DNA from: Methylophilaceae bacterium 11
GTDB lineage: Bacteria > Pseudomonadota > Gammaproteobacteria > Burkholderiales > Methylophilaceae
Assembly (NCBI GenBank): GCA_000525025.1
Contig: JCKJ01000001.1
Span: 1,736,001-1,800,000, forward strand
DNA: 64,000 nt
Direction of reading: 5' to 3'
In this document: positions 1 to 64,000 of the stretch, piece after piece
Position numbering within the stretch: position 1 is the stretch's first letter
Layout of the letters: every line of letters begins with the position of its first letter
The notes under the pieces: generated by a model
Databases searched by the model: none
Seen by the model: the letters and a program-made list of their open reading frames with translations, nothing else
Told to the model about the DNA's origin: nothing
Program-made: the position numbers and the translations under genes

Positions 1-911
1 ATACCCCAAAAGCCACCAACCGCGCCCTCCAACCCACGCTTCCACGGTTGATCGAACGCTTCGATCAAGTTGTATTGCCAATGCTTTTGCTCAGCCTCGC
101 GCAAAAAGGTTCTGATATAACGCGCTTGGTTAAGCGCACTTGGAATCGAAGTGCCGCGTTGACGCCCAGTGGAAGGCCAACCCGTTTCACCAATCAAAAT
201 AGGCTTACTGAAGGCCGTATCTAATTTGTTCATTACGATATTGGCATGTTGAATCGATTGCTCTACCGATTGCGGATTGTTCTCCCAATACGGCAGTAAA
301 TGAATCGTCACAAAATCGACTGATTGCTCTAGATTACGATGGTTGAGCCAAAATTCCCAGACATCGGCATACGTCACGGGTACTTTGGTCAATTGCTTTG
401 CGCGCGCGATATACGCTTGCATCGCTTCTTCTGTTTGCTCGCCACGTAGCAACACTTCATTACCAACAATAACTGCTTTCACGGTATTGGGATATTGATT
501 GGCCAATGCAGTCGCAAGATTAATTTCTTTATTGTTATCAGCGGCAGTCCAGCCTATCCATGCGCCTACCAGTACCTTCAGCCCTAACTTTTGTGCAGCT
601 GCTGGTACATAATCCAAGCCTTGGCCTACTGAGTAGATTCGCACGCAATTGGATACTTTGGCTATACGTTCAAGATCTGCATCAATTTGAGACTGTGTGA
701 TGTGGGTGCCAATTTTAAATGGCGTTTGATCTTTGCCATAATATGGCGCATAGGAAACGCACTGTACTTTAGCCGCAGCATCTACAGGCAATATGGCATC
801 TGACACAATTACTGGCTGATTTTTCTGCCAAAGCCACGCGCCTAAAAGCACCAGCAAAATGAGATTGAACAGGGTAAATTGCCACAGAACAGGTGGCTTA
901 TGGTTATACAT
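1..911 (-). CDS. Glycoside hydrolase family 17-like protein, C-terminus cut by window edge
   Basis: The minus-strand reading frame opens at ATG 911 and runs off the left edge, giving about 303 residues. An N-terminal membrane anchor (about residues 10-27, rich in L, I and F) is followed by an extracytoplasmic GH17 (beta-1,3-glucanase) barrel. The acid/base motif is visible as VGNEV and the nucleophile motif as GETGWPSTG, both diagnostic of clan GH-A family 17. Bacterial GH17 proteins often act as beta-glucan transglycosylases or trimming enzymes alongside glucan synthases. Here the gene lies upstream of a glycan-modification cluster on the same strand but is separated from it by a plus-strand gene. 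The family call is firm. The substrate and a possible fused GT2 domain beyond the edge are unknown. Confidence 0.85.
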   Translation of the reverse strand, partial: MYNHKPPVLWQFTLFNLILLVLLGAWLWQKNQPVIVSDAILPVDAAAKVQCVSYAPYYGKDQTPFKIGTHITQSQIDADLERIAKVSNCVRIYSVGQGLDYVPAAAQKLGLKVLVGAWIGWTAADNNKEINLATALANQYPNTVKAVIVGNEVLLRGEQTEEAMQAYIARAKQLTKVPVTYADVWEFWLNHRNLEQSVDFVTIHLLPYWENNPQSVEQSIQHANIVMNKLDTAFSKPILIGETGWPSTGRQRGTSIPSALNQARYIRTFLREAEQKHWQYNLIEAFDQPWKRGLEGAVGGFWG

Positions 912-1097
912 AGGTTGAAAATTCCATTAGATAGACGTGATTGATAACTTATCGTGTCTAAGAATCCAGTATGATAAAGCAGCGCTAGAATAAAAACAAA
1001 AAACGATGTAAAAAAACGTAGGTTCCTTACGTCATATTCTTGTGGCAAGTTACAATAGCAATTACAGGGGCAATTCTAATTTAGGTAAACGTAATTT

Positions 1098-1565
1098 ATG
1101 GTAAAAGTTCTAATCACAGCATGTTTGTTTGGCTTCATAGGCATTGCACAAGCCAAACCAACATTTACTGGTGTTAATTTTAGCGGGACATACGAGTGTA
1201 AAGGCAACAACGAGCAAGTGGGAGATTATCAAGTCACCGCTATTTTTAAACTCAACCGCATTAGCAGCCATGACAAGATTGGTGCTTATGATTTTAGTAC
1301 CGACTCAGAAAATGCAGTAATTTATCGCGGACAAGCCATTGCAAATGGCACCAAGCTAGCACTTTCTTATAAGTACAAAGAAGGCAAATATATTGAATAC
1401 AGTACCGGCATTGCCGAAATGAAGAAACTTGGCCGCAATCGCTGGAGCTTCCGTAATATCTATTATGAGCCAGATGACAACGGCGGCAACTATGGGTACG
1501 AAGACTGCGTGATGCAGACACCAGTTGCGGCCAAACCTCTGGCCAAGCCATTAAAAAAACGATAA
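1098..1565 (+). CDS. Hypothetical secreted protein
   Basis: This encodes 155 residues. A signal peptide is likely (residues 1-19, hydrophobic core ending in GIAQA before KPTFTG), so the product is probably periplasmic. The mature part starts with a FSGTYECKG segment and alternates beta-prone stretches. Only two Cys remain after the signal peptide, one near the start and one near the end, and they could form a disulfide. The tail is Lys/Ala/Pro rich. No family was recognised. It converges with the ChbG-like gene, whose stop lies directly next to its own (1565/1566). The start ATG at 1098 is the only one that preserves the signal peptide. Confidence 0.7.
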   Translation: MVKVLITACLFGFIGIAQAKPTFTGVNFSGTYECKGNNEQVGDYQVTAIFKLNRISSHDKIGAYDFSTDSENAVIYRGQAIANGTKLALSYKYKEGKYIEYSTGIAEMKKLGRNRWSFRNIYYEPDDNGGNYGYEDCVMQTPVAAKPLAKPLKKR

Positions 1566-2384
1566 TCACTCATCTAAAGCGGCACTACTACCACGGGATA
1601 GCGAGACATTATGGCGCGCTATCAACGTTTCAAATTGTGGGCTAGACAGTGCCGCATACTCATGTAATCTTGCTGTGAGAATAGGGTCTGTTGCATCTGT
1701 GAATGACGTACCCTCCGCAGGGTGACACATCACGGCCACTGGCCTACGTATTGCGTTAGCTGCCTGTATCCAGCCTGCCAACTTACTCTGGTAGGCTAAA
1801 GTATCCAAATCGAAACCATATACACCCAGCAAAGCATTGGTGTATCGAACCCCATTCAAAGAAGCTAACTCTTGGAGTGTTGAAGCCCCCAACCACCGAA
1901 TAATCATGCCCTTCACGCCATCTGCCAGCGGCGGTACCGCAATCCGTAACCACGGTAAACGGCTAGGATAACGCGCCATCAATTCTTGAATGAGTACTTT
2001 TCTGATTTGTGGCAATTGATGCACATGCTGATGCCCATCAATATAATCCGGTGCCATGCCTAATGCCTGCTCAAATGCATCCAGCTGCGCTTTAATCGCA
2101 TGCCGGATAGCAGACTCATCCAGCAGTCTAAACTTGGTTTTCAGTATCAAAGCCGCCAAACCATGCTTGAGCGGTTGCGTATACTGGGTGAAATCCAAAT
2201 GCAGGCCAATATCCGCTGATTGTTTTATCTGCTGCGTGATACGTGTTGCGGCTTCTGGCCAACGCGGACTGAGTGTCAGGCAAGAGAATGCAGTCACCCT
2301 ACCCATACCCACCAGATTTAGAATGCCGGTATCAATCGCAGCGCTTTGTGCGTAATCATCTGCTGTGATAATAAGGGTAGTCAT
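1566..2384 (-). CDS. ChbG/HpnK (YdjC-type) family deacetylase
   Basis: This 272-residue protein matches the YdjC/ChbG/HpnK carbohydrate deacetylase family, which are metal-dependent hydrolases removing N-acetyl groups from sugar conjugates. Visible signatures are ITADDYAQS at the N-terminus (metal-binding Asp), HLDFTQ and DGHQHVH, which supplies the His ligands. Its ATG overlaps the stop of the upstream GtrA gene by 4 bp, so it is translationally coupled in the order GT39, GT2, GtrA, deacetylase. Inference: it deacetylates the sugar or lipid-linked glycan built by the neighbouring glycosyltransferases. HpnK members are linked to hopanoid loci, but no hopanoid genes are visible here. Confidence 0.85.
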   Translation of the reverse strand: MTTLIITADDYAQSAAIDTGILNLVGMGRVTAFSCLTLSPRWPEAATRITQQIKQSADIGLHLDFTQYTQPLKHGLAALILKTKFRLLDESAIRHAIKAQLDAFEQALGMAPDYIDGHQHVHQLPQIRKVLIQELMARYPSRLPWLRIAVPPLADGVKGMIIRWLGASTLQELASLNGVRYTNALLGVYGFDLDTLAYQSKLAGWIQAANAIRRPVAVMCHPAEGTSFTDATDPILTARLHEYAALSSPQFETLIARHNVSLSRGSSAALDE

Positions 2385-2779
2385 GTGTGTGAAAAAGCCC
2401 AGTAACGGCTTAATAAATAAGTACTAATCGCCACTACCACCATCACGATGGCCAGAACCAGCCAGAACGGCAATGTCGTATAGCGCAGGCTAAGCAATAC
2501 TAATGTCTGGTTTGCTAAAAACCCAAATACGGCAACACTTAAAAACTTTGGCAACGTATGCTGATGTGCTTGATTCAAGCCTGGAAAAGACAACGTACGG
2601 TGCCCAATATAGCTGACCGGGAACGCGCAAACAAACCCAACAATATTGGCCCAAGCAGGCTGTATATTTAAATAATGTTCCAACCCCACTGCGACGACAT
2701 AATGCACCAAGGCCGCTATAGCCCCGACACAGGCAAACCAAGAGACTGAGCGTCTTAACTTATCTAAATCGGCTTGCAT
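2381..2779 (-). CDS. GtrA-family membrane protein (putative lipid-linked sugar flippase)
   Basis: This 132-residue integral membrane protein has four predicted helices (about residues 15-35, 40-60, 78-98 and 105-127), the usual size and topology of the GtrA family. GtrA proteins are thought to translocate undecaprenyl-phosphate-linked glucose or related sugars across the inner membrane after a GtrB-type GT2 loads the sugar. The gene starts 4 bp after the GT2 stop and overlaps the deacetylase start by 4 bp, which fits a GtrB-GtrA pairing. The family call is solid; the actual substrate is not visible. Confidence 0.85.
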   Translation of the reverse strand: MQADLDKLRRSVSWFACVGAIAALVHYVVAVGLEHYLNIQPAWANIVGFVCAFPVSYIGHRTLSFPGLNQAHQHTLPKFLSVAVFGFLANQTLVLLSLRYTTLPFWLVLAIVMVVVAISTYLLSRYWAFSHT

Positions 2780-2783
2780 GCGT

Positions 2784-3797
2784 TTAGCGCAAGCCCTCTG
2801 GCCTGCTTACTTCTGCAACAATGTATGGTGGCCGCCCTTTGACTTCATCATAAATTCTCGCGAGGTATTCACCCAAGATGCCAATGAACAGGAGCTGGAC
2901 ACCGGATAAAAACATCATGCTGGCCACCACAGTTGGCCAACCTGGTACCGATTCATGGAAGAACAACTTATCCACCACTACGACTATCCCATAGGCGAAT
3001 GAAAGCAATGCCAAAATAACGCCTACCGCACTAGCCAAACGTAATGGCAATGAAGAGAAACTGGTAATGCCTGTCCACGCCAGACTCATCAGCCTGAGCC
3101 TAGAGAATGCGCTTTCACCATGGGTTCTGGGCAAGGGTGTAAATGGAATACCGATTGACCGGTAACCGACCCAGGCATAAATGCCTTTCATAAAACGATT
3201 GCGCTCTGGCAGCGCGCATAAAGCGTTTACAACGGCACGATCCATCAAACGGAAATCACCAGCATCTTTGGGAATATTAATCTGTCCGCTTGCGCTCATC
3301 ATGCCGTAAAACAGTTTTGAACCCCATTTTTTAAATCTAGACTCGACTTCGCGGTCTTGTCGCACCGCGTACACCATATCGTAGCCCTCTCGCCATTTGC
3401 TCAACATCTCACTCAGTAGTGATGCCGAATGCTGCCCATCCGCATCCATGCAAATCACGATATCGCCCAACGCATAGCTTAGGCCAGCAGTAATGGCATA
3501 CTCTTTACCAAAATTGCGCGAAAAGCGCACCAAGGTAGTGTGAAGCTTAGCAGACAGTGCTTTCACAATATCCGCGGTTTCATCGCGGCTGCCATCATCC
3601 ACCACCACAATATCCCACTTTGTACTCAACGCAGTTAAGGTATTGGCAATATTTTGTATAGTGCTGGTAATTGCCAGCGCTTCATTATAGGCAGGTACAA
3701 TCACCGTCAGGTGCGGCTCCACTTGAAGCCTGCTATTAGATGCTTGTATGAGCGATGTATTCTGCATGTTCATCTCAATTGGGTGCTGGCCTTGCAT
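2784..3797 (-). CDS. Family 2 glycosyltransferase, DPM1/GtrB-like
   Basis: This 337-residue protein has a GT-A domain (about residues 29-190: VIVPAYNE, VVDDGSRDET, and CMDADGQH containing the DXD-like motif) and two C-terminal membrane helices (about 255-280 and 290-315). That is the architecture of GtrB/ArnC-type polyprenyl-phosphate sugar transferases. ATG 3797 is preferred over the in-frame ATG at 3773 because a clear AAGGAG lies 9 nt upstream of it. This makes the gene overlap the upstream GT39-like gene by 23 bp. The next gene is GtrA, so the pair probably makes and flips a lipid-phosphate sugar used by the upstream GT39-like enzyme. Confidence 0.9.
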   Translation of the reverse strand: MQGQHPIEMNMQNTSLIQASNSRLQVEPHLTVIVPAYNEALAITSTIQNIANTLTALSTKWDIVVVDDGSRDETADIVKALSAKLHTTLVRFSRNFGKEYAITAGLSYALGDIVICMDADGQHSASLLSEMLSKWREGYDMVYAVRQDREVESRFKKWGSKLFYGMMSASGQINIPKDAGDFRLMDRAVVNALCALPERNRFMKGIYAWVGYRSIGIPFTPLPRTHGESAFSRLRLMSLAWTGITSFSSLPLRLASAVGVILALLSFAYGIVVVVDKLFFHESVPGWPTVVASMMFLSGVQLLFIGILGEYLARIYDEVKGRPPYIVAEVSRPEGLR

Positions 3798-5364
3798 AAC
3801 GCGCCTCTCCTTCCAACTGTCTCCTATCTTTTACTACTGCCAATAGTGTACCAAGCCGCTTTACTTCTGCAATCACTTTACCTTGTAATACTTGATCGCA
3901 GTTCATATTGGTCGATGACATATAAAAATCTGCGGCATCCCAGTTTTTGGTCACCTCAAAGCGCTGATCTAAATAAGCGCTGCCTTGAAACGACTCTGCA
4001 CATACCGCCACCAAATAAGGCGCTGTTCTGGCAGGTATCGGTGTGCTCATGAGCGCCTTGGATGCTTCACGTAAACTACTAGACCAATAATCGCTCTCCC
4101 ATTGCTTTTCGGCAATGGCAGGGTTGCCGGCTAAATGGTTATAAAAAATATATTCGTATGGATGCAAATGGATCAGCACACTCAATGTCACCACAGATAA
4201 AGCCGCTACTACCGTGGCATATGCCAAGCTTACACGCTTAGACCATTGCAACGCATTCAATGCCTGATCAATCCCCAACGCAGCCAATACTGCCAGTGGC
4301 GGCAACACAAAGGTAAAGTGTCTCACGCCATTATACAAAGCTGGCTTAGTGATCAGTACAAATGCCAGCGGAAAAGCCACGGCAATCACCACAGGGCTTA
4401 ACAGCAGCGCATGTTGAGAGGTTAAATAGCTACCTGCTTTTTTATAATTGGCCATCACCACTAGGCACAAGCTTAACAAGCCTAATAAAAACACTTCAGG
4501 CAACCTGACCATTAAATAATTAAGCAAATAGGTTCTTGGCACTTCTCCGATACTGGTGACCGTACCGTCATCGATGGTCAGCATATTAAATGAAAAGTTT
4601 GAGAAAGCTTTGATCGCCTCGGCCGGATGATCCGGTGACATCACTCCCCATGGCCAAAAAACGGCCATGATAGCAAAAGCAACCAAGCCAGCCGGTAACA
4701 AATACCATGCACTGACTGATAAGCATTGCACTCTAGCCGACCAGTTTTTCTTTACAATTAAACTGGCAACCAACAATGCTAAGATTAAATACACGACCGC
4801 AAAACCACCGCCAATACGCATGCCTAAGGCGCACCCTACCGCCACACCCAACTTCAAACTTATATTGAGTGGGATTTTAGGCAAGTGCCGGGACAACTGC
4901 ACGGTGTAATACAGTGCCCAAGTCATGCAAGTGGCAAATGGAATATCTTTGGTATGCGTAAACATGGCGCCGCTCCACGCTGCCGTCAGTGCCAATAGCA
5001 ATAAAGCTAAAAAGCCAGTACGCGTAGAACCAAGCGTAACAGCAATTTTATACACGGCTAAAAATCCCAATAGCCCGAAAGCTGCGGAAAGTAAGTGCCG
5101 CATATCCCACAGCCACATGGTGGTCAGTTTTTCAAGAATCGCGGCAATGACATCAAAGAACCCTCCATATAAATAAAGATTTTTATAATGAAAGGCAGAT
5201 TGGTTACTAAAGCCGGATTGGTAAAACTCTAATAAAAGACGCCCATACACATGCTGCACCTCCTCATCGTTACTGATACCGTAATGACGAAACGTCAGCA
5301 AAGTAAACAATACTAAGATAACGAAAATGCCATAACTAGCGATGCGATATTGATTGGAATGCAT
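3775..5364 (-). CDS. GT39/ArnT-like multi-spanning glycosyltransferase
   Basis: About 529 residues with roughly ten hydrophobic segments. The first periplasmic loop carries the acidic motif NDEEVQH, typical of the GT-C/PMT (GT39) superfamily, and a later HTKDIPF motif also occurs in that family. Such proteins use polyprenyl-phosphate sugars to glycosylate lipid or protein acceptors in the periplasm. Start ATG 5364 is chosen; an in-frame TTG at 5379 is possible, but neither has a strong ribosome-binding site. It is the first gene of the four-gene cluster and overlaps the GT2 gene. The acceptor is unknown. Confidence 0.8.
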   Translation of the reverse strand: MHSNQYRIASYGIFVILVLFTLLTFRHYGISNDEEVQHVYGRLLLEFYQSGFSNQSAFHYKNLYLYGGFFDVIAAILEKLTTMWLWDMRHLLSAAFGLLGFLAVYKIAVTLGSTRTGFLALLLLALTAAWSGAMFTHTKDIPFATCMTWALYYTVQLSRHLPKIPLNISLKLGVAVGCALGMRIGGGFAVVYLILALLVASLIVKKNWSARVQCLSVSAWYLLPAGLVAFAIMAVFWPWGVMSPDHPAEAIKAFSNFSFNMLTIDDGTVTSIGEVPRTYLLNYLMVRLPEVFLLGLLSLCLVVMANYKKAGSYLTSQHALLLSPVVIAVAFPLAFVLITKPALYNGVRHFTFVLPPLAVLAALGIDQALNALQWSKRVSLAYATVVAALSVVTLSVLIHLHPYEYIFYNHLAGNPAIAEKQWESDYWSSSLREASKALMSTPIPARTAPYLVAVCAESFQGSAYLDQRFEVTKNWDAADFYMSSTNMNCDQVLQGKVIAEVKRLGTLLAVVKDRRQLEGEARYARPAPN

Positions 5365-5513
5365 GGGTAATGTGATCAATTAATTTTTATAAAAAGTGCG
5401 TGATTATCAACCAAATTTACCAGTAACGGAAGGGAACCAGCATGTGTGATGCAATTATTGTGCAATGAATGCTAATCTATAGCCAAAAGTAGATTGACTT
5501 AACGGAGAGAGAC

Positions 5514-5921
5514 ATGACCAAAGCTTGGTATTCGCATCTTGCAAGAGCCATTGCGCACTTCAGTGGAAAGCCCATCACATTTGCTATTGCTGCTGGGGTT
5601 ATTCTTGTATGGATCATTTCAGGGCCGCTGTTTAACTTTAGCGACACCTGGCAGCTAGTGATTAACACTGGTACAACGATTGTGACCTTTTTGATGGTGT
5701 TTTTAATTCAGAACACGCAGAACCGAGATACTGAAGCTATTCAAGTCAAACTAGATGAATTGATTCGTGTTACCAAGGGTGCTCACAATGCACTGTTGGA
5801 TCTAGAGGAAATTGAAGAAGAAGAGTTGGATGCTTTTCGCACCAAATACCAAGCCCTTGCAAAATCAGCCAGAGAAGAGTTATTGCAAGGCCTAATAGAT
5901 ACTGACATTCCGGAGGCTTAA
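5514..5921 (+). CDS. Low-affinity iron permease family protein
   Basis: This encodes 135 residues with two membrane helices (about 20-40 and 45-63), then the family signature IQNTQNRDTEAIQVKLDELI and an acidic C-terminal helix. It matches the Fe/Cu low-affinity permease family (PF04120), short proteins whose transport role in bacteria is poorly established. A GGAGAG motif lies just before ATG 5514. It stands alone between divergent and convergent neighbours and ends before a bidirectional terminator. No metal-responsive operator was recognised upstream. Confidence 0.85.
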   Translation: MTKAWYSHLARAIAHFSGKPITFAIAAGVILVWIISGPLFNFSDTWQLVINTGTTIVTFLMVFLIQNTQNRDTEAIQVKLDELIRVTKGAHNALLDLEEIEEEELDAFRTKYQALAKSAREELLQGLIDTDIPEA

Positions 5922-6014
5922 ACGTATTACGTTTCATACCGGGTATGCTGTGACCACGTACAACACTAAATCACAGCTACAATTCTCTCCATTGTAACTG
6001 TGAATGAAAGCATT

Positions 6015-6044
6015 AAAAAACCACACCAAATGGTGTGGTTTTTT
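6015..6044. terminator. Bidirectional intrinsic terminator
   Basis: A perfect inverted repeat (CCACACCA, 2-nt loop, TGGTGTGG) is flanked by A6 on the left and T6 on the right. It can therefore terminate the iron-permease gene on the plus strand and the convergent BON gene on the minus strand. Confidence 0.85.
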
Positions 6045-6076
6045 GAGCGAGCAATGCTTAATTTAATTCAAATGGA

Positions 6077-6592
6077 TTAGCCTTTGACCACTAAACCATT
6101 TTTAACAGACTTAACGCCTTCAATTGAGGCCACCACTTCTTCAGCTTTTGCTTTAGTAGCTTCATTATTCACAAAACCGCTTAGAATGACTTCACCTTTG
6201 TAGGTTTCTACACTAATTTTCAGTGACTTGAGTGACTCTTCAGCCAATAACTTTGCTTTAGCTTTAGTAGTAATCACACTGTCACTCACGACTTGTGAGA
6301 CTTTCTTTTGACCAAGTTCAGTTTTAATTTCGGCATATTCATCTTTATCCAGTGAGCCGTCATGGTCTTTATCTGCTTTGGCAAATTGCTTACTGTTCAG
6401 CGATTTGTCCTTAGCAGCCTCTGGCCAGGTCAGTAAGCCATTACCGCTTACATCTAACTGGTTAAACTGTTCTGCGTACGAGGTTTGACTATCTTGCACT
6501 TGGTCAGTATCAAATGCACTGGCGTGAAATGAAAAACCAGCTGCCCCCATGGCTAATATAAGTGTTGTTCTCTTAATGTTGGCATAATTCAT
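6077..6592 (-). CDS. Periplasmic EF-hand and BON domain protein
   Basis: This 171-residue protein has a signal peptide (residues 1-26, ending FHASA), one or two EF-hand-like calcium loops (DVSGNGLLTWPE and DKDHDGSLDKDE, about residues 46-80) and a C-terminal BON domain (about 100-170, with GEVILSGFV and GVKSVKNGL). BON domains bind lipids or the outer membrane and occur in osmotic-shock proteins such as OsmY. The EF-hand plus BON combination suggests a calcium-responsive envelope protein. It lies downstream of the histidine-kinase gene on the same strand with its own 118-bp leader, which carries a CCTAC motif also seen before the DUF1328 gene. Confidence 0.85.
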   Translation of the reverse strand: MNYANIKRTTLILAMGAAGFSFHASAFDTDQVQDSQTSYAEQFNQLDVSGNGLLTWPEAAKDKSLNSKQFAKADKDHDGSLDKDEYAEIKTELGQKKVSQVVSDSVITTKAKAKLLAEESLKSLKISVETYKGEVILSGFVNNEATKAKAEEVVASIEGVKSVKNGLVVKG

Positions 6593-6710
6593 GTTGTATC
6601 TCCTCTATGGTTTGCATACACAAAACTGACTGTGTTTTGTTGATGCCATAGTAGAGAGTCCAAACGCCTACGTCAGTCGAACATTCTCTGATTCTGCTGT
6701 CAGAGGAAGA

Positions 6711-8147
6711 CTACAACGTGGTGAATGTAGGTTCGGATAATTTCACATCTAAAGGTAAGATAGCGCGCGTAAACAGCCCCTTGCCTATCCCACTGGACAC
6801 TTCAAAGTGTCCGCCAATGGCTAAAACACGATGACGCATTCCACTCAAACCGTGTGTAGTTGCTTCGAGTTTATCTAAATCAATGCCTACGCCATTGTCT
6901 TGAATTTCGATTTTCAAGTGCTTGTCGTCACTGATCATATGAATAGACAGTGTGGTTGCTTTGGCATACTTATTACAATTATTGAGTGTCTCTTGCACAA
7001 TGCGGTACGCCACCAAACTAATGGTTTCATGTATCACTGTGCCTTCGTCTGGCAATGTTATCGTGAGCTCCCATTGGTTGCGCTCAACCGCATCGTCAAT
7101 CAATGCACGCAATGCAGGCCAAAAGCCAAAAGTTGAAATCATAGCAGGATGTAACTCTTGCACTACTTGCCGCTTAAAGTTAATGCCTTGATCCAAATAG
7201 GTATTGGTTTTTTTGAGTTTGTCCGCAATTTCCGGATGGGATTTCGCCAGAGATTTAATCACCCAGGCGATATCCATTTTAGAAGCGGTAAGAATAGAGC
7301 CCAACTCATCGTGCAATTCTCTGGCCAGCTTGTGTCGCTCCCGTTCTACATCGGCCTGATAGTCTAAGGCCAGGCTACGCAACAGCTTGCTTTGCTCTAT
7401 CGCATGTTTCTCATGTTGTAGATTCTCATCGGATAACTGTTGCTGTAGCAAGGCCTTATCTGCCAACTCTTTTAATAGCTGCTTAATCACCAGCACCACT
7501 AAAAAAATCAGCACAATCGGCCCAGCAATAACAGAGGTGCGAATGACCATACGCGTTAAATTACGTGCCTCATATACCACTTGCAAACGCTGTTTCAACG
7601 CGTTTTGCAATAACTCAATGTTGTGGTTAATGGTGTGCATCTGCATCAAACCACTGTCTAGCTTCACAATTTTCTTGGCATCCACCATTTTGCCATCGGT
7701 CGCAAACTCCAGCGTCACATTCATTTCGGAAATTTTAGCGCCCACATCGGCAGATAGCTTGCTTAAAATCGTCTGTTCTTTTTTATAGGCTTCAGCAGGG
7801 GTTAATGCAAGCAAGGCGGTATTGATTGATTGAAGGCCTTTTTTAGCATCATCCACACCTATATCATAAGGTAGCAAATACTCTTTAGCGTTGGTTAGCA
7901 AAAAGCCCCGTTGCGAACTTTCAGCTTTATAGACGCTGCTCTGCAACTGTTGCACCTCTTGCATAAGACGATTCAACTGTGCGATCTCTGCTGATTTTTC
8001 TGTGGCCGTATGCAGCCAGTTCTCATTAAAGAATAAGCTAAAGATGGTAACAATGAGAGAAATACCTAATAACGTAATATTGCGGCCGCCAAAGATATTG
8101 AACAATTGGTCTAACTTGGCAAACATTAAATTAACGAGTTTTTGCAT
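6711..8147 (-). CDS. CHASE3-domain sensor histidine kinase (NarL/DegS type)
   Basis: This 478-residue protein has TM1 (about 22-42), a periplasmic CHASE3-like helical domain (about 43-200, with KAESSQRGFLLT), TM2 (about 203-222), a coiled segment, a HisKA_3 dimerisation domain with the phospho-acceptor His in ARELHDELGS, and an HATPase domain with N-box NNCNKYAKA and G-boxes DNGVGID and GLSGMRHRV. This class phosphorylates LuxR/FixJ-type regulators. The LuxR-type regulator at 9548 is the obvious partner, separated by three small envelope genes on the opposite strand. Its promoter shares the 8148-8384 region with the DUF1328 gene. What CHASE3 senses here is unknown. Confidence 0.92.
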   Translation of the reverse strand: MQKLVNLMFAKLDQLFNIFGGRNITLLGISLIVTIFSLFFNENWLHTATEKSAEIAQLNRLMQEVQQLQSSVYKAESSQRGFLLTNAKEYLLPYDIGVDDAKKGLQSINTALLALTPAEAYKKEQTILSKLSADVGAKISEMNVTLEFATDGKMVDAKKIVKLDSGLMQMHTINHNIELLQNALKQRLQVVYEARNLTRMVIRTSVIAGPIVLIFLVVLVIKQLLKELADKALLQQQLSDENLQHEKHAIEQSKLLRSLALDYQADVERERHKLARELHDELGSILTASKMDIAWVIKSLAKSHPEIADKLKKTNTYLDQGINFKRQVVQELHPAMISTFGFWPALRALIDDAVERNQWELTITLPDEGTVIHETISLVAYRIVQETLNNCNKYAKATTLSIHMISDDKHLKIEIQDNGVGIDLDKLEATTHGLSGMRHRVLAIGGHFEVSSGIGKGLFTRAILPLDVKLSEPTFTTL

Positions 8148-8266
8148 TGCGTTACATTCTTTGAAACAGGACCGTCAGCATAACATGCTTCACCTGTTTT
8201 ACCTTTTTGTTCATGGCACTTCTTATCTCCACATACTTGATCCTCACATACGTGGGTGGCTCACGC

Positions 8267-8282
8267 GTAGGCGCTTTCCTAC
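8267..8282. promoter_or_regulatory. Inverted repeat GTAGG-N6-CCTAC in the divergent kinase/DUF1328 promoter region
   Basis: A perfect 5-bp inverted repeat lies between the divergently transcribed kinase and DUF1328 genes. A second, wider pair (GTAGG 8345-8349 and CCTAC 8363-8367) lies just before the DUF1328 ribosome-binding site. A related half-site (CGCCTACG, around 6665-6672) precedes the BON gene. The arrangement suggests an operator for the nearby LuxR-type regulator, but this is inference. Confidence 0.4.
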
Positions 8283-8384
8283 ACTGAATTCAGACGTTCC
8301 CCACTCACCTTTGTCAGCCAATCTGCTTAATATGGCAACACGTTGTAGGCAATCACTCAAGCCCTACGTTTTTAGGAGAACACC

Positions 8385-8540
8385 ATGCTTCATTACACCG
8401 TAGTATTTTTTGTCATTGCGCTTATTGCCGCAGTACTGGGCTTTGGTGGCATTGCAGCCGGTGCTGCCAGTATCGCCAAAATACTCTTTTTTGTATTTTT
8501 GATATTGACCATTATTTCATTTTTAAAATCCAGAGGCTAA
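8385..8540 (+). CDS. DUF1328 family small membrane protein (YtjA-like)
   Basis: This encodes 51 residues, almost entirely two hydrophobic helices: [19 protein letters not shown], then a [12 protein letters not shown] linker and a second helix ending LKSRG. This is the DUF1328/YtjA pattern. An AGGAG ribosome-binding site sits 7 nt before ATG 8385. These proteins recur next to BON, CsbD-like and YqjD/YqjE-like genes in betaproteobacterial stress loci; their biochemical role is unknown. It is first in a run with the DUF883 and YqjE-like genes. Confidence 0.88.
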
Positions 8541-8596
8541 TCACTCATTATTAGTGAGCACCTTTTAGTAAATGATTCATTTTTTAGGAGTCCATC

Positions 8597-9016
8597 ATGT
8601 TTAATTTAGGTAAAGAACCCGTCACAACAAAAGCTGATCAATTGGCGCAGGAAAGTAACAAAGTTGTGGAAAAAGTAAGCGACAAAATTAAAGCGTCTAC
8701 CACTAACCTGTCCGACAAAGTCGTCGATAAGACTGAAGAGGCGAAAGATCAGGCGCAATCACTCATCCATAGCTTAAAGTCCCTTATTAATGAGCACACA
8801 CAAGCCTCTAAAATGAATAGTCTAAAAGACCAAGTGACAGACAAAGCCGCCGAACTGAAAGCAGTAGTCACCGATGAAGTGGTGAATGCTTATGCCACGA
8901 CTAAAGAACGTGCTGCTGAAACTGTGCGCGAAAACCCAGTAGGTACACTCGTACTGGTTGCGGGGGTAGGCTTGCTATTGGGTTATGTGTTAGGCTCAAA
9001 GCAATCTTCAAAATAA
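8597..9016 (+). CDS. DUF883 (YqjD/ElaB-like) membrane-anchored protein
   Basis: This 139-residue protein has a long amphipathic helical region rich in K, D, E, A and Q (residues 1-110) followed by a C-terminal anchor with the family sequence ENPVGTLVLVAGVGLLLGY and a short basic tail. E. coli YqjD and ElaB have this layout and bind ribosomes at the inner membrane in stationary phase; that is known for the family and not shown here. AGGAG precedes ATG 8597. It is followed 14 bp later by the YqjE-like gene, the same order as in the enterobacterial yqjD-yqjE locus. Confidence 0.85.
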   Translation: MFNLGKEPVTTKADQLAQESNKVVEKVSDKIKASTTNLSDKVVDKTEEAKDQAQSLIHSLKSLINEHTQASKMNSLKDQVTDKAAELKAVVTDEVVNAYATTKERAAETVRENPVGTLVLVAGVGLLLGYVLGSKQSSK

Positions 9017-9030
9017 AGAAAGCCCAGACC

Positions 9031-9486
9031 ATGCTTGCATCTATCGTTAAATTTGTTGCGTTCTATCTAATTGGCAACCGTATTTCCGAAGCGAAACAAG
9101 ATTTACGTGACGTAAAGGAAAATGCGGCAGATTATGCCGAGAGCCGAGTCAAATACATTAAGCAGAATGTAACGCGCGATGTGCAACGCATGGTGAACAG
9201 CTTTATTGGGTTTTTAGTGATGTTTTCCGCGATTATTTTTAGTGGATTGCTGGGCTTAATGTGGCTGTTTGCCACGGCCTGGCAAAGCCCGGATCGCAAT
9301 CTAATTTTAGGAGTCGCTATGTTAGTGCCGTTGTGCATCAGTGCACTTATTTTTGGTGTAATTAAAACCTCTTGGAAGAAAAAGCCACTCTTAGAAGAAA
9401 CCAGCGAACTCATCGCAAAAGATTGGCAATCGTTTAGACTAGGATTAGACGGCACAGCCGACACCTCAGATGAAGCAAACCGCTAG
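9031..9486 (+). CDS. YqjE / phage-holin-superfamily membrane protein
   Basis: This 151-residue protein has an N-terminal amphipathic helix (EAKQDLRDVKENAADYAESR), two membrane helices (about 62-84 and 92-113) and a cytoplasmic tail. It fits the putative Actinobacterial-holin-X / YqjE family, which despite the name is a bacterial housekeeping envelope protein and does not indicate prophage. It is probably co-transcribed with the DUF883 gene (14-bp spacing). The response regulator follows after about 60 bp. Confidence 0.8.
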   Translation: MLASIVKFVAFYLIGNRISEAKQDLRDVKENAADYAESRVKYIKQNVTRDVQRMVNSFIGFLVMFSAIIFSGLLGLMWLFATAWQSPDRNLILGVAMLVPLCISALIFGVIKTSWKKKPLLEETSELIAKDWQSFRLGLDGTADTSDEANR

Positions 9487-9547
9487 TCCAAGCGGTTTTC
9501 AATATGTGGTTTAATCAACAAAATATTTGCTTAGTTGGGAATTGCGC

Positions 9548-10180
9548 ATGAAAAAAATTCTATTGGTCGATGACCATAAAATCGTATTACAGGGTTTGCG
9601 TAATTTAATCGCTTTGGAATCCGACCTTGAAGTTGCTGATGAGGCCACTTCAGGCGCAGAGGCGTTAAACCTTATTCGTAAAAATAGCTACGATATTGTC
9701 GTGCTAGATATTTCCATGCCGGATAAAAATGGCGTGGACACCTTGCGTGACCTCAAGCACATTGCACCCGATTTGCCGGTACTGGTACTCAGCGGCTATG
9801 CCGAAGAGCAGTATGCGCTCAACTTGATGCGTAGCGGCTGCAAAGGTTACTTGTCTAAAGATGCTGACTCAGATGAAATCATTCTTGCGATACGTACCAT
9901 TGCACAAGGCAAGCGCTATATCTCATCCCAGTTAGCTGAACTCATGACCAATGAACTCAGCCATCCATCCGAAAAGCAACTGCATGAACTGCTTTCCGAA
10001 CGCGAATTTCAGGTTTTTTTCAAACTAGCCAGTGGATCTACCCCAACAGAAATTGCAGAAGAATTGCATATCAGCATTAAAACTGTGAGCACTTATCGCA
10101 CCCGCATTTTGGAAAAAATGAGCTTAAAGACCAACGCAGACCTCACTTACTATGCCATTAAATATGCGCTGGTCACTTAG
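9548..10180 (+). CDS. LuxR/NarL-type two-component response regulator
   Basis: This encodes 210 residues from ATG 9548. An upstream in-frame TTG at 9527 is rejected because the receiver domain begins right at MKKILLVDDHK. The receiver (1-120) has acidic pair DDH, phospho-acceptor Asp in VVLDISMPD and conserved Lys in GYLSKDAD. The C-terminal LuxR HTH (about 145-205) contains LSEREFQVFFKLA and ISIKTVSTYRTRI. It is probably the partner of the kinase at 6711-8147. The kinase-small envelope genes-regulator arrangement suggests that it controls these neighbours. Confidence 0.92.
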   Translation: MKKILLVDDHKIVLQGLRNLIALESDLEVADEATSGAEALNLIRKNSYDIVVLDISMPDKNGVDTLRDLKHIAPDLPVLVLSGYAEEQYALNLMRSGCKGYLSKDADSDEIILAIRTIAQGKRYISSQLAELMTNELSHPSEKQLHELLSEREFQVFFKLASGSTPTEIAEELHISIKTVSTYRTRILEKMSLKTNADLTYYAIKYALVT

Positions 10181-10267
10181 GTTGTGTAGGACAAAACCCG
10201 ATAGAAGTACTTGAGATGATGTTTTAAACTGTGAAATGTCGAACGTAATAGTGAAGATTTTATATAT

Positions 10268-10648
10268 ATGATGCGTGTGTTATTGGTGGAAGATTCTCGG
10301 TTGTTGCGGGAATCGATTATAGAAATGTTGAAAGTCTGCGAACATGTTTCGATAGACGATTATGCGACCAATAAACAGGACGCGATCCAACTGCTAGACA
10401 CCAAACAATACGACTTTATGATTGCCGATATTGAGCTAGCCCAAGGCAATGGTTTTGAAGTGGTCAAACATACAATGAACCCGGATTACGCTTTCAAAGC
10501 ACCTCTCACACTGATGCTGACCAACCATGCGAATGGCTACTACAAAAGCCTTGCGCGTCAGTTGGGTGTTAAATACTTTTACGATAAATCGATGGATTTT
10601 GAAACCGCCATTCAAACCATCGAAAACGAATCTAAGTATTTCGTATAG
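10268..10648 (+). CDS. Stand-alone receiver-domain protein
   Basis: This encodes 126 residues: a single CheY-like receiver with LLVEDSRLLRES, phospho-acceptor Asp in MIADIELAQG and the conserved Lys near YFYDKSMDF, and no output domain. ATG 10268 or the adjacent ATG 10271 are equally possible. It is 87 bp downstream of the LuxR-type regulator, in a separate AT-rich leader containing GTAGGACAAAACCCGATAG. Inference: it acts as a phosphate sink or adaptor in the same signalling pathway. Confidence 0.85.
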   Translation: MMRVLLVEDSRLLRESIIEMLKVCEHVSIDDYATNKQDAIQLLDTKQYDFMIADIELAQGNGFEVVKHTMNPDYAFKAPLTLMLTNHANGYYKSLARQLGVKYFYDKSMDFETAIQTIENESKYFV

Positions 10649-10660
10649 CAATCACCCTAA

Positions 10661-10692
10661 TATAACAATCATCTAGTATAACAATCATCTAG
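10661..10692. repeat. Perfect 16-bp tandem duplication
   Basis: TATAACAATCATCTAG occurs twice head to tail (10661-10676 and 10677-10692) in the short gap between the receiver gene and the convergent TraB/GumN gene. It looks like a recent slippage duplication; no function is evident. Confidence 0.9.
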
Positions 10693-10699
10693 CCACGCG

Positions 10700-11563
10700 C
10701 TAACGCATGTTGAGCGGCGTTAACTTATACCCGGCTTTTTTAAATGCGGCGATCAACCCTGAGTTACCCGCCAAATGTGATGCGCCAACCGCGATAAAGG
10801 TTGCTTGTGCGTTAGCTTTAGCAATACCACGTTCTGCCATCACCACATTGCGCTCATCAAGCAGCTTGGTACGCATTTTTTCCCACAATGGTGCTGGTAA
10901 CATGCCCCCTGTGATTTGCGCATCTAAATTGGCAATCTGCTCAGCATCCCCTTTTAAATAAGCACTCATTAGTCTTTCAAAATCCTTTTCTTTTTGCTTG
11001 GGCGTACGCTTAAGTACCGCACGTAACATAACCATTTGCTCATCCAAGCTAAAATCATCCATTACGCCAAAGTGCTCTTGGGCTGTCTCAATGCCTTCCA
11101 CATCTTTCGACAAATCTTCTGATTTGGTCATAAGTAAATTATCTTGTGCAAATGGTGTCTGTGGTTTGGGCAAATCAAAAATAACCGCCAATAGCCACGG
11201 TTTCATCTGCATGGCAGCGCCTAGGTGCATGACATGAAAATCTGCCAACTCACGCACTTGCTCAAACTCTTCATTCGTCATCAGTTGAGCGATATTACCT
11301 TCTTGCAACATCAACAATTTGGGGTCTTGACTAGGGGAGACCTCCATCATGAAGGTGTCTACCTGATTCAGCGCATTGAGCACCTCTGGGGAAAACTCAG
11401 TGACGCGATTGTCATCGGTATGCATGGTGCCAAACAAATAACTGGTCACGCCAGCAGGCGATTCCATTTTCCAGAACAACCCTTTTTCTGCGGCTTGCGC
11501 TGTCAGTGCACAACCCAATAATATCATTGCGATGCAATATTGCTTGATTGAGTCAATTCTCAT
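10700..11563 (-). CDS. TraB/GumN family protein
   Basis: This 287-residue protein has a signal peptide (about 1-24, ending LTAQA) and the TraB/GumN fold: LFGTMHTDDNRV near the N-terminus, METxS-like MEVSPSQD, and FIAVGASHLAGNSG near the C-terminus. The family has Tiki/EreA-like metal-dependent hydrolase relatives, but most bacterial members are uncharacterised. It is exported, so periplasmic or outer-membrane associated. It is monocistronic; the upstream intergenic region to the divergent gene is about 120 bp. No catalytic activity can be assigned from sequence alone. Confidence 0.85.
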   Translation of the reverse strand: MRIDSIKQYCIAMILLGCALTAQAAEKGLFWKMESPAGVTSYLFGTMHTDDNRVTEFSPEVLNALNQVDTFMMEVSPSQDPKLLMLQEGNIAQLMTNEEFEQVRELADFHVMHLGAAMQMKPWLLAVIFDLPKPQTPFAQDNLLMTKSEDLSKDVEGIETAQEHFGVMDDFSLDEQMVMLRAVLKRTPKQKEKDFERLMSAYLKGDAEQIANLDAQITGGMLPAPLWEKMRTKLLDERNVVMAERGIAKANAQATFIAVGASHLAGNSGLIAAFKKAGYKLTPLNMR

Positions 11564-11681
11564 GATGGCCTAAATGGTTGTTGAACTGTACTCATAGTCT
11601 ATACAAATCAGTTGATAGTTCAAACATATCCATCTTCAAGTATAATTTTCTATCATCTAAAAACCACAATAAAGAATCCAT

Positions 11682-12134
11682 ATGTCAATTCACAAGTTCA
11701 GCACGTCTCTCCTATTGTTACTCCCGTTATTGTTTACATCAGTTGCTTATGCAGGGCCAGCTGCAGATGCAGTCGGGACTTGCTTGGCAAACTCGACAAC
11801 GGGCAAAGATAGAGTGAATTTAGCAAGATGGGTATTTGCGGCAATGACTAAGCACCCGGAAGTCAGCAGTATCGCCAACCTACCCCCAGAAAAGCTAGAG
11901 GAGATCAATATGACCAATGGCAGACTATTGACGCGCTTACTTTCGGTCGATTGTAGAAATGAGATTAAAATTGCAACCGACTTAGAGGATCCCACAGCAC
12001 TTAGAACTGCTTTCGAGTCGCTAGGTAGACTAGCCATGCAAGAGCTCATGAGCAATCCAGCAGTTGGTGCGGAATTTACATCTGGTTTGAGTAAATATGT
12101 AGATATGAAGAAAATTCAAGACGCTTTAAAATAA
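11682..12134 (+). CDS. Hypothetical periplasmic protein
   Basis: This encodes 150 residues with a clear signal peptide (1-24, LLLLLPLLFTSVAYA) and a helical mature domain with two Cys (in GTCLANS and SVDCRNE) that could form a disulfide. The sequence reads like a family of secreted alpha-helical proteins of unknown function and no named domain was recognised. It converges with the ygiQ-like gene; two hairpins occupy the 76 bp between them. Confidence 0.75.
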   Translation: MSIHKFSTSLLLLLPLLFTSVAYAGPAADAVGTCLANSTTGKDRVNLARWVFAAMTKHPEVSSIANLPPEKLEEINMTNGRLLTRLLSVDCRNEIKIATDLEDPTALRTAFESLGRLAMQELMSNPAVGAEFTSGLSKYVDMKKIQDALK

Positions 12135-12137
12135 AAT

Positions 12138-12165
12138 AAGACGCTCTCAAATAACTGAGCGTCTT
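12138..12165. terminator. Hairpin downstream of the 11682 gene
   Basis: AAGACGCTC and GAGCGTCTT form a 9-bp perfect stem with a 10-nt loop. The following bases are AAAAT and not a T-run, so it is a weak or factor-assisted terminator for the plus strand. It is palindromic and could serve both convergent genes. Confidence 0.55.
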
Positions 12166-12174
12166 AAAATATCC

Positions 12175-12211
12175 AGCGCTACATTTTTATTGCCAGTTTA
12201 AATGTAGCGCT
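12175..12211. terminator. 12-bp inverted repeat at the ygiQ 3' end
   Basis: AGCGCTACATTT and AAATGTAGCGCT form a perfect 12-bp stem with a 13-nt loop, with the last base inside the ygiQ stop codon. There is no clear T-run on either strand, so it may be a transcript-stabilising 3' hairpin and not a classical terminator. Confidence 0.55.
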
Positions 12212-14382
12212 TATTTTGATTTCTTAAACGCTGGTCTAGCCGCATTTTTAAAATTTGCAAAGGCTTTCGGCAACGGTTTGGCTTTAAAGCTCGTTCCGTC
12301 AGATTGCTTAATATTCGCCATTACCGCTGGCTGGAACGCTGGCACCAATTGCTTTTTACCCGGCCCAATCAAATCGGCTCTGCCCATGCGTTTAAGCGCC
12401 TCACGCAACATCGGCCAGTTGGCTGGGTCATGGTAACGAATAAACGCTTTATGTAGCTTGCGCACACTGCCCGATTTGGCCACAGGCACATCTTCGGAGT
12501 CCTCCGTCACTTTGCGTAGCGGATTTTTTCCTGAATGGTACATGGCGGTCGCCATCGCCATCGGTGTGGGCGTAAAGTTTTGCACTTGGTCTAATCTAAA
12601 CTCATACTTTTTGAGCCAAAGCGCTAAATTCAGCATGTCCTCATCCGTGGTTCCCGGGTGTGAGGCAATAAAGTAAGGGATCAAATACTGCTTCTTACCT
12701 GCTTCAGCACTAAACTTCTCAAACATGGCTTTAAATTCATCATACGCACCCATGCCAGGTTTCATCATTTTGCTTAGCACATTGTCTTCTGAGTGCTCAG
12801 GCGCAATTTTCAAATAGCCGCCCACATGGTGCTGCACCAGCTCTTTAACGTATTCTGGCGATTTCACGGCAAGGTCATAACGCAAACCAGAACCAATCAG
12901 GATTTTCTTCACGCCTTTAATGGCACGCGCTTTGCGGTAGAGTTGAATCAACGCGCTATGGTCAGTATTCAAGTTTTCACACACGCCAGGATAGACACAA
13001 CTGAGTTTACGGCAGGCTTTTTCAATGGTTTCCGACTTGCAAGCAATGCGATACATATTGGCGGTTGGGCCACCTAGGTCTGAAATAATTCCTGTAAAGC
13101 CATCCACTTTGTCGCGAATTTCTTCAATTTCTTTGAGGATAGAATCTTCACTACGGCTTTGAATAATACGGCCTTCATGTTCGGTGATCGAACAGAAAGT
13201 ACAGCCGCCAAAACAACCACGCATGATATTCACAGAAAAGCGAATCATCTCCCATGCAGGAATTTTGGCATTTTTATACAGTGGATGCGGCTTACGTGCG
13301 TAAGGCAAATCGTACACATAATCCATTTCTTTGGTGGTCAATGGAATGGGCGGTGGGTTCAACCACACTTCACGATCACCGTGCCTTTGTACCAATGCAC
13401 GTGCATTGCCTGGGTTAGCTTCTAAATGTAACACGCGTGAAGCATGTGCATACATGATGGGGTTGGCAATTACCTCTTCATAGCCTGGCAATCGCACTAC
13501 TTGTGTTGCACGGTCGGCTTTCGGTTTGCGTACAATCTGAATCGGGTTGGTACCCTCAGGCATTATCGGTTTAGCAGGCTCAGTCGCACAGCTGGCATCG
13601 GCTTTACCCATTTTCATTTCATATGGGTCTACCGGTTTATCCACCACACCAGGGCGGTCTAGCTTGGTACTTTCAATTTCCGACCAACCTTCTGGAATGG
13701 CTTTACGCAAAAATGCAGTGCCACGAATATCTTGAATTTCGCTGACTTTCTCACCTTTTGCAATGCGGTGACTGATCTCAATAATGGCGCGCTCAGCATT
13801 TCCATACACCAAAATATCTGCTTTGGAATCCACTAAAATAGAACGGCGCACTTTATCTGACCAATAATCGTAATGGGCAATACGACGCAAGCTGGCTTCA
13901 ATACTACCAATCACCAGCGGCACATCAGAATACGCTTCTCGACAACGCTGTGAGTACACTAGCACTGCACGGTCGGGGCGCTTATTAGGCGCAGCATCTG
14001 GCGTATAAGCATCATCCGAGCGAATTTTACGGTCTGCAGTATAGCGATTGACCATGCTATCCATATTGCCTGCGGTAATACCAAAATATAAATTGGGTTT
14101 ACCTAATACTTTGAATGCACTCGCATTTTGCCAATCGGGTTGCGCAATAATGCCTACGCGAAAGCCTTGCGCTTCTAGCAAGCGCCCAATCAGTGCAATG
14201 CCAAAGCTAGGGTGATCTACATAGGCATCACCAGACACTAAAATAATGTCGCAACTATCCCAGCCCAGTGCATCCATTTCAGCGCGGGTCATGGGTAAAA
14301 CAGAGGCTGTTCCAAAACGTTTTGCCCAATATGGGCGATAGGTATGAATCGGCTTGGCTAAACTATCGGTGTAGACTTCCAT
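12211..14382 (-). CDS. YgiQ-family radical SAM protein
   Basis: This 723-residue protein matches the UPF0313/YgiQ family. An N-terminal domain (about 1-330) with the [20 protein letters not shown] start is followed by a radical SAM core at about residue 390 with the cluster motif CFGGCTFC, where three Cys bind the [4Fe-4S] cluster. A further C-terminal extension (DUF3362-type, basic and ending AFKKSK) completes it. The reaction catalysed by YgiQ is not established. Length and start are normal for the family. It is monocistronic and converges with a small secreted protein gene. Confidence 0.9.
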
Positions 14383-14468
14383 AGGGCAACTATTTTACGC
14401 GCTAATGATTTGATTTAAAAGCTTTTTTTGATGTTGTATTTAAGTACTAGCCGTACTATGATTGAAGT

Positions 14469-15203
14469 ATGAATGGAATAATGAAAAAAATAAGCTATCA
14501 AGTCACCGGGATGACCTGCGGTGGTTGCGTTAAACGCGTTCAGGCCACCTTATCCCAATACGCATCACATGTAGACGTCTCACTTGACCCCGCACTAGCG
14601 ACACTGCACCAGCCCAATGCAAATATCGATGAATTGAATCAGGCACTTAGCCAAGTGGGGCATTACACATTAAGCACAATAGCATCTCCAACTGCACCTA
14701 CCACTTCTATTGAATCAACCTCTTGGTTCAGTACCTATCGGCCACTCTTATTGGTATTCGCCTATATTTTGCTCGTTTGTTCAGCGGTTGAATGGGTAGC
14801 TGGCGGGTTTGTACTGCACCGATTTATGCCAAATTTTATGGCAGGTTTTTTTTTGGCTTTCTCTTTTTTTAAACTGCTTGATCTGCCCGGATTTGCCAGC
14901 AGCTATGCCATGTACGATGTACTCGCCAAACGTTTTCCACAATACGGCTATGCCTATCCGTTTATTGAGTTGAGCTTAGGGATAGGTTACCTCATTCAGG
15001 GCGATAGCCGTTTACTCAACCTCGTGACTTTTATCGTCATGGCATTTTCCACCTTGGGCGTACTCATTGCAGTGAGTAATCGCCAAAAGATCCGTTGCGC
15101 TTGTTTGGGCGCTGTATTTAATTTACCAATGAGCACCGTCACTATTATCGAAGATTTGCTGATGGCTGGCATGGCGTTATGGATGCTGGTATCCATCGGC
15201 TAA
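14469..15203 (+). CDS. Heavy-metal-associated domain fused to MauE/DoxX-type membrane protein
   Basis: This 244-residue protein has an N-terminal HMA domain (about 5-65) with the metal-binding motif GMTCGGC, a Ser/Thr/Pro linker, and five membrane helices (about 88-240) ending in RCACLGAVFNLPMSTVT, characteristic of MauE-like redox proteins. MauE is needed for methylamine dehydrogenase assembly. The Cys pair in the CAC motif and the HMA Cys pair suggest transfer of electrons or a soft metal such as copper across the membrane. ATG 14469 or 14481 could be the start. No mau genes are nearby, so a dedicated role in methylamine oxidation cannot be claimed. Confidence 0.82.
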   Translation: MNGIMKKISYQVTGMTCGGCVKRVQATLSQYASHVDVSLDPALATLHQPNANIDELNQALSQVGHYTLSTIASPTAPTTSIESTSWFSTYRPLLLVFAYILLVCSAVEWVAGGFVLHRFMPNFMAGFFLAFSFFKLLDLPGFASSYAMYDVLAKRFPQYGYAYPFIELSLGIGYLIQGDSRLLNLVTFIVMAFSTLGVLIAVSNRQKIRCACLGAVFNLPMSTVTIIEDLLMAGMALWMLVSIG

Positions 15204-15354
15204 TCCTCAATCTATGTGATATTTGTTACGGGTATCGACTACAGAAGATTGAGGTACGGCCGATACTAATCATTGAGATGACTGAATCTTAATTCCTATA
15301 AGAATAGCCTGACTAATAATATGAACAAATTGGCAATATGAATCAATCGGCAAC

Positions 15355-18141
15355 ATGAAAAAATTAGCTTTTTTCCAACGCTTCCTACTACCACTCTTGC
15401 TTGTCGGCCTATTTGCGGTTCTTTCCACCACGGTCTACATGTTCACGCTTAACATGCGTGAAATAGAAGCAGATGCGCATCAGGAAACCAATGAGCTTGC
15501 ACACCTACTCACCATGGCCAAGAGTTTGGTAGAGGAGCGCGTGCACTCCTCTATGGAGCTATTGAAAAAAAATAGCGAGGCACTTGGCACCCCGCATATT
15601 CGTGGCACTGTTGTGCTCAATGGCGAGACGATTCCTAACTTAACGTTTGCCGAAGAAGCACAAATCCGACAAAGCAGTTTGGTCGATGGTGTCACGAGCA
15701 TCGGCAATGGCACAGCCACCTTGTTTGTCAAACACCACGATGCTTTTATTCGCATTGCCACCAACGTCAAAATCAAAAATAGCGCACGTGCTGTCGGCAC
15801 ACAATTAGACCCTACTGGCAAAGCCATTCCATTTTTACGCAAGGGAAAAGCTTTTTACGGCGTGGTTGATATTTTGGGAGAGCCCTACATCTCAGGCTAT
15901 GAGCCGATGTTTGACCAAAGTGGTATAGTCATCGGCGCATGGTATGTCGGGTACAAAGTAGACGTGAAAGCGCTGGATCAAGCCATTAAACAATGGTCGT
16001 TTTTAGACACCGGCTTTGCTGCTATCCGTGATTACAATCATCAATTGCGCTTTGTTTCAGAACGCACACAGCCATTAGCGGCACAATCCATCCTCAATCA
16101 AACAGATGATCGCTGGGTCATTATTAAAAAACGTATTCCAGATTGGAATTTTGACGCTTATATTGCCTACCCTAAACACGAAGCCTATTTGCAAAGTATA
16201 GGCAACCTCTATCCGATTTTGGTGCTAGGTAGTGTATTTGGCTGCGTGCTGTTGTTATTGGCATCGCATGCCATTAAGCGCTTTGTACTTAAACCCTTGG
16301 GCGGTGACCCGGAAACTGCTTACAACCTTGTACACCGCATAGAGCAAGGCGATTTTAATGATGATGGCACGCATGCACCCCCAGATACATTGATAGGCAA
16401 CATGCTCACCATGCGCCAGCGCATACACGATATGGTGACAGAACTTACGGAAAATGCTGATCGCCTCCGCGTGTCTTCCAGCGTATTCGAGCACGCGCAC
16501 GATGGTATTTTCATTACCGACTCCACAGCGCGTATTATTGAAGTGAACCCTGCGTTTACCGTGATTACAGGATTTAGCCGAGAGGAAGCCTTAGGCAAAA
16601 ACCCAGAAACACTAGGCTTTGCCTATCAGATCGAGGCGTTTTTCTCTCAATTTTTTGAATCTACCAAGCAGCAAGGCGAATGGCAAGGCGAGGTATGGAA
16701 CCGCCATCAGAATGGTGAAACTTATATTGCTTGGCTGGATGTGTTTCCCGTACATGCCAAAACCGGCGAGTTTCAGCACTATGTCGGGTTATTTTCTGAC
16801 ATTACGCAAGCCAAAGAACAGCAAAAATCTCTGGAACACTTGGCTTACCATGATGCATTAACCAAGCTACCGAATCGCATCTTGTTTTCAAACAGCCTGC
16901 AAAAAACGTTAGCACATGCAGAACGCACCAAAGAAGTGGTGGCTATTTGCTATTTAGATTTGGATGAGTTCAAACCCATCAACGATCAGTTTGGTCATGA
17001 AGTGGGTGACCAATTACTGGTGATGCTGGCAGAGCGTCTACAATCAAGCTTACGCAAACAAGATACCGTGGCCCGACTTGGGGGTGATGAATTTGCCTTA
17101 CTGCTGAGCGGCTTACACAGCACAACAGAGTATACAGAAACGCTGGACCGTATTTTGGCGGCGATAGAAGCGCCCTTTTATATCGCCAATCATGCGTTCT
17201 CTATCTCGGCCAGCATAGGCTATACCGTGTACCCAGGTGATAAAAACCCACCGGATACATTATTGCGCCATGCCGATCACGCCATGTATCACGCCAAAAC
17301 GCATGGCGGCAAACAATACCACCTATTTGATCTACAGCTCGCCCAATTATCACGCGATAAACATCAGCTCAAAGAAGACATTGCCAAAGCACTCTCCAAC
17401 AATCAGCTTAGCGTCTACTTTCAACCACAAATTAATGTACGCACCGGTCAGGTCGTTGGCATGGAAGCACTGATTCGCTGGCAGCATCCACAAAAAGGCT
17501 TATTACTACCCAATGATTTTTTGCCGCTGATCGAAAACACACACCAAATCATCGACATCAGCGAATGGGTGATTGAAAACGCACTGGACCAATTAAAAAA
17601 ATGGCACCTAGCTGGGTTTGATTTTTATGTGGCGGTCAACATTGCCGCGCATCATTTATTGGATAAAGGTTTTGAAACCAAGTTGGCGGCCATGCTCAGC
17701 AAATTTCCCAACGTGCCACCGCACTACTTAAACCTTGAAATTACAGAAAGCGCAGCGATTGGCGAGATTAACAATGTTACCCATATCATCCAGCAATGTA
17801 AAAAATTGGGGGTGACGTTTGCCATTGATGATTTTGGCGCCGGCTACTCGTCACTCACCTACCTACGCCGTCTCCCAGTAGACAGCATCAAGATCGACCG
17901 TTCATTTATCAACGGCATGCTAGTCGATTCCGAAGACTTAGCTGTTGTGAGCAGTATCATTACACTCTGCAAAGAATTCAAACGCACCGTCATTGCCGAA
18001 GGTGTCGAGTCTGCAGACCATGCCCAAAAACTGATGCAATTGGGGTGTGACCTAGTGCAAGGCCATAGCATTGCCAAGCCTATGCCGGCCAACAAGGTCA
18101 TGCAGTGGGCCAAAGCACACGCTCCTTTCAAGTTTAGCTAA
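15355..18141 (+). CDS. Cache-HAMP-PAS-GGDEF-EAL cyclic-di-GMP enzyme
   Basis: This 928-residue protein has TM1 (about 10-30), a periplasmic Cache-type sensor (about 31-280, with GYEPMFDQSG and GAWYVGYKVD), TM2 (about 285-305), a HAMP-like segment, PAS (about 375-495), GGDEF (about 495-660) and EAL (about 675-925). The GGDEF motif is intact with an RKQD inhibitory site upstream. The EAL domain retains MEALIRW, NLEITESA, DDFGAGYSSL and VIAEGVES, so both cyclase and phosphodiesterase activities are plausible. It ends 3 bp before aat, so it may be co-transcribed with the N-degron genes. The ligand sensed by the Cache domain is unknown. Confidence 0.93.
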   Translation: MKKLAFFQRFLLPLLLVGLFAVLSTTVYMFTLNMREIEADAHQETNELAHLLTMAKSLVEERVHSSMELLKKNSEALGTPHIRGTVVLNGETIPNLTFAEEAQIRQSSLVDGVTSIGNGTATLFVKHHDAFIRIATNVKIKNSARAVGTQLDPTGKAIPFLRKGKAFYGVVDILGEPYISGYEPMFDQSGIVIGAWYVGYKVDVKALDQAIKQWSFLDTGFAAIRDYNHQLRFVSERTQPLAAQSILNQTDDRWVIIKKRIPDWNFDAYIAYPKHEAYLQSIGNLYPILVLGSVFGCVLLLLASHAIKRFVLKPLGGDPETAYNLVHRIEQGDFNDDGTHAPPDTLIGNMLTMRQRIHDMVTELTENADRLRVSSSVFEHAHDGIFITDSTARIIEVNPAFTVITGFSREEALGKNPETLGFAYQIEAFFSQFFESTKQQGEWQGEVWNRHQNGETYIAWLDVFPVHAKTGEFQHYVGLFSDITQAKEQQKSLEHLAYHDALTKLPNRILFSNSLQKTLAHAERTKEVVAICYLDLDEFKPINDQFGHEVGDQLLVMLAERLQSSLRKQDTVARLGGDEFALLLSGLHSTTEYTETLDRILAAIEAPFYIANHAFSISASIGYTVYPGDKNPPDTLLRHADHAMYHAKTHGGKQYHLFDLQLAQLSRDKHQLKEDIAKALSNNQLSVYFQPQINVRTGQVVGMEALIRWQHPQKGLLLPNDFLPLIENTHQIIDISEWVIENALDQLKKWHLAGFDFYVAVNIAAHHLLDKGFETKLAAMLSKFPNVPPHYLNLEITESAAIGEINNVTHIIQQCKKLGVTFAIDDFGAGYSSLTYLRRLPVDSIKIDRSFINGMLVDSEDLAVVSSIITLCKEFKRTVIAEGVESADHAQKLMQLGCDLVQGHSIAKPMPANKVMQWAKAHAPFKFS

Positions 18142-18143
18142 GC

Positions 18144-18860
18144 ATGACATCTGCCATGACCGATGCCTACTATCAATTACCGACCGGCAATGTACTGGCA
18201 TTGAATCGGCACAATGCCTTTCCGCCACTTCATCAGGCATTAACAGAACCCAATGGCTTAATTGCCATTGGTGGTGAGTTAACCATGACACGTTTGTTAG
18301 ACGCGTATCAACAGGGGATTTTCCCTTGGTTTAGTGAGGGCGAACCGATATTATGGTGGAGTCCACATCCGCGCATGGTGTTGTATCCAGAGGAACTAAA
18401 GGTCTCGCGTTCACTCTCAAAAACAATTCACAAGCAATTGTTTGAAGTACGCATCAATACTGCGTTTCGTGAGGTGATCACTGCTTGCAGCGCAACGCCT
18501 AGGCCTCAGCAATCCGGTACTTGGATTAGCCCGGCCATGACTGACGCTTACTGCGAGCTGCACGCAGCAGGCTATGCGATTTCTGTGGAGAGTTGGCAAA
18601 ACGGTGTGTTAGTGGGCGGTTGCTACGGCATTCAAATACAGCGTATGTTTTATGGAGAAAGCATGTTTCACCATGTATCAGAAGCATCTAAAGTGGCGTT
18701 TGTACACTTAGTGCAATACCTTATACAACAAGATGTTGGGCTAATTGACTGCCAGATGCGCACGCCTTTATTGACACAATTTGGCGGACGCGAAATTGAA
18801 CGCGATCTGTTTATTCAGCAACTGCAAACACTTACACAAGCCCAACATGACGCTCCCTAA
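18144..18860 (+). CDS. aat: Leucyl/phenylalanyl-tRNA--protein transferase
   Basis: This encodes 238 residues. The Aat hallmark segments are present: FPPLHQALTEPNGLIAIGG, GIFPWFSEGEPILWWSPHPR and YGESMFH. Aat transfers Leu or Phe from charged tRNA to N-terminal Lys/Arg of proteins, creating ClpS/ClpAP N-degrons in the cytoplasm. An in-frame ATG at 18156 is an alternative start. Its stop overlaps the bpt start by 14 bp, so the two N-end-rule transferases form one translational unit. Confidence 0.95.
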   Translation: MTSAMTDAYYQLPTGNVLALNRHNAFPPLHQALTEPNGLIAIGGELTMTRLLDAYQQGIFPWFSEGEPILWWSPHPRMVLYPEELKVSRSLSKTIHKQLFEVRINTAFREVITACSATPRPQQSGTWISPAMTDAYCELHAAGYAISVESWQNGVLVGGCYGIQIQRMFYGESMFHHVSEASKVAFVHLVQYLIQQDVGLIDCQMRTPLLTQFGGREIERDLFIQQLQTLTQAQHDAP

Positions 18861-19593
18861 CGAACCTTCCCTGCAAAAACTACAGTTCTATGTCACCACA
18901 CCTTATCCGTGTGGTTACCTGCCCAACCAGCTTGCGCAAAGCTTAATCGCGTCTCCGCAGTCATTGGTCAATGCGCAGGTGTACAGTGGCTTGATCCAAC
19001 AAGGGTTTAGACGTAGCGGCAAATTTGCCTACCGCCCACATTGCGAACATTGCCATGCGTGTACACCCGTGCGCTTAGTGCTTGCACGTTTTTCTCCATC
19101 GCGTAGCCAGCAACGCGCGTTTAAACAACATCAAGAGTTATCGGTGAGGATACTACCGCTGGATTTTCACGATGCGCACTTTAGTCTATATGCGCAATAT
19201 CAGCAATTACGGCACCGCGATGATACGGCAGGCATTGCAATAGAAAGCAATGATGCCGAGCAATACCGCCAGTTTTTGTGCCTAAGCAATGTAGAAAGCT
19301 TGATGGTTGAGTTTGCTGACGCACAAGGGCAAATCAAAATCGTCAGTGTCATTGATGTTGTACAAGATGGCGTGTCGGCCGTATATACATTTTACGACGC
19401 AACCGATGCTAAAAATAGTTATGGGACATATGCCATTGTGTGGTTGACCGAATGGATCAAAACGCTAGAATTGCCTTATTTGTATCTGGGCTACTGGATA
19501 GCGCAGAGCCAAAAAATGGCTTATAAACAACGCTTTAAACCTCAAGAACAATTGATTGATGGTGAGTGGGTAGAAAATAATCATATAGCATGA
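18847..19593 (+). CDS. bpt: Bacterial aspartate/glutamate leucyltransferase (arginyltransferase-like)
   Basis: This encodes 248 residues from ATG 18847. A longer reading frame exists upstream but lies inside aat. The N-terminal motif YPCGYLPNQLAQS and the Cys-rich CEHCHACTPVRL segment are typical of the ATE/Bpt family, as is the C-terminal YLYLGYWIAQSQKMAYK. Bacterial Bpt adds Leu to N-terminal Asp/Glu, expanding the set of ClpS substrates. Co-occurrence with aat supports this over eukaryote-like arginylation. The 14-bp overlap implies coupled translation. Confidence 0.93.
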   Translation: MTLPNEPSLQKLQFYVTTPYPCGYLPNQLAQSLIASPQSLVNAQVYSGLIQQGFRRSGKFAYRPHCEHCHACTPVRLVLARFSPSRSQQRAFKQHQELSVRILPLDFHDAHFSLYAQYQQLRHRDDTAGIAIESNDAEQYRQFLCLSNVESLMVEFADAQGQIKIVSVIDVVQDGVSAVYTFYDATDAKNSYGTYAIVWLTEWIKTLELPYLYLGYWIAQSQKMAYKQRFKPQEQLIDGEWVENNHIA

Positions 19594-19604
19594 AGCCATA
19601 TGAT

Positions 19605-20276
19605 TTAAGTTTCTAATGGGTCAGCCCAACTGCTGTAACCTTTAAACTGCGCAAACACCGCCTGCATTTCTACTTCACTGAGTATATAAGGCGTACCCAA
19701 CTGCAAGGCACGCCAATATTGCTCCGCCAGATTCTCCACTTCTATTGCAATCGACAAGGCTTCAGCTAAGTCTTTACCAAGCGCAATCACGCCATGGTTT
19801 GCCAGCAGGCAGGCTTTACGTGCCTTCAACGCCTCAATCGCTGCATCCGAGAGTGCTTGCGAGCCAAACAGTGCATACGGTGCACAACGAATATTGGCAC
19901 CGCCGGCCACGGCAATCATGTAATGAAAAGCAGGGATTTCACGATGCGAACATGCCAGCGTCGTGGCAAACATGCTATGCGTATGCACCACTGCATTGAC
20001 TTCCGGCCGTTGCTGCAAAATATCACGATGGAACCGCCATTCACTGGATGGTTTCTTATCGGTTTCAGCGATACCATCTAACCCCATCTGTACCATGGTT
20101 GTGGCTGATAATGCATCTACTGGTACACCAGAGGGTGTAATCAAAAAGCCCGTTGCATAGCGCACGCTGACATTGCCAGAGGTGCCTTTGTTGAGTCCGG
20201 CCTGCTGTAATTGCTGTGCCGTTTGTAATAACTCTGTTGCTAAATGTGTGTCTGTTTGAAACATAGTGGCGATCAC
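19605..20276 (-). CDS. mtnB: Methylthioribulose-1-phosphate dehydratase
   Basis: This encodes about 223 residues from GTG 20276, which overlaps the mtnA stop as GTGA; ATG 20264 is an alternative. It is a class II aldolase-fold enzyme with KGTSGNVSVR, the zinc-binding pair in VVHTHSM and LLANHGVIALG. MtnB dehydrates 5-methylthioribulose-1-phosphate in methionine salvage. It is coupled to mtnA directly upstream. Other class II aldolases share the fold, but the mtnA neighbour decides the call. Confidence 0.92.
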   Translation of the reverse strand: MIATMFQTDTHLATELLQTAQQLQQAGLNKGTSGNVSVRYATGFLITPSGVPVDALSATTMVQMGLDGIAETDKKPSSEWRFHRDILQQRPEVNAVVHTHSMFATTLACSHREIPAFHYMIAVAGGANIRCAPYALFGSQALSDAAIEALKARKACLLANHGVIALGKDLAEALSIAIEVENLAEQYWRALQLGTPYILSEVEMQAVFAQFKGYSSWADPLET

Positions 20277-21343
20277 TGCGACTGTAATGATGTAAGCATA
20301 TCAGGCGCGTACACGCCTTTTTCAGTAATGATGCCTGTAACCAATCTGGCCGGTGTCACATCAAAGGCCGGGTTAAGTGCTTGGCTTTGCAATGGAATCA
20401 CACGCACATTCTCAATAGTACCTTGTGCGGTCAATCCCTGTATCCACGCCACCTCTTCCGGATTGCGCGCTTCAATTTCAATGTCCAGTAAACCGTTTTG
20501 CATTTGCCAATCAATCGTAGGGCTAGGTACCGCCGCATAAAAAGGGATTTGCTGATCAAACGCCGCCAATGCTTTCAAATAGGTGCCTATCTTGTTACAG
20601 ACATCACCTGTACGCGTGACGCGGTCTGCGCCCACAATCACCATATCCACCTGCCCATGCTGCATCAAATGCCCACCGGCATTATCGGTAATCACAGTAT
20701 GCGGTACGCCATGCTGGGCCAGTTCCCAAGCCGTTAAGCTCGCCCCTTGGTTACGCGGGCGCGTTTCGTCCACCCACACGTGCACAGGTATTCCCGCATC
20801 ATGTGCAGCATATATCGGTGCAAGCGCAGTGCCATAATCCACCGTGGCTAACCAACCAGCATTGCAATGTGTCAGAATTTGCACCGGTTTATCTGTATAG
20901 CGTTTCTGTATACACACCAAACCATGTCGCCCAATTGCCTGATTTTGCAGCACATCTTCATCGGCCATGGTTGCAACCTCTTGCCATGCACCATCACGAC
21001 GCAATGATGCTGGTAGCTGCATTAAGTAAGTCTGCATACGCTGTACCGCCCAAGCCAAGTTCACGGCAGTGGGCCTACTTTGTAATAACTGTTGTGCTGC
21101 CATAGCCAGCGCAGCATCCGAAGTATCTTGATTCATAGCCAAAGCAATACCATAAGCAGCAGACACACCAATCAAGGGTGCCCCCCGCACTTGCATCGTG
21201 TTGATGGCGGTCACCATTGCAGCAACGGAATCTATGCGCACTAGCTCAAACGCAAATGGCAAACGTGTCTGGTCAATAATGGTGACATAGCGAGTTTGAG
21301 TGTCTGGCCAAATGGTGCGGTAATGTTGTTGCTCAACGTTCAT
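20273..21343 (-). CDS. mtnA: S-methyl-5-thioribose-1-phosphate isomerase
   Basis: This encodes 356 residues, close to the usual length. Family motifs are VRGAPLIGVSAAYG, HCNAGWLATVDYGTAL (with the catalytic Cys), WVDETRPRNQGA and GADRVTRTGD with the catalytic Asp. It isomerises 5-methylthioribose-1-phosphate to the ribulose form in the cytoplasm. The gene begins after a 268-bp AT-rich intergenic region that contains DnaA-box-like sites. Later salvage enzymes (mtnC, mtnD) are not in this window. Confidence 0.95.
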   Translation of the reverse strand: MNVEQQHYRTIWPDTQTRYVTIIDQTRLPFAFELVRIDSVAAMVTAINTMQVRGAPLIGVSAAYGIALAMNQDTSDAALAMAAQQLLQSRPTAVNLAWAVQRMQTYLMQLPASLRRDGAWQEVATMADEDVLQNQAIGRHGLVCIQKRYTDKPVQILTHCNAGWLATVDYGTALAPIYAAHDAGIPVHVWVDETRPRNQGASLTAWELAQHGVPHTVITDNAGGHLMQHGQVDMVIVGADRVTRTGDVCNKIGTYLKALAAFDQQIPFYAAVPSPTIDWQMQNGLLDIEIEARNPEEVAWIQGLTAQGTIENVRVIPLQSQALNPAFDVTPARLVTGIITEKGVYAPDMLTSLQSQ

Positions 21344-21443
21344 AATATAACCGTTAGTTTTTTTAATGAAATTGCAAGCGGTTCAAATGAAAAAAATATC
21401 AAAAAAATAATTGCATTTTTAAAATAAATAATATTGATTTTTT

Positions 21444-21478
21444 CCATCCACAAAATCTGTGGATAACTTTGTGGATTA
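21444..21478. promoter_or_regulatory. Cluster of three DnaA-box-like 9-mers in AT-rich DNA
   Basis: TGTGGATAA (21458-21466) is a perfect DnaA box on the minus strand. TGTGGATTA (21470-21478) has one mismatch, and CCATCCACA (21444-21452) is a weaker box on the plus strand. The first two boxes form a 7-bp inverted repeat (ATCCACA-N5-TGTGGAT). The flanks (21360-21440 and 21500-21600) are extremely AT rich with poly-A/T runs. The 268-bp interval (21344-21611) otherwise holds only the presumed mtnA promoter and no gene. Confidence 0.55.
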
Positions 21479-21611
21479 CTGTGTCTTAAAAACGTAACTT
21501 ACCATTTTATAAGGACTTTTTCTAAAAGTTCATTTTTTAATCTATTTTTTTTATTAATAAAATCAATTACTTACAATATCTCTTTGGTTTAATAACACTT
21601 TTTAACGAAAC

Positions 21612-22424
21612 TTAATGTAACACTTCAAGTGGTGTGCATAAATACGCTAATTTTGGAAAAATATCGATAGAATTTTTGCTTGTATTTTCAATGATTTGCG
21701 TCACATGCATCCCCCTTAACTCAGCCAAAATCTCAGCGATTTTCATTAGCTCTTTTGGGCTATTTCTGCCTTGCGTACCTAGCCATTCCGGGGGGATATC
21801 TGGCGCATCTGTCTCTAATACAATCGCATCCATGCCGACTGCTTTGGCTAGCGCTCTGATCTTGAGCGCACGGGTGTAGGTCATGGCACCACCAAATCCT
21901 AGCTTAAAACCCATCTCTACAAACATCTCCGCTTGTTGCAGGCTGCCATTAAACGCATGTGCAATCCCGCCACGTACGCTATGACGGCGCAGATGCTTGA
22001 GCACATCGTCTACCGCACGTCGTACATGCAGAATCACCGGCAAATCGAAATCCCGCGCCATTTTTAATTGCTCGGTAAAGAAATAGCTTTGCGTTTCTGC
22101 ATTTTGCTTGGTGACAAAAAAATCCAAACCAATTTCACCGACCGCTACCAGTTTATTTGATGTGCCTACATGCTGTGCAATCAATTGCCGCAAAGTGTGC
22201 ATGTCACTCGGTTGCGCTGCATCAATGTACATCGGGTGCCAGCCAAGCGCGTACCAGCATTGTGGGTATTGATCGGATAGCGCTATTACTGTTTGAAAAT
22301 TATTGGCGCACACTGCGGGCACAACAATGGCTGCAACCCCTTGCGCAATACTCGCCTGCACCTGCGCATCGCGGTCGGCATTAAATTCAGGGGCATCCAA
22401 GTGGCAATGTGTATCAATCAACAT
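21612..22424 (-). CDS. TatD family metal-dependent hydrolase (YcfH-like)
   Basis: This encodes 270 residues from ATG 22424, where the protein begins MLIDTHCHLD as is standard for the family; a longer frame upstream overlaps ribD. Metal ligands are visible as HCHLD, GEIGLDFF, HVRRA (His), HAFNG and ETDAPDIPP. TatD proteins are Mg-dependent 3'-5' exonucleases or D-aminoacyl-tRNA deacylase-like enzymes; the exact activity is not decided here. It starts 2 bp after the ribD stop, so the pair is an operon. Confidence 0.92.
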   Translation of the reverse strand: MLIDTHCHLDAPEFNADRDAQVQASIAQGVAAIVVPAVCANNFQTVIALSDQYPQCWYALGWHPMYIDAAQPSDMHTLRQLIAQHVGTSNKLVAVGEIGLDFFVTKQNAETQSYFFTEQLKMARDFDLPVILHVRRAVDDVLKHLRRHSVRGGIAHAFNGSLQQAEMFVEMGFKLGFGGAMTYTRALKIRALAKAVGMDAIVLETDAPDIPPEWLGTQGRNSPKELMKIAEILAELRGMHVTQIIENTSKNSIDIFPKLAYLCTPLEVLH

Positions 22425-22425
22425 A

Positions 22426-23529
22426 TTAAGTAACTGCCGATGCGTACTCTGGTAGTGCCAGCACACGAATATCCGCCCCAAACTGCCTGATATCGGTAAT
22501 GTTTAAATCAATGGCTTGGGACATATGCGTGAGACTAGGCATTGCCAACATATTGTGGGCTTGCCCGCCCATCAATTTAGGAGCGTAATACATGAGCAAC
22601 TCGTTCACCAACTGGCGTGCGATTAGCGCGCCGTTTAATCCTTGCCCAGCCTCCACCATCACCTCGTTCATTTGGCAGTGCGCTAGGTGCTTTAACAGCG
22701 TATTTAGGCACACCTGCCCCTGTGCATCTGGCGCATGAAACAAAGTTACACCCTGATCTGCCCAATAAGACGTACGTTGTAGGGAGTCCGTGGCGTAGGC
22801 AATCATAGTAGATCCGCCTTGCGTAATACGTGCATCCATAGGCATGCGCAGTTGACTGTCCACCACCACGCGCAGTGGCTGGCGTGCGTCAGGAATATCA
22901 CGTACGGTCAGTTGAGGATTATCGGCAAGTACAGTACCGATACCAGTGAGTATGGCACAAGACCTAGCGCGCCAGTGCTGCACATCCAGACGCGATGCTT
23001 CTGAGCTTATCCATTGGCTGTGGCCATTTGCCATCGCGGTTTTGCCATCTAAACTTGCCGCGATTTTGCAACGGACCCACGGCATTTGCTGCGACATACG
23101 CAAAATAAAGCCAGGATTGAGTCCCTTTGCTTGCGTTTCCATTAACCCATGCTGGGTTTCAATACCATGCGCTTGTAAATAGGCCAACCCTTTACCCGCT
23201 ACCAAGGGATTTGGGTCCACCATCGCCGCAATGACTTTGACAACTCCGGCATTGAGTAGCGCATCGGCACAAGGCGGTGTGCGTCCGTGGTGGCTGCAAG
23301 GCTCTAGCGTGACATAGGCAGTTGCACCACGCGCATGCTGTCCAGCTTGCTGTAAGGCATATACCTCAGCATGAGGCTCTCCCGCCTTGAGGTGTGCGCC
23401 CTCACCTACTATTTTTTGTTGATGAACAAGGACACACCCTACCCGCGGGTTAGGTGTGGTGGTATAGAGACCGCGCTCCGCCAGTTGCAAAGCGCGCTGC
23501 ATGTATAGATGATCAAGTGCAGAAAACAT
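22426..23529 (-). CDS. ribD: Bifunctional riboflavin deaminase/reductase
   Basis: This encodes 367 residues. The N-terminal deaminase domain (about 1-145) carries zinc ligands HAE at about 53-55 and Cys78/Cys87 in LEPCSHHGRTPPC. The C-terminal reductase domain (about 146-360) has KIAASLDGKTA and VEAGQGLNG. RibD deaminates and reduces the pyrimidine intermediate in riboflavin synthesis. No FMN riboswitch was seen in the short upstream gap; it is not preceded by other rib genes. A TatD gene is coupled downstream. Confidence 0.95.
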   Translation of the reverse strand: MFSALDHLYMQRALQLAERGLYTTTPNPRVGCVLVHQQKIVGEGAHLKAGEPHAEVYALQQAGQHARGATAYVTLEPCSHHGRTPPCADALLNAGVVKVIAAMVDPNPLVAGKGLAYLQAHGIETQHGLMETQAKGLNPGFILRMSQQMPWVRCKIAASLDGKTAMANGHSQWISSEASRLDVQHWRARSCAILTGIGTVLADNPQLTVRDIPDARQPLRVVVDSQLRMPMDARITQGGSTMIAYATDSLQRTSYWADQGVTLFHAPDAQGQVCLNTLLKHLAHCQMNEVMVEAGQGLNGALIARQLVNELLMYYAPKLMGGQAHNMLAMPSLTHMSQAIDLNITDIRQFGADIRVLALPEYASAVT

Positions 23530-23614
23530 ACTGCATTGTAATGGGCGGTGCGGGCATTACACAATAAAGAAAATGTGGATTTACGCTAGGTGCTTGCCTA
23601 GCGTAAACAGGCGT

Positions 23615-23992
23615 TTAGTGTGAGGAGATACGGGAGTGCATCAAACGGCCATTCTCATCAAAGAAAATACGCAAAGCATGGTACACATGCATACACTTGC
23701 CTAAATCGTATTCAATGGCATTGGTGTCTTCTAGGCTGGGGCGCCCAAGCAAGGCCATCACGGCTTCACGTTGCGCGCCTTTAATCAGAATATGCTCTTT
23801 TAAATCATAGGCCATGTCACCACGTTTGCACTCTTGCTCCAGAGTGGCGGCGCTCTGCATCCATCTGGTTTGATCAAACTTTTCACTACCAAACACCGCT
23901 TGGTCTTTAAACGCCCACCAAGTAAAAAACACTATAGTGAGCAACAACGTGAATACAGCCAGTGCAATCGAAGCAGCATTTATTAGTTTCAT
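23615..23992 (-). CDS. Hypothetical membrane-anchored protein
   Basis: This encodes 125 residues with an N-terminal membrane helix (about 8-28) and a periplasmic domain containing REAVMALLGRPSLED, a YDLGKC motif and a C-terminal HALRIFFDENGRL. The LLGxP...YDLG...FDxxGRL pattern is reminiscent of the BamE/SmpA-type fold, which is a weak resemblance only. It lies downstream of nrdR in the same orientation (29-bp gap). Function unknown. Confidence 0.7.
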   Translation of the reverse strand: MKLINAASIALAVFTLLLTIVFFTWWAFKDQAVFGSEKFDQTRWMQSAATLEQECKRGDMAYDLKEHILIKGAQREAVMALLGRPSLEDTNAIEYDLGKCMHVYHALRIFFDENGRLMHSRISSH

Positions 23993-24021
23993 CGAGCTAT
24001 CCTTATCTCAAACGCATGCGT

Positions 24022-24486
24022 TTATTTTTTCTTACGTGGTATATCCAAATCACGAATCACATCATGGAAGTCATCCACATCGGAGAAGCTACGGTACACC
24101 GAAGCAAATCGAATATAAGCCACTTTATCCATGAGCTTAAGCTCTTGCATGACGCTTTCCCCTAAATCCCGCGCTGGAATCTCACGCTCGCCCAAACTGA
24201 GGATTTTTTGCACGATATGGTCTAGCGCTCTGTCCACGTATTCGGTTGGCACTGGACGCTTGTGCAATGCACGCGTAAATGACAACCTTAACTTATCGCG
24301 ATTAAATTCCTCACGTGTGCCGTTTTGTTTGACCACTTGCGGCATATGCAATTCAGCCGTTTCATACGTGGTGAATCGCTTGTCGCAAGCGCTGCAGCGG
24401 CGGCGGCGGCGAATAGAATCACCCTCGTCATTAATACGGGAATCAATGACTTGGGTATCGTTGTCACCACAAAATGGACATTTCAA
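24022..24486 (-). CDS. nrdR: Ribonucleotide reductase repressor NrdR
   Basis: This encodes 154 residues. The N-terminal zinc ribbon (CPFC and CSAC pairs with the RRRRR stretch between) is followed by an ATP-cone domain (about 49-140). NrdR senses ATP/dATP and represses nrd genes through NrdR boxes. It lies 3 bp after the glyA stop; glyA-nrdR adjacency is common in proteobacteria. No NrdR box was recognised in the immediate upstream region. Confidence 0.96.
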
Positions 24487-24489
24487 GCG

Positions 24490-25746
24490 TTATGCTCCGT
24501 ACACAGGGAAGCGACTGGTTAAGGCATGCACTTTCTCTTTGGTTGCAGCAATCACGGCTTCTGAAGTTGGGTTATCCAATACATCTGCAATCAAATGCGC
24601 CACTTGCTCAGCCTCGGCCTCTTTAAAGCCACGTGTCGTAATCGCAGGTGAACCGATACGGATACCAGAAGTCACGAATGGGCTTTCTGGATCATTAGGA
24701 ATCGCATTCTTATTCACAGTAATGTGCGCTTGACCCAAATAAGCATCGGCTGCTTTACCGGTTAACCCTTTTGGACGTAAATCTACTAGGAATACATGTG
24801 ACTCAGTACGGCCAGAAATAATACGTAAGCCGCGAGCTGCTAATGTTTTCGCCATTACATCAGCATTTTTAAGCACTTGCGCTTGATACACTTTAAACTC
24901 AGGCTGCTGTGCTTCCAAGAACGCAGTGGCTTTACCAGCAATCACGTGCATCAATGGGCCACCTTGCAAGCTCGGGAACACATTTGAATTCAGCATTTTC
25001 TCGTATTCGGCTTTGGCTAAAATGATCCCACCACGTGGACCGCGTAAGGTTTTGTGCGTAGTTGACGTCACAAAATCTGCATGCGGCACTGGGTTAGGAT
25101 AGACACCTGCCGCAATCAAACCAGAGTAATGCGCCATATCCACCATGAAATAGGCGCCCACTTTTTTGGCAATCTCAGCCATGCGTGCCCAATCAAAACG
25201 CAAGGCATACGCACTGGCACCACCAATCAGGAGCTTTGGTTTAGCTTCAATGGCAATACGCTCCATTTCATCGTAATCAATCTCTTCTTTATCATTCAGG
25301 CCATAGGCCACAATGTTAAATAGCTTGCCTGAAAGATTAGCCGGTGATCCATGGGTTAAGTGACCACCATGGCCTAGGTTCATCCCCATCACGGTATCAC
25401 CCGGTTTAAGGATAGAAAAATACACGGCTTGGTTAGCCTGAGAGCCTGAGTGTGGCTGCACGTTCGCGTATTCTGCACCATAGATTTGCTTTAAGCGATC
25501 AATCGCCAATTGCTCTACTTGGTCTACATATTCGCAACCACCGTAAAAACGTTTACCTGGGTAGCCCTCTGCATATTTGTTGGTCAATTGAGAGCCCTGT
25601 GCTTCCATCACCGCTGGGCTGGTGTAGTTCTCTGACGCGATGAGTTCAATATGCTGATATTGACGAACGACTTCGTCTTCAATCATCTTGGCTAACGAAG
25701 GGTCTGCGATTTTTAAATTGCGAGAAGTGCTAAACATGAGAGGCAT
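24490..25746 (-). CDS. glyA: Serine hydroxymethyltransferase
   Basis: This encodes 418 residues, full length. The PLP-binding Lys lies in [14 protein letters not shown], with [15 protein letters not shown] and GCEYVDQVE near the N-terminus. GlyA interconverts serine and glycine with tetrahydrofolate C1 transfer, a central step in one-carbon metabolism. ATG 25746 or 25737 could start the gene. Its leader contains palindromic TGGTGCA-type sites shared with the divergent sigma-54 unit; whether they influence glyA is unknown. Confidence 0.97.
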
Positions 25747-25826
25747 CCATAAAGCTGAAAATTTAGAAACGTGAGTTTAACATGATGTATATGGTGCATA
25801 AACAGTCATGATTACTTTATGTGTGG

Positions 25827-25866
25827 TGCACCATATATTTGGTGCATTAGGCACCATTTTGGTTCA
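25827..25866. promoter_or_regulatory. NtrC-like enhancer sites
   Basis: GGCACCA-TTT-TGGTTCA (25850-25866) matches the NtrC consensus TGCACCA-N3-TGGTGCA at 12 of 14 arm positions. Next to it TGCACCA and TGGTGCA (25827-25846) form perfect arms but with a 6-nt spacer. A further TGGTGCA half-site lies at 25792-25798. The 17-bp site is centred about 119 bp upstream of the start predicted from the sigma-54 promoter, a normal enhancer distance. Confidence 0.6.
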
Positions 25867-25950
25867 TGCGAACCACCACACACCGCCTCTAAACCAGCAC
25901 TTAATACCAGGATGTTCAATAACCCATTGAATTAAATAAACTAAATTACT

Positions 25951-25966
25951 TGGCACGGTGTTTGCT
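25951..25966 (+). promoter_or_regulatory. Sigma-54 (-24/-12) promoter
   Basis: TGGCACG-GTGT-TTGCT is an exact match to the RpoN consensus, with the -24 GG (25952-25953) and -12 GC (25964-25965) dinucleotides 12 bp apart. Transcription would start about 12 nt downstream, near 25977, on the plus strand. Confidence 0.8.
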
Positions 25967-25976
25967 AAACATAAAT

Positions 25977-26037
25977 TAAGCGCATATCTCCAAAATCGCT
26001 CCCCCTAGGCCCAACACTCGTGTTGGGCATTTTTTTG
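25977..26037 (+). ncRNA. Candidate sigma-54-dependent small RNA of about 60 nt
   Basis: Between the predicted sigma-54 start (about 25977) and a strong intrinsic terminator (8-9 bp stem 26009-26017/26020-26028 followed by T7 at 26030-26036) there is no open reading frame with a ribosome-binding site. The predicted transcript has a single-stranded 5' part with CU-rich stretches (ATATCTCC and CGCTCCCCC) that could pair with Shine-Dalgarno sequences, followed by the terminator hairpin. This is the layout of an Hfq-type regulatory RNA. The 3' end is well supported; the 5' end is predicted from the promoter. Confidence 0.6.
26009..26037 (+). terminator. Intrinsic terminator of the candidate sRNA
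   Basis: GCCCAACA and TGTTGGGC flank a CTCG tetraloop and are followed by a T-run (interrupted once by A). The orientation is plus strand, although no plus-strand gene lies between glyA (minus) and this site, which is why a non-coding transcript is inferred. Confidence 0.85.
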
Positions 26038-26093
26038 CCTACGGCAGTATTGCTGGCCCATTGTGGCTACTTACCTCTGCATACCAAGCAGGC

Positions 26094-26099
26094 TATAAT
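26094..26099 (+). promoter_or_regulatory. Candidate -10 element for iscX
   Basis: A consensus TATAAT lies 31 bp before the iscX start, with TTACCT 17 bp further upstream as a possible -35. It would give iscX, the DUF3307 gene and downstream genes a promoter separate from the sigma-54 unit. Confidence 0.45.
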
Positions 26100-26130
26100 C
26101 GCATCTGATTGGCTTAACCAAGGATGCAAC

Positions 26131-26325
26131 ATGAAATGGACCGATAGTCAGCGCATTGCTGAAGCGCTATACGACAAACACCCCGAAGTAGATCCTAAAA
26201 CTATCCGGTTTACCGACTTGATGGAATGGACATTGGCCTTGGATGGATTTGATGATCTACCGGCCCATTGTGGTGAAAAGATTTTAGAAGCGATTCAACT
26301 TGCTTGGATAGATGAAGCCGAATAG
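26131..26325 (+). CDS. iscX: Fe-S assembly accessory protein IscX
   Basis: This encodes 64 residues: [18 protein letters not shown], the conserved [10 protein letters not shown] core and a C-terminal [10 protein letters not shown] helix, the full IscX/YfhJ signature. IscX binds IscS and iron and tunes Fe-S cluster assembly. ATG 26131 is chosen (AAGGA 5 nt upstream); a longer in-frame extension reaches into the upstream terminator and is rejected. It is unusually separate from an isc operon, which is not in this window. Confidence 0.93.
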
Positions 26326-26328
26326 CAC

Positions 26329-26700
26329 ATGTTTGAAGCGCTCTTCTTATTATTTGTAAAGCACTTTGTATGCGACTTCCCACTGCAAACTTCTGCATGG
26401 ATGTATCGCAACAAAGGCATTTATTTACATTTAGGTGGGATTACACACTCTGCTATTCACGCGCTTGGCACTTGGCTGGTACTGGTTTTTTTTATTGGCG
26501 AACACGCCTGGCTTTACGCGCTGATCGATTTCATCGTGCACTACCATATTGACTGGGCAAAGCTACAATTAAACAAACGCTTTGGCCTGCGCCCCGATAA
26601 CAGCAATTGGTTCTGGATTCTTTTAGGATTTGACCAACTTGCGCACCATATTACTTATTTTGTGATTATTTACTATGCATTCAACTATCAATTTACCTAA
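26329..26700 (+). CDS. DUF3307 family membrane protein
   Basis: This encodes 123 residues with three or four hydrophobic segments and conserved HFVCDFPLQT, GGITHSAIHAL, DFIVHYHIDW and FDQLAHH motifs, the DUF3307 pattern. The many membrane-embedded His/Asp residues are conserved in the family, whose function is unknown. It starts 3 bp after iscX and overlaps the next gene by 26 bp, so it is part of a tight operon. Confidence 0.85.
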   Translation: MFEALFLLFVKHFVCDFPLQTSAWMYRNKGIYLHLGGITHSAIHALGTWLVLVFFIGEHAWLYALIDFIVHYHIDWAKLQLNKRFGLRPDNSNWFWILLGFDQLAHHITYFVIIYYAFNYQFT

Positions 26701-28078
26701 AGAAATTTTCAAGGCCTATGACATTCGCGGCATCGTCGGTAAAACGCTTACGCCGGAAATCGTCGAGCGCATCGGCCATGCCCTAGGTTCCGAAGCCAAG
26801 CACCGCGGCCAATCAGAGATTTGCATTGGCTATGATGGCCGTTTATCTGGTCCGGAATTGGCGGACGCATTATCCGTCGGTATTCGTAAAGCGGGTATCG
26901 ATGTGGTGAATTTAGGCATGGTCGCCACCCCCATGGTGTACTTTGCTGCACACTTTCTTAACACGCAATGTGGTGTCATGGTGACTGGCAGCCACAACCC
27001 GCCTGATTACAATGGCTTAAAAATGGTGCTGGCAGGAGAAACGCTTTCTAACGAAGCGATTCAAGGATTAAAAGCACGCATTGAAAACAATCAACTGACC
27101 TATGGTGAAGGCTTAGAGCGTAAGTACAGCATTGCGGATGACTACATCCAAACCATTAAGGCCGATATCAATCTGACGCGCCCACTGAAAATTGCGGTGG
27201 ATTGCGGCAACGGTGTGGCCGGTGCATTTGCAAAATCACTTTATAACGCCATTGGTTGCAGCGTGGATGAATTATTCTGCGAGGTGGATGGCCATTTCCC
27301 TAACCATCACCCAGACCCTTCTGTGCCCGAAAACCTAGAGGATTTAATCAATGCGCTGAAAACCAGCCGCGCTGAAATTGGCTTAGCATTTGATGGCGAT
27401 GGCGACCGTTTAGGCGTGGTGACAAAAGATGGCAAAATCATTTACCCAGATCGCCAGCTGATGCTGTTTGCAGAGGATGTATTAGCTAACAACCCCAATG
27501 CCAGCATCATCTTTGATGTGAAATCGACCCGTAACTTAACGCCATGGATTCAAGAAAAAGGCGGGCAAGCGGTGATGTGGAAAACCGGACACTCACTCGT
27601 CAAATCCAAGATTAAAGAAATCGACGCCGCACTTGCCGGTGAAATGAGCGGCCACGTATTTTTTAATGACCATAAACAAGGCAAAAAACGCTGGTATGGC
27701 TTTGATGATGGCCTCTACTCTGGCGCACGCTTGCTAGAAATTCTGAGCCGCTTCCCCAACCCATCAGAGATTCTGAATAAACTACCGGATAGCGTCAGCA
27801 CGCCGGAACAGCATATCCATATGAACGAAGGCGAACCACATGCCTTGATTCATACGCTGCAGAAAACGGCTAATTTTCAAGGCGCAAATGAAGTGATTAC
27901 GATTGATGGCCTGCGTGTGGAATACCCAGACGGCTTTGGTTTAATGCGTCCATCTAACACCACGCCTGTGATTGTATTGCGCTTTGAGGCCGATAGTGAA
28001 GCAGCACTCAAACGCATACAGGCACAGTTTAAAGAGATCATTTGGGAAGCTGCACCGCACGTTGCTATTCCATTCTAA
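26675..28078 (+). CDS. Phosphomannomutase/phosphoglucomutase
   Basis: This encodes 467 residues, an alpha-D-phosphohexomutase with IFKAYDIRGIVG, the phosphoserine loop TGSHNPPDYNGLK, the metal loop FDGDGDRLG and the sugar-binding loop GEMSGH. Length and motifs match the dual-specificity AlgC-type enzymes that supply mannose-1-P or glucose-1-P for surface polysaccharide. It overlaps the DUF3307 gene by 26 bp. It is distinct from the Pgm-type mutase at 30867-32498. Confidence 0.93.
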   Translation: MHSTINLPKEIFKAYDIRGIVGKTLTPEIVERIGHALGSEAKHRGQSEICIGYDGRLSGPELADALSVGIRKAGIDVVNLGMVATPMVYFAAHFLNTQCGVMVTGSHNPPDYNGLKMVLAGETLSNEAIQGLKARIENNQLTYGEGLERKYSIADDYIQTIKADINLTRPLKIAVDCGNGVAGAFAKSLYNAIGCSVDELFCEVDGHFPNHHPDPSVPENLEDLINALKTSRAEIGLAFDGDGDRLGVVTKDGKIIYPDRQLMLFAEDVLANNPNASIIFDVKSTRNLTPWIQEKGGQAVMWKTGHSLVKSKIKEIDAALAGEMSGHVFFNDHKQGKKRWYGFDDGLYSGARLLEILSRFPNPSEILNKLPDSVSTPEQHIHMNEGEPHALIHTLQKTANFQGANEVITIDGLRVEYPDGFGLMRPSNTTPVIVLRFEADSEAALKRIQAQFKEIIWEAAPHVAIPF

Positions 28079-28081
28079 ATC

Positions 28082-28555
28082 ATGTCTAAACATACCCTAG
28101 TGATTGTATGTATCTGGGTTGCGCTGGCGAGTGTCGTGTACTATCTGGTTGACCGCATTCAGCAGCCCAATACCTTACAAGCCCTAGGGCATGACCACAC
28201 CGTGGTACTCAAAAGAGGGTTGGATGGCCACTACCGCGCCGAAGCATTGATTAATGGCGAACAAGTAGATGTACTAGTCGATACCGGCGCAACCGGTGTC
28301 GCCATCTCACAAACAGTAGCAGACAAACTTCAATTAAAAAGCCTCACCGCAGTCCGCACCAATACAGCCAACGGCACCACAGTGGGCTATATGGTGCGAC
28401 TCTCTTCCGTTAAGCTAGGCGGCGTGGAAGCCAATAACGTATCTGCCATGATTGCCCCTGGCCTAGAAGGCGATGTCTTACTTGGCATGAGCTTTTTGGC
28501 GCGCATGGACGTGCGCTTATTTAAAGGCGAGATGACGATTCGTCAAGTTGAATAA
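28082..28555 (+). CDS. Membrane-anchored retropepsin-like aspartic protease
   Basis: This 157-residue protein has an N-terminal membrane helix (about 6-24) and a retropepsin domain with the catalytic motif VDTGATGVAIS and the flap/second-half signature GDVLLGMSFL. It fits the TIGR02281 clan AA protease family found in proteobacteria, presumed to act in the periplasm as dimers. Substrate unknown. It follows the phosphohexomutase by 3 bp. Confidence 0.88.
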   Translation: MSKHTLVIVCIWVALASVVYYLVDRIQQPNTLQALGHDHTVVLKRGLDGHYRAEALINGEQVDVLVDTGATGVAISQTVADKLQLKSLTAVRTNTANGTTVGYMVRLSSVKLGGVEANNVSAMIAPGLEGDVLLGMSFLARMDVRLFKGEMTIRQVE

Positions 28556-28650
28556 TCAAGTTGGTTAAAAATATAAGTTTTTGTTTTTTATAGCTATATT
28601 TTTACAGAATGTGTTTTATGTAAGTATTCCTCATCAGGTGTGACTAATGG

Positions 28651-28664
28651 TGGCTAGCTAGCCA
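28651..28664. promoter_or_regulatory. 14-bp perfect palindrome upstream of the EF-hand gene
   Basis: TGGCTAGCTAGCCA lies 47 bp before ATG 28712 in the leader of the EF-hand gene. It is a perfect palindrome and could be an operator for a dimeric regulator; no known consensus was recognised. Confidence 0.35.
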
Positions 28665-28711
28665 TTTACAGATTTAATATTCGCACATTTTAATATTTGA
28701 GGAGCTTTACC

Positions 28712-29188
28712 ATGAAGACACATTTAAAACTATCCACACTGGTTGCAACCATGCTAATGGTCGCAACTACACAACTAATGGCAGCTGAACCGATGCTAAG
28801 TACTGGCGGTTATGCGACCCAACTGCAAAAGCTAGAAATGATGAAGATGCTGGACGCAGATGGCAACCATATGGTCACCATTGCCGAGTCAGATGCTTAT
28901 TACAACAGTATTTTCGATGCATTGAACAAAGACCAAGATGACTCACTAGACACTAAAGAATGGGCTGGCACGACAAAACAGACCAAGCTTGATTTAGCTA
29001 CCGGCGGCTACACCCGAGAGCTGCGTTCAATGAAAATGATGAAAATGATGGATACCGATGCCGATCACTTAGTGACACGTGAAGAGTTCTTAAATCATCA
29101 CCGTGCAATCTTCAACAAAATGGACACGTCGACTGACAAGCAATTGGATGCGCAGGAATGGGTGGCTAAAGTATTTGGCGGTCACTAA
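28712..29188 (+). CDS. Secreted EF-hand calcium-binding protein
   Basis: This encodes 158 residues from ATG 28712 (GAGGAG 9 nt upstream; a longer TTG-type start is rejected). A signal peptide (1-25, ending QLMAA) is followed by two homologous halves, each beginning with a YATQLQKLEMMKMLD-type helix and carrying two EF-hand loops (DADGNHMVTIAE, DKDQDDSLDTKE, DTDADHLVTREE and a degenerate DTSTDKQLDAQE). Probably a periplasmic calcium-binding protein that arose by internal duplication. Partner unknown. Confidence 0.85.
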   Translation: MKTHLKLSTLVATMLMVATTQLMAAEPMLSTGGYATQLQKLEMMKMLDADGNHMVTIAESDAYYNSIFDALNKDQDDSLDTKEWAGTTKQTKLDLATGGYTRELRSMKMMKMMDTDADHLVTREEFLNHHRAIFNKMDTSTDKQLDAQEWVAKVFGGH

Positions 29189-29227
29189 TACTCGTAGCAA
29201 TTCACTTAATTAAGTAACTCTCTCGTA

Positions 29228-29252
29228 TTAAGGCCGGCATCGCTGGCCTTAA
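29228..29252. terminator. Inverted repeat after the EF-hand gene
   Basis: TTAAGGCC and GGCCTTAA form an 8-bp stem with a 9-nt loop between the convergent EF-hand and M48 genes. No strong T-run follows, so it is a moderate terminator candidate for either direction. Confidence 0.5.
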
Positions 29253-29276
29253 TCGATTAGCGAATAACGCTACAAT

Positions 29277-30830
29277 TTATTGCGCCAACTCTGCCGCATC
29301 CACCACCACTTTGTACAACTGCAGTTCCTGCTGTGTTTTTACCGTTTCCCCTACTGCAATCTGGTTACGTTTACCCGGTGCAACTCCATTAATAATCATC
29401 GGTCTGCTTTGCGCGACGGGCCTGCCTGTTTTTGCATCATATTTAATCATGCGCACTTGCACCCTGCCAATTGGCACCGCTGTGGCATTTTGCACTACAG
29501 CATACACAGCACCATTATTATCGGCCACAGGGCCAGACTGAATATACTTGGCAGGATTACGCGGTAGATCAATACGCACCGCACGCGCATTGGCGTCTTT
29601 ACCTATATCCGAATCTGAGCCTGCTGCCGTTTGGTAGTGTTTGAGGGCCACATCGGTTTCCCCGCGCCCTTCTGCAATTTGCCCAAGCAAATCATGCCCT
29701 GGCGCCGTTGGCAGCAGCGCATTAGCACGATTTAAAAATGGTTCAGCTTCTGCTTTTTTACCCATATTAAATAAAGCAATACCGCTTTGGATATGCGGCT
29801 TAAAATAATCCGGCTGCATTTTTATGGCTTTATCATAGTAGCCCAATGCTTCTTGTGGCTTTTTCTGCGTCAGCGCAATATCGCCCAACAGCTCTTGAAA
29901 TCTTGCCTCTTTAGGCTCGCCTGCAATTGCCTGATTCGCTAATTTAGTGGCCGCTGCGGTATCGCCTTTTTTAAGGGCAACCAATGCATCGTCGTAAGCT
30001 TTATAAGCAGCGCGTGTGGCCTTTACTTTACCTACTTTTTGCGCATACGCCTCTTTACCCCAATCACCTCCGGCCCCAATTCTGGCCAGCGTTTCCTTGT
30101 TGGCATCTACACGCTCTTGTGATGGTGGATGGCTGGCAAATAACCCTGTAATAAAGTCGCTTTTCTTACCTTCGCTCAAACGCACAAACGTCTCCTGCAG
30201 TGTTACCGCTGCAGTAGGGTCGTACCCTGCTTTTTTCATATATTGCATGCCATACAAGTCTGATTCTGACTCTGCATCACGTCCATATTTACTGGTAGCC
30301 AGCTGTGCGCCTAGCTGCGCCCCACCTACAATCAAATTAGAATAATTAGTATTTTGTGCGCCTATCCCCACCGCAATCATAGCGCCTTGTAATAAAATAC
30401 CGCGCTCCATGCTTTTAGCGCCATGTCGGGCAGCGGCATGCACAATTTCATGCCCCATCACTGCCGCCAACTCCGCCTCGCTATTCAGCTCATATAACAA
30501 TCCACGGTTAAACGCAATTTTGCCCCCTGGCATCGCCCAAGCATTCGGAATCGAGTCATTCAATACCACGAATTCATAAGGCAAATCTGGTCGATCCGAA
30601 ACAGCAGCCAAACGTTTACCTACCCCTTGTACGTAAGCCGTTAACTCAGGATCAATCACATAGTCGCCCCCTTGCGATTGACGCGCAGGTGAATAGTTTT
30701 GCGTACCAATTGAGATCTCTTGTGCTTGAGACACAAATTGAAACTCAGTTTTTTTGGTGACAGGATTGGTACCGCAAGCCGTCACTGCGACTACTGCCCA
30801 TAGGCTCAGCCATTTGCATGCATATCTCAT
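29277..30830 (-). CDS. M48-family lipoprotein metalloprotease with TPR repeats (BepA/YfgC-like)
   Basis: This encodes 517 residues from ATG 30830, which has an AAGGGG site 6 nt upstream. A lipoprotein signal ends in a lipobox (VTAC, Cys at about 19). The M48 catalytic domain (about 60-260) has HEIVHAAARH with the zinc HExxH and a downstream ESDLYG supplying the third ligand. TPR repeats (about 280-420) and a C-terminal beta domain complete it. This resembles BepA, which handles outer-membrane protein quality control. It is a single gene convergent with the EF-hand gene. Confidence 0.9.
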   Translation of the reverse strand: MRYACKWLSLWAVVAVTACGTNPVTKKTEFQFVSQAQEISIGTQNYSPARQSQGGDYVIDPELTAYVQGVGKRLAAVSDRPDLPYEFVVLNDSIPNAWAMPGGKIAFNRGLLYELNSEAELAAVMGHEIVHAAARHGAKSMERGILLQGAMIAVGIGAQNTNYSNLIVGGAQLGAQLATSKYGRDAESESDLYGMQYMKKAGYDPTAAVTLQETFVRLSEGKKSDFITGLFASHPPSQERVDANKETLARIGAGGDWGKEAYAQKVGKVKATRAAYKAYDDALVALKKGDTAAATKLANQAIAGEPKEARFQELLGDIALTQKKPQEALGYYDKAIKMQPDYFKPHIQSGIALFNMGKKAEAEPFLNRANALLPTAPGHDLLGQIAEGRGETDVALKHYQTAAGSDSDIGKDANARAVRIDLPRNPAKYIQSGPVADNNGAVYAVVQNATAVPIGRVQVRMIKYDAKTGRPVAQSRPMIINGVAPGKRNQIAVGETVKTQQELQLYKVVVDAAELAQ

Positions 30831-30866
30831 GATTTTCCCCTTATGCACTTGTTATTCTTCAGCCAA

Positions 30867-32519
<1,653 letters not shown>

Positions 32520-32595
32520 TTAACAGAGGGTAGTTCATTAAGATGAACGGTTCAATAGAATATAAATCAAGTTCAGGCGAATCACAATTGCCAAT

Positions 32596-32625
32596 ATGGA
32601 TATTTACACAACATGGATATTTACA
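32596..32625. repeat. Tandem 17-bp-period repeat upstream of pgm
   Basis: ATGGATATTTACA occurs at 32596-32608 and 32613-32625 within the 272-bp gap between pgm and the GGDEF/EAL gene. It may be a duplicated operator or chance slippage; nothing more can be said. Confidence 0.6.
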
Positions 32626-32641
32626 TAAAAGAAACAGATAC

Positions 32642-32663
32642 AAAAAAACCAGCATATGGCTGG
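32642..32663 (-). terminator. Intrinsic terminator of the GGDEF/EAL gene
   Basis: On the minus strand CCAGC-CATAT-GCTGG is followed by T7. It lies about 110 bp downstream of the GGDEF/EAL stop. Together with pgm promoter sequence it fills the 32499-32770 gap. Confidence 0.7.
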
Positions 32664-32770
32664 CTTGTGTGTTTTATTGCTTATATAAATTGGAAATCAC
32701 CGTTATAGTTTAACAAACTAAACGGATGTCGATATGGCAATGAAACGATTTGCTGAGGATATCGTATCTT

Positions 32771-34516
32771 TTATCCGACTAATGCTTGCTCAAAACTTTC
32801 AATTGGGACTGGTTTACCAAATAAATAGCCTTGATAATTTGAGCAACCTTCCCTCAATAGTATTTGCCGTTGCCCTTCCGTTTCCACACCTTCAGCAATT
32901 ACATTTAACTCCATTGTCTCAGCCATTGCAATAATCGTACGTACAATTGATTTATCTATTTCATCATTGGCGATATCCCGCACAAACGACTGATCAATTT
33001 TGATTTGTTCCAGCGGGAGCTTTTTAAGATATTGCAAAGAGGAATAACCGGTGCCAAAATCATCTAAAGAGAATCGCACACCTACTTTGCATAAAGTATT
33101 CATCGTATCAATGGCTTGGTCGACATCATGCAACAACAAGCCCTCTGTAAGCTCAAGTTTAAGCAGTGTCGGGTTTACATTAAAGCGTTGCAAAGCGAGC
33201 TTCACTTGATCCACAAAGTAGGATTGCGCAAATTGTTTGGCACTGACATTGATAGATAAACCTAGCTCACGCGTGTGAGGTTGCTGTTGCCAGTCGCGTA
33301 ACTGAGCACAAGCAGTATTGATTACCCAATCGCCTATTGGCAATATCAAACCAGTTTCTTCACTCAGGGGGATAAAGTGGATGGGGGAAATCAATCCGCG
33401 TTCAGGATGTATCCATCGAATCAAGCCTTCTGCCCCCACCGCTTTACCTGATGCGTCTACCTGAACTTGGTAAAACAGTTTAAATTGCTCTTCTCTAATG
33501 GCTACCTGCAGCTCTTCTTCGAGTAAAGCTCTCGCATTAATCACTTCTTGCATGTGCGGGTCATAGAAGCGGATGGTATCTCCCCCTTCTTTTTTGGCTT
33601 GATACATCGCAATATTTGCCTGCTGCAACAACTCCTCAACCATCGATTCTTTGCGGTTAAACAGCGTCACACCAATACTTGAAGTACAGACATACGGATT
33701 TTGCTCAAGCTGGTAAGGCTTATTTAATTCAATGAGAATTTTATTGGATATCGCTCTCGCTTGGGCTGCTGCCTCAAGGTTACGCGTACTCAGTGCTTGC
33801 AGTAGGATGACAAAGTCATCGCCGCCTATGCGTGCCACCGTGTCAACTGCGCGCAAGCATGCCGCTATACGCTTGGCCACTTGCTCAAGCAGTAAATTGC
33901 CAGAATCATGCCCGATGGTGTCATTGAGTGTCTTGAAATTATCTAAGTCTAGGTAAAGCACTGCGCCCTCTTGGCCAGTTCGGAGGCTTGTGGATAAGGC
34001 TTGCTGAAGACGATCTACGAGTAGTTTTCTATTAGGCAGCTTTGTGAGCGGATCATAAAACGCCAGTTCATTCATCTCGCTCGTACGTTTTTCCTTTTCA
34101 TCATTTTGAAACGCAAGCTCTTTGTTCGCTTCTATTAGCTCTGCAGCACGCTTGCTTTTTTCCTTACTTTGGAAAGCCAGCTCCTTATTAGCAACAATCA
34201 GTTCAGCGGCTCTTTTACTTTTTTCTTTGTTCTGAAAAGCTAACTCTTTGTTTGCAATCACCAGCTCGGCTGCGCGGTTTTCTTTTTCTTGATTTTGGTA
34301 CGCAAGCTCGGTATTGGCTATCACTAGCTCTGCCGCCCGCTTTTCCTTTTCTGAATTCTCATAAGCCAACTCACCATTTGCAATTGCAAGTTCTGCCGCC
34401 CGCTTTTCTTTTTCTTCATTTTGAAGAGCGAGTGCTTTATTTGCGGCAACTAACGCCAAATTTGCTGCTTCAAGCGCGGAATATTTTAATTCTAATACTT
34501 GTACCGATGCACTCAA
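32771..34516 (-). CDS. GGDEF/EAL protein with N-terminal 21-residue coiled-coil repeats
   Basis: This 581-residue cytoplasmic protein has no membrane segments. Residues 35-139 are five near-identical 21-residue heptad repeats (EKEKRAAEL-IAN-ELAYQN type), followed by GGDEF (about 150-310, motif GGDDF with an intact RAVD inhibitory site) and EAL (about 325-575). The EAL motif reads EGL, but other catalytic segments (KLELTEG, DDFGTGYSSL, VIAEGVETEG) are present. The frame is bounded by a stop just upstream, so the only available start is TTG 34516, which overlaps the stop of a 32-codon frame (TTGA). Cyclase activity with GGDDF is uncertain; phosphodiesterase activity is plausible. Confidence 0.88.
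   Translation of the reverse strand: MSASVQVLELKYSALEAANLALVAANKALALQNEEKEKRAAELAIANGELAYENSEKEKRAAELVIANTELAYQNQEKENRAAELVIANKELAFQNKEKSKRAAELIVANKELAFQSKEKSKRAAELIEANKELAFQNDEKEKRTSEMNELAFYDPLTKLPNRKLLVDRLQQALSTSLRTGQEGAVLYLDLDNFKTLNDTIGHDSGNLLLEQVAKRIAACLRAVDTVARIGGDDFVILLQALSTRNLEAAAQARAISNKILIELNKPYQLEQNPYVCTSSIGVTLFNRKESMVEELLQQANIAMYQAKKEGGDTIRFYDPHMQEVINARALLEEELQVAIREEQFKLFYQVQVDASGKAVGAEGLIRWIHPERGLISPIHFIPLSEETGLILPIGDWVINTACAQLRDWQQQPHTRELGLSINVSAKQFAQSYFVDQVKLALQRFNVNPTLLKLELTEGLLLHDVDQAIDTMNTLCKVGVRFSLDDFGTGYSSLQYLKKLPLEQIKIDQSFVRDIANDEIDKSIVRTIIAMAETMELNVIAEGVETEGQRQILLREGCSNYQGYLFGKPVPIESFEQALVG
34100..34414 (-). repeat. Five 63-bp in-frame tandem repeats encoding the coiled coil
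   Basis: Five units of 63 bp encode the 21-residue repeat within the GGDEF/EAL gene. Adjacent units are similar but not identical, and a degenerate sixth copy precedes them. Unit length of three heptads means that copy-number change would keep the reading frame and the coiled-coil phase. Confidence 0.85.
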
Positions 34517-35160
34517 TTTAGATCAGCCAAATGATAAAACAACTGACTTGGCGGTGTGCTATGTTTGAGATGAGTTGACTGGCAATGTGGGTAACGCACT
34601 CTAGTTAGCATGATAACTTTCTGTTTTTATTATTCGTTATTAAATTTAGACCGATATTATCAAGTATGCAGAATGAATATAGGCGCTACTGATACTAGGC
34701 TCATGACAGCCAAAATGCAATGCATGCAATTCAAATTGCTAAAATTATGTGTTTGTTTTGGGAGTTTTGCGCATATAGTCAGAAAGCTGTACGGCCTTCT
34801 GGGAGAATATTATGGTCTCTATCTGAAATACGCTGATTAATCTACAAATATACCTCTGCCTCAACCCAAGCAGGGTTACATACATCGATATTTACTGGTT
34901 TTAAAAGTGCCTTCCGTTAATCAATTAGCTATAGAACGTTCGGTTAGGCCTGCCTTATTACAGACCTCAGACTTGTGTATCAGTCGCAATGTTTGCGCAC
35001 TCACTCATTGTCTCCTTAACACGACTTAAGCCATTGGTGGAAATAATTATGCGTTGCAAAAACGCTGCTTTTCACTGCTTTTAGAAGTAGGGCGGAGAGT
35101 GGTGATTTTGGATTCGAATTAGATGTTACGCTTTGATTCAAGCACCCCTATGAGCACCCC
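34517..35160. other. Gene-poor interval upstream of the GGDEF/EAL gene
   Basis: About 640 bp with no convincing gene. It contains a 32-codon minus-strand frame (34513-34611, MLTRVRYPHC start) whose TGA overlaps the TTG of the GGDEF/EAL gene, and a short duplicated AGCACCCCT motif (around 35139-35160) just downstream of tRNA-Pro. The position beside a tRNA 3' end would suit a decayed integrated element, but no integrase remnant or att duplication could be recognised. Confidence 0.5.
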
Positions 35161-35189
35161 TAAAATAAAAAAACCACTCAGTGAGTGGC
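35161..35189 (-). terminator. Intrinsic terminator of tRNA-Pro
   Basis: Read on the minus strand, CCACTCA and TGAGTGG form a 7-bp stem followed by a T-run (35163-35173), 19 bp after the tRNA 3' end. Confidence 0.8.
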
Positions 35190-35207
35190 CTGTCTATTTG
35201 TTTCTAT

Positions 35208-35284
35208 TGGTCGGGACGGTGTGATTCGAACACACGACCCCTTGCACCCCATGCAAGTACGCTACCAGGCTGCGCTACGCCCCG
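35208..35284 (-). tRNA. tRNA-Pro (anticodon GGG)
   Basis: This is a 77-nt cloverleaf with an encoded CCA. The acceptor stem CGGGGCG pairs with CGTCCCG including one G-U, the anticodon stem is CTTGC/GCAAG with loop ATGGGGT (U33, anticodon GGG), and the T-loop is TTCGAAT. It lies downstream of the merR-like gene of the pheST-ihfA cluster, which is its usual place in betaproteobacteria. Confidence 0.95.
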
Positions 35285-35377
35285 ATCCTTACTGAAACTT
35301 CAGTGCAGGCATTATAAATCAAAATAGCCATACGCCGAATGTAGAATCAATAATTTTAACAAAAAGGGGAATAGAAA

Positions 35378-35782
35378 TCAGGCGCGCAGCAACTGTATAA
35401 CTTGGCGAATCTGCGCACGCACCTGCGTCAAATCAACAGCGTCAGCAAATGGCGCAGCCATAGATTGGGCTATCGCCACTACCGGAGCAGCGACTGGCGC
35501 TGCTTCAGTAGACTCTTGCCCATCTAAACGATTGCGTGCGCCACTGATGGTAAAGCCTTGCTCATATAACAGCTCACGAATCTTACGGATGAGCAACACT
35601 TCGTGATGTTGGTAATAACGACGATTACCACGACGTTTCACAGGTTTTAACTGTGTGAATTCTTGTTCCCAATAACGAAGCACATGTGGTTTGACACCAC
35701 ATAACTCACTCACTTCACCAATCGTAAAATAACGCTTGGCTGGGATAGGTGGCAATTGTACTTTGGGAGACTCTTCAACCAT
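35378..35782 (-). CDS. MerR-family regulator of the pheST-ihfA cluster
   Basis: This 134-residue protein has an N-terminal MerR-type winged helix (YFTIGEVSELCGVKPHVLRYWE and RRGNRRYYQ) and a short C-terminal part lacking metal-binding Cys. This small MerR protein follows ihfA in most betaproteobacteria; its targets are unknown. Spacing to ihfA is 17 bp, so it is probably co-transcribed. Confidence 0.9.
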   Translation of the reverse strand: MVEESPKVQLPPIPAKRYFTIGEVSELCGVKPHVLRYWEQEFTQLKPVKRRGNRRYYQHHEVLLIRKIRELLYEQGFTISGARNRLDGQESTEAAPVAAPVVAIAQSMAAPFADAVDLTQVRAQIRQVIQLLRA

Positions 35783-35799
35783 GTTTACTCACTTTTAAG

Positions 35800-36096
35800 T
35801 TATTGATTCGCGTAATGCTCTTCTACTTTAGTTTTTAACTTTTGGCTTGCGTGAAAGGTAACTACACGTCTTGCAGTAATCGGGATTTCTTCACCCGTTT
35901 TTGGGTTACGACCTGGACGTTCTGATTTTTTACGTAACTCAAAGTTACCAAAACCAGATAATTTCACACTATCGCCTGCTTCTAACGCGGTACGTACTTC
36001 TTCAAAAAACGCTTCTACCATGTCTTTAGCTTCACGTTTGTTGAGCCCAACTTGCTCAAACAACAAATCGGCTAAATCTGCTTTAGTTAATGTCAT
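35800..36096 (-). CDS. ihfA: Integration host factor subunit alpha
   Basis: This 98-residue HU/IHF-fold protein has [25 protein letters not shown] and the DNA-bending arm segment [14 protein letters not shown]. The pheT-ihfA order identifies it as the alpha subunit. It bends DNA and would assist sigma-54 promoters, such as the candidate at 25951, by looping enhancer-bound activator to polymerase. Confidence 0.96.
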
Positions 36097-36144
36097 GAAC
36101 TCCCCTAACTACTTTTTACTTAATTCTTGATGGACAGTCGGTAC

Positions 36145-38496
36145 TTAATTACGTAACTCGGCACCAAATTGATTTTCGAGTATTTTTAACAACTCAGCCA
36201 TTGCGGCTTCGGCTTCGGTGTCGACCAAAGTTTTATGAGTATCTTGTATAAGTACAAGAAATGCAAGGCTTTTTTTGTTTTCAGCGATACCTTTTCCTTG
36301 GTAAACATCAAACAATTGTATCTGTTGCAACAATGGAATTTGTGCCATTTTCACTGCATCGATAATGGCTTGCACTTGCACATTAGCATTCACGATCACC
36401 GCAATATCACGTCTCACCCCTAAAAACTTAGAGACTTCTTGGTATTGCGGGACAGAAGCATGTAATAACGCGTCCACATTCAGCTCAAACAAGAACGTTG
36501 CTTTAGGAAAATTGTAATCCTGCTGCCATTTGGGATGCAGTTTACCAAACCAACCTTGCGCTTTCCCATCGATATAAACACGCGCAGTTTGTCCCGGATG
36601 TAGCGCAGCGTGTGTCTCTACGCGATACTCTGCTTGCTGCTTAGTCAGTGCGTCTACCGTGGCTTTTACGTCATAGAAGTCTACTTCGCGCTTATCGGAT
36701 GCCCATTGCTCAGGCTGAAAATCGCCATAAAATAAACCAGCGAGTTTCTGCTGTTCAGCATAGCCCTGTGCAGCCGTGTGGTAGCTACTACCCACTTCAA
36801 ACAACAAAGCACGGTCTTGCTTGCGATTCAGGTTATAACTCAATACATCTAGCAAACCGCCCCACAAACCACTGCGCATCACACTCATATTACTAGCAAT
36901 CGGATTTTTCAACGGGATTGGCGACGCATTACCCAACAAATCACGCTCCCAAGCCTCATCCACAAAGCTATAGGTGACCACTTCTTGGTAGCCTTGCGAT
37001 TGCATTGCATCACGCAAACCAGCCACATTTAAGCGACTTTCAGATTGCTCGAGCATCGCCAAATTGGCATGTGGCGTAATGGCCGGTATTTTGTCGTAGC
37101 CGTATAAACGTGCAATTTCTTCAATCAAGTCTTCTTCGCGTGCGATATCAAAGCGATAGCTTGGCGCTTGCACTAAAAACACATGGTCTTGCTCGGTAAA
37201 TGTGAAGCCTAATTGCGTTAGCAACTTACCTACCGTTGCATAGGGAATATCAATGCCTAATACGGATTGTAAACGGTCATAACGTAATGTGACTTGCTTA
37301 CGTACTGGCAGTGTTGCCACCGATTGTGTGACGCGGCCTGCTTGACCGCCACAAATAGAAAGTACCAAATCCGTAGCGCGTGCCAATGCGTTGGCTGTAT
37401 TACCAAAATCCACACCGCGCTCAAAGCGATAAGATGAATCCGTGCTCAGCCCAATGCGGCGGGCTTTGCCAGCAATGGTATCCGGCGTAAAGAATGCACT
37501 TTCTAAAAAGACAGCTGTGGTGACATCTGTCACTGAGGTAGGCTCGCCGCCCATAATACCAGCCAGTGCAATCGCACCGCTATTATCAGCAATCACTAAA
37601 TCATCCGCTGCCAATTGCACAGTATTGCCATTTAATAGTTGTAATGACTCACCCGCTTTTGCCAAACGTACATTCACATTGCCTTGCAACTTGTCCAAAT
37701 CAAACGCGTGCATGGGTTGCCCCAGCTCTAACAACACATAATTAGTGATATCGACTAAAGCGCTGATGCTACGGATACCGCTACGCTCCAAGCGACGCAC
37801 CACCCAATCTGGAGATTTAGCTTGTGCATTAACACCGGTGATGACACGTCCAAAATAAGCCGGACATGCCTCGGTTGCCTGTACTTGTACTGAAATACTT
37901 TTGTCTGTGGTGATTGCTGAGGGTTGAGTAGTCGGGACACTTAATGGCGCGCCCGTCATGGCCACTACATCTCGTGCAATACCCAGAATACTCAAACAAT
38001 CTGCACGATTAGGTGTCAGCTTCAATGTAAAGAGCGTGTCGTTCAAATCCAAATAATCACGAATATCCTGACCTACTGGCGCATCGGCAGGCAATTCTAA
38101 CAACCCTGTTGCTTCTGCTGCCAAGCCTAACTCTTTGGATGAACACATCATGCCAAATGATTCCACACCGCGCACTTTAGCTTGCTTGATGGAAATACCA
38201 GGTAATTCCGCACCCACCAATGCACAAGGTGCTTTCAGACCGACACGTGCATTAGCTGCACCGCAGACAATTTGTAACGTTTCTTGGCCTACTTTTACCT
38301 GACACACTTGTAAACGATCCGCATCCGGATGTTTAACGGCAGACACAATCTCACCCACCACAATGTTCTCAAAAGCAGGCGCAACAGGGGTGAGCTCTTC
38401 TACCTCAAGCCCGGTCATCGTCAGCGCATGGCTTAATGCTTGCGTATCCATCTCTGGATTAACAAATGTACGTAACCAATTTTCTGAAAATTGCAT
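36145..38496 (-). CDS. pheT: Phenylalanyl-tRNA synthetase beta subunit
   Basis: This encodes 783 residues. Domains in order are: EMAP/tRNA-binding (about 40-150), B3/B4 editing domain (about 210-380), B5 (about 400-470), catalytic-like core and the C-terminal ferredoxin-fold anticodon-binding domain (about 690-783). It pairs with PheS to charge tRNA-Phe and to edit Tyr. It begins 8 bp after the pheS stop. Length is normal. Confidence 0.97.
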   Translation of the reverse strand: MQFSENWLRTFVNPEMDTQALSHALTMTGLEVEELTPVAPAFENIVVGEIVSAVKHPDADRLQVCQVKVGQETLQIVCGAANARVGLKAPCALVGAELPGISIKQAKVRGVESFGMMCSSKELGLAAEATGLLELPADAPVGQDIRDYLDLNDTLFTLKLTPNRADCLSILGIARDVVAMTGAPLSVPTTQPSAITTDKSISVQVQATEACPAYFGRVITGVNAQAKSPDWVVRRLERSGIRSISALVDITNYVLLELGQPMHAFDLDKLQGNVNVRLAKAGESLQLLNGNTVQLAADDLVIADNSGAIALAGIMGGEPTSVTDVTTAVFLESAFFTPDTIAGKARRIGLSTDSSYRFERGVDFGNTANALARATDLVLSICGGQAGRVTQSVATLPVRKQVTLRYDRLQSVLGIDIPYATVGKLLTQLGFTFTEQDHVFLVQAPSYRFDIAREEDLIEEIARLYGYDKIPAITPHANLAMLEQSESRLNVAGLRDAMQSQGYQEVVTYSFVDEAWERDLLGNASPIPLKNPIASNMSVMRSGLWGGLLDVLSYNLNRKQDRALLFEVGSSYHTAAQGYAEQQKLAGLFYGDFQPEQWASDKREVDFYDVKATVDALTKQQAEYRVETHAALHPGQTARVYIDGKAQGWFGKLHPKWQQDYNFPKATFLFELNVDALLHASVPQYQEVSKFLGVRRDIAVIVNANVQVQAIIDAVKMAQIPLLQQIQLFDVYQGKGIAENKKSLAFLVLIQDTHKTLVDTEAEAAMAELLKILENQFGAELRN

Positions 38497-38504
38497 AAGA
38501 AACT

Positions 38505-39509
<1,005 letters not shown>

Positions 39510-39566
39510 TCAAAAAATTTATCGGTCAAAAAAATTCATGCTATAGCACTTAATCTTTGCATGAAT

Positions 39567-39594
39567 AAAAAAAGAGGCCGCAGCCTCTTTTTTT
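39567..39594. terminator. Terminator/attenuator between rplT and pheS
   Basis: A7-GAGGC, CGCA loop, GCCTC-T7 is symmetrical and works on both strands. In the direction of the operon it lies 12 bp after rplT and 76 bp before pheS, where many proteobacteria attenuate pheST. No Phe-rich leader peptide was found upstream, so partial termination is more likely than classical attenuation. Confidence 0.8.
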
Positions 39595-39605
39595 AATTGG
39601 TTTGT

Positions 39606-39965
39606 TTAGGCGCTTAAACCAGTTTTTGCCAATTCAACAAACTTTGCAAATGCAGCCTTATCAAATACAGCTAAGTCGGCCAGTACTTTACGATCCACCT
39701 CAATTGAAGCTTTTTTCAAGCCATTCATGAAGCGGCTGTAAGTTAAGCCTAACTCACGTGCACCCGCATTAATACGTGCAATCCACAATGTACGGAATTG
39801 ACGTTTTTTCTGACGACGGTCACGGTAAGCGTATTGACCAGCTTTCATTACCGCTTGCTTAGCAATACGGTATACGTTTTTACGACGGCCACGATAGCCT
39901 TTGGCCGCTTTTAATACTTTTTTATGTCTTGCGCGAGCGATGACACCACGTTTTACTCTAGGCAT
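39606..39965 (-). CDS. rplT: 50S ribosomal protein L20
   Basis: This encodes 119 residues: [19 protein letters not shown], the [24 protein letters not shown] long basic helix, and [11 protein letters not shown], all typical of L20. It follows rpmI by 10 bp. L20 binds 23S rRNA and in E. coli autoregulates rpmI-rplT translation; a similar control is possible here but the operator was not resolved. Confidence 0.98.
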
Positions 39966-39975
39966 ATCAGTCTCC

Positions 39976-40173
39976 TTATTGTGTTGGCATCATTGCGCGA
40001 ACGCGTTTGACGTCAGTTGCTGAGATGATAGAAGTGCCACGTAATTTACGTTTTTGCTTCGTCGTTTTTTTCGTCAAAATATGACGTAGGTGGGAGTGAG
40101 TACGTTTTACTTTACCGTTCCCTAAGAACTTAAAGCGCTTTTTGGCGCTGCTCTTGGTTTTCATCTTTGGCAT
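39976..40173 (-). CDS. rpmI: 50S ribosomal protein L35
   Basis: This encodes 65 residues: [30 protein letters not shown] and a basic tail, the L35 pattern. An AAGGAG ribosome-binding site precedes it. It lies 80 bp after infC in the conserved infC-rpmI-rplT order. Confidence 0.98.
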
Positions 40174-40253
40174 TTTTTTCTCCTTGAGAGTTGAATAAAG
40201 AGTGCTTGGGCATGCCTTTTCGCCGTATCACTCATAAAAAACTTGTTTGTTAC

Positions 40254-40802
40254 TTATTCGGCTTTGTCCGATTTTTTTACAGGTAATTTTTTCGCCGGAG
40301 CCAATACCATCACCATTTGACGGCCTTCCATTTTCGGAAACTGCTCTACTACCGCATGCTCCTGTAAATCTGCCTCAACACGTTTTAATAGCGCCAGACC
40401 AAACTCTTGGTGCGTAATCTCGCGACCTCTAAAACGCAATGTAATCTTTGCTTTATCGCCCTCTCCCAAAAAGCGGATGATATTACGTACTTTGATGTTG
40501 TAGTCACCATCGTCAGTACCTGGACGAAACTTCACTTCTTTAATTTGTACTTGTTTTTGCTTTAGTTTTTGCTCATGCTGGCGTTTGCTTTCGGCATATT
40601 TAAACTTGCCGTAATCCATCAACCTACATACAGGTGGCGAAGCGTTCGGTGCAATTTCAACCAAATCAATATCCGCCTCTTCTGCCTTGGCAAAAGCTTC
40701 TCTCAAGCTCACAATACCAAGTGGTTCACCATCCACACCAATCAAACGTATTTCGGGCGCTGTAATATCACCGTTAATGCGCGTTTCTTTATCCTGAGCT
40801 AT
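40254..40802 (-). CDS. infC: Translation initiation factor IF-3 with non-canonical start
   Basis: This encodes 182 residues if started at ATA 40802-40800. The conserved N-terminus ([21 protein letters not shown]) is encoded upstream of the first ATG/GTG/TTG-type codon (TTG 40745), and an in-frame TAG lies at 40814-40812, so only ATA or ATT codons are available. AGGGG sits 6 nt before the ATA that is followed by GCT. IF-3 rejects rare start codons and thereby represses its own AUU/AUA-started gene, a known mechanism. The C-terminal domain and the lysine-rich tail are normal. It lies 43 bp after thrS. Confidence 0.93.
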
Positions 40803-40845
40803 AACTATCCCCTAAACAAATAAATTAAGCCGTGTTCCAGACAAT

Positions 40846-42753
40846 TTAAACCTTGGCTGCTATCTCTGTCTTGATGCGTTCAATAAACGCTTCCAGAGAC
40901 ATTGAACCCAAGTCTTCACCTTTTCTGGTTCTCACGGCTACATGACCATTTTGCATTTCACGCTCACCCGCTACAAGCAAGTAAGGCATCTTTTGCAAAC
41001 TATGTTCGCGTATTTTATAGGTAATCTTCTCATTTCTCAAGTCAAAATCGCATCGAATGCCATTTTTCTTTAAGATTTCAACTACTTGGCGAATATAATC
41101 GGCTTGACCATCTGAAATATTGAGTACCATGGCCTGCACTGGCGCCAACCAAGTTGGCATTGCACCCGCATAGTTTTCGATCAAGATACCTAAGAAACGC
41201 TCCATAGAGCCAACAATTGCGCGGTGTAACATAATTGGGCGCTTGCGTGTATTGTCTTCCGCCACGTATTCAGCACCTAAACGCTCTGGTAAGTTCGGGT
41301 CTAATTGAATCGTGCCGCATTGCCACAGGCGACCCAGCGAGTCTTTCAGTGTAAATTCGATTTTTGGACCGTAGAAGGCACCCTCGCCTGGCTGATATTC
41401 AAACTCCAAGCCATTGATTTTAAGCGCGTTAGCAAGCGAAGTTTCTGCCCTATCCCATTCCTCATCGGTTCCGATGCGTTTTTCTGGACGCGTAGATAAC
41501 TTGACCAACACATCTTTGAAGCCAAAATCGTTATACACCTGATATAGCATTTTGATAAAGCTCGCGACCTCAGACTCCACTTGCTCTTCGGTACAGAAAA
41601 TGTGCGCATCATCTTGTGTAAAACCACGCACGCGCATCAAGCCATGTAACGAACCTGATGGCTCATTACGGTGACATGAACCAAACTCTGCCAAGCGCAA
41701 AGGCAAATCACGATAGCTATGTAAGCTGCTATTAAAAATTTGAATATGGCCAGGACAGTTCATCGGCTTGACCGCATAATCGCGACTTTCTGATGACGTC
41801 ACAAACATATTGTCGCGGTAATTCTGCCAGTGACCTGACTTTTCCCACAGGGTGCGATCCATCACAGTAGGCGTACGCACCTCTTGGTAGTCATGACTAC
41901 GAAACATGTCACGCATGTATTGTTCGACTTCCTGCCAAATACTCCAGCCACGCGGATGCCAGAACACCATGCCTGGCGCATCGTCTTGCATATGAAAGTA
42001 ATCGAGTTGCTTACCGAGTTTACGGTGATCGCGCTTTTCTGCTTCCTCCAATTGGAACAGGTACGCATCCAACTCTTCCTTGTTGCGCCAAGCTGTGCCG
42101 TACACACGTTGCAGCATTTCGTTATTGCTATCACCACGCCAATAGGCACCGGCCAACTTCATCAGCTTAAACGCTTTTAACTTACCAGTATTGGGCACAT
42201 GCGGGCCGCGGCATAAATCGGTAAAGCCACCTTCAGAATATAAGGAGACATCTTCACCCGCAGGGATAGAAGCAATAATCTCTGCTTTGTAATGCTCACC
42301 AATCGATTTAAAGTAGGCAACGGCCTCGTCACGCGGTAGCACTTTACGTGTGACTGGCTCGTCTTTTTTCGCCAGCTCTACCATTTTCTTTTCGATAGCT
42401 ACTAAGTCTTCCGGCGTAAACGGACGCTTATAGCTGAAATCATAATAGAAGCCATTGTCAATCACCGGCCCAATCGTCACTTGCGCATCTGGAAACAGCT
42501 CTTTAACTGCGTAAGCCAATAAATGCGCAGTTGAGTGCCGAATGACTTCCAAGCCTTCAGGATTTTTGTCTGTAATGATGGCCAAATCGACATCTTGCTC
42601 AATCAGATAGCTGGTATCGACTACTTTCTCACCCACTTTGCCAGCGAGTGCTGCTTTGGCCAAACCCGCACCAATATTCATGGCAACTTCAGCGACCGTT
42701 ACAGGCTGATCAAACTGTCTTACAGAACCATCTGGCAATCGAATATTAGGCAT
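40846..42753 (-). CDS. thrS: Threonyl-tRNA synthetase
   Basis: This encodes 635 residues from ATG 42753 (MPNIRLPDG); an upstream extension is rejected. Domains are TGS (1-62), tRNA-SAD editing (about 160-215, with zinc His/Cys), a class II catalytic core (about 240-530, NCPGHIQIF and [11 protein letters not shown]) and the anticodon-binding domain (about 535-635). First gene of the thrS-infC-rpmI-rplT-pheST-ihfA cluster. No tRNA-like operator was discerned. Confidence 0.98.
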
Positions 42754-42793
42754 AACACGTCCGAAATCTATCTGAATAAAAAGCAAAAACAAT

Positions 42794-42819
42794 AAAAGCC
42801 GTTAATTATAACGGCTTTT
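42794..42819. terminator. Bidirectional terminator between tRNA-Val and thrS
   Basis: AAAAGCCGTT and AACGGCTTTT form a perfect 10-bp stem with a 6-nt AATTAT loop, 12 bp after the tRNA-Val 3' end. On the minus strand it would end the tRNA transcript before thrS. Confidence 0.8.
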
Positions 42820-42830
42820 ATAAGTTAATT

Positions 42831-42907
42831 TGGTAGGCAGTAGCAGATTCGAACTGCTGACCTCTTGGATGTCGACCAAGCGCTCTAACCAACTGAGCTA
42901 ACCGCCT
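42831..42907 (-). tRNA. tRNA-Val (anticodon GAC) with C at position 33
   Basis: This is a 77-nt cloverleaf with encoded CCA. Acceptor AGGCGGT/ACTGCCT, D-arm TAGCTCAGTTGGTTAGAGC, anticodon stem CTTGG/CCAAG and T-loop TTCGAAT are all well formed. The anticodon loop reads TCGACAT, giving GAC with C and not the near-universal U at position 33. No alternative folding gives a different anticodon with U33. Confidence 0.88.
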
Positions 42908-42965
42908 AATACTAGACTAAATTCTTAATTGCTTAAGAGGTGCGAATTCTAGCCGATTATGCACG

Positions 42966-42998
42966 TTGGCGCAAACCCAGCCTGCTATAATTTTGCAA
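42966..42998 (+). promoter_or_regulatory. Candidate promoter giving a leaderless mRNA
   Basis: A consensus TATAAT (42986-42991) lies 6 bp before ATG 42998, with TTGGCG (42966-42971) 14 bp upstream as a weak -35. A start about 7 nt after the -10 coincides with the A of the ATG, and no ribosome-binding site is present. Confidence 0.45.
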
Positions 42999-43636
42999 TG
43001 CAGACGAAAATACTTTCAACGACAGATGACGACAAGATTGTCACTACATTAGCAGAACAAGGCTATGTCGTTATTGACGATTATCTACCTGCCCACACCA
43101 TCCTTGCGTTAGCAGAAGTAGCTCGAACTAAGCTATCCAATCAAGAAATGGCGCATGCACGCACAGGAAAACAAGCGGAAACACGCCAACATATCAGAGG
43201 CGACCATATTTGTTGGTTAGATGAAAATAGCCCAGATATCGCCATTCAGCAATATTTTGTGCATATGCAGCATTTAAGGCAGCTGATCAACCAACAACTG
43301 TATATGGGGTTGGCATCATTAGAAACCCATTTGGCCATTTATCCAGTTGGTGCCGTGTATCAAAAGCATCTTGATCAATTTAATGTGGGCGGTTCCGCGC
43401 AACTCAACACCCGCAAAATCAGTTCTATCTTATACTTGAATCAAGACTGGCAGCCTAAGCATGGCGGCGAATTAAGACTGCATCTTGATAATGAAGAGTG
43501 GATAGATATTTTGCCGATTGGCGGGCGACTGGTGTTATTTTTATCGGCTGATTTTTGGCATGAAGTGCTGCCTGCGTATCGTGAACGCCTAAGCTTAACT
43601 GGTTGGTTTAGAACACGCGAACCACAATTACTTTAA
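42998..43636 (+). CDS. 2OG-Fe(II) oxygenase (prolyl-hydroxylase type)
   Basis: This encodes 212 residues from ATG 42998. The iron triad is His124 and Asp126 (in QKHLDQF) and His188 (in DFWHEVLP), with Arg197 in YRERLSLTGWFR for 2-oxoglutarate. This is the P4Hc/SM-20-like family, which hydroxylates prolyl or other residues in protein substrates such as ribosomal or elongation factors. A longer in-frame start at 42959 lies upstream of the TATAAT and is rejected. It overlaps the convergent mltB end by 9 bp. Confidence 0.9.
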   Translation: MQTKILSTTDDDKIVTTLAEQGYVVIDDYLPAHTILALAEVARTKLSNQEMAHARTGKQAETRQHIRGDHICWLDENSPDIAIQQYFVHMQHLRQLINQQLYMGLASLETHLAIYPVGAVYQKHLDQFNVGGSAQLNTRKISSILYLNQDWQPKHGGELRLHLDNEEWIDILPIGGRLVLFLSADFWHEVLPAYRERLSLTGWFRTREPQLL

Positions 43637-44815
43637 TGACTCGATTAGACGCACATACAAACTGGGGCTAGCGTAACCATCTTGAGGTAAGCCATGTGCG
43701 GTTTGATACATGCGAATAGCCTCTTGCGTTTTCAAACCGGGGAAACCATCTGGCGGCCCACTTGGAAACCCCAGTTCATTCAATTTGCCTTGCAATGCCC
43801 ACATTTCGTTGAAACTTAACGCACCCAACTCAACATCATCCTCCACCGCTATATCGGCCACCCCCACCAACTGCTCTGACAAATAGGCAACTGCTAACGC
43901 ATAGTTCACGGAACGGTTCCAGTCCATCACCACATCAAAATTGCTGAATACCATCAATGCCGGACCACGCCAGCCTTGCGGTAATAAGATGGCCGCATTT
44001 TCAAGATTACGAATATGCGCAGGCACGTATACGCCTAACGCTTTCCAAGCGTCCACATGCTGGCGGCAGTTAAGCTTTGCTAACCGATAATCAAAATCGG
44101 CAGGCAGATCCACTTGCGCCATAATAGGCTCATCACCACGCCACCCCGCTTTGGCCAGATAATTGGCTGCGGAGTACATGGCATCTGGTAACGATTGCCA
44201 AATATCCACGCGACCATCGTGATTCGCGTCCACGCCATGTGCAATCAACGTAGAGGGCATAAACTGCATATGCCCCATCGCGCCAGCCCACGAACCTTGA
44301 ATACGCGCAGATGTTGACGCATGGCGTGCATCGGCTATGCGCATTAAATTGAATAGCTCGTTACGAAAAAATACTGCACGCCGCCCTTCATACGCAAGTG
44401 TCATTAAAGCAGAGGCCAAATCAAAATCACCTTGCATCTTGCCATAGTGTGTTTCCATGCCCCAAAACGCAACGAGCACTTGCTTAGGTACGCCATAGCT
44501 GGACTCCACTTCTGCCAATAACGGTTGATGCTGGGTCAATAAATAACGTCCGCGCTCAACCAAACTTGTATTCACGCGGCGATTTAAATAATCCAAAAAG
44601 GTAGAGATAAATTCAGGTTGAGAGCGATCCAATTGAATGACACGTGGCAACAGTTTGGCATGCTTAAAAGTGGCATCCACGGTTTTTTTAGAGATGCCCT
44701 CACGCACTGCATCCGCCTTTAGCTCTTGCAGCCACTCCGTAAAAGTTTGTTGTGTGTCTGCCTGCGCAACAGTTACACATAGACTCAAGACAGTGATGAT
44801 AAATAGATGTCGCAT
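43628..44815 (-). CDS. mltB: Lytic murein transglycosylase B
   Basis: This encodes 395 residues: signal peptide (1-19), MltB catalytic domain (about 25-320) with catalytic Glu121 in WGMETHYG and the GAMGHMQFMPST motif, and a C-terminal peptidoglycan-binding domain (about 330-395, LNELGFPSGPPDGFPGLKTQEAIRMYQ). It cleaves glycan strands to anhydromuropeptides in the periplasm. No lipobox Cys at the signal cleavage site, so it is a soluble form. It follows the epimerase gene. Confidence 0.95.
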   Translation of the reverse strand: MRHLFIITVLSLCVTVAQADTQQTFTEWLQELKADAVREGISKKTVDATFKHAKLLPRVIQLDRSQPEFISTFLDYLNRRVNTSLVERGRYLLTQHQPLLAEVESSYGVPKQVLVAFWGMETHYGKMQGDFDLASALMTLAYEGRRAVFFRNELFNLMRIADARHASTSARIQGSWAGAMGHMQFMPSTLIAHGVDANHDGRVDIWQSLPDAMYSAANYLAKAGWRGDEPIMAQVDLPADFDYRLAKLNCRQHVDAWKALGVYVPAHIRNLENAAILLPQGWRGPALMVFSNFDVVMDWNRSVNYALAVAYLSEQLVGVADIAVEDDVELGALSFNEMWALQGKLNELGFPSGPPDGFPGLKTQEAIRMYQTAHGLPQDGYASPSLYVRLIESLK

Positions 44816-44829
44816 TGACTAGAGTATAG

Positions 44830-45648
44830 TTAAATAAGTGTTGAATAACCGTGCTGATAGCTTGGATAACTCAGCACAAAACCGGTGTCTCGTAGCCGCT
44901 CATTGGATAAGCGCTTACCTTGTGTTACGGGCGGAATACGCACATTCTTTACATTACCACCCATGTTGGTTGCCAACCAAGTCAGGACTTCATATTGCGC
45001 TACGGGCAAATCATCCGTCACGATGTACAACGGGTGTATAGATTGATTACCTAACACTTGCCCAACTAAAAAAGCTGCAAACGCTGCTGCATCATCCCGA
45101 TGAATACGATTCGTCCATTGGTTCTCGGCTGGCCATCTTGTTTGATCTTTTGCCAGATTGACCAAATATAAGCGTCCCGGCCCATAAATTCCAGACAATC
45201 GCAATACCGTGCTTGAACAAGGCAAAGCTGACAGTAGCTGTTCTGCTTCCAACAGTCGCTCACCACCAAAGTCTGTCGCAATCGCTGGTGTCGCTTCATC
45301 TAGTAGCGCATCTGCATGTTGCCCGTAAACACGGGTGCTGGAGACAAAAAATACATGTTTCAATTGTGGACCGAACTGTGATTGCAATACATTGCGCAAG
45401 CCCTGCACATAGTGCTGATGATAGTTTTCATCTGTTTGCGCACTGGCCGCTACACAATACACAATCACCTCTGCAGCTAACGGCGCAAGCGTGCCCTGCT
45501 CGGTCACATTAGCCTGAATCGTATGCATACCCAATGGCAATGTGCGCGTACTTTTACGCACACCAACCACTTCGTGGCCAGATGCATGTAATCGCACCGC
45601 GATTTCAGTGCCTAAATCACCGCAGCCTACCAACAATATCTTAGCCAT
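44830..45648 (-). CDS. NAD(P)-dependent epimerase/dehydratase-like protein (YeeZ type)
   Basis: This encodes 272 residues. An N-terminal Rossmann motif GCGDLGTEIA and a later SSTRVYGQ and RLSGIYGPGR identify an extended SDR/epimerase-like protein. The canonical YxxxK catalytic pair is not obvious, as is common for YeeZ/YdbX-type relatives whose substrate is unknown. It overlaps the NUDIX gene by 8 bp upstream and is followed by mltB, suggesting one transcript. Confidence 0.85.
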   Translation of the reverse strand: MAKILLVGCGDLGTEIAVRLHASGHEVVGVRKSTRTLPLGMHTIQANVTEQGTLAPLAAEVIVYCVAASAQTDENYHQHYVQGLRNVLQSQFGPQLKHVFFVSSTRVYGQHADALLDEATPAIATDFGGERLLEAEQLLSALPCSSTVLRLSGIYGPGRLYLVNLAKDQTRWPAENQWTNRIHRDDAAAFAAFLVGQVLGNQSIHPLYIVTDDLPVAQYEVLTWLATNMGGNVKNVRIPPVTQGKRLSNERLRDTGFVLSYPSYQHGYSTLI

Positions 45649-46198
45649 GTTGTGTTAAATATTTCTCTGCAAACAACATAGCCACGATGGTTTTACCATC
45701 GGTAATCTCGCCATCCAGAATCATCTGCATACACTGCGACAAACTCATCTCAAACACTTCCAGTGTCTCATCAATATCGCGCTGATGCTGGCCAAGCGTG
45801 AGGCCCCGCGCTAAATACATATGAATCACTTCATTAGAGTAACCAATACATGGATGCTGCAAACCGAGCTTAACCCATTGGTTTGCGGTGTAACCGGTTT
45901 CTTCCAGCAGCTCGCGCTGTCCTGTCGTTAAGATTGTTTCATTGGGATCAATTTTACCCGCCGGCAACTCAATAAACACTTGATGTAGCGGGTATCGAAA
46001 TTGCCGTTCGAAAATAATATTGCCATTGTCTAATAGCGGCACCACCACTACTGCGCCAGGGTGCAGCACAAACTCGCGCTGACTTTGATGCCCGTTCGGC
46101 AATCGCACCTGATCGCGTTTGACTGTGAGCATACCGCCCGAGGCAATCACCTCGGAGCGAATCGTGTGCTCTTCCAAATTTACCTTGTTCACCGCCAT
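45641..46198 (-). CDS. NUDIX hydrolase (ADP-ribose pyrophosphatase-like)
   Basis: This encodes 185 residues with an intact NUDIX box (GKIDPNETILTTGQRELLEE, then TG). The size and the preceding FIELPAG segment are typical of the NudF/ADP-ribose pyrophosphatase subfamily. It hydrolyses nucleoside diphosphates linked to other moieties. Its stop overlaps the next gene, and it begins immediately after the YpfJ-type gene stop. Confidence 0.9.
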   Translation of the reverse strand: MAVNKVNLEEHTIRSEVIASGGMLTVKRDQVRLPNGHQSQREFVLHPGAVVVVPLLDNGNIIFERQFRYPLHQVFIELPAGKIDPNETILTTGQRELLEETGYTANQWVKLGLQHPCIGYSNEVIHMYLARGLTLGQHQRDIDETLEVFEMSLSQCMQMILDGEITDGKTIVAMLFAEKYLTQHG

Positions 46199-47056
46199 TT
46201 AAATCGATGCCGCTTTAAACGTGTCACATTGGCGCATATCGCCAGTAGACAAACCTTGATTAAACCAATGCATACGTTGTTGAGAGGTGCCGTGGGTAAA
46301 GCTATCTGGCACGGCATAGCCTTGTGCTTGTTTTTGCAAGGCGTCATCGCCAATGGCTGCCGCAGCAGTCATGGCTTCTTCCACATCGCCAGCCTCTAAA
46401 ATACGGTTCTCGCCATCGGCATGATTAGCCCAAACGCCAGCATAACAATCTGCCTGCAATTCCAAACGCACGGAATATTGATTGGCTTCCGCTTCACTCC
46501 GAGCTGACTGACGCGCGCGTTGCACTTGCTCGGAAGTGCCCATGAGGTTTTGGATATGGTGCCCCACTTCATGCGCAATCACATAGGCTTGCGCAAAGTC
46601 GCCTGGCGCATGAAAACGGTTTTTCATTTCTTGATAAAAACTTAAATCGATATACACTTTTTGATCGGCAGGGCAGTAAAATGGTCCCATTGCCGCCTGC
46701 CCTGCACCACAGGCAGTACTAGTCTGCCCTGTAAACAAAACCAGTTTAGGCGCTGGGTATTGCTGGCCAGATTGCTGAAATACCTTATCCCACGTTTGCT
46801 CGGTACTCCCCAATACTTTGGCCACAAAGATTGCCATCGGATCATCCTTAGGAATAGGCTGCGCTTCAGTTGTCTCCGTTTGCTGCAACCCTTGCCCAAT
46901 ATTCAAGACGACCGAAGGATCTACGCCAAAATACATAGCCACCAATGCAAGTACTATCGTACCGACACCAATGCCTTTACCGCCGATACCACCGCCACCG
47001 CCACCGCCACGCCGATCTTCAACATTACCACTTTCTTGTTGGTCATCTAAACGCAT
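46199..47056 (-). CDS. YpfJ/KPN_02809-family neutral zinc metallopeptidase
   Basis: This 285-residue protein starts with a short cytoplasmic tail, a Gly-rich stretch (RRGGGGGGGIGGKG), one membrane helix (about 32-48) and a metallopeptidase domain with VIAHEVGHHIQNLMG supplying HExxH and a conserved QADCYAGVWAN. The family is widespread and poorly characterised. The stop is directly adjacent to the NUDIX start. The poly-Gly region is encoded by a CCR-rich repeat. Confidence 0.88.
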   Translation of the reverse strand: MRLDDQQESGNVEDRRGGGGGGGIGGKGIGVGTIVLALVAMYFGVDPSVVLNIGQGLQQTETTEAQPIPKDDPMAIFVAKVLGSTEQTWDKVFQQSGQQYPAPKLVLFTGQTSTACGAGQAAMGPFYCPADQKVYIDLSFYQEMKNRFHAPGDFAQAYVIAHEVGHHIQNLMGTSEQVQRARQSARSEAEANQYSVRLELQADCYAGVWANHADGENRILEAGDVEEAMTAAAAIGDDALQKQAQGYAVPDSFTHGTSQQRMHWFNQGLSTGDMRQCDTFKAASI

Positions 47057-47112
47057 TTGTACACTCCTTATATATTCACACTATTGCGATACAACTAATC
47101 GCGTATACATCC

Positions 47113-48468
47113 TCATAAAAGCTTATCGAAGAGATAGTTAGCCACCAAGCCAGCAGCATAGCCCACCACCAATACAGGCAACACCATCAGCTCTTTTTTC
47201 CAATCCAAAATGCCAAACCGTTTTAGGTAGAATAAAATTAACGGAATGGTGGACAAGGCACTGCACGCAATAGCCCATACCGCACCTTTAAACCCATATA
47301 AATGGTACATGCTAATACCCATGACATACAGGCAGACCAAATTGACGAATATCAGGCTACTTTGTAACTTTGGTTTACCCATGGCCAAGAAACACTCCCC
47401 TGCCAAGCGATAACGTACTTCAAACAAACTGATGGCCATAATCTGTAATATCCACCCTACAGAATGGTAGCGATCATCATAAAGAATTGTCACGATCGTA
47501 TCTGCCGTCACAAACAAAAAGCTGCAACTAAACATTAAAATCAAGTCAAACGGCAGTCTTAATTTATAAAAAACCGATTTCAACGCACTAGGGTTGTCAC
47601 GAAAAGTCTCACTCAAGGCGGGAAAGCCAACGGAGTGAATTAAGCTACCAATCAACTGCACTACGGCACCGACTAACAGTCCAGCAATGGCGAAATAACC
47701 TAAAGAAGCTGCATCTACTAAGCCGCCTAACATCAGCTTATCGCTACTCATCACCAAAAAACCCATGATGGAGGATATAAAAATCCATTTCCCAAAGTGG
47801 AAAATGTCGTCCATGATCGTTTTGTCCCAGCAAAAGCGGTTGCCTTTGCCTTCAATCATCAGATAGCTTGCGATGGTTTGAGAAAGCGTTGCAACGATCG
47901 ATCCAGCTACTAACGCCCAGACATCCGGCCTAAAGTAAGCCCAAATCATCATGGCAAAAAATCCGATGACTTGGCTAATGAGTGAAATCGTCACATTGAT
48001 TTTGAGGTTTAAATTTCGATTACCAAATACCAACTTGGTAGACTCGTATCCGGAAATGACCGAATTAATGCCGATGATGGCAATGATATAAGGAAATGCC
48101 GGGTCGATATATACGCTATTGGCTGGCAACATCTGTTCGTAAGCAAGCAAGTAAAACACAACGGCCACCACTACAGACAATAACCAAATCATCCAACCCC
48201 TGACGACTTGAATGGTCCACACAGTGTTCACAAACCGCTCGTCTGAACGCTTGTTCTGAATTAAGATTTGTCTGAGCCCAATATCAGACAATAAATTCAA
48301 ACCGAAAATAAACACGCCTGCCAACGCCATCAGGCCAAACATTTCTGGCGCTAACAACCTTGTCATAATCAAGTTACTGACGAACCGGATGACTTGTGTG
48401 AGCGCGTTACCACTAAAAATCCACAGACTTGAACGAATAACTCTATGCTTGAATGATTGCGATTGCAT
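47113..48468 (-). CDS. Oligosaccharide flippase (Wzx/MATE-type) membrane protein
   Basis: This encodes 451 residues with about twelve hydrophobic segments, matching the polysaccharide-transporter branch of the MOP superfamily (RSSLWIFSGNALTQVIRFVSNLIMTRLLAP start). Such proteins export lipid-linked repeat units for surface polysaccharides. No glycosyltransferases are adjacent. It is divergent from the DUF1996 gene across a 286-bp AT-rich gap. Confidence 0.9.
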   Translation of the reverse strand: MQSQSFKHRVIRSSLWIFSGNALTQVIRFVSNLIMTRLLAPEMFGLMALAGVFIFGLNLLSDIGLRQILIQNKRSDERFVNTVWTIQVVRGWMIWLLSVVVAVVFYLLAYEQMLPANSVYIDPAFPYIIAIIGINSVISGYESTKLVFGNRNLNLKINVTISLISQVIGFFAMMIWAYFRPDVWALVAGSIVATLSQTIASYLMIEGKGNRFCWDKTIMDDIFHFGKWIFISSIMGFLVMSSDKLMLGGLVDAASLGYFAIAGLLVGAVVQLIGSLIHSVGFPALSETFRDNPSALKSVFYKLRLPFDLILMFSCSFLFVTADTIVTILYDDRYHSVGWILQIMAISLFEVRYRLAGECFLAMGKPKLQSSLIFVNLVCLYVMGISMYHLYGFKGAVWAIACSALSTIPLILFYLKRFGILDWKKELMVLPVLVVGYAAGLVANYLFDKLL

Positions 48469-48615
48469 GCGGTAACTTTATAAAAAACAACAGGTTAAAA
48501 TGGATGACTAACAAAACGATAGAAACTTAATTGAGATTATTAGAAAGATAACGTAACTTATTAATTATTTGTAATATTTCGTAACAATTTTTTAAGAAAA
48601 AATGCAATTTATGTC

Positions 48616-48643
48616 TTGACAGATTCGCATCATTATATAGAAT
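48616..48643 (+). promoter_or_regulatory. Sigma-70 promoter of the DUF1996 gene
   Basis: TTGACA (48616-48621) and TAGAAT (48638-48643) are spaced by 16 bp on the plus strand. The start would be about 105 bp upstream of ATG 48755, leaving a long 5' leader. The surrounding 48469-48754 interval is very AT rich with no other gene. Confidence 0.65.
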
Positions 48644-48754
48644 GTTAATCATAACAAAATAGTATTAATAGTACCTCCCGTACATACATATAAAATATAT
48701 TCAAAGAAACAAGGGTCATTAGTAGTAAGAATTAAAGAAGTTGGAGTTACCCAA

Positions 48755-50575
48755 ATGAATATAACCCAATCCACCAGAACAGGGCTCAGCTCCTTGCTTC
48801 TGCTTGCATTATTAGGTTCTAGCAGTAATTTATTAGCAGATGTTTACCGTTGGCGCGATAGCAAAGGTGTCATGCAGTATTCGGATGTGCCCCCCGCAGC
48901 AATCACTAACAAACGCTCTGAAAAGATTTTGTTAAATATTATTAAGGATGGCAATCTCTGTGCAAATCCTGAAATATCTAAAACAAAAAATTCAAATAAT
49001 GATGCTATACGCCTGAATATTTTGTGGGGCTCAGTGAATAACACATTAACTAAAGCCACCGCGACATCTACGGCTACCGTATCGACCGCTACAAAAACGA
49101 CAACAGGCACTTCTGGTACAGCCACCACCACAAGTGTAACAACTAGTTTGTTTAAGCCAATTACCTCCAGTACAACCACATCTACGCCTACAGGCGTCTC
49201 AGTAGCAAACATATCTAAATACGGTTGGGGGAACGTAACTACTGGTTCTACGACTACTGGTTCTACGACTACTGGTTCTACGACTACTGGTTCTACGACT
49301 ACTGGTTCTACGACTACTGGTTCTACGACTACGAGCACCACACTTTTAGCACCCCCTAAGGTTGCAGTATTTTGCAATGGCAACATGGAGCAGTGCACAA
49401 TCCCTGCAGGGGTCACTGCAAAAGTGTGGTTTGGGGTAGCTACAAAATGGACGACCAAAGAAAATGTAACAGGCAGCATCGGTTGTAATGCAACTGTGAT
49501 GGGTGACCCGAAATCTAGCGCCTATAATCGTTGCTTCTACGTAGACAACAAACTGCTGGAAAAAGTACTTGATCCTAAAGGTCAAAACTTAATGCCTGCA
49601 GTGAATACAGCGCTAGCACCTAAAGCTGCGGTTGGTTTCTCAACAAAAATGCTTAAAGCAGCAACCATTCCAAAACTTGAATCGTTTCCTTATGCTGGCG
49701 CATTCCGTATGAGTTGCGAATATTCACATATGAGCAATGATGACCCGATTGTGTATCCTGGTGTACCGAATGCAACACACCATCACACGTTCTTTGGCAA
49801 TACCGCTGCAAATGCATACAGCACGAATGAAACATTGCATAACTCTGGTAACACCACTTGTGCTGGCGGCATTTTGAATCGCTCAGGTTATTGGATGCCT
49901 AGTCTGATTAATACTGCTAACGGCGCACCTGCAAAACCAAGTGTGGTCGTAGTGTATTACAAGGCTATTGATGATAAAAGCGGCGCATATATTAAAGCAC
50001 CTCCCGCAGGTCTGCGTATGATTGCTGGCAATGCTAAACCATTAGCAGTTGCCGATGCACAAGGCGGTTTCTACTGCCAAGACCAAACCCAAGTAATGAA
50101 CCCAGCCAACTGGGGGATTATGTGGCAAGGTAGCCATATCAAAGGCACTTGTGGCGGTGCAAATCAAATGCTACGTTTGATTGTAAGTTTCCCACAATGC
50201 TGGGATGGTAAAAACCTTGACAGTCCAGACCACAAATCTCACATGGCTTATGCTTGTGGTGACGAGTGCGAAGACGCGACAGGCAAAGTGACCAAATCTG
50301 CAAACTCTTGTCCGGCTAGCCATCCTGTGGCCATTCCGAACATCACCATCAATGCAGACTTCTTCAACTTAGATGCTGCCGCTAAATACCGCTTAGCTAG
50401 TGATAATTATAGTACAGCGTATCCTGGCGGTTACTCATTACATGCTGACTGGATGAACGGTTGGGATGAAAATACGATTGGCCGTGTAGTGAAGAACTGC
50501 TTGAACAACCCTAGAAATTGCGGTGGTCCAAACTTAGGTGATGGTGAAACTTTATATGGAGTGAATCAGGACTAA
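48755..50575 (+). CDS. Secreted DUF4124-DUF1996 protein with Thr/Ser repeat linker
   Basis: This 606-residue protein has a signal peptide (1-29), a DUF4124 domain (DVYRWRDSKGVMQYSDVPP, about 30-55), a long Thr/Ser-rich linker including six GSTTT repeats (residues about 164-193) and a DUF1996 domain (about 305-585; SCEYSHMSNDDPIVYPG, HHHTFFGN, CPASHPVAIPN). DUF1996 is typical of secreted proteins in fungi and actinobacteria and its role is unknown. The conserved His-rich segments suggest metal binding. It may be outer-membrane or cell-surface exposed. Confidence 0.85.
   Translation: MNITQSTRTGLSSLLLLALLGSSSNLLADVYRWRDSKGVMQYSDVPPAAITNKRSEKILLNIIKDGNLCANPEISKTKNSNNDAIRLNILWGSVNNTLTKATATSTATVSTATKTTTGTSGTATTTSVTTSLFKPITSSTTTSTPTGVSVANISKYGWGNVTTGSTTTGSTTTGSTTTGSTTTGSTTTGSTTTSTTLLAPPKVAVFCNGNMEQCTIPAGVTAKVWFGVATKWTTKENVTGSIGCNATVMGDPKSSAYNRCFYVDNKLLEKVLDPKGQNLMPAVNTALAPKAAVGFSTKMLKAATIPKLESFPYAGAFRMSCEYSHMSNDDPIVYPGVPNATHHHTFFGNTAANAYSTNETLHNSGNTTCAGGILNRSGYWMPSLINTANGAPAKPSVVVVYYKAIDDKSGAYIKAPPAGLRMIAGNAKPLAVADAQGGFYCQDQTQVMNPANWGIMWQGSHIKGTCGGANQMLRLIVSFPQCWDGKNLDSPDHKSHMAYACGDECEDATGKVTKSANSCPASHPVAIPNITINADFFNLDAAAKYRLASDNYSTAYPGGYSLHADWMNGWDENTIGRVVKNCLNNPRNCGGPNLGDGETLYGVNQD
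49244..49333 (+). repeat. Six-copy 15-bp minisatellite inside the DUF1996 gene
   Basis: GGTTCTACGACTACT is repeated six times from 49244, the last copy with one mismatch (final T to G). Each unit encodes GSTTT, so gain or loss keeps the frame and alters linker length. The near-identity indicates recent expansion. Confidence 0.97.
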
Positions 50576-50606
50576 GTTTCTGAACGTGTAAGGTTGTAAT
50601 TCAAAT

Positions 50607-50636
50607 AAAAAAGCCATGTGAATCATGGCTTTTTTA
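50607..50636. terminator. Intrinsic terminator after the DUF1996 gene
   Basis: AAAAAAGCCATG and CATGGCTTTTTT flank a TGAAT loop, followed by TTTA; it is symmetrical and also suits the minus strand, ending the nuo-DUF2818 transcript 64 bp after the DUF2818 stop. Confidence 0.9.
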
Positions 50637-50699
50637 TTGCTGGTAACTTTTAAGCTTCATTTACTTTGCTACACATGCGCATTTAATTACACACTGACA

Positions 50700-50993
50700 T
50701 TAACGCTTTTTCCACAGAATCTTATAAATAAACCCAGGAAATGCAAACACAAGGAACAGGCTAAATGTCACTGCGTAAAACTCCCAAGCCTGCGGGTTCA
50801 CCTGCCCATATGTCTTATACTCAGCATACTTGGCAATGCCACCTATCACAACATATAGCACTAGCAGCTCAAGTAGGCACCACGCCAAACTCTTGTACCC
50901 TCCTTTGAGTGGGGCTAGATAAAAGACTTTATCGGTAAACCAAGGTGAGTTTGCAGCTACAAAAGCAAGCAAAAGGATGGTGATTTGTGTCAT
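50700..50993 (-). CDS. DUF2818 family membrane protein
   Basis: This encodes 97 residues with three hydrophobic segments and the NSPWFTDKVFYLAP and SLAWCLLELL motifs that define DUF2818. In betaproteobacteria this gene directly follows nuoN, as it does here (30-bp gap), suggesting an accessory or assembly role for complex I; this is inference. Confidence 0.88.
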   Translation of the reverse strand: MTQITILLLAFVAANSPWFTDKVFYLAPLKGGYKSLAWCLLELLVLYVVIGGIAKYAEYKTYGQVNPQAWEFYAVTFSLFLVFAFPGFIYKILWKKR

Positions 50994-51023
50994 AAGGGTA
51001 TAAGAGCTTTGAAGTGCGAGTGG

Positions 51024-52472
51024 CTACTGCAAACTGGTGACGATGGATAAACCGCAGAGATTCATCAGCACTTGTGGCAACAACCCAATCAGTAACAATG
51101 CCAACGCATTCATGCTCAATACAAATTGCATATCGATCGGTGCATGAATCGGACTGAGGTCGGTTGGCGCATCAAAATACATCAGCTTGACGATGCGCAG
51201 GTAGTAAAACGCACCCACCACGGCCATCAATACGGCCAACACCACTGCCCAAGTAAAGCCTGCCTGCCATGCGGCCTGCAGAACGGTGAACTTTGCATAG
51301 AAACCGATTGTGGGTGGTATCCCTGCCATGCTAAACATGGTGATTAGCATCATAAAGGCGGCCCAAGGGCTGCGTTGATTTAAGCCTTTAAGGTCATCTA
51401 GCTTATCAGCTTCAAATCCTTTACGAGACAGCAACAGGATCATGCCGAAACCGGCCAATGTCATTAACACATACGCTGAGATATAAAACAGGCTAGAAGC
51501 AAAGCCATTGAGATTTGCGCTCATTAATCCGAACAACAGGAAGCCAATGTGCGAGATGGTGGAGTATGCCAACATTCGTTTCAGATTTGTTTGTGCTATC
51601 GCGCTTAAATTGCCAATGATGATAGACAGCAACGCCATGATAAGTAACATGTCTTGCCAGTCTGCCGCTAACGGGTACAGGCCCTGTGCCAGCAAACGAA
51701 TAGTGATGGCAAATGCCGCAAACTTAGGGACAGAGCCAATTAATAAGGTAATAGAGGTCGGAGCGCCTTGATAGACATCTGGCACCCACATTTGGAACGG
51801 CACCGCACCAAACTTGAACGCCAACCCAGCCACTACAAATACCAAGCCCATAATCAGCACAGGATTATGTTGCCCAATATTCGATATCTCCACTGCGATT
51901 TCTGAAATATTCAGGCTACCGGTCATGCCGTAAATCATACTCATACCATACAGCAGCATGCCGGAAGCGAGCGCACCCAATACAAAATACTTCATGGCAG
52001 CTTCAGAGGCGCGTGGGTTATCTCGATCAAACGCAACCAAAGAATACAAGCATAAAGACAATAGCTCTAAGCCCATATAAATGGTCAGCATATTCTGACC
52101 GGAAATCATGATCATCATGCCCAGCATGGAAAATAGCACCATGGCGTAGTACTCACCACGGAACATATTGCGCTGCTTTTGATATTGGCGTGTATACACC
52201 AACATAATTGAGCTACCGAGATACGTCATCAGTTTGAGCACATCGCCTAAACTATCATCCACAAACATGCCGCTAAACGCATAGCTCACGCCCAATGTGT
52301 TGGTTTGAAACGTAAATACTGCTGCTGCAAACAAGGTAAATTGCGCCAGGCCGTAAATCACAAAACGGTTTTGCGGCTTGATAAATAAATCGACCAGTAA
52401 AATGAACATGGCCATACAAAGCACGGTCAGTTCAGGCAGCACATTAAGAATATCGTATTGAAAATTTTCCAT
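51024..52472 (-). CDS. nuoN: NADH-quinone oxidoreductase subunit N
   Basis: This encodes 482 residues and about fourteen membrane helices of the antiporter-like subunit family. The Lys residues of the proton channel lie in FKFGAVPFQMWVPDVYQG and in the LKRMLAYSTISHIG segment. It forms part of the proton-pumping membrane arm. It starts 2 bp after the nuoM stop. Last Nuo subunit of the operon. Confidence 0.97.
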   Translation of the reverse strand: MENFQYDILNVLPELTVLCMAMFILLVDLFIKPQNRFVIYGLAQFTLFAAAVFTFQTNTLGVSYAFSGMFVDDSLGDVLKLMTYLGSSIMLVYTRQYQKQRNMFRGEYYAMVLFSMLGMMIMISGQNMLTIYMGLELLSLCLYSLVAFDRDNPRASEAAMKYFVLGALASGMLLYGMSMIYGMTGSLNISEIAVEISNIGQHNPVLIMGLVFVVAGLAFKFGAVPFQMWVPDVYQGAPTSITLLIGSVPKFAAFAITIRLLAQGLYPLAADWQDMLLIMALLSIIIGNLSAIAQTNLKRMLAYSTISHIGFLLFGLMSANLNGFASSLFYISAYVLMTLAGFGMILLLSRKGFEADKLDDLKGLNQRSPWAAFMMLITMFSMAGIPPTIGFYAKFTVLQAAWQAGFTWAVVLAVLMAVVGAFYYLRIVKLMYFDAPTDLSPIHAPIDMQFVLSMNALALLLIGLLPQVLMNLCGLSIVTSLQ

Positions 52473-52474
52473 CG

Positions 52475-53992
52475 TTAAATACTTGCTGCAGGCACACTGC
52501 TTATGATTGGTATTTTAGTGGTTTGCATATGGGTCAAAAATTCTGCACTGGTGGCTTGTAATAATGCGGTAATAGGCTCTGGGTACACACCAAAACCAAT
52601 GACCAACAATGCCAACGTTGCCAGAATTATAAATTCTCTTGCGTTAATGTCGGTTAATTCAGCCACATGTGTATTGGCGATTGCGCCATAGAATACGCGT
52701 TTGGTCATCCATAACGTGTAGGCCGCGCCAAAAATCAAAGTGGTCGCGGCTAAAAAAGCTACCCAGAAGTTAAATTTAACCGCAGCTAGAATTACCATAA
52801 ACTCGCCCACAAAGCCCGAGGTACCTGGCAACCCGCTATTGGCCATGGCAAATAACACGGCAAATGCAGCAAAGATCGGCATGGTATTCACTACACCGCC
52901 GTAGTCAGCAATTTGTCGACTATGCATACGGTCATACAGCACCCCCACACATAAGAACATGGCGCTGGAAATAAATCCGTGGGAAATCATTTGCACCACT
53001 GCGCCCTCCAACCCCAGCTGGCTAAACATAAAGAAGCCTAGTGTGACAAACCCCATGTGTGAAATCGAGGAATAAGCAATCAGCTTTTTCATGTCTTTTT
53101 GCACCAATGCCACCAAAGCAATATATACAATCGCAATCAATGACAGTGTGATCATGGTATTGGCAAAGTAATGCGCCGCATCCGGTGCAATCGGCATGGC
53201 AAATCGTAAAAAGCTATATCCACCCAACTTTAGCGCGATGGCCGCAAGTACCACCGAACCACCGGTAGGCGCTTCAACGTGCGCATCCGGCAACCATGTA
53301 TGCACAGGCCACATCGGGATTTTGACAGCAAATGCCATAAAGAAGGCAATAAAAATCCAAATCTGCGCACTCATGCTAATCGGCAACGCATAGTAATCTG
53401 TAAGCGCAAAACTACCTGTTTGATGGTACAGGTAAATAAACGCAACCAACATCAACAATGAACCAAGTAGCGTGTATAAGAAGAATTTGATGGTGGCATA
53501 CACTCGGTTTGGGCCACCCCAAATACCAATCACCAAGAACATCGGGATCAGCATGGCTTCCCAGAACACATAATACAAAATGGCATCTAAGGCACTAAAT
53601 ACGCCAATCATCAGGCCACTCATGATTAAAAACGCAGCCATATATTGTGCAATGCTTTTGGTAATCACTTCCCACGCTGCAATCACCACCAATACCGTGG
53701 TAAAACTGGTCAATAAGATAAGGGGTACAGAAAACCCGTCAGCACCTAAGTGGTAGTAGATATTAAACGCAGGGATCCATGATGCACTTTCCTCAAACTG
53801 GAACGTACCAATCTGCAATTGGAACCCAGTGTAGAGCGGAATCGTCACTAAAAAACTAATGACCGCGCCAACCAGAGCGACCCATCGTGTTCGATTTGCG
53901 TTTTGATCACTACCAAGCAATAAAACAATGACGCCAGCCAAAATAGGCAACCAGATGGCAAAGCTTAGTATGTGTTGATTGAATAAATTCAT
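52475..53992 (-). CDS. nuoM: NADH-quinone oxidoreductase subunit M
   Basis: This encodes 505 residues from ATG 53992; a TTG at 53998 is less likely. Antiporter-like subunit with KIPMWPVHTWLPDAHVEAP and the MKKLIAYSSISHMG channel motif. It lies 11 bp downstream of nuoL in the standard order. Confidence 0.97.
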   Translation of the reverse strand: MNLFNQHILSFAIWLPILAGVIVLLLGSDQNANRTRWVALVGAVISFLVTIPLYTGFQLQIGTFQFEESASWIPAFNIYYHLGADGFSVPLILLTSFTTVLVVIAAWEVITKSIAQYMAAFLIMSGLMIGVFSALDAILYYVFWEAMLIPMFLVIGIWGGPNRVYATIKFFLYTLLGSLLMLVAFIYLYHQTGSFALTDYYALPISMSAQIWIFIAFFMAFAVKIPMWPVHTWLPDAHVEAPTGGSVVLAAIALKLGGYSFLRFAMPIAPDAAHYFANTMITLSLIAIVYIALVALVQKDMKKLIAYSSISHMGFVTLGFFMFSQLGLEGAVVQMISHGFISSAMFLCVGVLYDRMHSRQIADYGGVVNTMPIFAAFAVLFAMANSGLPGTSGFVGEFMVILAAVKFNFWVAFLAATTLIFGAAYTLWMTKRVFYGAIANTHVAELTDINAREFIILATLALLVIGFGVYPEPITALLQATSAEFLTHMQTTKIPIISSVPAASI

Positions 53993-54003
53993 GTGCAACT
54001 TTT

Positions 54004-56037
54004 TTAGTTGATTTTAATAAAGAATGTTAAAAACAAAAACACGCCGATAATCATGGCAAATGCATAGTGATAAATAAGGCCAGACTGCAAATGACGCACT
54101 TTGCTCGATATTTTTGCAATCAAGTTTGCAGTGCCATTGACCATGGCGCCATCGATGAGTTGAACATCGCCAATCTGCCATAATTTGCTGCCTATAAAAC
54201 GTGAGCCTCCTGCAAAAAAGCGCTCATTAAAACTATCGAAGCCGTATTTGTTTTCAAGCACTTGGTAAATCAAATTACATTTACGCTGAATCGTGGCAGG
54301 AATATCTGGGCGTTTCATATAAAAGAACCATGAAATCAGCACACCAGAAGCGGCTAACGCAAATGGTAGTGTCAGGAATCCATGTAACGCCATACCTGCT
54401 GGACTATGTAATAGTTCATGGTAATGGTGAGCCAAGTGCTGCATGGCCGGATGTGCGTTGGCATCCACAAAAATCACCTGATTGAAAAAATCACCAAACA
54501 GCATGGACTCAATCGCGACATAGCCCACAATTGCTGAAGGAATCGCTAGCAAAATTAACGGTGCAGTCACTACCCAACCAGGCTCATGCGGATCGTCCGT
54601 AGGCGATAGGCCATGGTGGTGATCATGATCATCGTCATGGTGTGCATGTGCATCGTGATGCACTTCACGCCACTTTTCTCTACCATGGAACACCAAGAAA
54701 TAGAGTCTAAATGAGTAGAAAGCAGTGACGAACACGCCTGCTAACACAGCAAAGTAGGCAAATCCACTGCCATTGATATGCGAAAACTTCACCGCCTCGA
54801 TAATGCTATCTTTGGAATAGAAGCCAGCAAAAAATGGTGTGCCAATCAGCGCGAGTGAGCCGATCAAGGAAGTAATCCAGGTAACTGGCATGTATTTTTT
54901 CAAGTTACCCATATTGCGGATGTCTTGATCATGATGCATACCCATGATGACTGAGCCAGCCGCTAAGAATAGCAATGCTTTAAAGAATGCATGCGTCATC
55001 AAATGAAAGATAGCCACTGAGTAAGCAGACGCGCCAAGCGCTACGGTCATATACCCTAATTGGGATAAGGTGGAGTAAGCCACCACACGTTTAATGTCGT
55101 TTTGAATAATGCCTAAGAACCCCATAAACAAAGCGGTGATTGCACCAATCACCATCACTGTCGACAATGCGGTAGTGGACAATTCAAACAAAGGCGACAT
55201 ACGGGCCACCATAAAGATACCTGCAGTTACCATGGTCGCAGCGTGAATCAATGCGGAAATAGGCGTTGGGCCTTCCATAGAATCTGGTAGCCACACATGC
55301 AATGGCACTTGCGCAGATTTACCCATGGCACCCACAAAGAGCAAAATACAGGTCACAGTCATCAACGACCAGTCAATATTCGGTAAAATCTGAACCTGCG
55401 CACTGGCTAGTCTTGGTGCAGCTTCAAATACAGTGGCATAGTCCAAACTACCAAAGTGGAATAGCACCATGCCAATGCCGAGTAAAAAGCCAAAGTCGCC
55501 TACACGATTCACTAAAAAAGCTTTGAGGTTCGCATAAATAGCAGTGGGTCTGGTATACCAAAAACCAATCAGCAGGTAGGAGACCAAGCCTACGGCTTCC
55601 CAACCAAAGAACAGCTGCATGAAGTTATTGCTCATGACCAACATCAGCATAGAGAAGGTAAACAATGAGATGTAGCTAAAGAAACGGCTATAGCCAGGAT
55701 CTTCATGCATATAGCCAATGGTGTAAATATGTACCATTAACGATACAAATGTCACCACAACCATCATCATGGCAGTGAGGTTATCAATGAGAAATCCCAC
55801 TTCAAAGTTAAAAGCGCCAGAAGTAAGCCAGCGATAGACTGTTTCATTAAGCGTAAAACCATGCATGGTTTGATTCAACACATAGGCAGATAACACAAAT
55901 GCCAGCCCTACCCCAGCGATAGTCAGCACATGTGCATAATGCCTAGGTAATTTTCGCCCAAACAAGCCCACAATCGTTGCTGCAATCAGTGGCAGGATAG
56001 GAATCAGCAATAAAATTTTTGACATACTCATATTCAT
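54004..56037 (-). CDS. nuoL: NADH-quinone oxidoreductase subunit L
   Basis: This encodes 677 residues, with the N-terminal antiporter domain (KSAQVPLHVWLPDSMEGPTPIS, IKRVVAYSTLSQLG) and the C-terminal lateral helix and TM anchor. A His/Asp-rich loop (HHDAHAHHDDDHDHHHG) follows about residue 465; such His-rich inserts occur in betaproteobacterial NuoL. The start overlaps the nuoK stop by one base (TAATG). Confidence 0.97.
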   Translation of the reverse strand: MNMSMSKILLLIPILPLIAATIVGLFGRKLPRHYAHVLTIAGVGLAFVLSAYVLNQTMHGFTLNETVYRWLTSGAFNFEVGFLIDNLTAMMMVVVTFVSLMVHIYTIGYMHEDPGYSRFFSYISLFTFSMLMLVMSNNFMQLFFGWEAVGLVSYLLIGFWYTRPTAIYANLKAFLVNRVGDFGFLLGIGMVLFHFGSLDYATVFEAAPRLASAQVQILPNIDWSLMTVTCILLFVGAMGKSAQVPLHVWLPDSMEGPTPISALIHAATMVTAGIFMVARMSPLFELSTTALSTVMVIGAITALFMGFLGIIQNDIKRVVAYSTLSQLGYMTVALGASAYSVAIFHLMTHAFFKALLFLAAGSVIMGMHHDQDIRNMGNLKKYMPVTWITSLIGSLALIGTPFFAGFYSKDSIIEAVKFSHINGSGFAYFAVLAGVFVTAFYSFRLYFLVFHGREKWREVHHDAHAHHDDDHDHHHGLSPTDDPHEPGWVVTAPLILLAIPSAIVGYVAIESMLFGDFFNQVIFVDANAHPAMQHLAHHYHELLHSPAGMALHGFLTLPFALAASGVLISWFFYMKRPDIPATIQRKCNLIYQVLENKYGFDSFNERFFAGGSRFIGSKLWQIGDVQLIDGAMVNGTANLIAKISSKVRHLQSGLIYHYAFAMIIGVFLFLTFFIKIN

Positions 56038-56342
56038 TAACCGTTTAAATGGTCTAAATCATCTACGTTAATCGTACGTAAATTACGGAACAGCACGACT
56101 AAAATAGCTAGTCCGATAGCCGACTCTGCTGCTGCCACGGTTAAGATGAAAAACACAAACACTTGGCCGGCAATATCGTTTAAGTAATGCGAGAACGCAA
56201 TAAAATTCAAATTGACCGCCAACAGCATTAACTCAATGGCCATCAATAAAATAATCACGTTTTTTCGGTTGAGAAAAATGCCGACTACGCTAATAGCAAA
56301 CATCAGTGCGCCCAGAATGAGGTAATGAGATAAACCGACCAT
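56037..56342 (-). CDS. nuoK: NADH-quinone oxidoreductase subunit K
   Basis: This encodes 101 residues and three helices, with the conserved Glu residues in [12 protein letters not shown] and [12 protein letters not shown] needed for proton translocation. Spacing and overlaps show operon membership. Confidence 0.98.
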
Positions 56343-56343
56343 G

Positions 56344-56988
56344 TTATTGTTTCCCCTCTGCAGGTGTATCCGTCACAGCTGGTGGCTCAACTGGCAGCTC
56401 TACTTCGGCCGGCATGCTGACGATACGTACCCTGTCTTGTTTACGCACTTTCACTTGATCTGCTGGGTTCATCGATTTATTGTCTTGGCGATCGCGCAAT
56501 GTCAGCACAATGGCTGCCACAATGGCCACCAGCAGTACTACAGAAGCCAATTCGAATGGCAATAGATATTCGGTATACAGTACGCGCCCCAATTCAGCCG
56601 TATTACTGTAACCAAGCGGCTTGCTCACAGCGTGGGTAGGACTGAAATATTTGCCACCCAGTACCATGGCCATTTCCACCACCATCAGCAGGCCAATGAA
56701 ACCAGCCATGGGCAAGTATTCCCAAAACCCTTCGCGCAGCTTGTCTACATTGATATCCAGCATCATGACCACAAACAGAAACAGCACCATCACCGCGCCG
56801 ACATAGACCAACACCAGTGCAATACCCAAAAATTCAGCTTCTAACAATAGCCAGATACCGGCAGCCGTAAAAAAAGCCAATACCAAAAATAGCGCGGCAT
56901 ATACTGGGTTGCGGGTAGTGATGACACGCAAACCCGCAAACAGCAGAATGGCAGCCAGTGTATAAAAAACAATATCAGTAAATACCAT
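56344..56988 (-). CDS. nuoJ: NADH-quinone oxidoreductase subunit J
   Basis: This 214-residue protein has five helices and conserved [19 protein letters not shown], typical of ND6/NuoJ, and a hydrophilic Pro/Glu-rich C-terminal tail (about residues 170-214) common in betaproteobacterial NuoJ. It starts 5 bp after the nuoI stop and ends just before nuoK. Confidence 0.97.
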
Positions 56989-56993
56989 GGCGA

Positions 56994-57485
56994 TTACCTA
57001 AACGTCTTATCTTGCGCGCGGTCTGCGGCAATTTGTTGCTCGTATTTGTCGCCAACTGCTAGCAGCATTTCCTTGGTGTAAAGTAAATCACCCCGTTGCT
57101 CGCCGTGGTAGTCAAATATGCGCGTTTCCACAATGCTATCCACCGGGCAGGACTCTTCACATAGTCCACAGAAAATACACTTGGTTAAATCAATGTCGTA
57201 GCGCGTGGTTCTGCGGGTATTGTCTTCGCGCTGTTCCGATTCGATGGTGATGGCCATTGCAGGGCAAACCGCTTCGCACAACTTACAGGCAATGCAACGC
57301 TCTTCGCCATTGGGGTAGCGACGTAATGCATGCAAACCTCTAAAGCGGTTAGATTGCGGTGTACGCTCTTCCGGATATTGGATGGTGATTTTACGTGCAA
57401 AGAAATAACGTCCAGTGAGCGCCATGCCTTTCAGCAGCTCCCAGAGCATCAAACTTCCCAATGTGTTTTTAATAGTATTTAGCAT
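56994..57485 (-). CDS. nuoI: NADH-quinone oxidoreductase subunit I
   Basis: This encodes 163 residues with two 4Fe-4S motifs, [12 protein letters not shown] and [12 protein letters not shown], that carry clusters N6a and N6b between the peripheral arm and quinone. It begins 1 bp after the nuoH stop. Confidence 0.98.
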
Positions 57486-57486
57486 A

Positions 57487-58518
57487 TTAGTGGAACAAAT
57501 AACCTAATGAGGTTTGCATCATGGCACCGACGAAAACAATCCAAACCAATGTGATTGGAATAAAAATCTTCCAGCCCAAGCGCATAATTTGGTCATAGCG
57601 GTAACGTGGGAATGTTGCACGGAACCACAGGAACATGAACAATAAAAACGCTACTTTAGCCAGCAGCCACAAGAAGCTATCTGGAATGAAGGGTACCGGT
57701 GACAACCAACCACCTAAGAACATCAACGCAGCCAACATTGATACCAGAATCATATTGGCATACTCAGCCAAGAAAAACACAGCAAACGCCATACCGGAGT
57801 ATTCCACATGGAAGCCCGCCACAATCTCAGACTCACCCTCAGCCACGTCGAATGGTGCACGGTTGGTCTCAGCCACCGCACTAATAAAATACACCACAAA
57901 CAACGGGAACAATGGAATGAAATACCAATGCCAGAAACCGCCAGCCTGACCCAGCACAATCTTGCCTAGATTCAAGGAGTTGGCGCACATCAGCACCCCC
58001 ACCAAGGTAAAGCCCATGGCAATCTCGTAAGAAACAATTTGCGCGGCAGAACGTAACGAACCCAAAAATGCATACTTAGAGTTAGAAGCCCAACCGGCAA
58101 TAATCACACCGTATACGGCTACTGAAGTCATGGCCAGAATGTAAAGCAAGCCAGCATCGATATCCGCCAGCACCATGGTGGCATCAAACGGTACCACGGC
58201 CCAAGCAGCAAACGCAGGTGCAATGGCGAGCACAGGGCCTAGGAAAAACAGACCTTTATTGGAAGCCGTTGGCAGAATGATTTCTTTGAACAATAATTTC
58301 AGGCCATCGGCTAGTGGCTGCAATAAGCCCCAATAGCCTACCCGGTTTGGGCCAATGCGCACCTGCATATAGCCAATCACTTTACGCTCTGCCAACGTTA
58401 AGTACGCAACAGCTATCATCAGCGGCAATACAATCGCTACGATTTTAATCAGTGTCCAAGTCACTGTTTGCACAGACGGCCAGTACTCACCAAAAAATTG
58501 CGCTAAAAACGCCATCAT
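57487..58518 (-). CDS. nuoH: NADH-quinone oxidoreductase subunit H
   Basis: This encodes 343 residues and eight helices with the quinone-site signatures [19 protein letters not shown] and [16 protein letters not shown]. It overlaps the nuoG stop by 4 bp. It anchors the quinone site to the membrane arm. Confidence 0.98.
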
Positions 58519-60950
58519 GACACCGCTTCCATCATCGTGGTTTCATAAGGCTTGTAATGTTCTTCCGTCGTTTTTTCAAGGGTGATATCCCCCATCAAAT
58601 CGCCCAACCCTACGGTCAGCTCATGTGATGCTGCTACACGTACGCAACCTTTAGCCACATGGTGATCTAATTTCACTTTCAGAACAGCACTACCACGATC
58701 TTGTTTTGCCAATACAACGTCACCTTCTACCAAGCCGAGTAACGCCATTTGTTCGGCGCACATTCTAGCCATTGGGCGAATGTTGTATTTGGTTTTTTGC
58801 AACGGTGGCGAACGACGCACAATTGGGTCAGACTCGTATTGTGGGACTTCCCCAATGCGTTGCAAGCCTTCTTTTTTGATGTTAACCTGAATTTCAACCA
58901 ACTCTTTTAGGTTGTTATTCAAACTGCGCCATGCTACTGCGGATGGTTTCTCGCCATTGAAGATTTTATTTTTCACTTCTTCACTGCTATTAAAATCAAA
59001 ACCTTCCAGCCCCAACGTATTGGCTAATACGCGTAGTACTTTCCATGCTGGACGACACTCCCCTAATGGTTTGGTCACTGCTTGGAAGCTTTGAATACGC
59101 CCTTCCATACTCATATACGTACCGGAAGTCTCAGTAAATGGTGCTATTGGCAATAAAATATCTGCATTTTCTAGCGCTTGTGATTTATAAGCAGTCAACG
59201 CAACTACGCACTCAGCTTTGGCCATGGCGGCTTTGGCTAAGGCGGCATGTTGGCAATCCAATTCCGGCTCAATATTGAGCAACATATAGGCTTTGCGTGG
59301 CACCTCTAGCATAGCGCGCGCATGCATTCCTGTCGCACTCGGCATTACGCCCATCAAATGCATCCCGGTACTATTGGCTGCCGCTGGCAAAATACCGCCC
59401 TTAGCACCAGAGATACCAGCAATCGCTTCCGCCATACTGTACATCTCGGTAAAACGTGGGTCACTGAGCCCCATATTGCCGATAAAAATACCTACTTTTG
59501 GTGCAATCAATACCAAGTCTTCGCTGATACCAGCCAAGCTCTCGGCCATGGCCTGTGTATTAGGGCGTACACGAATCTCTTCTAATAATTGATTGAGTGA
59601 TGGTGGTAGGCACAAGGAAAGCTTTTGCAAGCCAGACATGGCTTTGAGCACTTGACCCAACACATTGACCATATCATTTGGGCGCACAATCACTTTATGC
59701 GCGATATCCATCAATGGATCATTGTCCAGCGGGCTGACGATACAAAGCTCGGCGCCATTGGCAACTGCTTTACGGAAGCGTTGCGCAAGCAATGGGTGCT
59801 CATTTCGGATATTGGAACCAATCAATAAAATGCGATCAAGCTCTTCAATCTCTTGAATATTACAACCCATCCATGGCGTACCTACACGTTTGCCATCCAA
59901 CCTAAAGTCGGTCTGGCGTAAACGATAGTCCACATTGCCGCTGCCTAAGCTATTGGCAAGTTGCTTAATTAAATAGCCCTCTTCCATCGTGCTATTGGGG
60001 GAAACCAATACGCCTAATGCATCTCCGCCATGTTGTGTGGTAATGTCTTTGAGCTGGCCTGCAGCAAACTCTAATGCAGTTTTCCAGTCGGTTTCTTGCC
60101 ATTGTCCGTTGTGCTTAATCATCGGCACTTTTAAACGGTCTGGGCTATTGAGGCCTTCATAGGAGTAGCGGTCACGATCTGATAACCAGCACTCATTAAT
60201 AGACTCTTTTTCACGCGGCAATACACGCATGACCTTATTATCTTTGACGTGTACTTCAATATGTGAACCCAAACCATCATGTGGCGCAATGGATGGGCGG
60301 CGTGTGAGTTCCCAACTACGGGCAGAATAGCGGAAGGGCTTGCTGGTCAAAGCGCCCACTGGGCACAAATCAATAATGTTGCCACTCAATTCAGAGTTCA
60401 CGGATTTGTCGACATACGCTGTAATCTCTGCATGCTCACCACGGCCAACTAAACCAAGCTCTTGCATGCCACCCACTTCTTTCAAGAAGCGAACGCAGCG
60501 TGTGCATTGAATGCAACGTGTCATATCGGTACTGACTAACGGCCCAATGTTTTTATTGAACACCACGCGTTTTTCTTCTGCATAACGTGAGCCACTGGCA
60601 CCATAGGCCACTGCAATATCTTGCAAATCGCATTCGCCACCTTGGTCACAAATTGGACAATCCAATGGGTGATTAATCAGCAAAAACTCCATCACGCTCT
60701 GCTGTGCTTCCACCGCGGCTTTACTGCGCGTGTAAATTTTCATCCCATCGGCCACTGGTGTGGCGCAAGCTGGCAGAGGCTTATTAAATTTTTCAACTTG
60801 CACTAGGCACATACGACAGTTGGCTGCGACCGATAGTTTTTTGTGATAACAAAAACGCGGAATCGCAATACCCACTTTATCAGCAGCATCGATAATCGTG
60901 CTGCCGTGTTCGACTTCTAATGGTTTGCCGTCTATTTCAATATTTAACAT
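58515..60950 (-). CDS. nuoG: NADH-quinone oxidoreductase subunit G
   Basis: This 811-residue protein has the N-terminal 2Fe-2S domain ([15 protein letters not shown]), a His-Cys 4Fe-4S motif, a further 4Fe-4S domain ([10 protein letters not shown]) and a large molybdopterin-oxidoreductase-like domain. It is the largest peripheral-arm subunit. No unusual insertions were noticed. Confidence 0.97.
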
Positions 60951-60980
60951 GTAGATACCGTATTGTTTATCTCGTCGCGA

Positions 60981-62306
60981 TTACTTACCGTCAACCATGC
61001 TTTTGCCATGCTGAATATAGTATTCAAACTCTGGTCTAAAGTGTTTAATAAAACTCAGCACAGGCGTTGCTGCTGCATCCCCCAACGCACAAATAGTGCG
61101 CCCAGAGATATTATTGCTCACGTCGGTCAGCAAGTCTAAATCTTCCATCTTACCTTTGCCATCGACAATACGTGAGATGACGCGGTATACCCAACCTGTG
61201 CCCTCACGACATGGCGTGCATTGCCCGCAACTTTCTTCATAAAAGAAATAGCTCAGGCGTTTTAACGCTTTGACCATACAGGTCGTCTCGTCCATGACAA
61301 TCATGGAGCCTGCGCCTAAGCTGGAACCGGCTTTACTCAAGCCATCATAGTCCATGGTCGCATCCACTATCGCACTGGCAGGCATCACCGCAGTAGAGGG
61401 CCCACCCGGAATCACCGCTTTTAACTGACGGCCTTTCCAAACACCACCGGTCATTGCTAGCAAGTCAGCAAATGGTGTACCCATTTTAACTTCGTAATTG
61501 CCTGGCTTTTCTACGTGGCCAGACACTGAGAATAACTTAGTACCGCCTGAATTCCGCACCCCCAAATCAGCAAAGGCTTGGCCGCCGTGTTGCAATATCC
61601 AAGGGATAGAAGCATAACTCTCTGTATTGTTGACATTGGTAGGTTTACCAAACACACCATAGCTGGCTGGGAATGGTGGCTTAAAGCGCGGCTGGCCTTT
61701 TTTACCTTCGATTGATTCAATCAGCGCAGTCTCTTCACCACAAATGTAAGCGCCATAGCCATGCACCGCATATAAATCAAAGCTGAAATTAGAGCCAAAT
61801 AAATTTTCGCCAATGTAGCCAGCTTTACGTGCTTCAGCCAGAGCCAGTTCAAATGACTCATAATCTTGCCAAATTTCACCGTGGATATAGTTATACCCTA
61901 CGCGCGCGCCTAACGTATAAGCGGCAATCGCCATGCCTTCAATTAGCTGATGTGGGTTATAGCGGATAATATCGCGGTCTTTAAATGTACCTGGCTCGCC
62001 TTCATCTGTATTGCAGACCAAATATTTGGTGCCGTCGTAGTAACGCGGCATAAAGCTCCACTTGAGTCCTGTTGGAAAGCCAGCACCGCCTCGACCACGC
62101 AAATTGGAGATTTTGATTTGACTGATTATGTCTGTGGCTTTTACCTTCTCGGTCACCAGGCGTTTTAACTGTGCATAGCCACCTAGTTTTTCATAGGTTT
62201 CTAGCGATGCCGGATTTTTCTCTGTAAGTGTGCGCAGTGTGAGTAATGTCTGGCCTTTTAAATCCGTCATCACAGGCTTCGCTGTTGCTTTCTTTAACGC
62301 AGCCAT
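60981..62306 (-). CDS. nuoF: NADH-quinone oxidoreductase subunit F
   Basis: This encodes 441 residues. The NADH/FMN-binding motif [13 protein letters not shown] and the N3 cluster motif [10 protein letters not shown] are present. NuoF oxidises NADH. Its ATG overlaps the nuoE stop by one base, so the two are coupled. A basic N-terminal extension (KKATAKPV) precedes the domain. Confidence 0.98.
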
Positions 62307-62779
62307 TATGGAAGCTCCTTCAAAATCTCATCCACTTTTTCTGGCGTTAAAAACTCATGCATCTGCGTATTATTGACATGCAGCAACGGTGCGCCGCCAC
62401 AACAACCCATACACTCACCTTCTTTTAAGCAAAACTTACCATCAGCAGTGACTTCATTAAAGCCAATACCAAGCTTTTCTTGAAGATGGTCTACGATGAC
62501 ATCAGCCTCACGCAACATGCAAGAAATATTGGTACACACCGTAATTTTGTATTTGCCTACGGGCGACAACTCGTACATATTGTAAAAAGTAGCCACTTCC
62601 ATCGCCGCAATTTCCGGGATACGTAAGTATGTTGCCACCTCAGTAATACTCTCTTTAGATAGCCAGCCACGCTCTGTTTGCACAATACGCAGGGCTGACA
62701 TCACCGCTGCTCGACGCTGATCGGCAGGGTACTTGGTCAGTTCATACTCTATTTTTTGAATGGCTTCTTTACTTAACAT
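62306..62779 (-). CDS. nuoE: NADH-quinone oxidoreductase subunit E
   Basis: This encodes 157 residues from ATG 62779; a longer frame upstream is rejected. The thioredoxin-fold 2Fe-2S ligands are in CTNISCML and CMGCCGGAP. It is separated from nuoD by 184 bp, unusually far for this operon, filled mostly by an inverted repeat. Confidence 0.97.
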
Positions 62780-62841
62780 AATCTTTATTAACTCACCACA
62801 GAGACATCGAAGCACAAAGAAAATCTTTTTCTCATATCACT

Positions 62842-62966
62842 TGAAAAAGTAAAGTTTCTAAACAAGACGAGTAGCACAGCAAAAAAATTTGCGCTGCATA
62901 GACCAACTATGTAAGCAGATTTTTTTGTGAAGCCACGCAGTATTGTGACGAAAGTTTGCTTTTTCA
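62842..62966. repeat. 125-bp imperfect inverted repeat between nuoE and nuoD
   Basis: Two arms of 60 bp (62842-62901 and 62907-62966) flank a 5-bp centre (ACCAA). The outer 8 bp (TGAAAAAG) and the inner segments (AAAAAAATxTGC and CATAG) match exactly, with about two-thirds identity overall. The nuoD stop codon TGA is the first triplet of the right arm, so the element abuts the coding end. The remaining 60 bp towards nuoE carry a CACAGAG-type repeat sequence also common in proteobacterial intergenic DNA. It has the shape of a MITE or large hairpin element. Confidence 0.8.
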
Positions 62967-64000
62967 TCGGTCTATCTCACCAAACACAATATCTTGCGTA
63001 CCAATAATCGCCACCAAATCTGCAATCATGTGACCTCTTGTCATTTCATCCAGCGCAGCAAGATGCGGGAAACCTGGTGCGCGTATTTTTAAGCGATAAG
63101 GCTTGTTCGCGCCATCGGAAATCATGTAAATACCAAACTCACCTTTCGGATGCTCCACCGCGGCATACGCTTCGCTGGCTGGCACATGAAAGCCTTCGGT
63201 AAACAGCTTGAAGTGATGAATCATATCTTCCATGTTGGTTTTCATGCCTTCACGGTTAGGTGGCGCTACTTTATTGTCGTCCGTAATGACAGGGCCGGGA
63301 TGCTTACGTAACCAATCGACACATTGCTTGATAATGCGATTGGATTGTCTAAACTCCTCAATTCGCACCAAATAACGGTCATAACAATCGCCATTCACAC
63401 CAATCGGAATATCAAAATCTAAATCAGCATAGACTTCATAAGGCTGTTTTTTACGTAAATCCCAAGCAATACCAGAGCCACGTAACATCGGGCCCGTCAT
63501 GCCAAGCGCCAATGCGCGCTCAGGCGTCACCACGCCAATACCGACGGTACGTTGCTTCCATATTCGGTTGTCCGTCAGCAGTGTTTCATACTCATCTACA
63601 TAAGCGGGGAAACGGTTGGTAAAATCCTCAATAAAGTCCAATACTGAACCTTGGCGATTTTCATTGAGTTTTTTGATTTCATCGGCACTTCTAAACTTGG
63701 TTGTTTCGTGCTGAGGCATTTTATTAGGTAAATCGCGATATACGCCACCCGGACGGTAATAAGCGGCATGCATACGTGCACCAGAAACAGCTTCGTACAC
63801 ATCAAATAAATCTTCACGCTCACGGAAAGCATATAAGAATACGGTCATAGCACCAACATCCAATGCATGCGCACCCAACCATAATAAGTGATTGAGCACA
63901 CGCGTGATTTCATCAAACATCACACGGATATACTGCGCACGGATAGGCACTTCAAGGCCCAGCATTTTCTCGATTGCCATCACATAAGCATGCTCGTTCG
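62964..64000 (-). CDS. nuoD: NADH-quinone oxidoreductase subunit D, N-terminus cut by window edge
   Basis: About 345 C-terminal residues are visible, continuing past the right edge ([12 protein letters not shown] is the first stretch seen). It is a hydrogenase-large-subunit-like protein; conserved segments include [22 protein letters not shown] and the C-terminal [12 protein letters not shown]. It helps form the quinone-binding pocket with NuoB. Roughly 70 residues of the N-terminus lie outside the window. Confidence 0.97.

Follow-up and report, generated by a model that had tools for sequence, protein, structure and literature searches.

A putative NtrC/sigma-54-type small RNA between glyA and iscX in Methylophilaceae

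Introduction

Small RNAs (sRNAs) placed under nitrogen control have been described in distinct bacterial lineages. NrsZ of Pseudomonas aeruginosa is transcribed under nitrogen limitation with the participation of NtrB/C and RpoN and is described as a processed RNA of about 226 nt, encoded in the ntrC-PA5126 intergenic region, that activates rhlA (PMC8395346). GlnZ of Enterobacteriaceae is described as being cut from the 3′ UTR of glnA (PMC9731577). Other RNAs are of interest for their structural plan. The Burkholderia RNAs ncS03, ncS05, ncS27 and ncS62 (Rfam family RF02278) are short RNAs of two hairpins, and their unpaired, CU-rich stretches show complementarity to ribosome binding sites (PMC5688073), and S17 of Bordetella follows a similar CU-rich double-hairpin plan (PMC11722255); for these RNAs, action on ribosome-binding regions has been either predicted or shown (PMC5688073, PMC11722255). 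No Methylophilaceae sRNA was found in the open-licence literature, which is weak evidence of absence.

Here, a predicted sRNA found in a 64,000-nt stretch of the genome of Methylophilaceae bacterium 11 (the window, meaning the whole stretch analysed) is compared with these systems. The predicted regulator is what NrsZ and GlnZ have in common with the window RNA, while origin, size and location are not. The window RNA lies between glyA and iscX rather than between ntrC and PA5126, its predicted length is ~60 nt versus the about 226 nt of the NrsZ primary transcript, and it is probably a repressor, whereas NrsZ activates rhlA. In contrast to GlnZ, it is a free-standing unit with its own promoter, glnA being located elsewhere in the genome. 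The initial annotation had named NrsZ as the nearest known idea, with differing length and location; these differences hold, and the likeness is one of functional analogy only. The nearest RNAs in plan are the Burkholderia double-hairpin RNAs and S17, whose hosts are betaproteobacterial, as here. Yet S17 has a promoter of the sigma-A type and is processed by RNase E, whereas a sigma-54 promoter stands directly before the window RNA. Judged from its sequence, the window RNA most likely represents a family of sRNAs of the nitrogen regulon that are built on a double-hairpin, anti-Shine-Dalgarno plan.

Anatomy of the Locus and Proposed Mechanism

The gap between glyA and iscX contains, in plus-strand order, an NtrC-type site, a sigma-54 promoter and the predicted RNA with its intrinsic terminator:

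25737, minus strand: start of glyA, upstream neighbour of the predicted sRNA
25792..25846, no strand assigned: extra TGGTGCA/TGCACCA arms (starts at 25792, 25824, 25827 and 25840), non-canonical spacing
25850..25866, plus strand: predicted NtrC-type 17-bp enhancer site GGCACCATTTTGGTTCA, 2 mismatches to TGCACCA-N3-TGGTGCA
25951..25966, plus strand: sigma-54 promoter TGGCACGGTGTTTGCT, -24/-12 element TGGCACG-N4-TTGCT, exact match
25977..26036, plus strand: predicted small RNA of ~60 nt, match of covariance model R1 (G000:C1:1761977-1762036)
25979..26000, plus strand: hairpin 1 of the predicted folds, AGCG (25979-25982) with CGCU (25997-26000), loop with AUAUCUCCAAAAU
25987..25991, plus strand: UCUCC core, candidate seed for pairing, complementary to GGAGA, present in 65/65 accepted loci (accepted partly by UCUCC)
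26001..26005, plus strand: CU-rich linker CCCCC, single-stranded according to sequence and predicted fold
26009..26036, plus strand: intrinsic terminator, stem 26009-26028 and T-run 26030-26036; terminator hairpins and T-runs also in relatives
26131, plus strand: iscX, downstream neighbour of the predicted sRNA

The start at 25977 was placed about 12 nt past the C of the -12 element, and the distance from promoter to terminator gives the predicted transcript of ~60 nt. The centre of GGCACCATTTTGGTTCA falls at 25858, about 119-120 bp 5′ of this start. All the parts that the initial annotation had claimed for the locus were found again in place, namely the exact sigma-54 promoter, the NtrC-like site at its distance from the predicted start, the CU-rich segments ATATCTCC and CGCTCCCCC, and the strong intrinsic terminator. 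The further TGCACCA/TGGTGCA arms that it listed are also present, but those at 25827 and 25840 are separated by 6 bp instead of the canonical 3, so that only the 25850-25866 site displays the standard NtrC geometry.

The predicted fold comprises the AGCG/CGCU hairpin with the AUAUCUCCAAAAU loop, the CU-rich linker and the terminator, and its z-score was -2.34, with 5 of 200 shuffles equally or more stable. Covariation in hairpin 1 was high on the model-fitted alignment, in which the five rejected rows were still included, while the free stem test gave 9.99 versus 9.94 +/- 0.19, i.e., no covariation support for this stem. Since the covariation appeared in the fitted alignment only and the stem is missing in some members, the formation of hairpin 1 is considered no more than likely.

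The sequence features are probably best accounted for by a trans-acting, NtrC/sigma-54-driven sRNA of ~60 nt that would mask Shine-Dalgarno (SD) sequences by means of UCUCC and the CU-rich linker. When nitrogen is limiting, the phosphorylated form of NtrC would occupy the site near -120 and remodel the sigma-54 RNA polymerase at 25951-25966, and transcription would begin near 25977 and stop at the terminator, at ~26036. The RNA would then fold into two hairpins, exposing UCUCC in the first loop together with the linker, and both would pair, probably on Hfq, with the GGAG SD sequence of target mRNAs, leading to a translation block. We infer here the transcription of the sRNA, its NtrC dependence, the involvement of Hfq, the pairing and the targets.

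Conservation of the Promoter-RNA Unit

When up to two mismatches were allowed, 16 sigma-54 promoter matches occurred in the window against 17.6 expected, the sole exact one being that at 25951-25966. The promoter match in the window is by itself within chance expectation, and the claim therefore rests on the comparison with relatives. In the whole genome, 65 matches with at most one mismatch were found versus 19 for the reversed pattern. For three other exact matches of this genome (L001, L003 and L004), the 250 bp upstream contained no NtrC site when up to 4 mismatches were allowed.

A DNA search of 120 family genomes recovered a match in 25, and 21 of the 26 places listed shared the core AAGCGYATATCTCCAAAATCGCTCCC or a related sequence, preceded in every case by a GG-N10-GC element. 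A covariance model restricted to the RNA, devoid of the promoter and built from 15 distinct sequences (R1), matched 116 of 187 family genomes at E<=0.1. The sample read comprised the best match of each of 70 genomes, with about E=1e-4 as the lower limit; the weaker best matches, from 46 genomes, lie outside it. The RNA core was accepted in 65 of the 70 loci, which span four genera: g1, the window's genus (21 loci), g22 (13), g10 (4) and the Methylotenera-like g7 (27). Four candidate copies were rejected as they were without UCUCC (L097, L100, L105 and L106), and a fifth (L107) was rejected post hoc, by judgement, its UCUCC standing in an unlike context with no promoter.

R1 contains UCUCC, loci were found and accepted partly by this motif, and the promoter search demanded GG and GC; thus, the invariance of these letters in alignment A3 is, in part or entirely, a product of the selection. 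The presence of the promoter is nevertheless independent evidence, because it lies outside R1 and the shuffles obeyed the same demand for GG and GC. The class-defining GG-N10-GC in a TGGCAC-N5-TTGC-like context, exact in the window, was found as a -24/-12 element within 50 nt upstream in 64 of the 70 loci read (shuffle mean 1.55, maximum 6, 100 shuffles), and in those 64 loci the -12 C was separated from UCUCC by 19-25 nt. The relatives' RNAs finish in a terminator hairpin followed by a T-run. The recurrence in relatives of the -24/-12 element, the CU-rich segment and the terminator, which had been proposed at the outset as a check, was thereby confirmed.

The only accepted locus without a sigma-54 element within 50 nt is L066, in which an insert with terminal inverted repeats splits the element from the RNA. 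This insert of the Methylotenera-like genus (L066:1279-1510) is MITE-like, has ~200 bp, carries the inverted repeats TTAAGGAAACGCGGAATAA and TTATTCCGTGTTTCCTTAA and lies between the sigma-54 element and the RNA core, with glyA at a distance of 1259 bp.

A confirmed copy of the RNA was present in 65 of the 187 family genomes. Loss of rpoN as the cause of its absence elsewhere is unsupported, rpoN being found in 177 of the 187. In the order-wide scan of 399 genomes, R1 gave a match at E<=0.001 in 81, a figure that includes the family; outside the family, none of 19 R1 matches in the 17 loci read had a sigma-54 element at up to 3 mismatches. A second model comprising promoter plus RNA (R2) matched 36 of the 399 genomes at E<=0.01, full-length only in 3 genomes of the window's genus and partially in the rest. 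A contig search with an exact 21-mer returned 15 places, 14 of them in records labelled Methylophilus (8), Methylotenera (3), Methylophilaceae (1), Methylophilales (1) and an unclassified betaproteobacterium (1); the remaining one, in a Polaromonas MAG, was inside an open reading frame and was taken as chance. The plasmid search gave no match.

Two other observations were made in the course of these scans. In two genomes outside the family (f33; L110:1501-1669 and L112:1392-1550), two tandem UAUCUCCAAUACACCCC RNA-like units with a terminator were present per genome, devoid of a sigma-54 element and preceded by a common GATAAT stretch. On the minus strand of L036:1501-1586, in the same family as the window, the anti-hemB RNA (RF02837) was recognised with 64.4 bits against a cut-off of 49.5.

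The NtrC-Type Enhancer and the Activator

NtrC-type sites were sought as TGCACCA-N3-TGGTGCA with up to 3 mismatches and compared with 40 shuffles. The 17-bp site upstream of the promoter that is expected of the NtrC regulon, present in the window as GGCACCATTTTGGTTCA, was found in 17 of 21 loci of g1 (shuffle mean 0.38, maximum 2), 7 of 13 of g22 and 3 of 4 of g10 (no shuffle above 2), L052 being scored as a miss in these counts with an upstream flank of only 35 nt. The position of these sites is nearly fixed, 24 of the 27 being centred from -117 to -122 (16/17 in g1), and the site of L027 matches at all 14 fixed positions.

The window's own genome encodes rpoN, and ntrC and ntrB were found above the model cut-offs. 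Upstream of its glnA gene lie a sigma-54 element (L327:1687) and two NtrC-like sites, both with 3 mismatches. One of the two, CGCACTATTTTGGTTCA, agrees with the sRNA site GGCACCATTTTGGTTCA at 15 of 17 positions. Sites with 3 mismatches number 188 per strand in this genome versus 75 for the reversed pattern, so that a lone match of this quality is weak. The proposal that the parts fit a nitrogen-stress sRNA thus gains support at the sequence level, from the encoded RpoN, NtrB and NtrC and from the glnA upstream region.

The Methylotenera-like genus departs from this picture, with the canonical NtrC motif upstream in just 4 of 26 loci. In the same genus, 22 of 26 loci had GGTTG-N4-CAACC (up to 2 mismatches) in the upstream region (shuffle mean 1.5, maximum 4), and 15 of 26 had AACCA-N3-TGGTT. 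Either the NtrC half-sites may have drifted or another activator may have taken over in g7. This replacement of one motif by another, together with six further long NtrC-model matches that lie below the cut-off in the window's genome and are likely other sigma-54 activators, is what favours a sigma-54-dependent sRNA driven by another enhancer-binding protein and responding, in the Methylotenera-like genus at least, to a signal other than (or additional to) nitrogen. We regard this as unlikely, in view of the canonical, positionally fixed NtrC sites of g1, g22 and g10, the near-identical site upstream of glnA, and a longer variant in genus g11 that adjoins an ammonium transporter gene.

This longer unit was reached in two g11 genomes of the order sample through a promoter-only match of R2 (L310:1501-1630 and L313:1501-1630). 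A sigma-54 promoter is followed there by ~105 nt with AUUAUCUCCUCCUCCUC directly before the terminator, between the ammonium transporter gene and gshA (Pfam-confirmed for L310 only). Neither locus gave an Rfam match at E<=0.1 or an NtrC site with fewer than 4 mismatches in the 250 bp upstream. The g11 unit is possibly a cousin of the ~60-nt RNA.

Relation to Known RNA Families

No Rfam family reached its cut-off for the window RNA. Below threshold, SdsR/RyeB (RF00111) matched weakly along the full length of the model (29.5 bits against 38, E 0.0021), SraC/RyeA matched on the other strand (25.1 against 37), and RF02278, the Betaproteobacteria toxic sRNA, scored 18.1 bits against a gathering cut-off of 50. 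The weak SdsR and RF02278 matches and the similar CU-rich double-hairpin plan could suggest a divergent member of one of these families that had swapped its promoter, a reading that appears quite improbable, given that both scores lie under the curated cut-offs and that RF02278 exceeded its own in 0 of 120 family genomes and was absent from the window's own genome at E<=0.001. Moreover, the first stem and loop of the RF02278 consensus differ from those of the window RNA; the predicted fold follows the RF02278 plan of two hairpins with CU-rich unpaired stretches, which is a resemblance of plan only. As for SdsR, this RNA is sigma-S dependent, whereas the window RNA has a sigma-54 promoter.

Genomic Neighbours

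The divergent neighbour was glyA in 55 of the 65 accepted loci and the downstream one iscX in 44 of 65, loci with short flanks being scored as misses. Neither gene was found in 8 of the 65, and six of these were read: the RNA lies between map and rpsB in L083 and L088, between map and another gene in L079, between fabA and a MoxR-type ATPase gene in L093 and L108, and between an AsnC-type regulator and an aldehyde dehydrogenase-like gene in L069. Pfam supported these neighbours in one locus of each kind, the aldehyde dehydrogenase excepted. L096 and L099 resemble L093 in sequence. The cassette is thus found at other genomic places too, and its neighbours do not explain its conservation; the promoter-RNA-terminator anatomy is kept as one unit. 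Although the frequency of glyA and iscX beside it would suit a region without any regulatory RNA, in which promoter and terminator were leftovers, an iscX leader or a glyA insulator and the similarity were inherited intergenic sequence, such an account is very improbable, as the terminator closes the unit ahead of iscX, the conserved core is located between promoter and terminator, and all three persist beside different neighbours.

Candidate Targets

For the trans-acting, NtrC-controlled sRNA preferred here, targets were sought by complementarity to UCUCC, GGAGA being a common core of ribosome binding sites. The pattern TGGAGAT-N2-9-ATG occurred at 37 places in the window's genome versus 22 for the reversed pattern, and two genes of the PQQ methanol/ethanol dehydrogenase family, which we take to be XoxF-like, were among the matches. 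In the window's genus, GGAGAT was present in all 26 methanol dehydrogenase starts that could be placed (4 of 30 loci had no placed start), while in the window's own genome it was present in only 1 of 119 background starts. Plain duplex energy did not single out the two XoxF-like genes, which were equalled or exceeded by 40 and 29 of the 119 background starts, respectively.

Family-wide, GGAGAT was observed directly before the XoxF-type start codon in 45 of 58 placed starts (L207-L306), whether the RNA was present or absent; 12 of 70 loci in which no motif for placing the start was found were dropped from this count. It was found in 19 of 24 starts in genera with the RNA versus 26 of 34 in genera without the confirmed 60-nt RNA; seven of these 34 belong to g11, with its longer variant, and without them the count is 20 of 27 (recounted by eye). 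The conservation of the motif thus does not track the RNA, and XoxF-type methanol dehydrogenase as an established target was rejected on this co-occurrence control. UUUGGAG seemed, by eye, commoner where the RNA is present, in a pattern that follows phylogeny. On sequence grounds, the XoxF-type enzyme is kept as a candidate target only.

Significance

In its widest form, the proposal is of an unrecognised sRNA family linking nitrogen starvation to one-carbon metabolism, in which an NtrC-induced anti-SD RNA would repress mRNAs including those of XoxF-type methanol dehydrogenases, whose start region is UUUGGAGAU, with a cassette mobile between sites and an enhancer rewired in Methylotenera; this broad version is tentative and on the whole rather doubtful. 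Methylophilaceae are a group of industrial and ecological interest. If true, the finding would place a nitrogen-regulon sRNA in a family for which none was found in the open-licence literature. The compact unit of enhancer, promoter and 60-nt RNA would be suited to studying the post-transcriptional balance of carbon and nitrogen in methylotrophs, and it would bear on how CU-rich anti-SD RNAs fall under different regulators across lineages.
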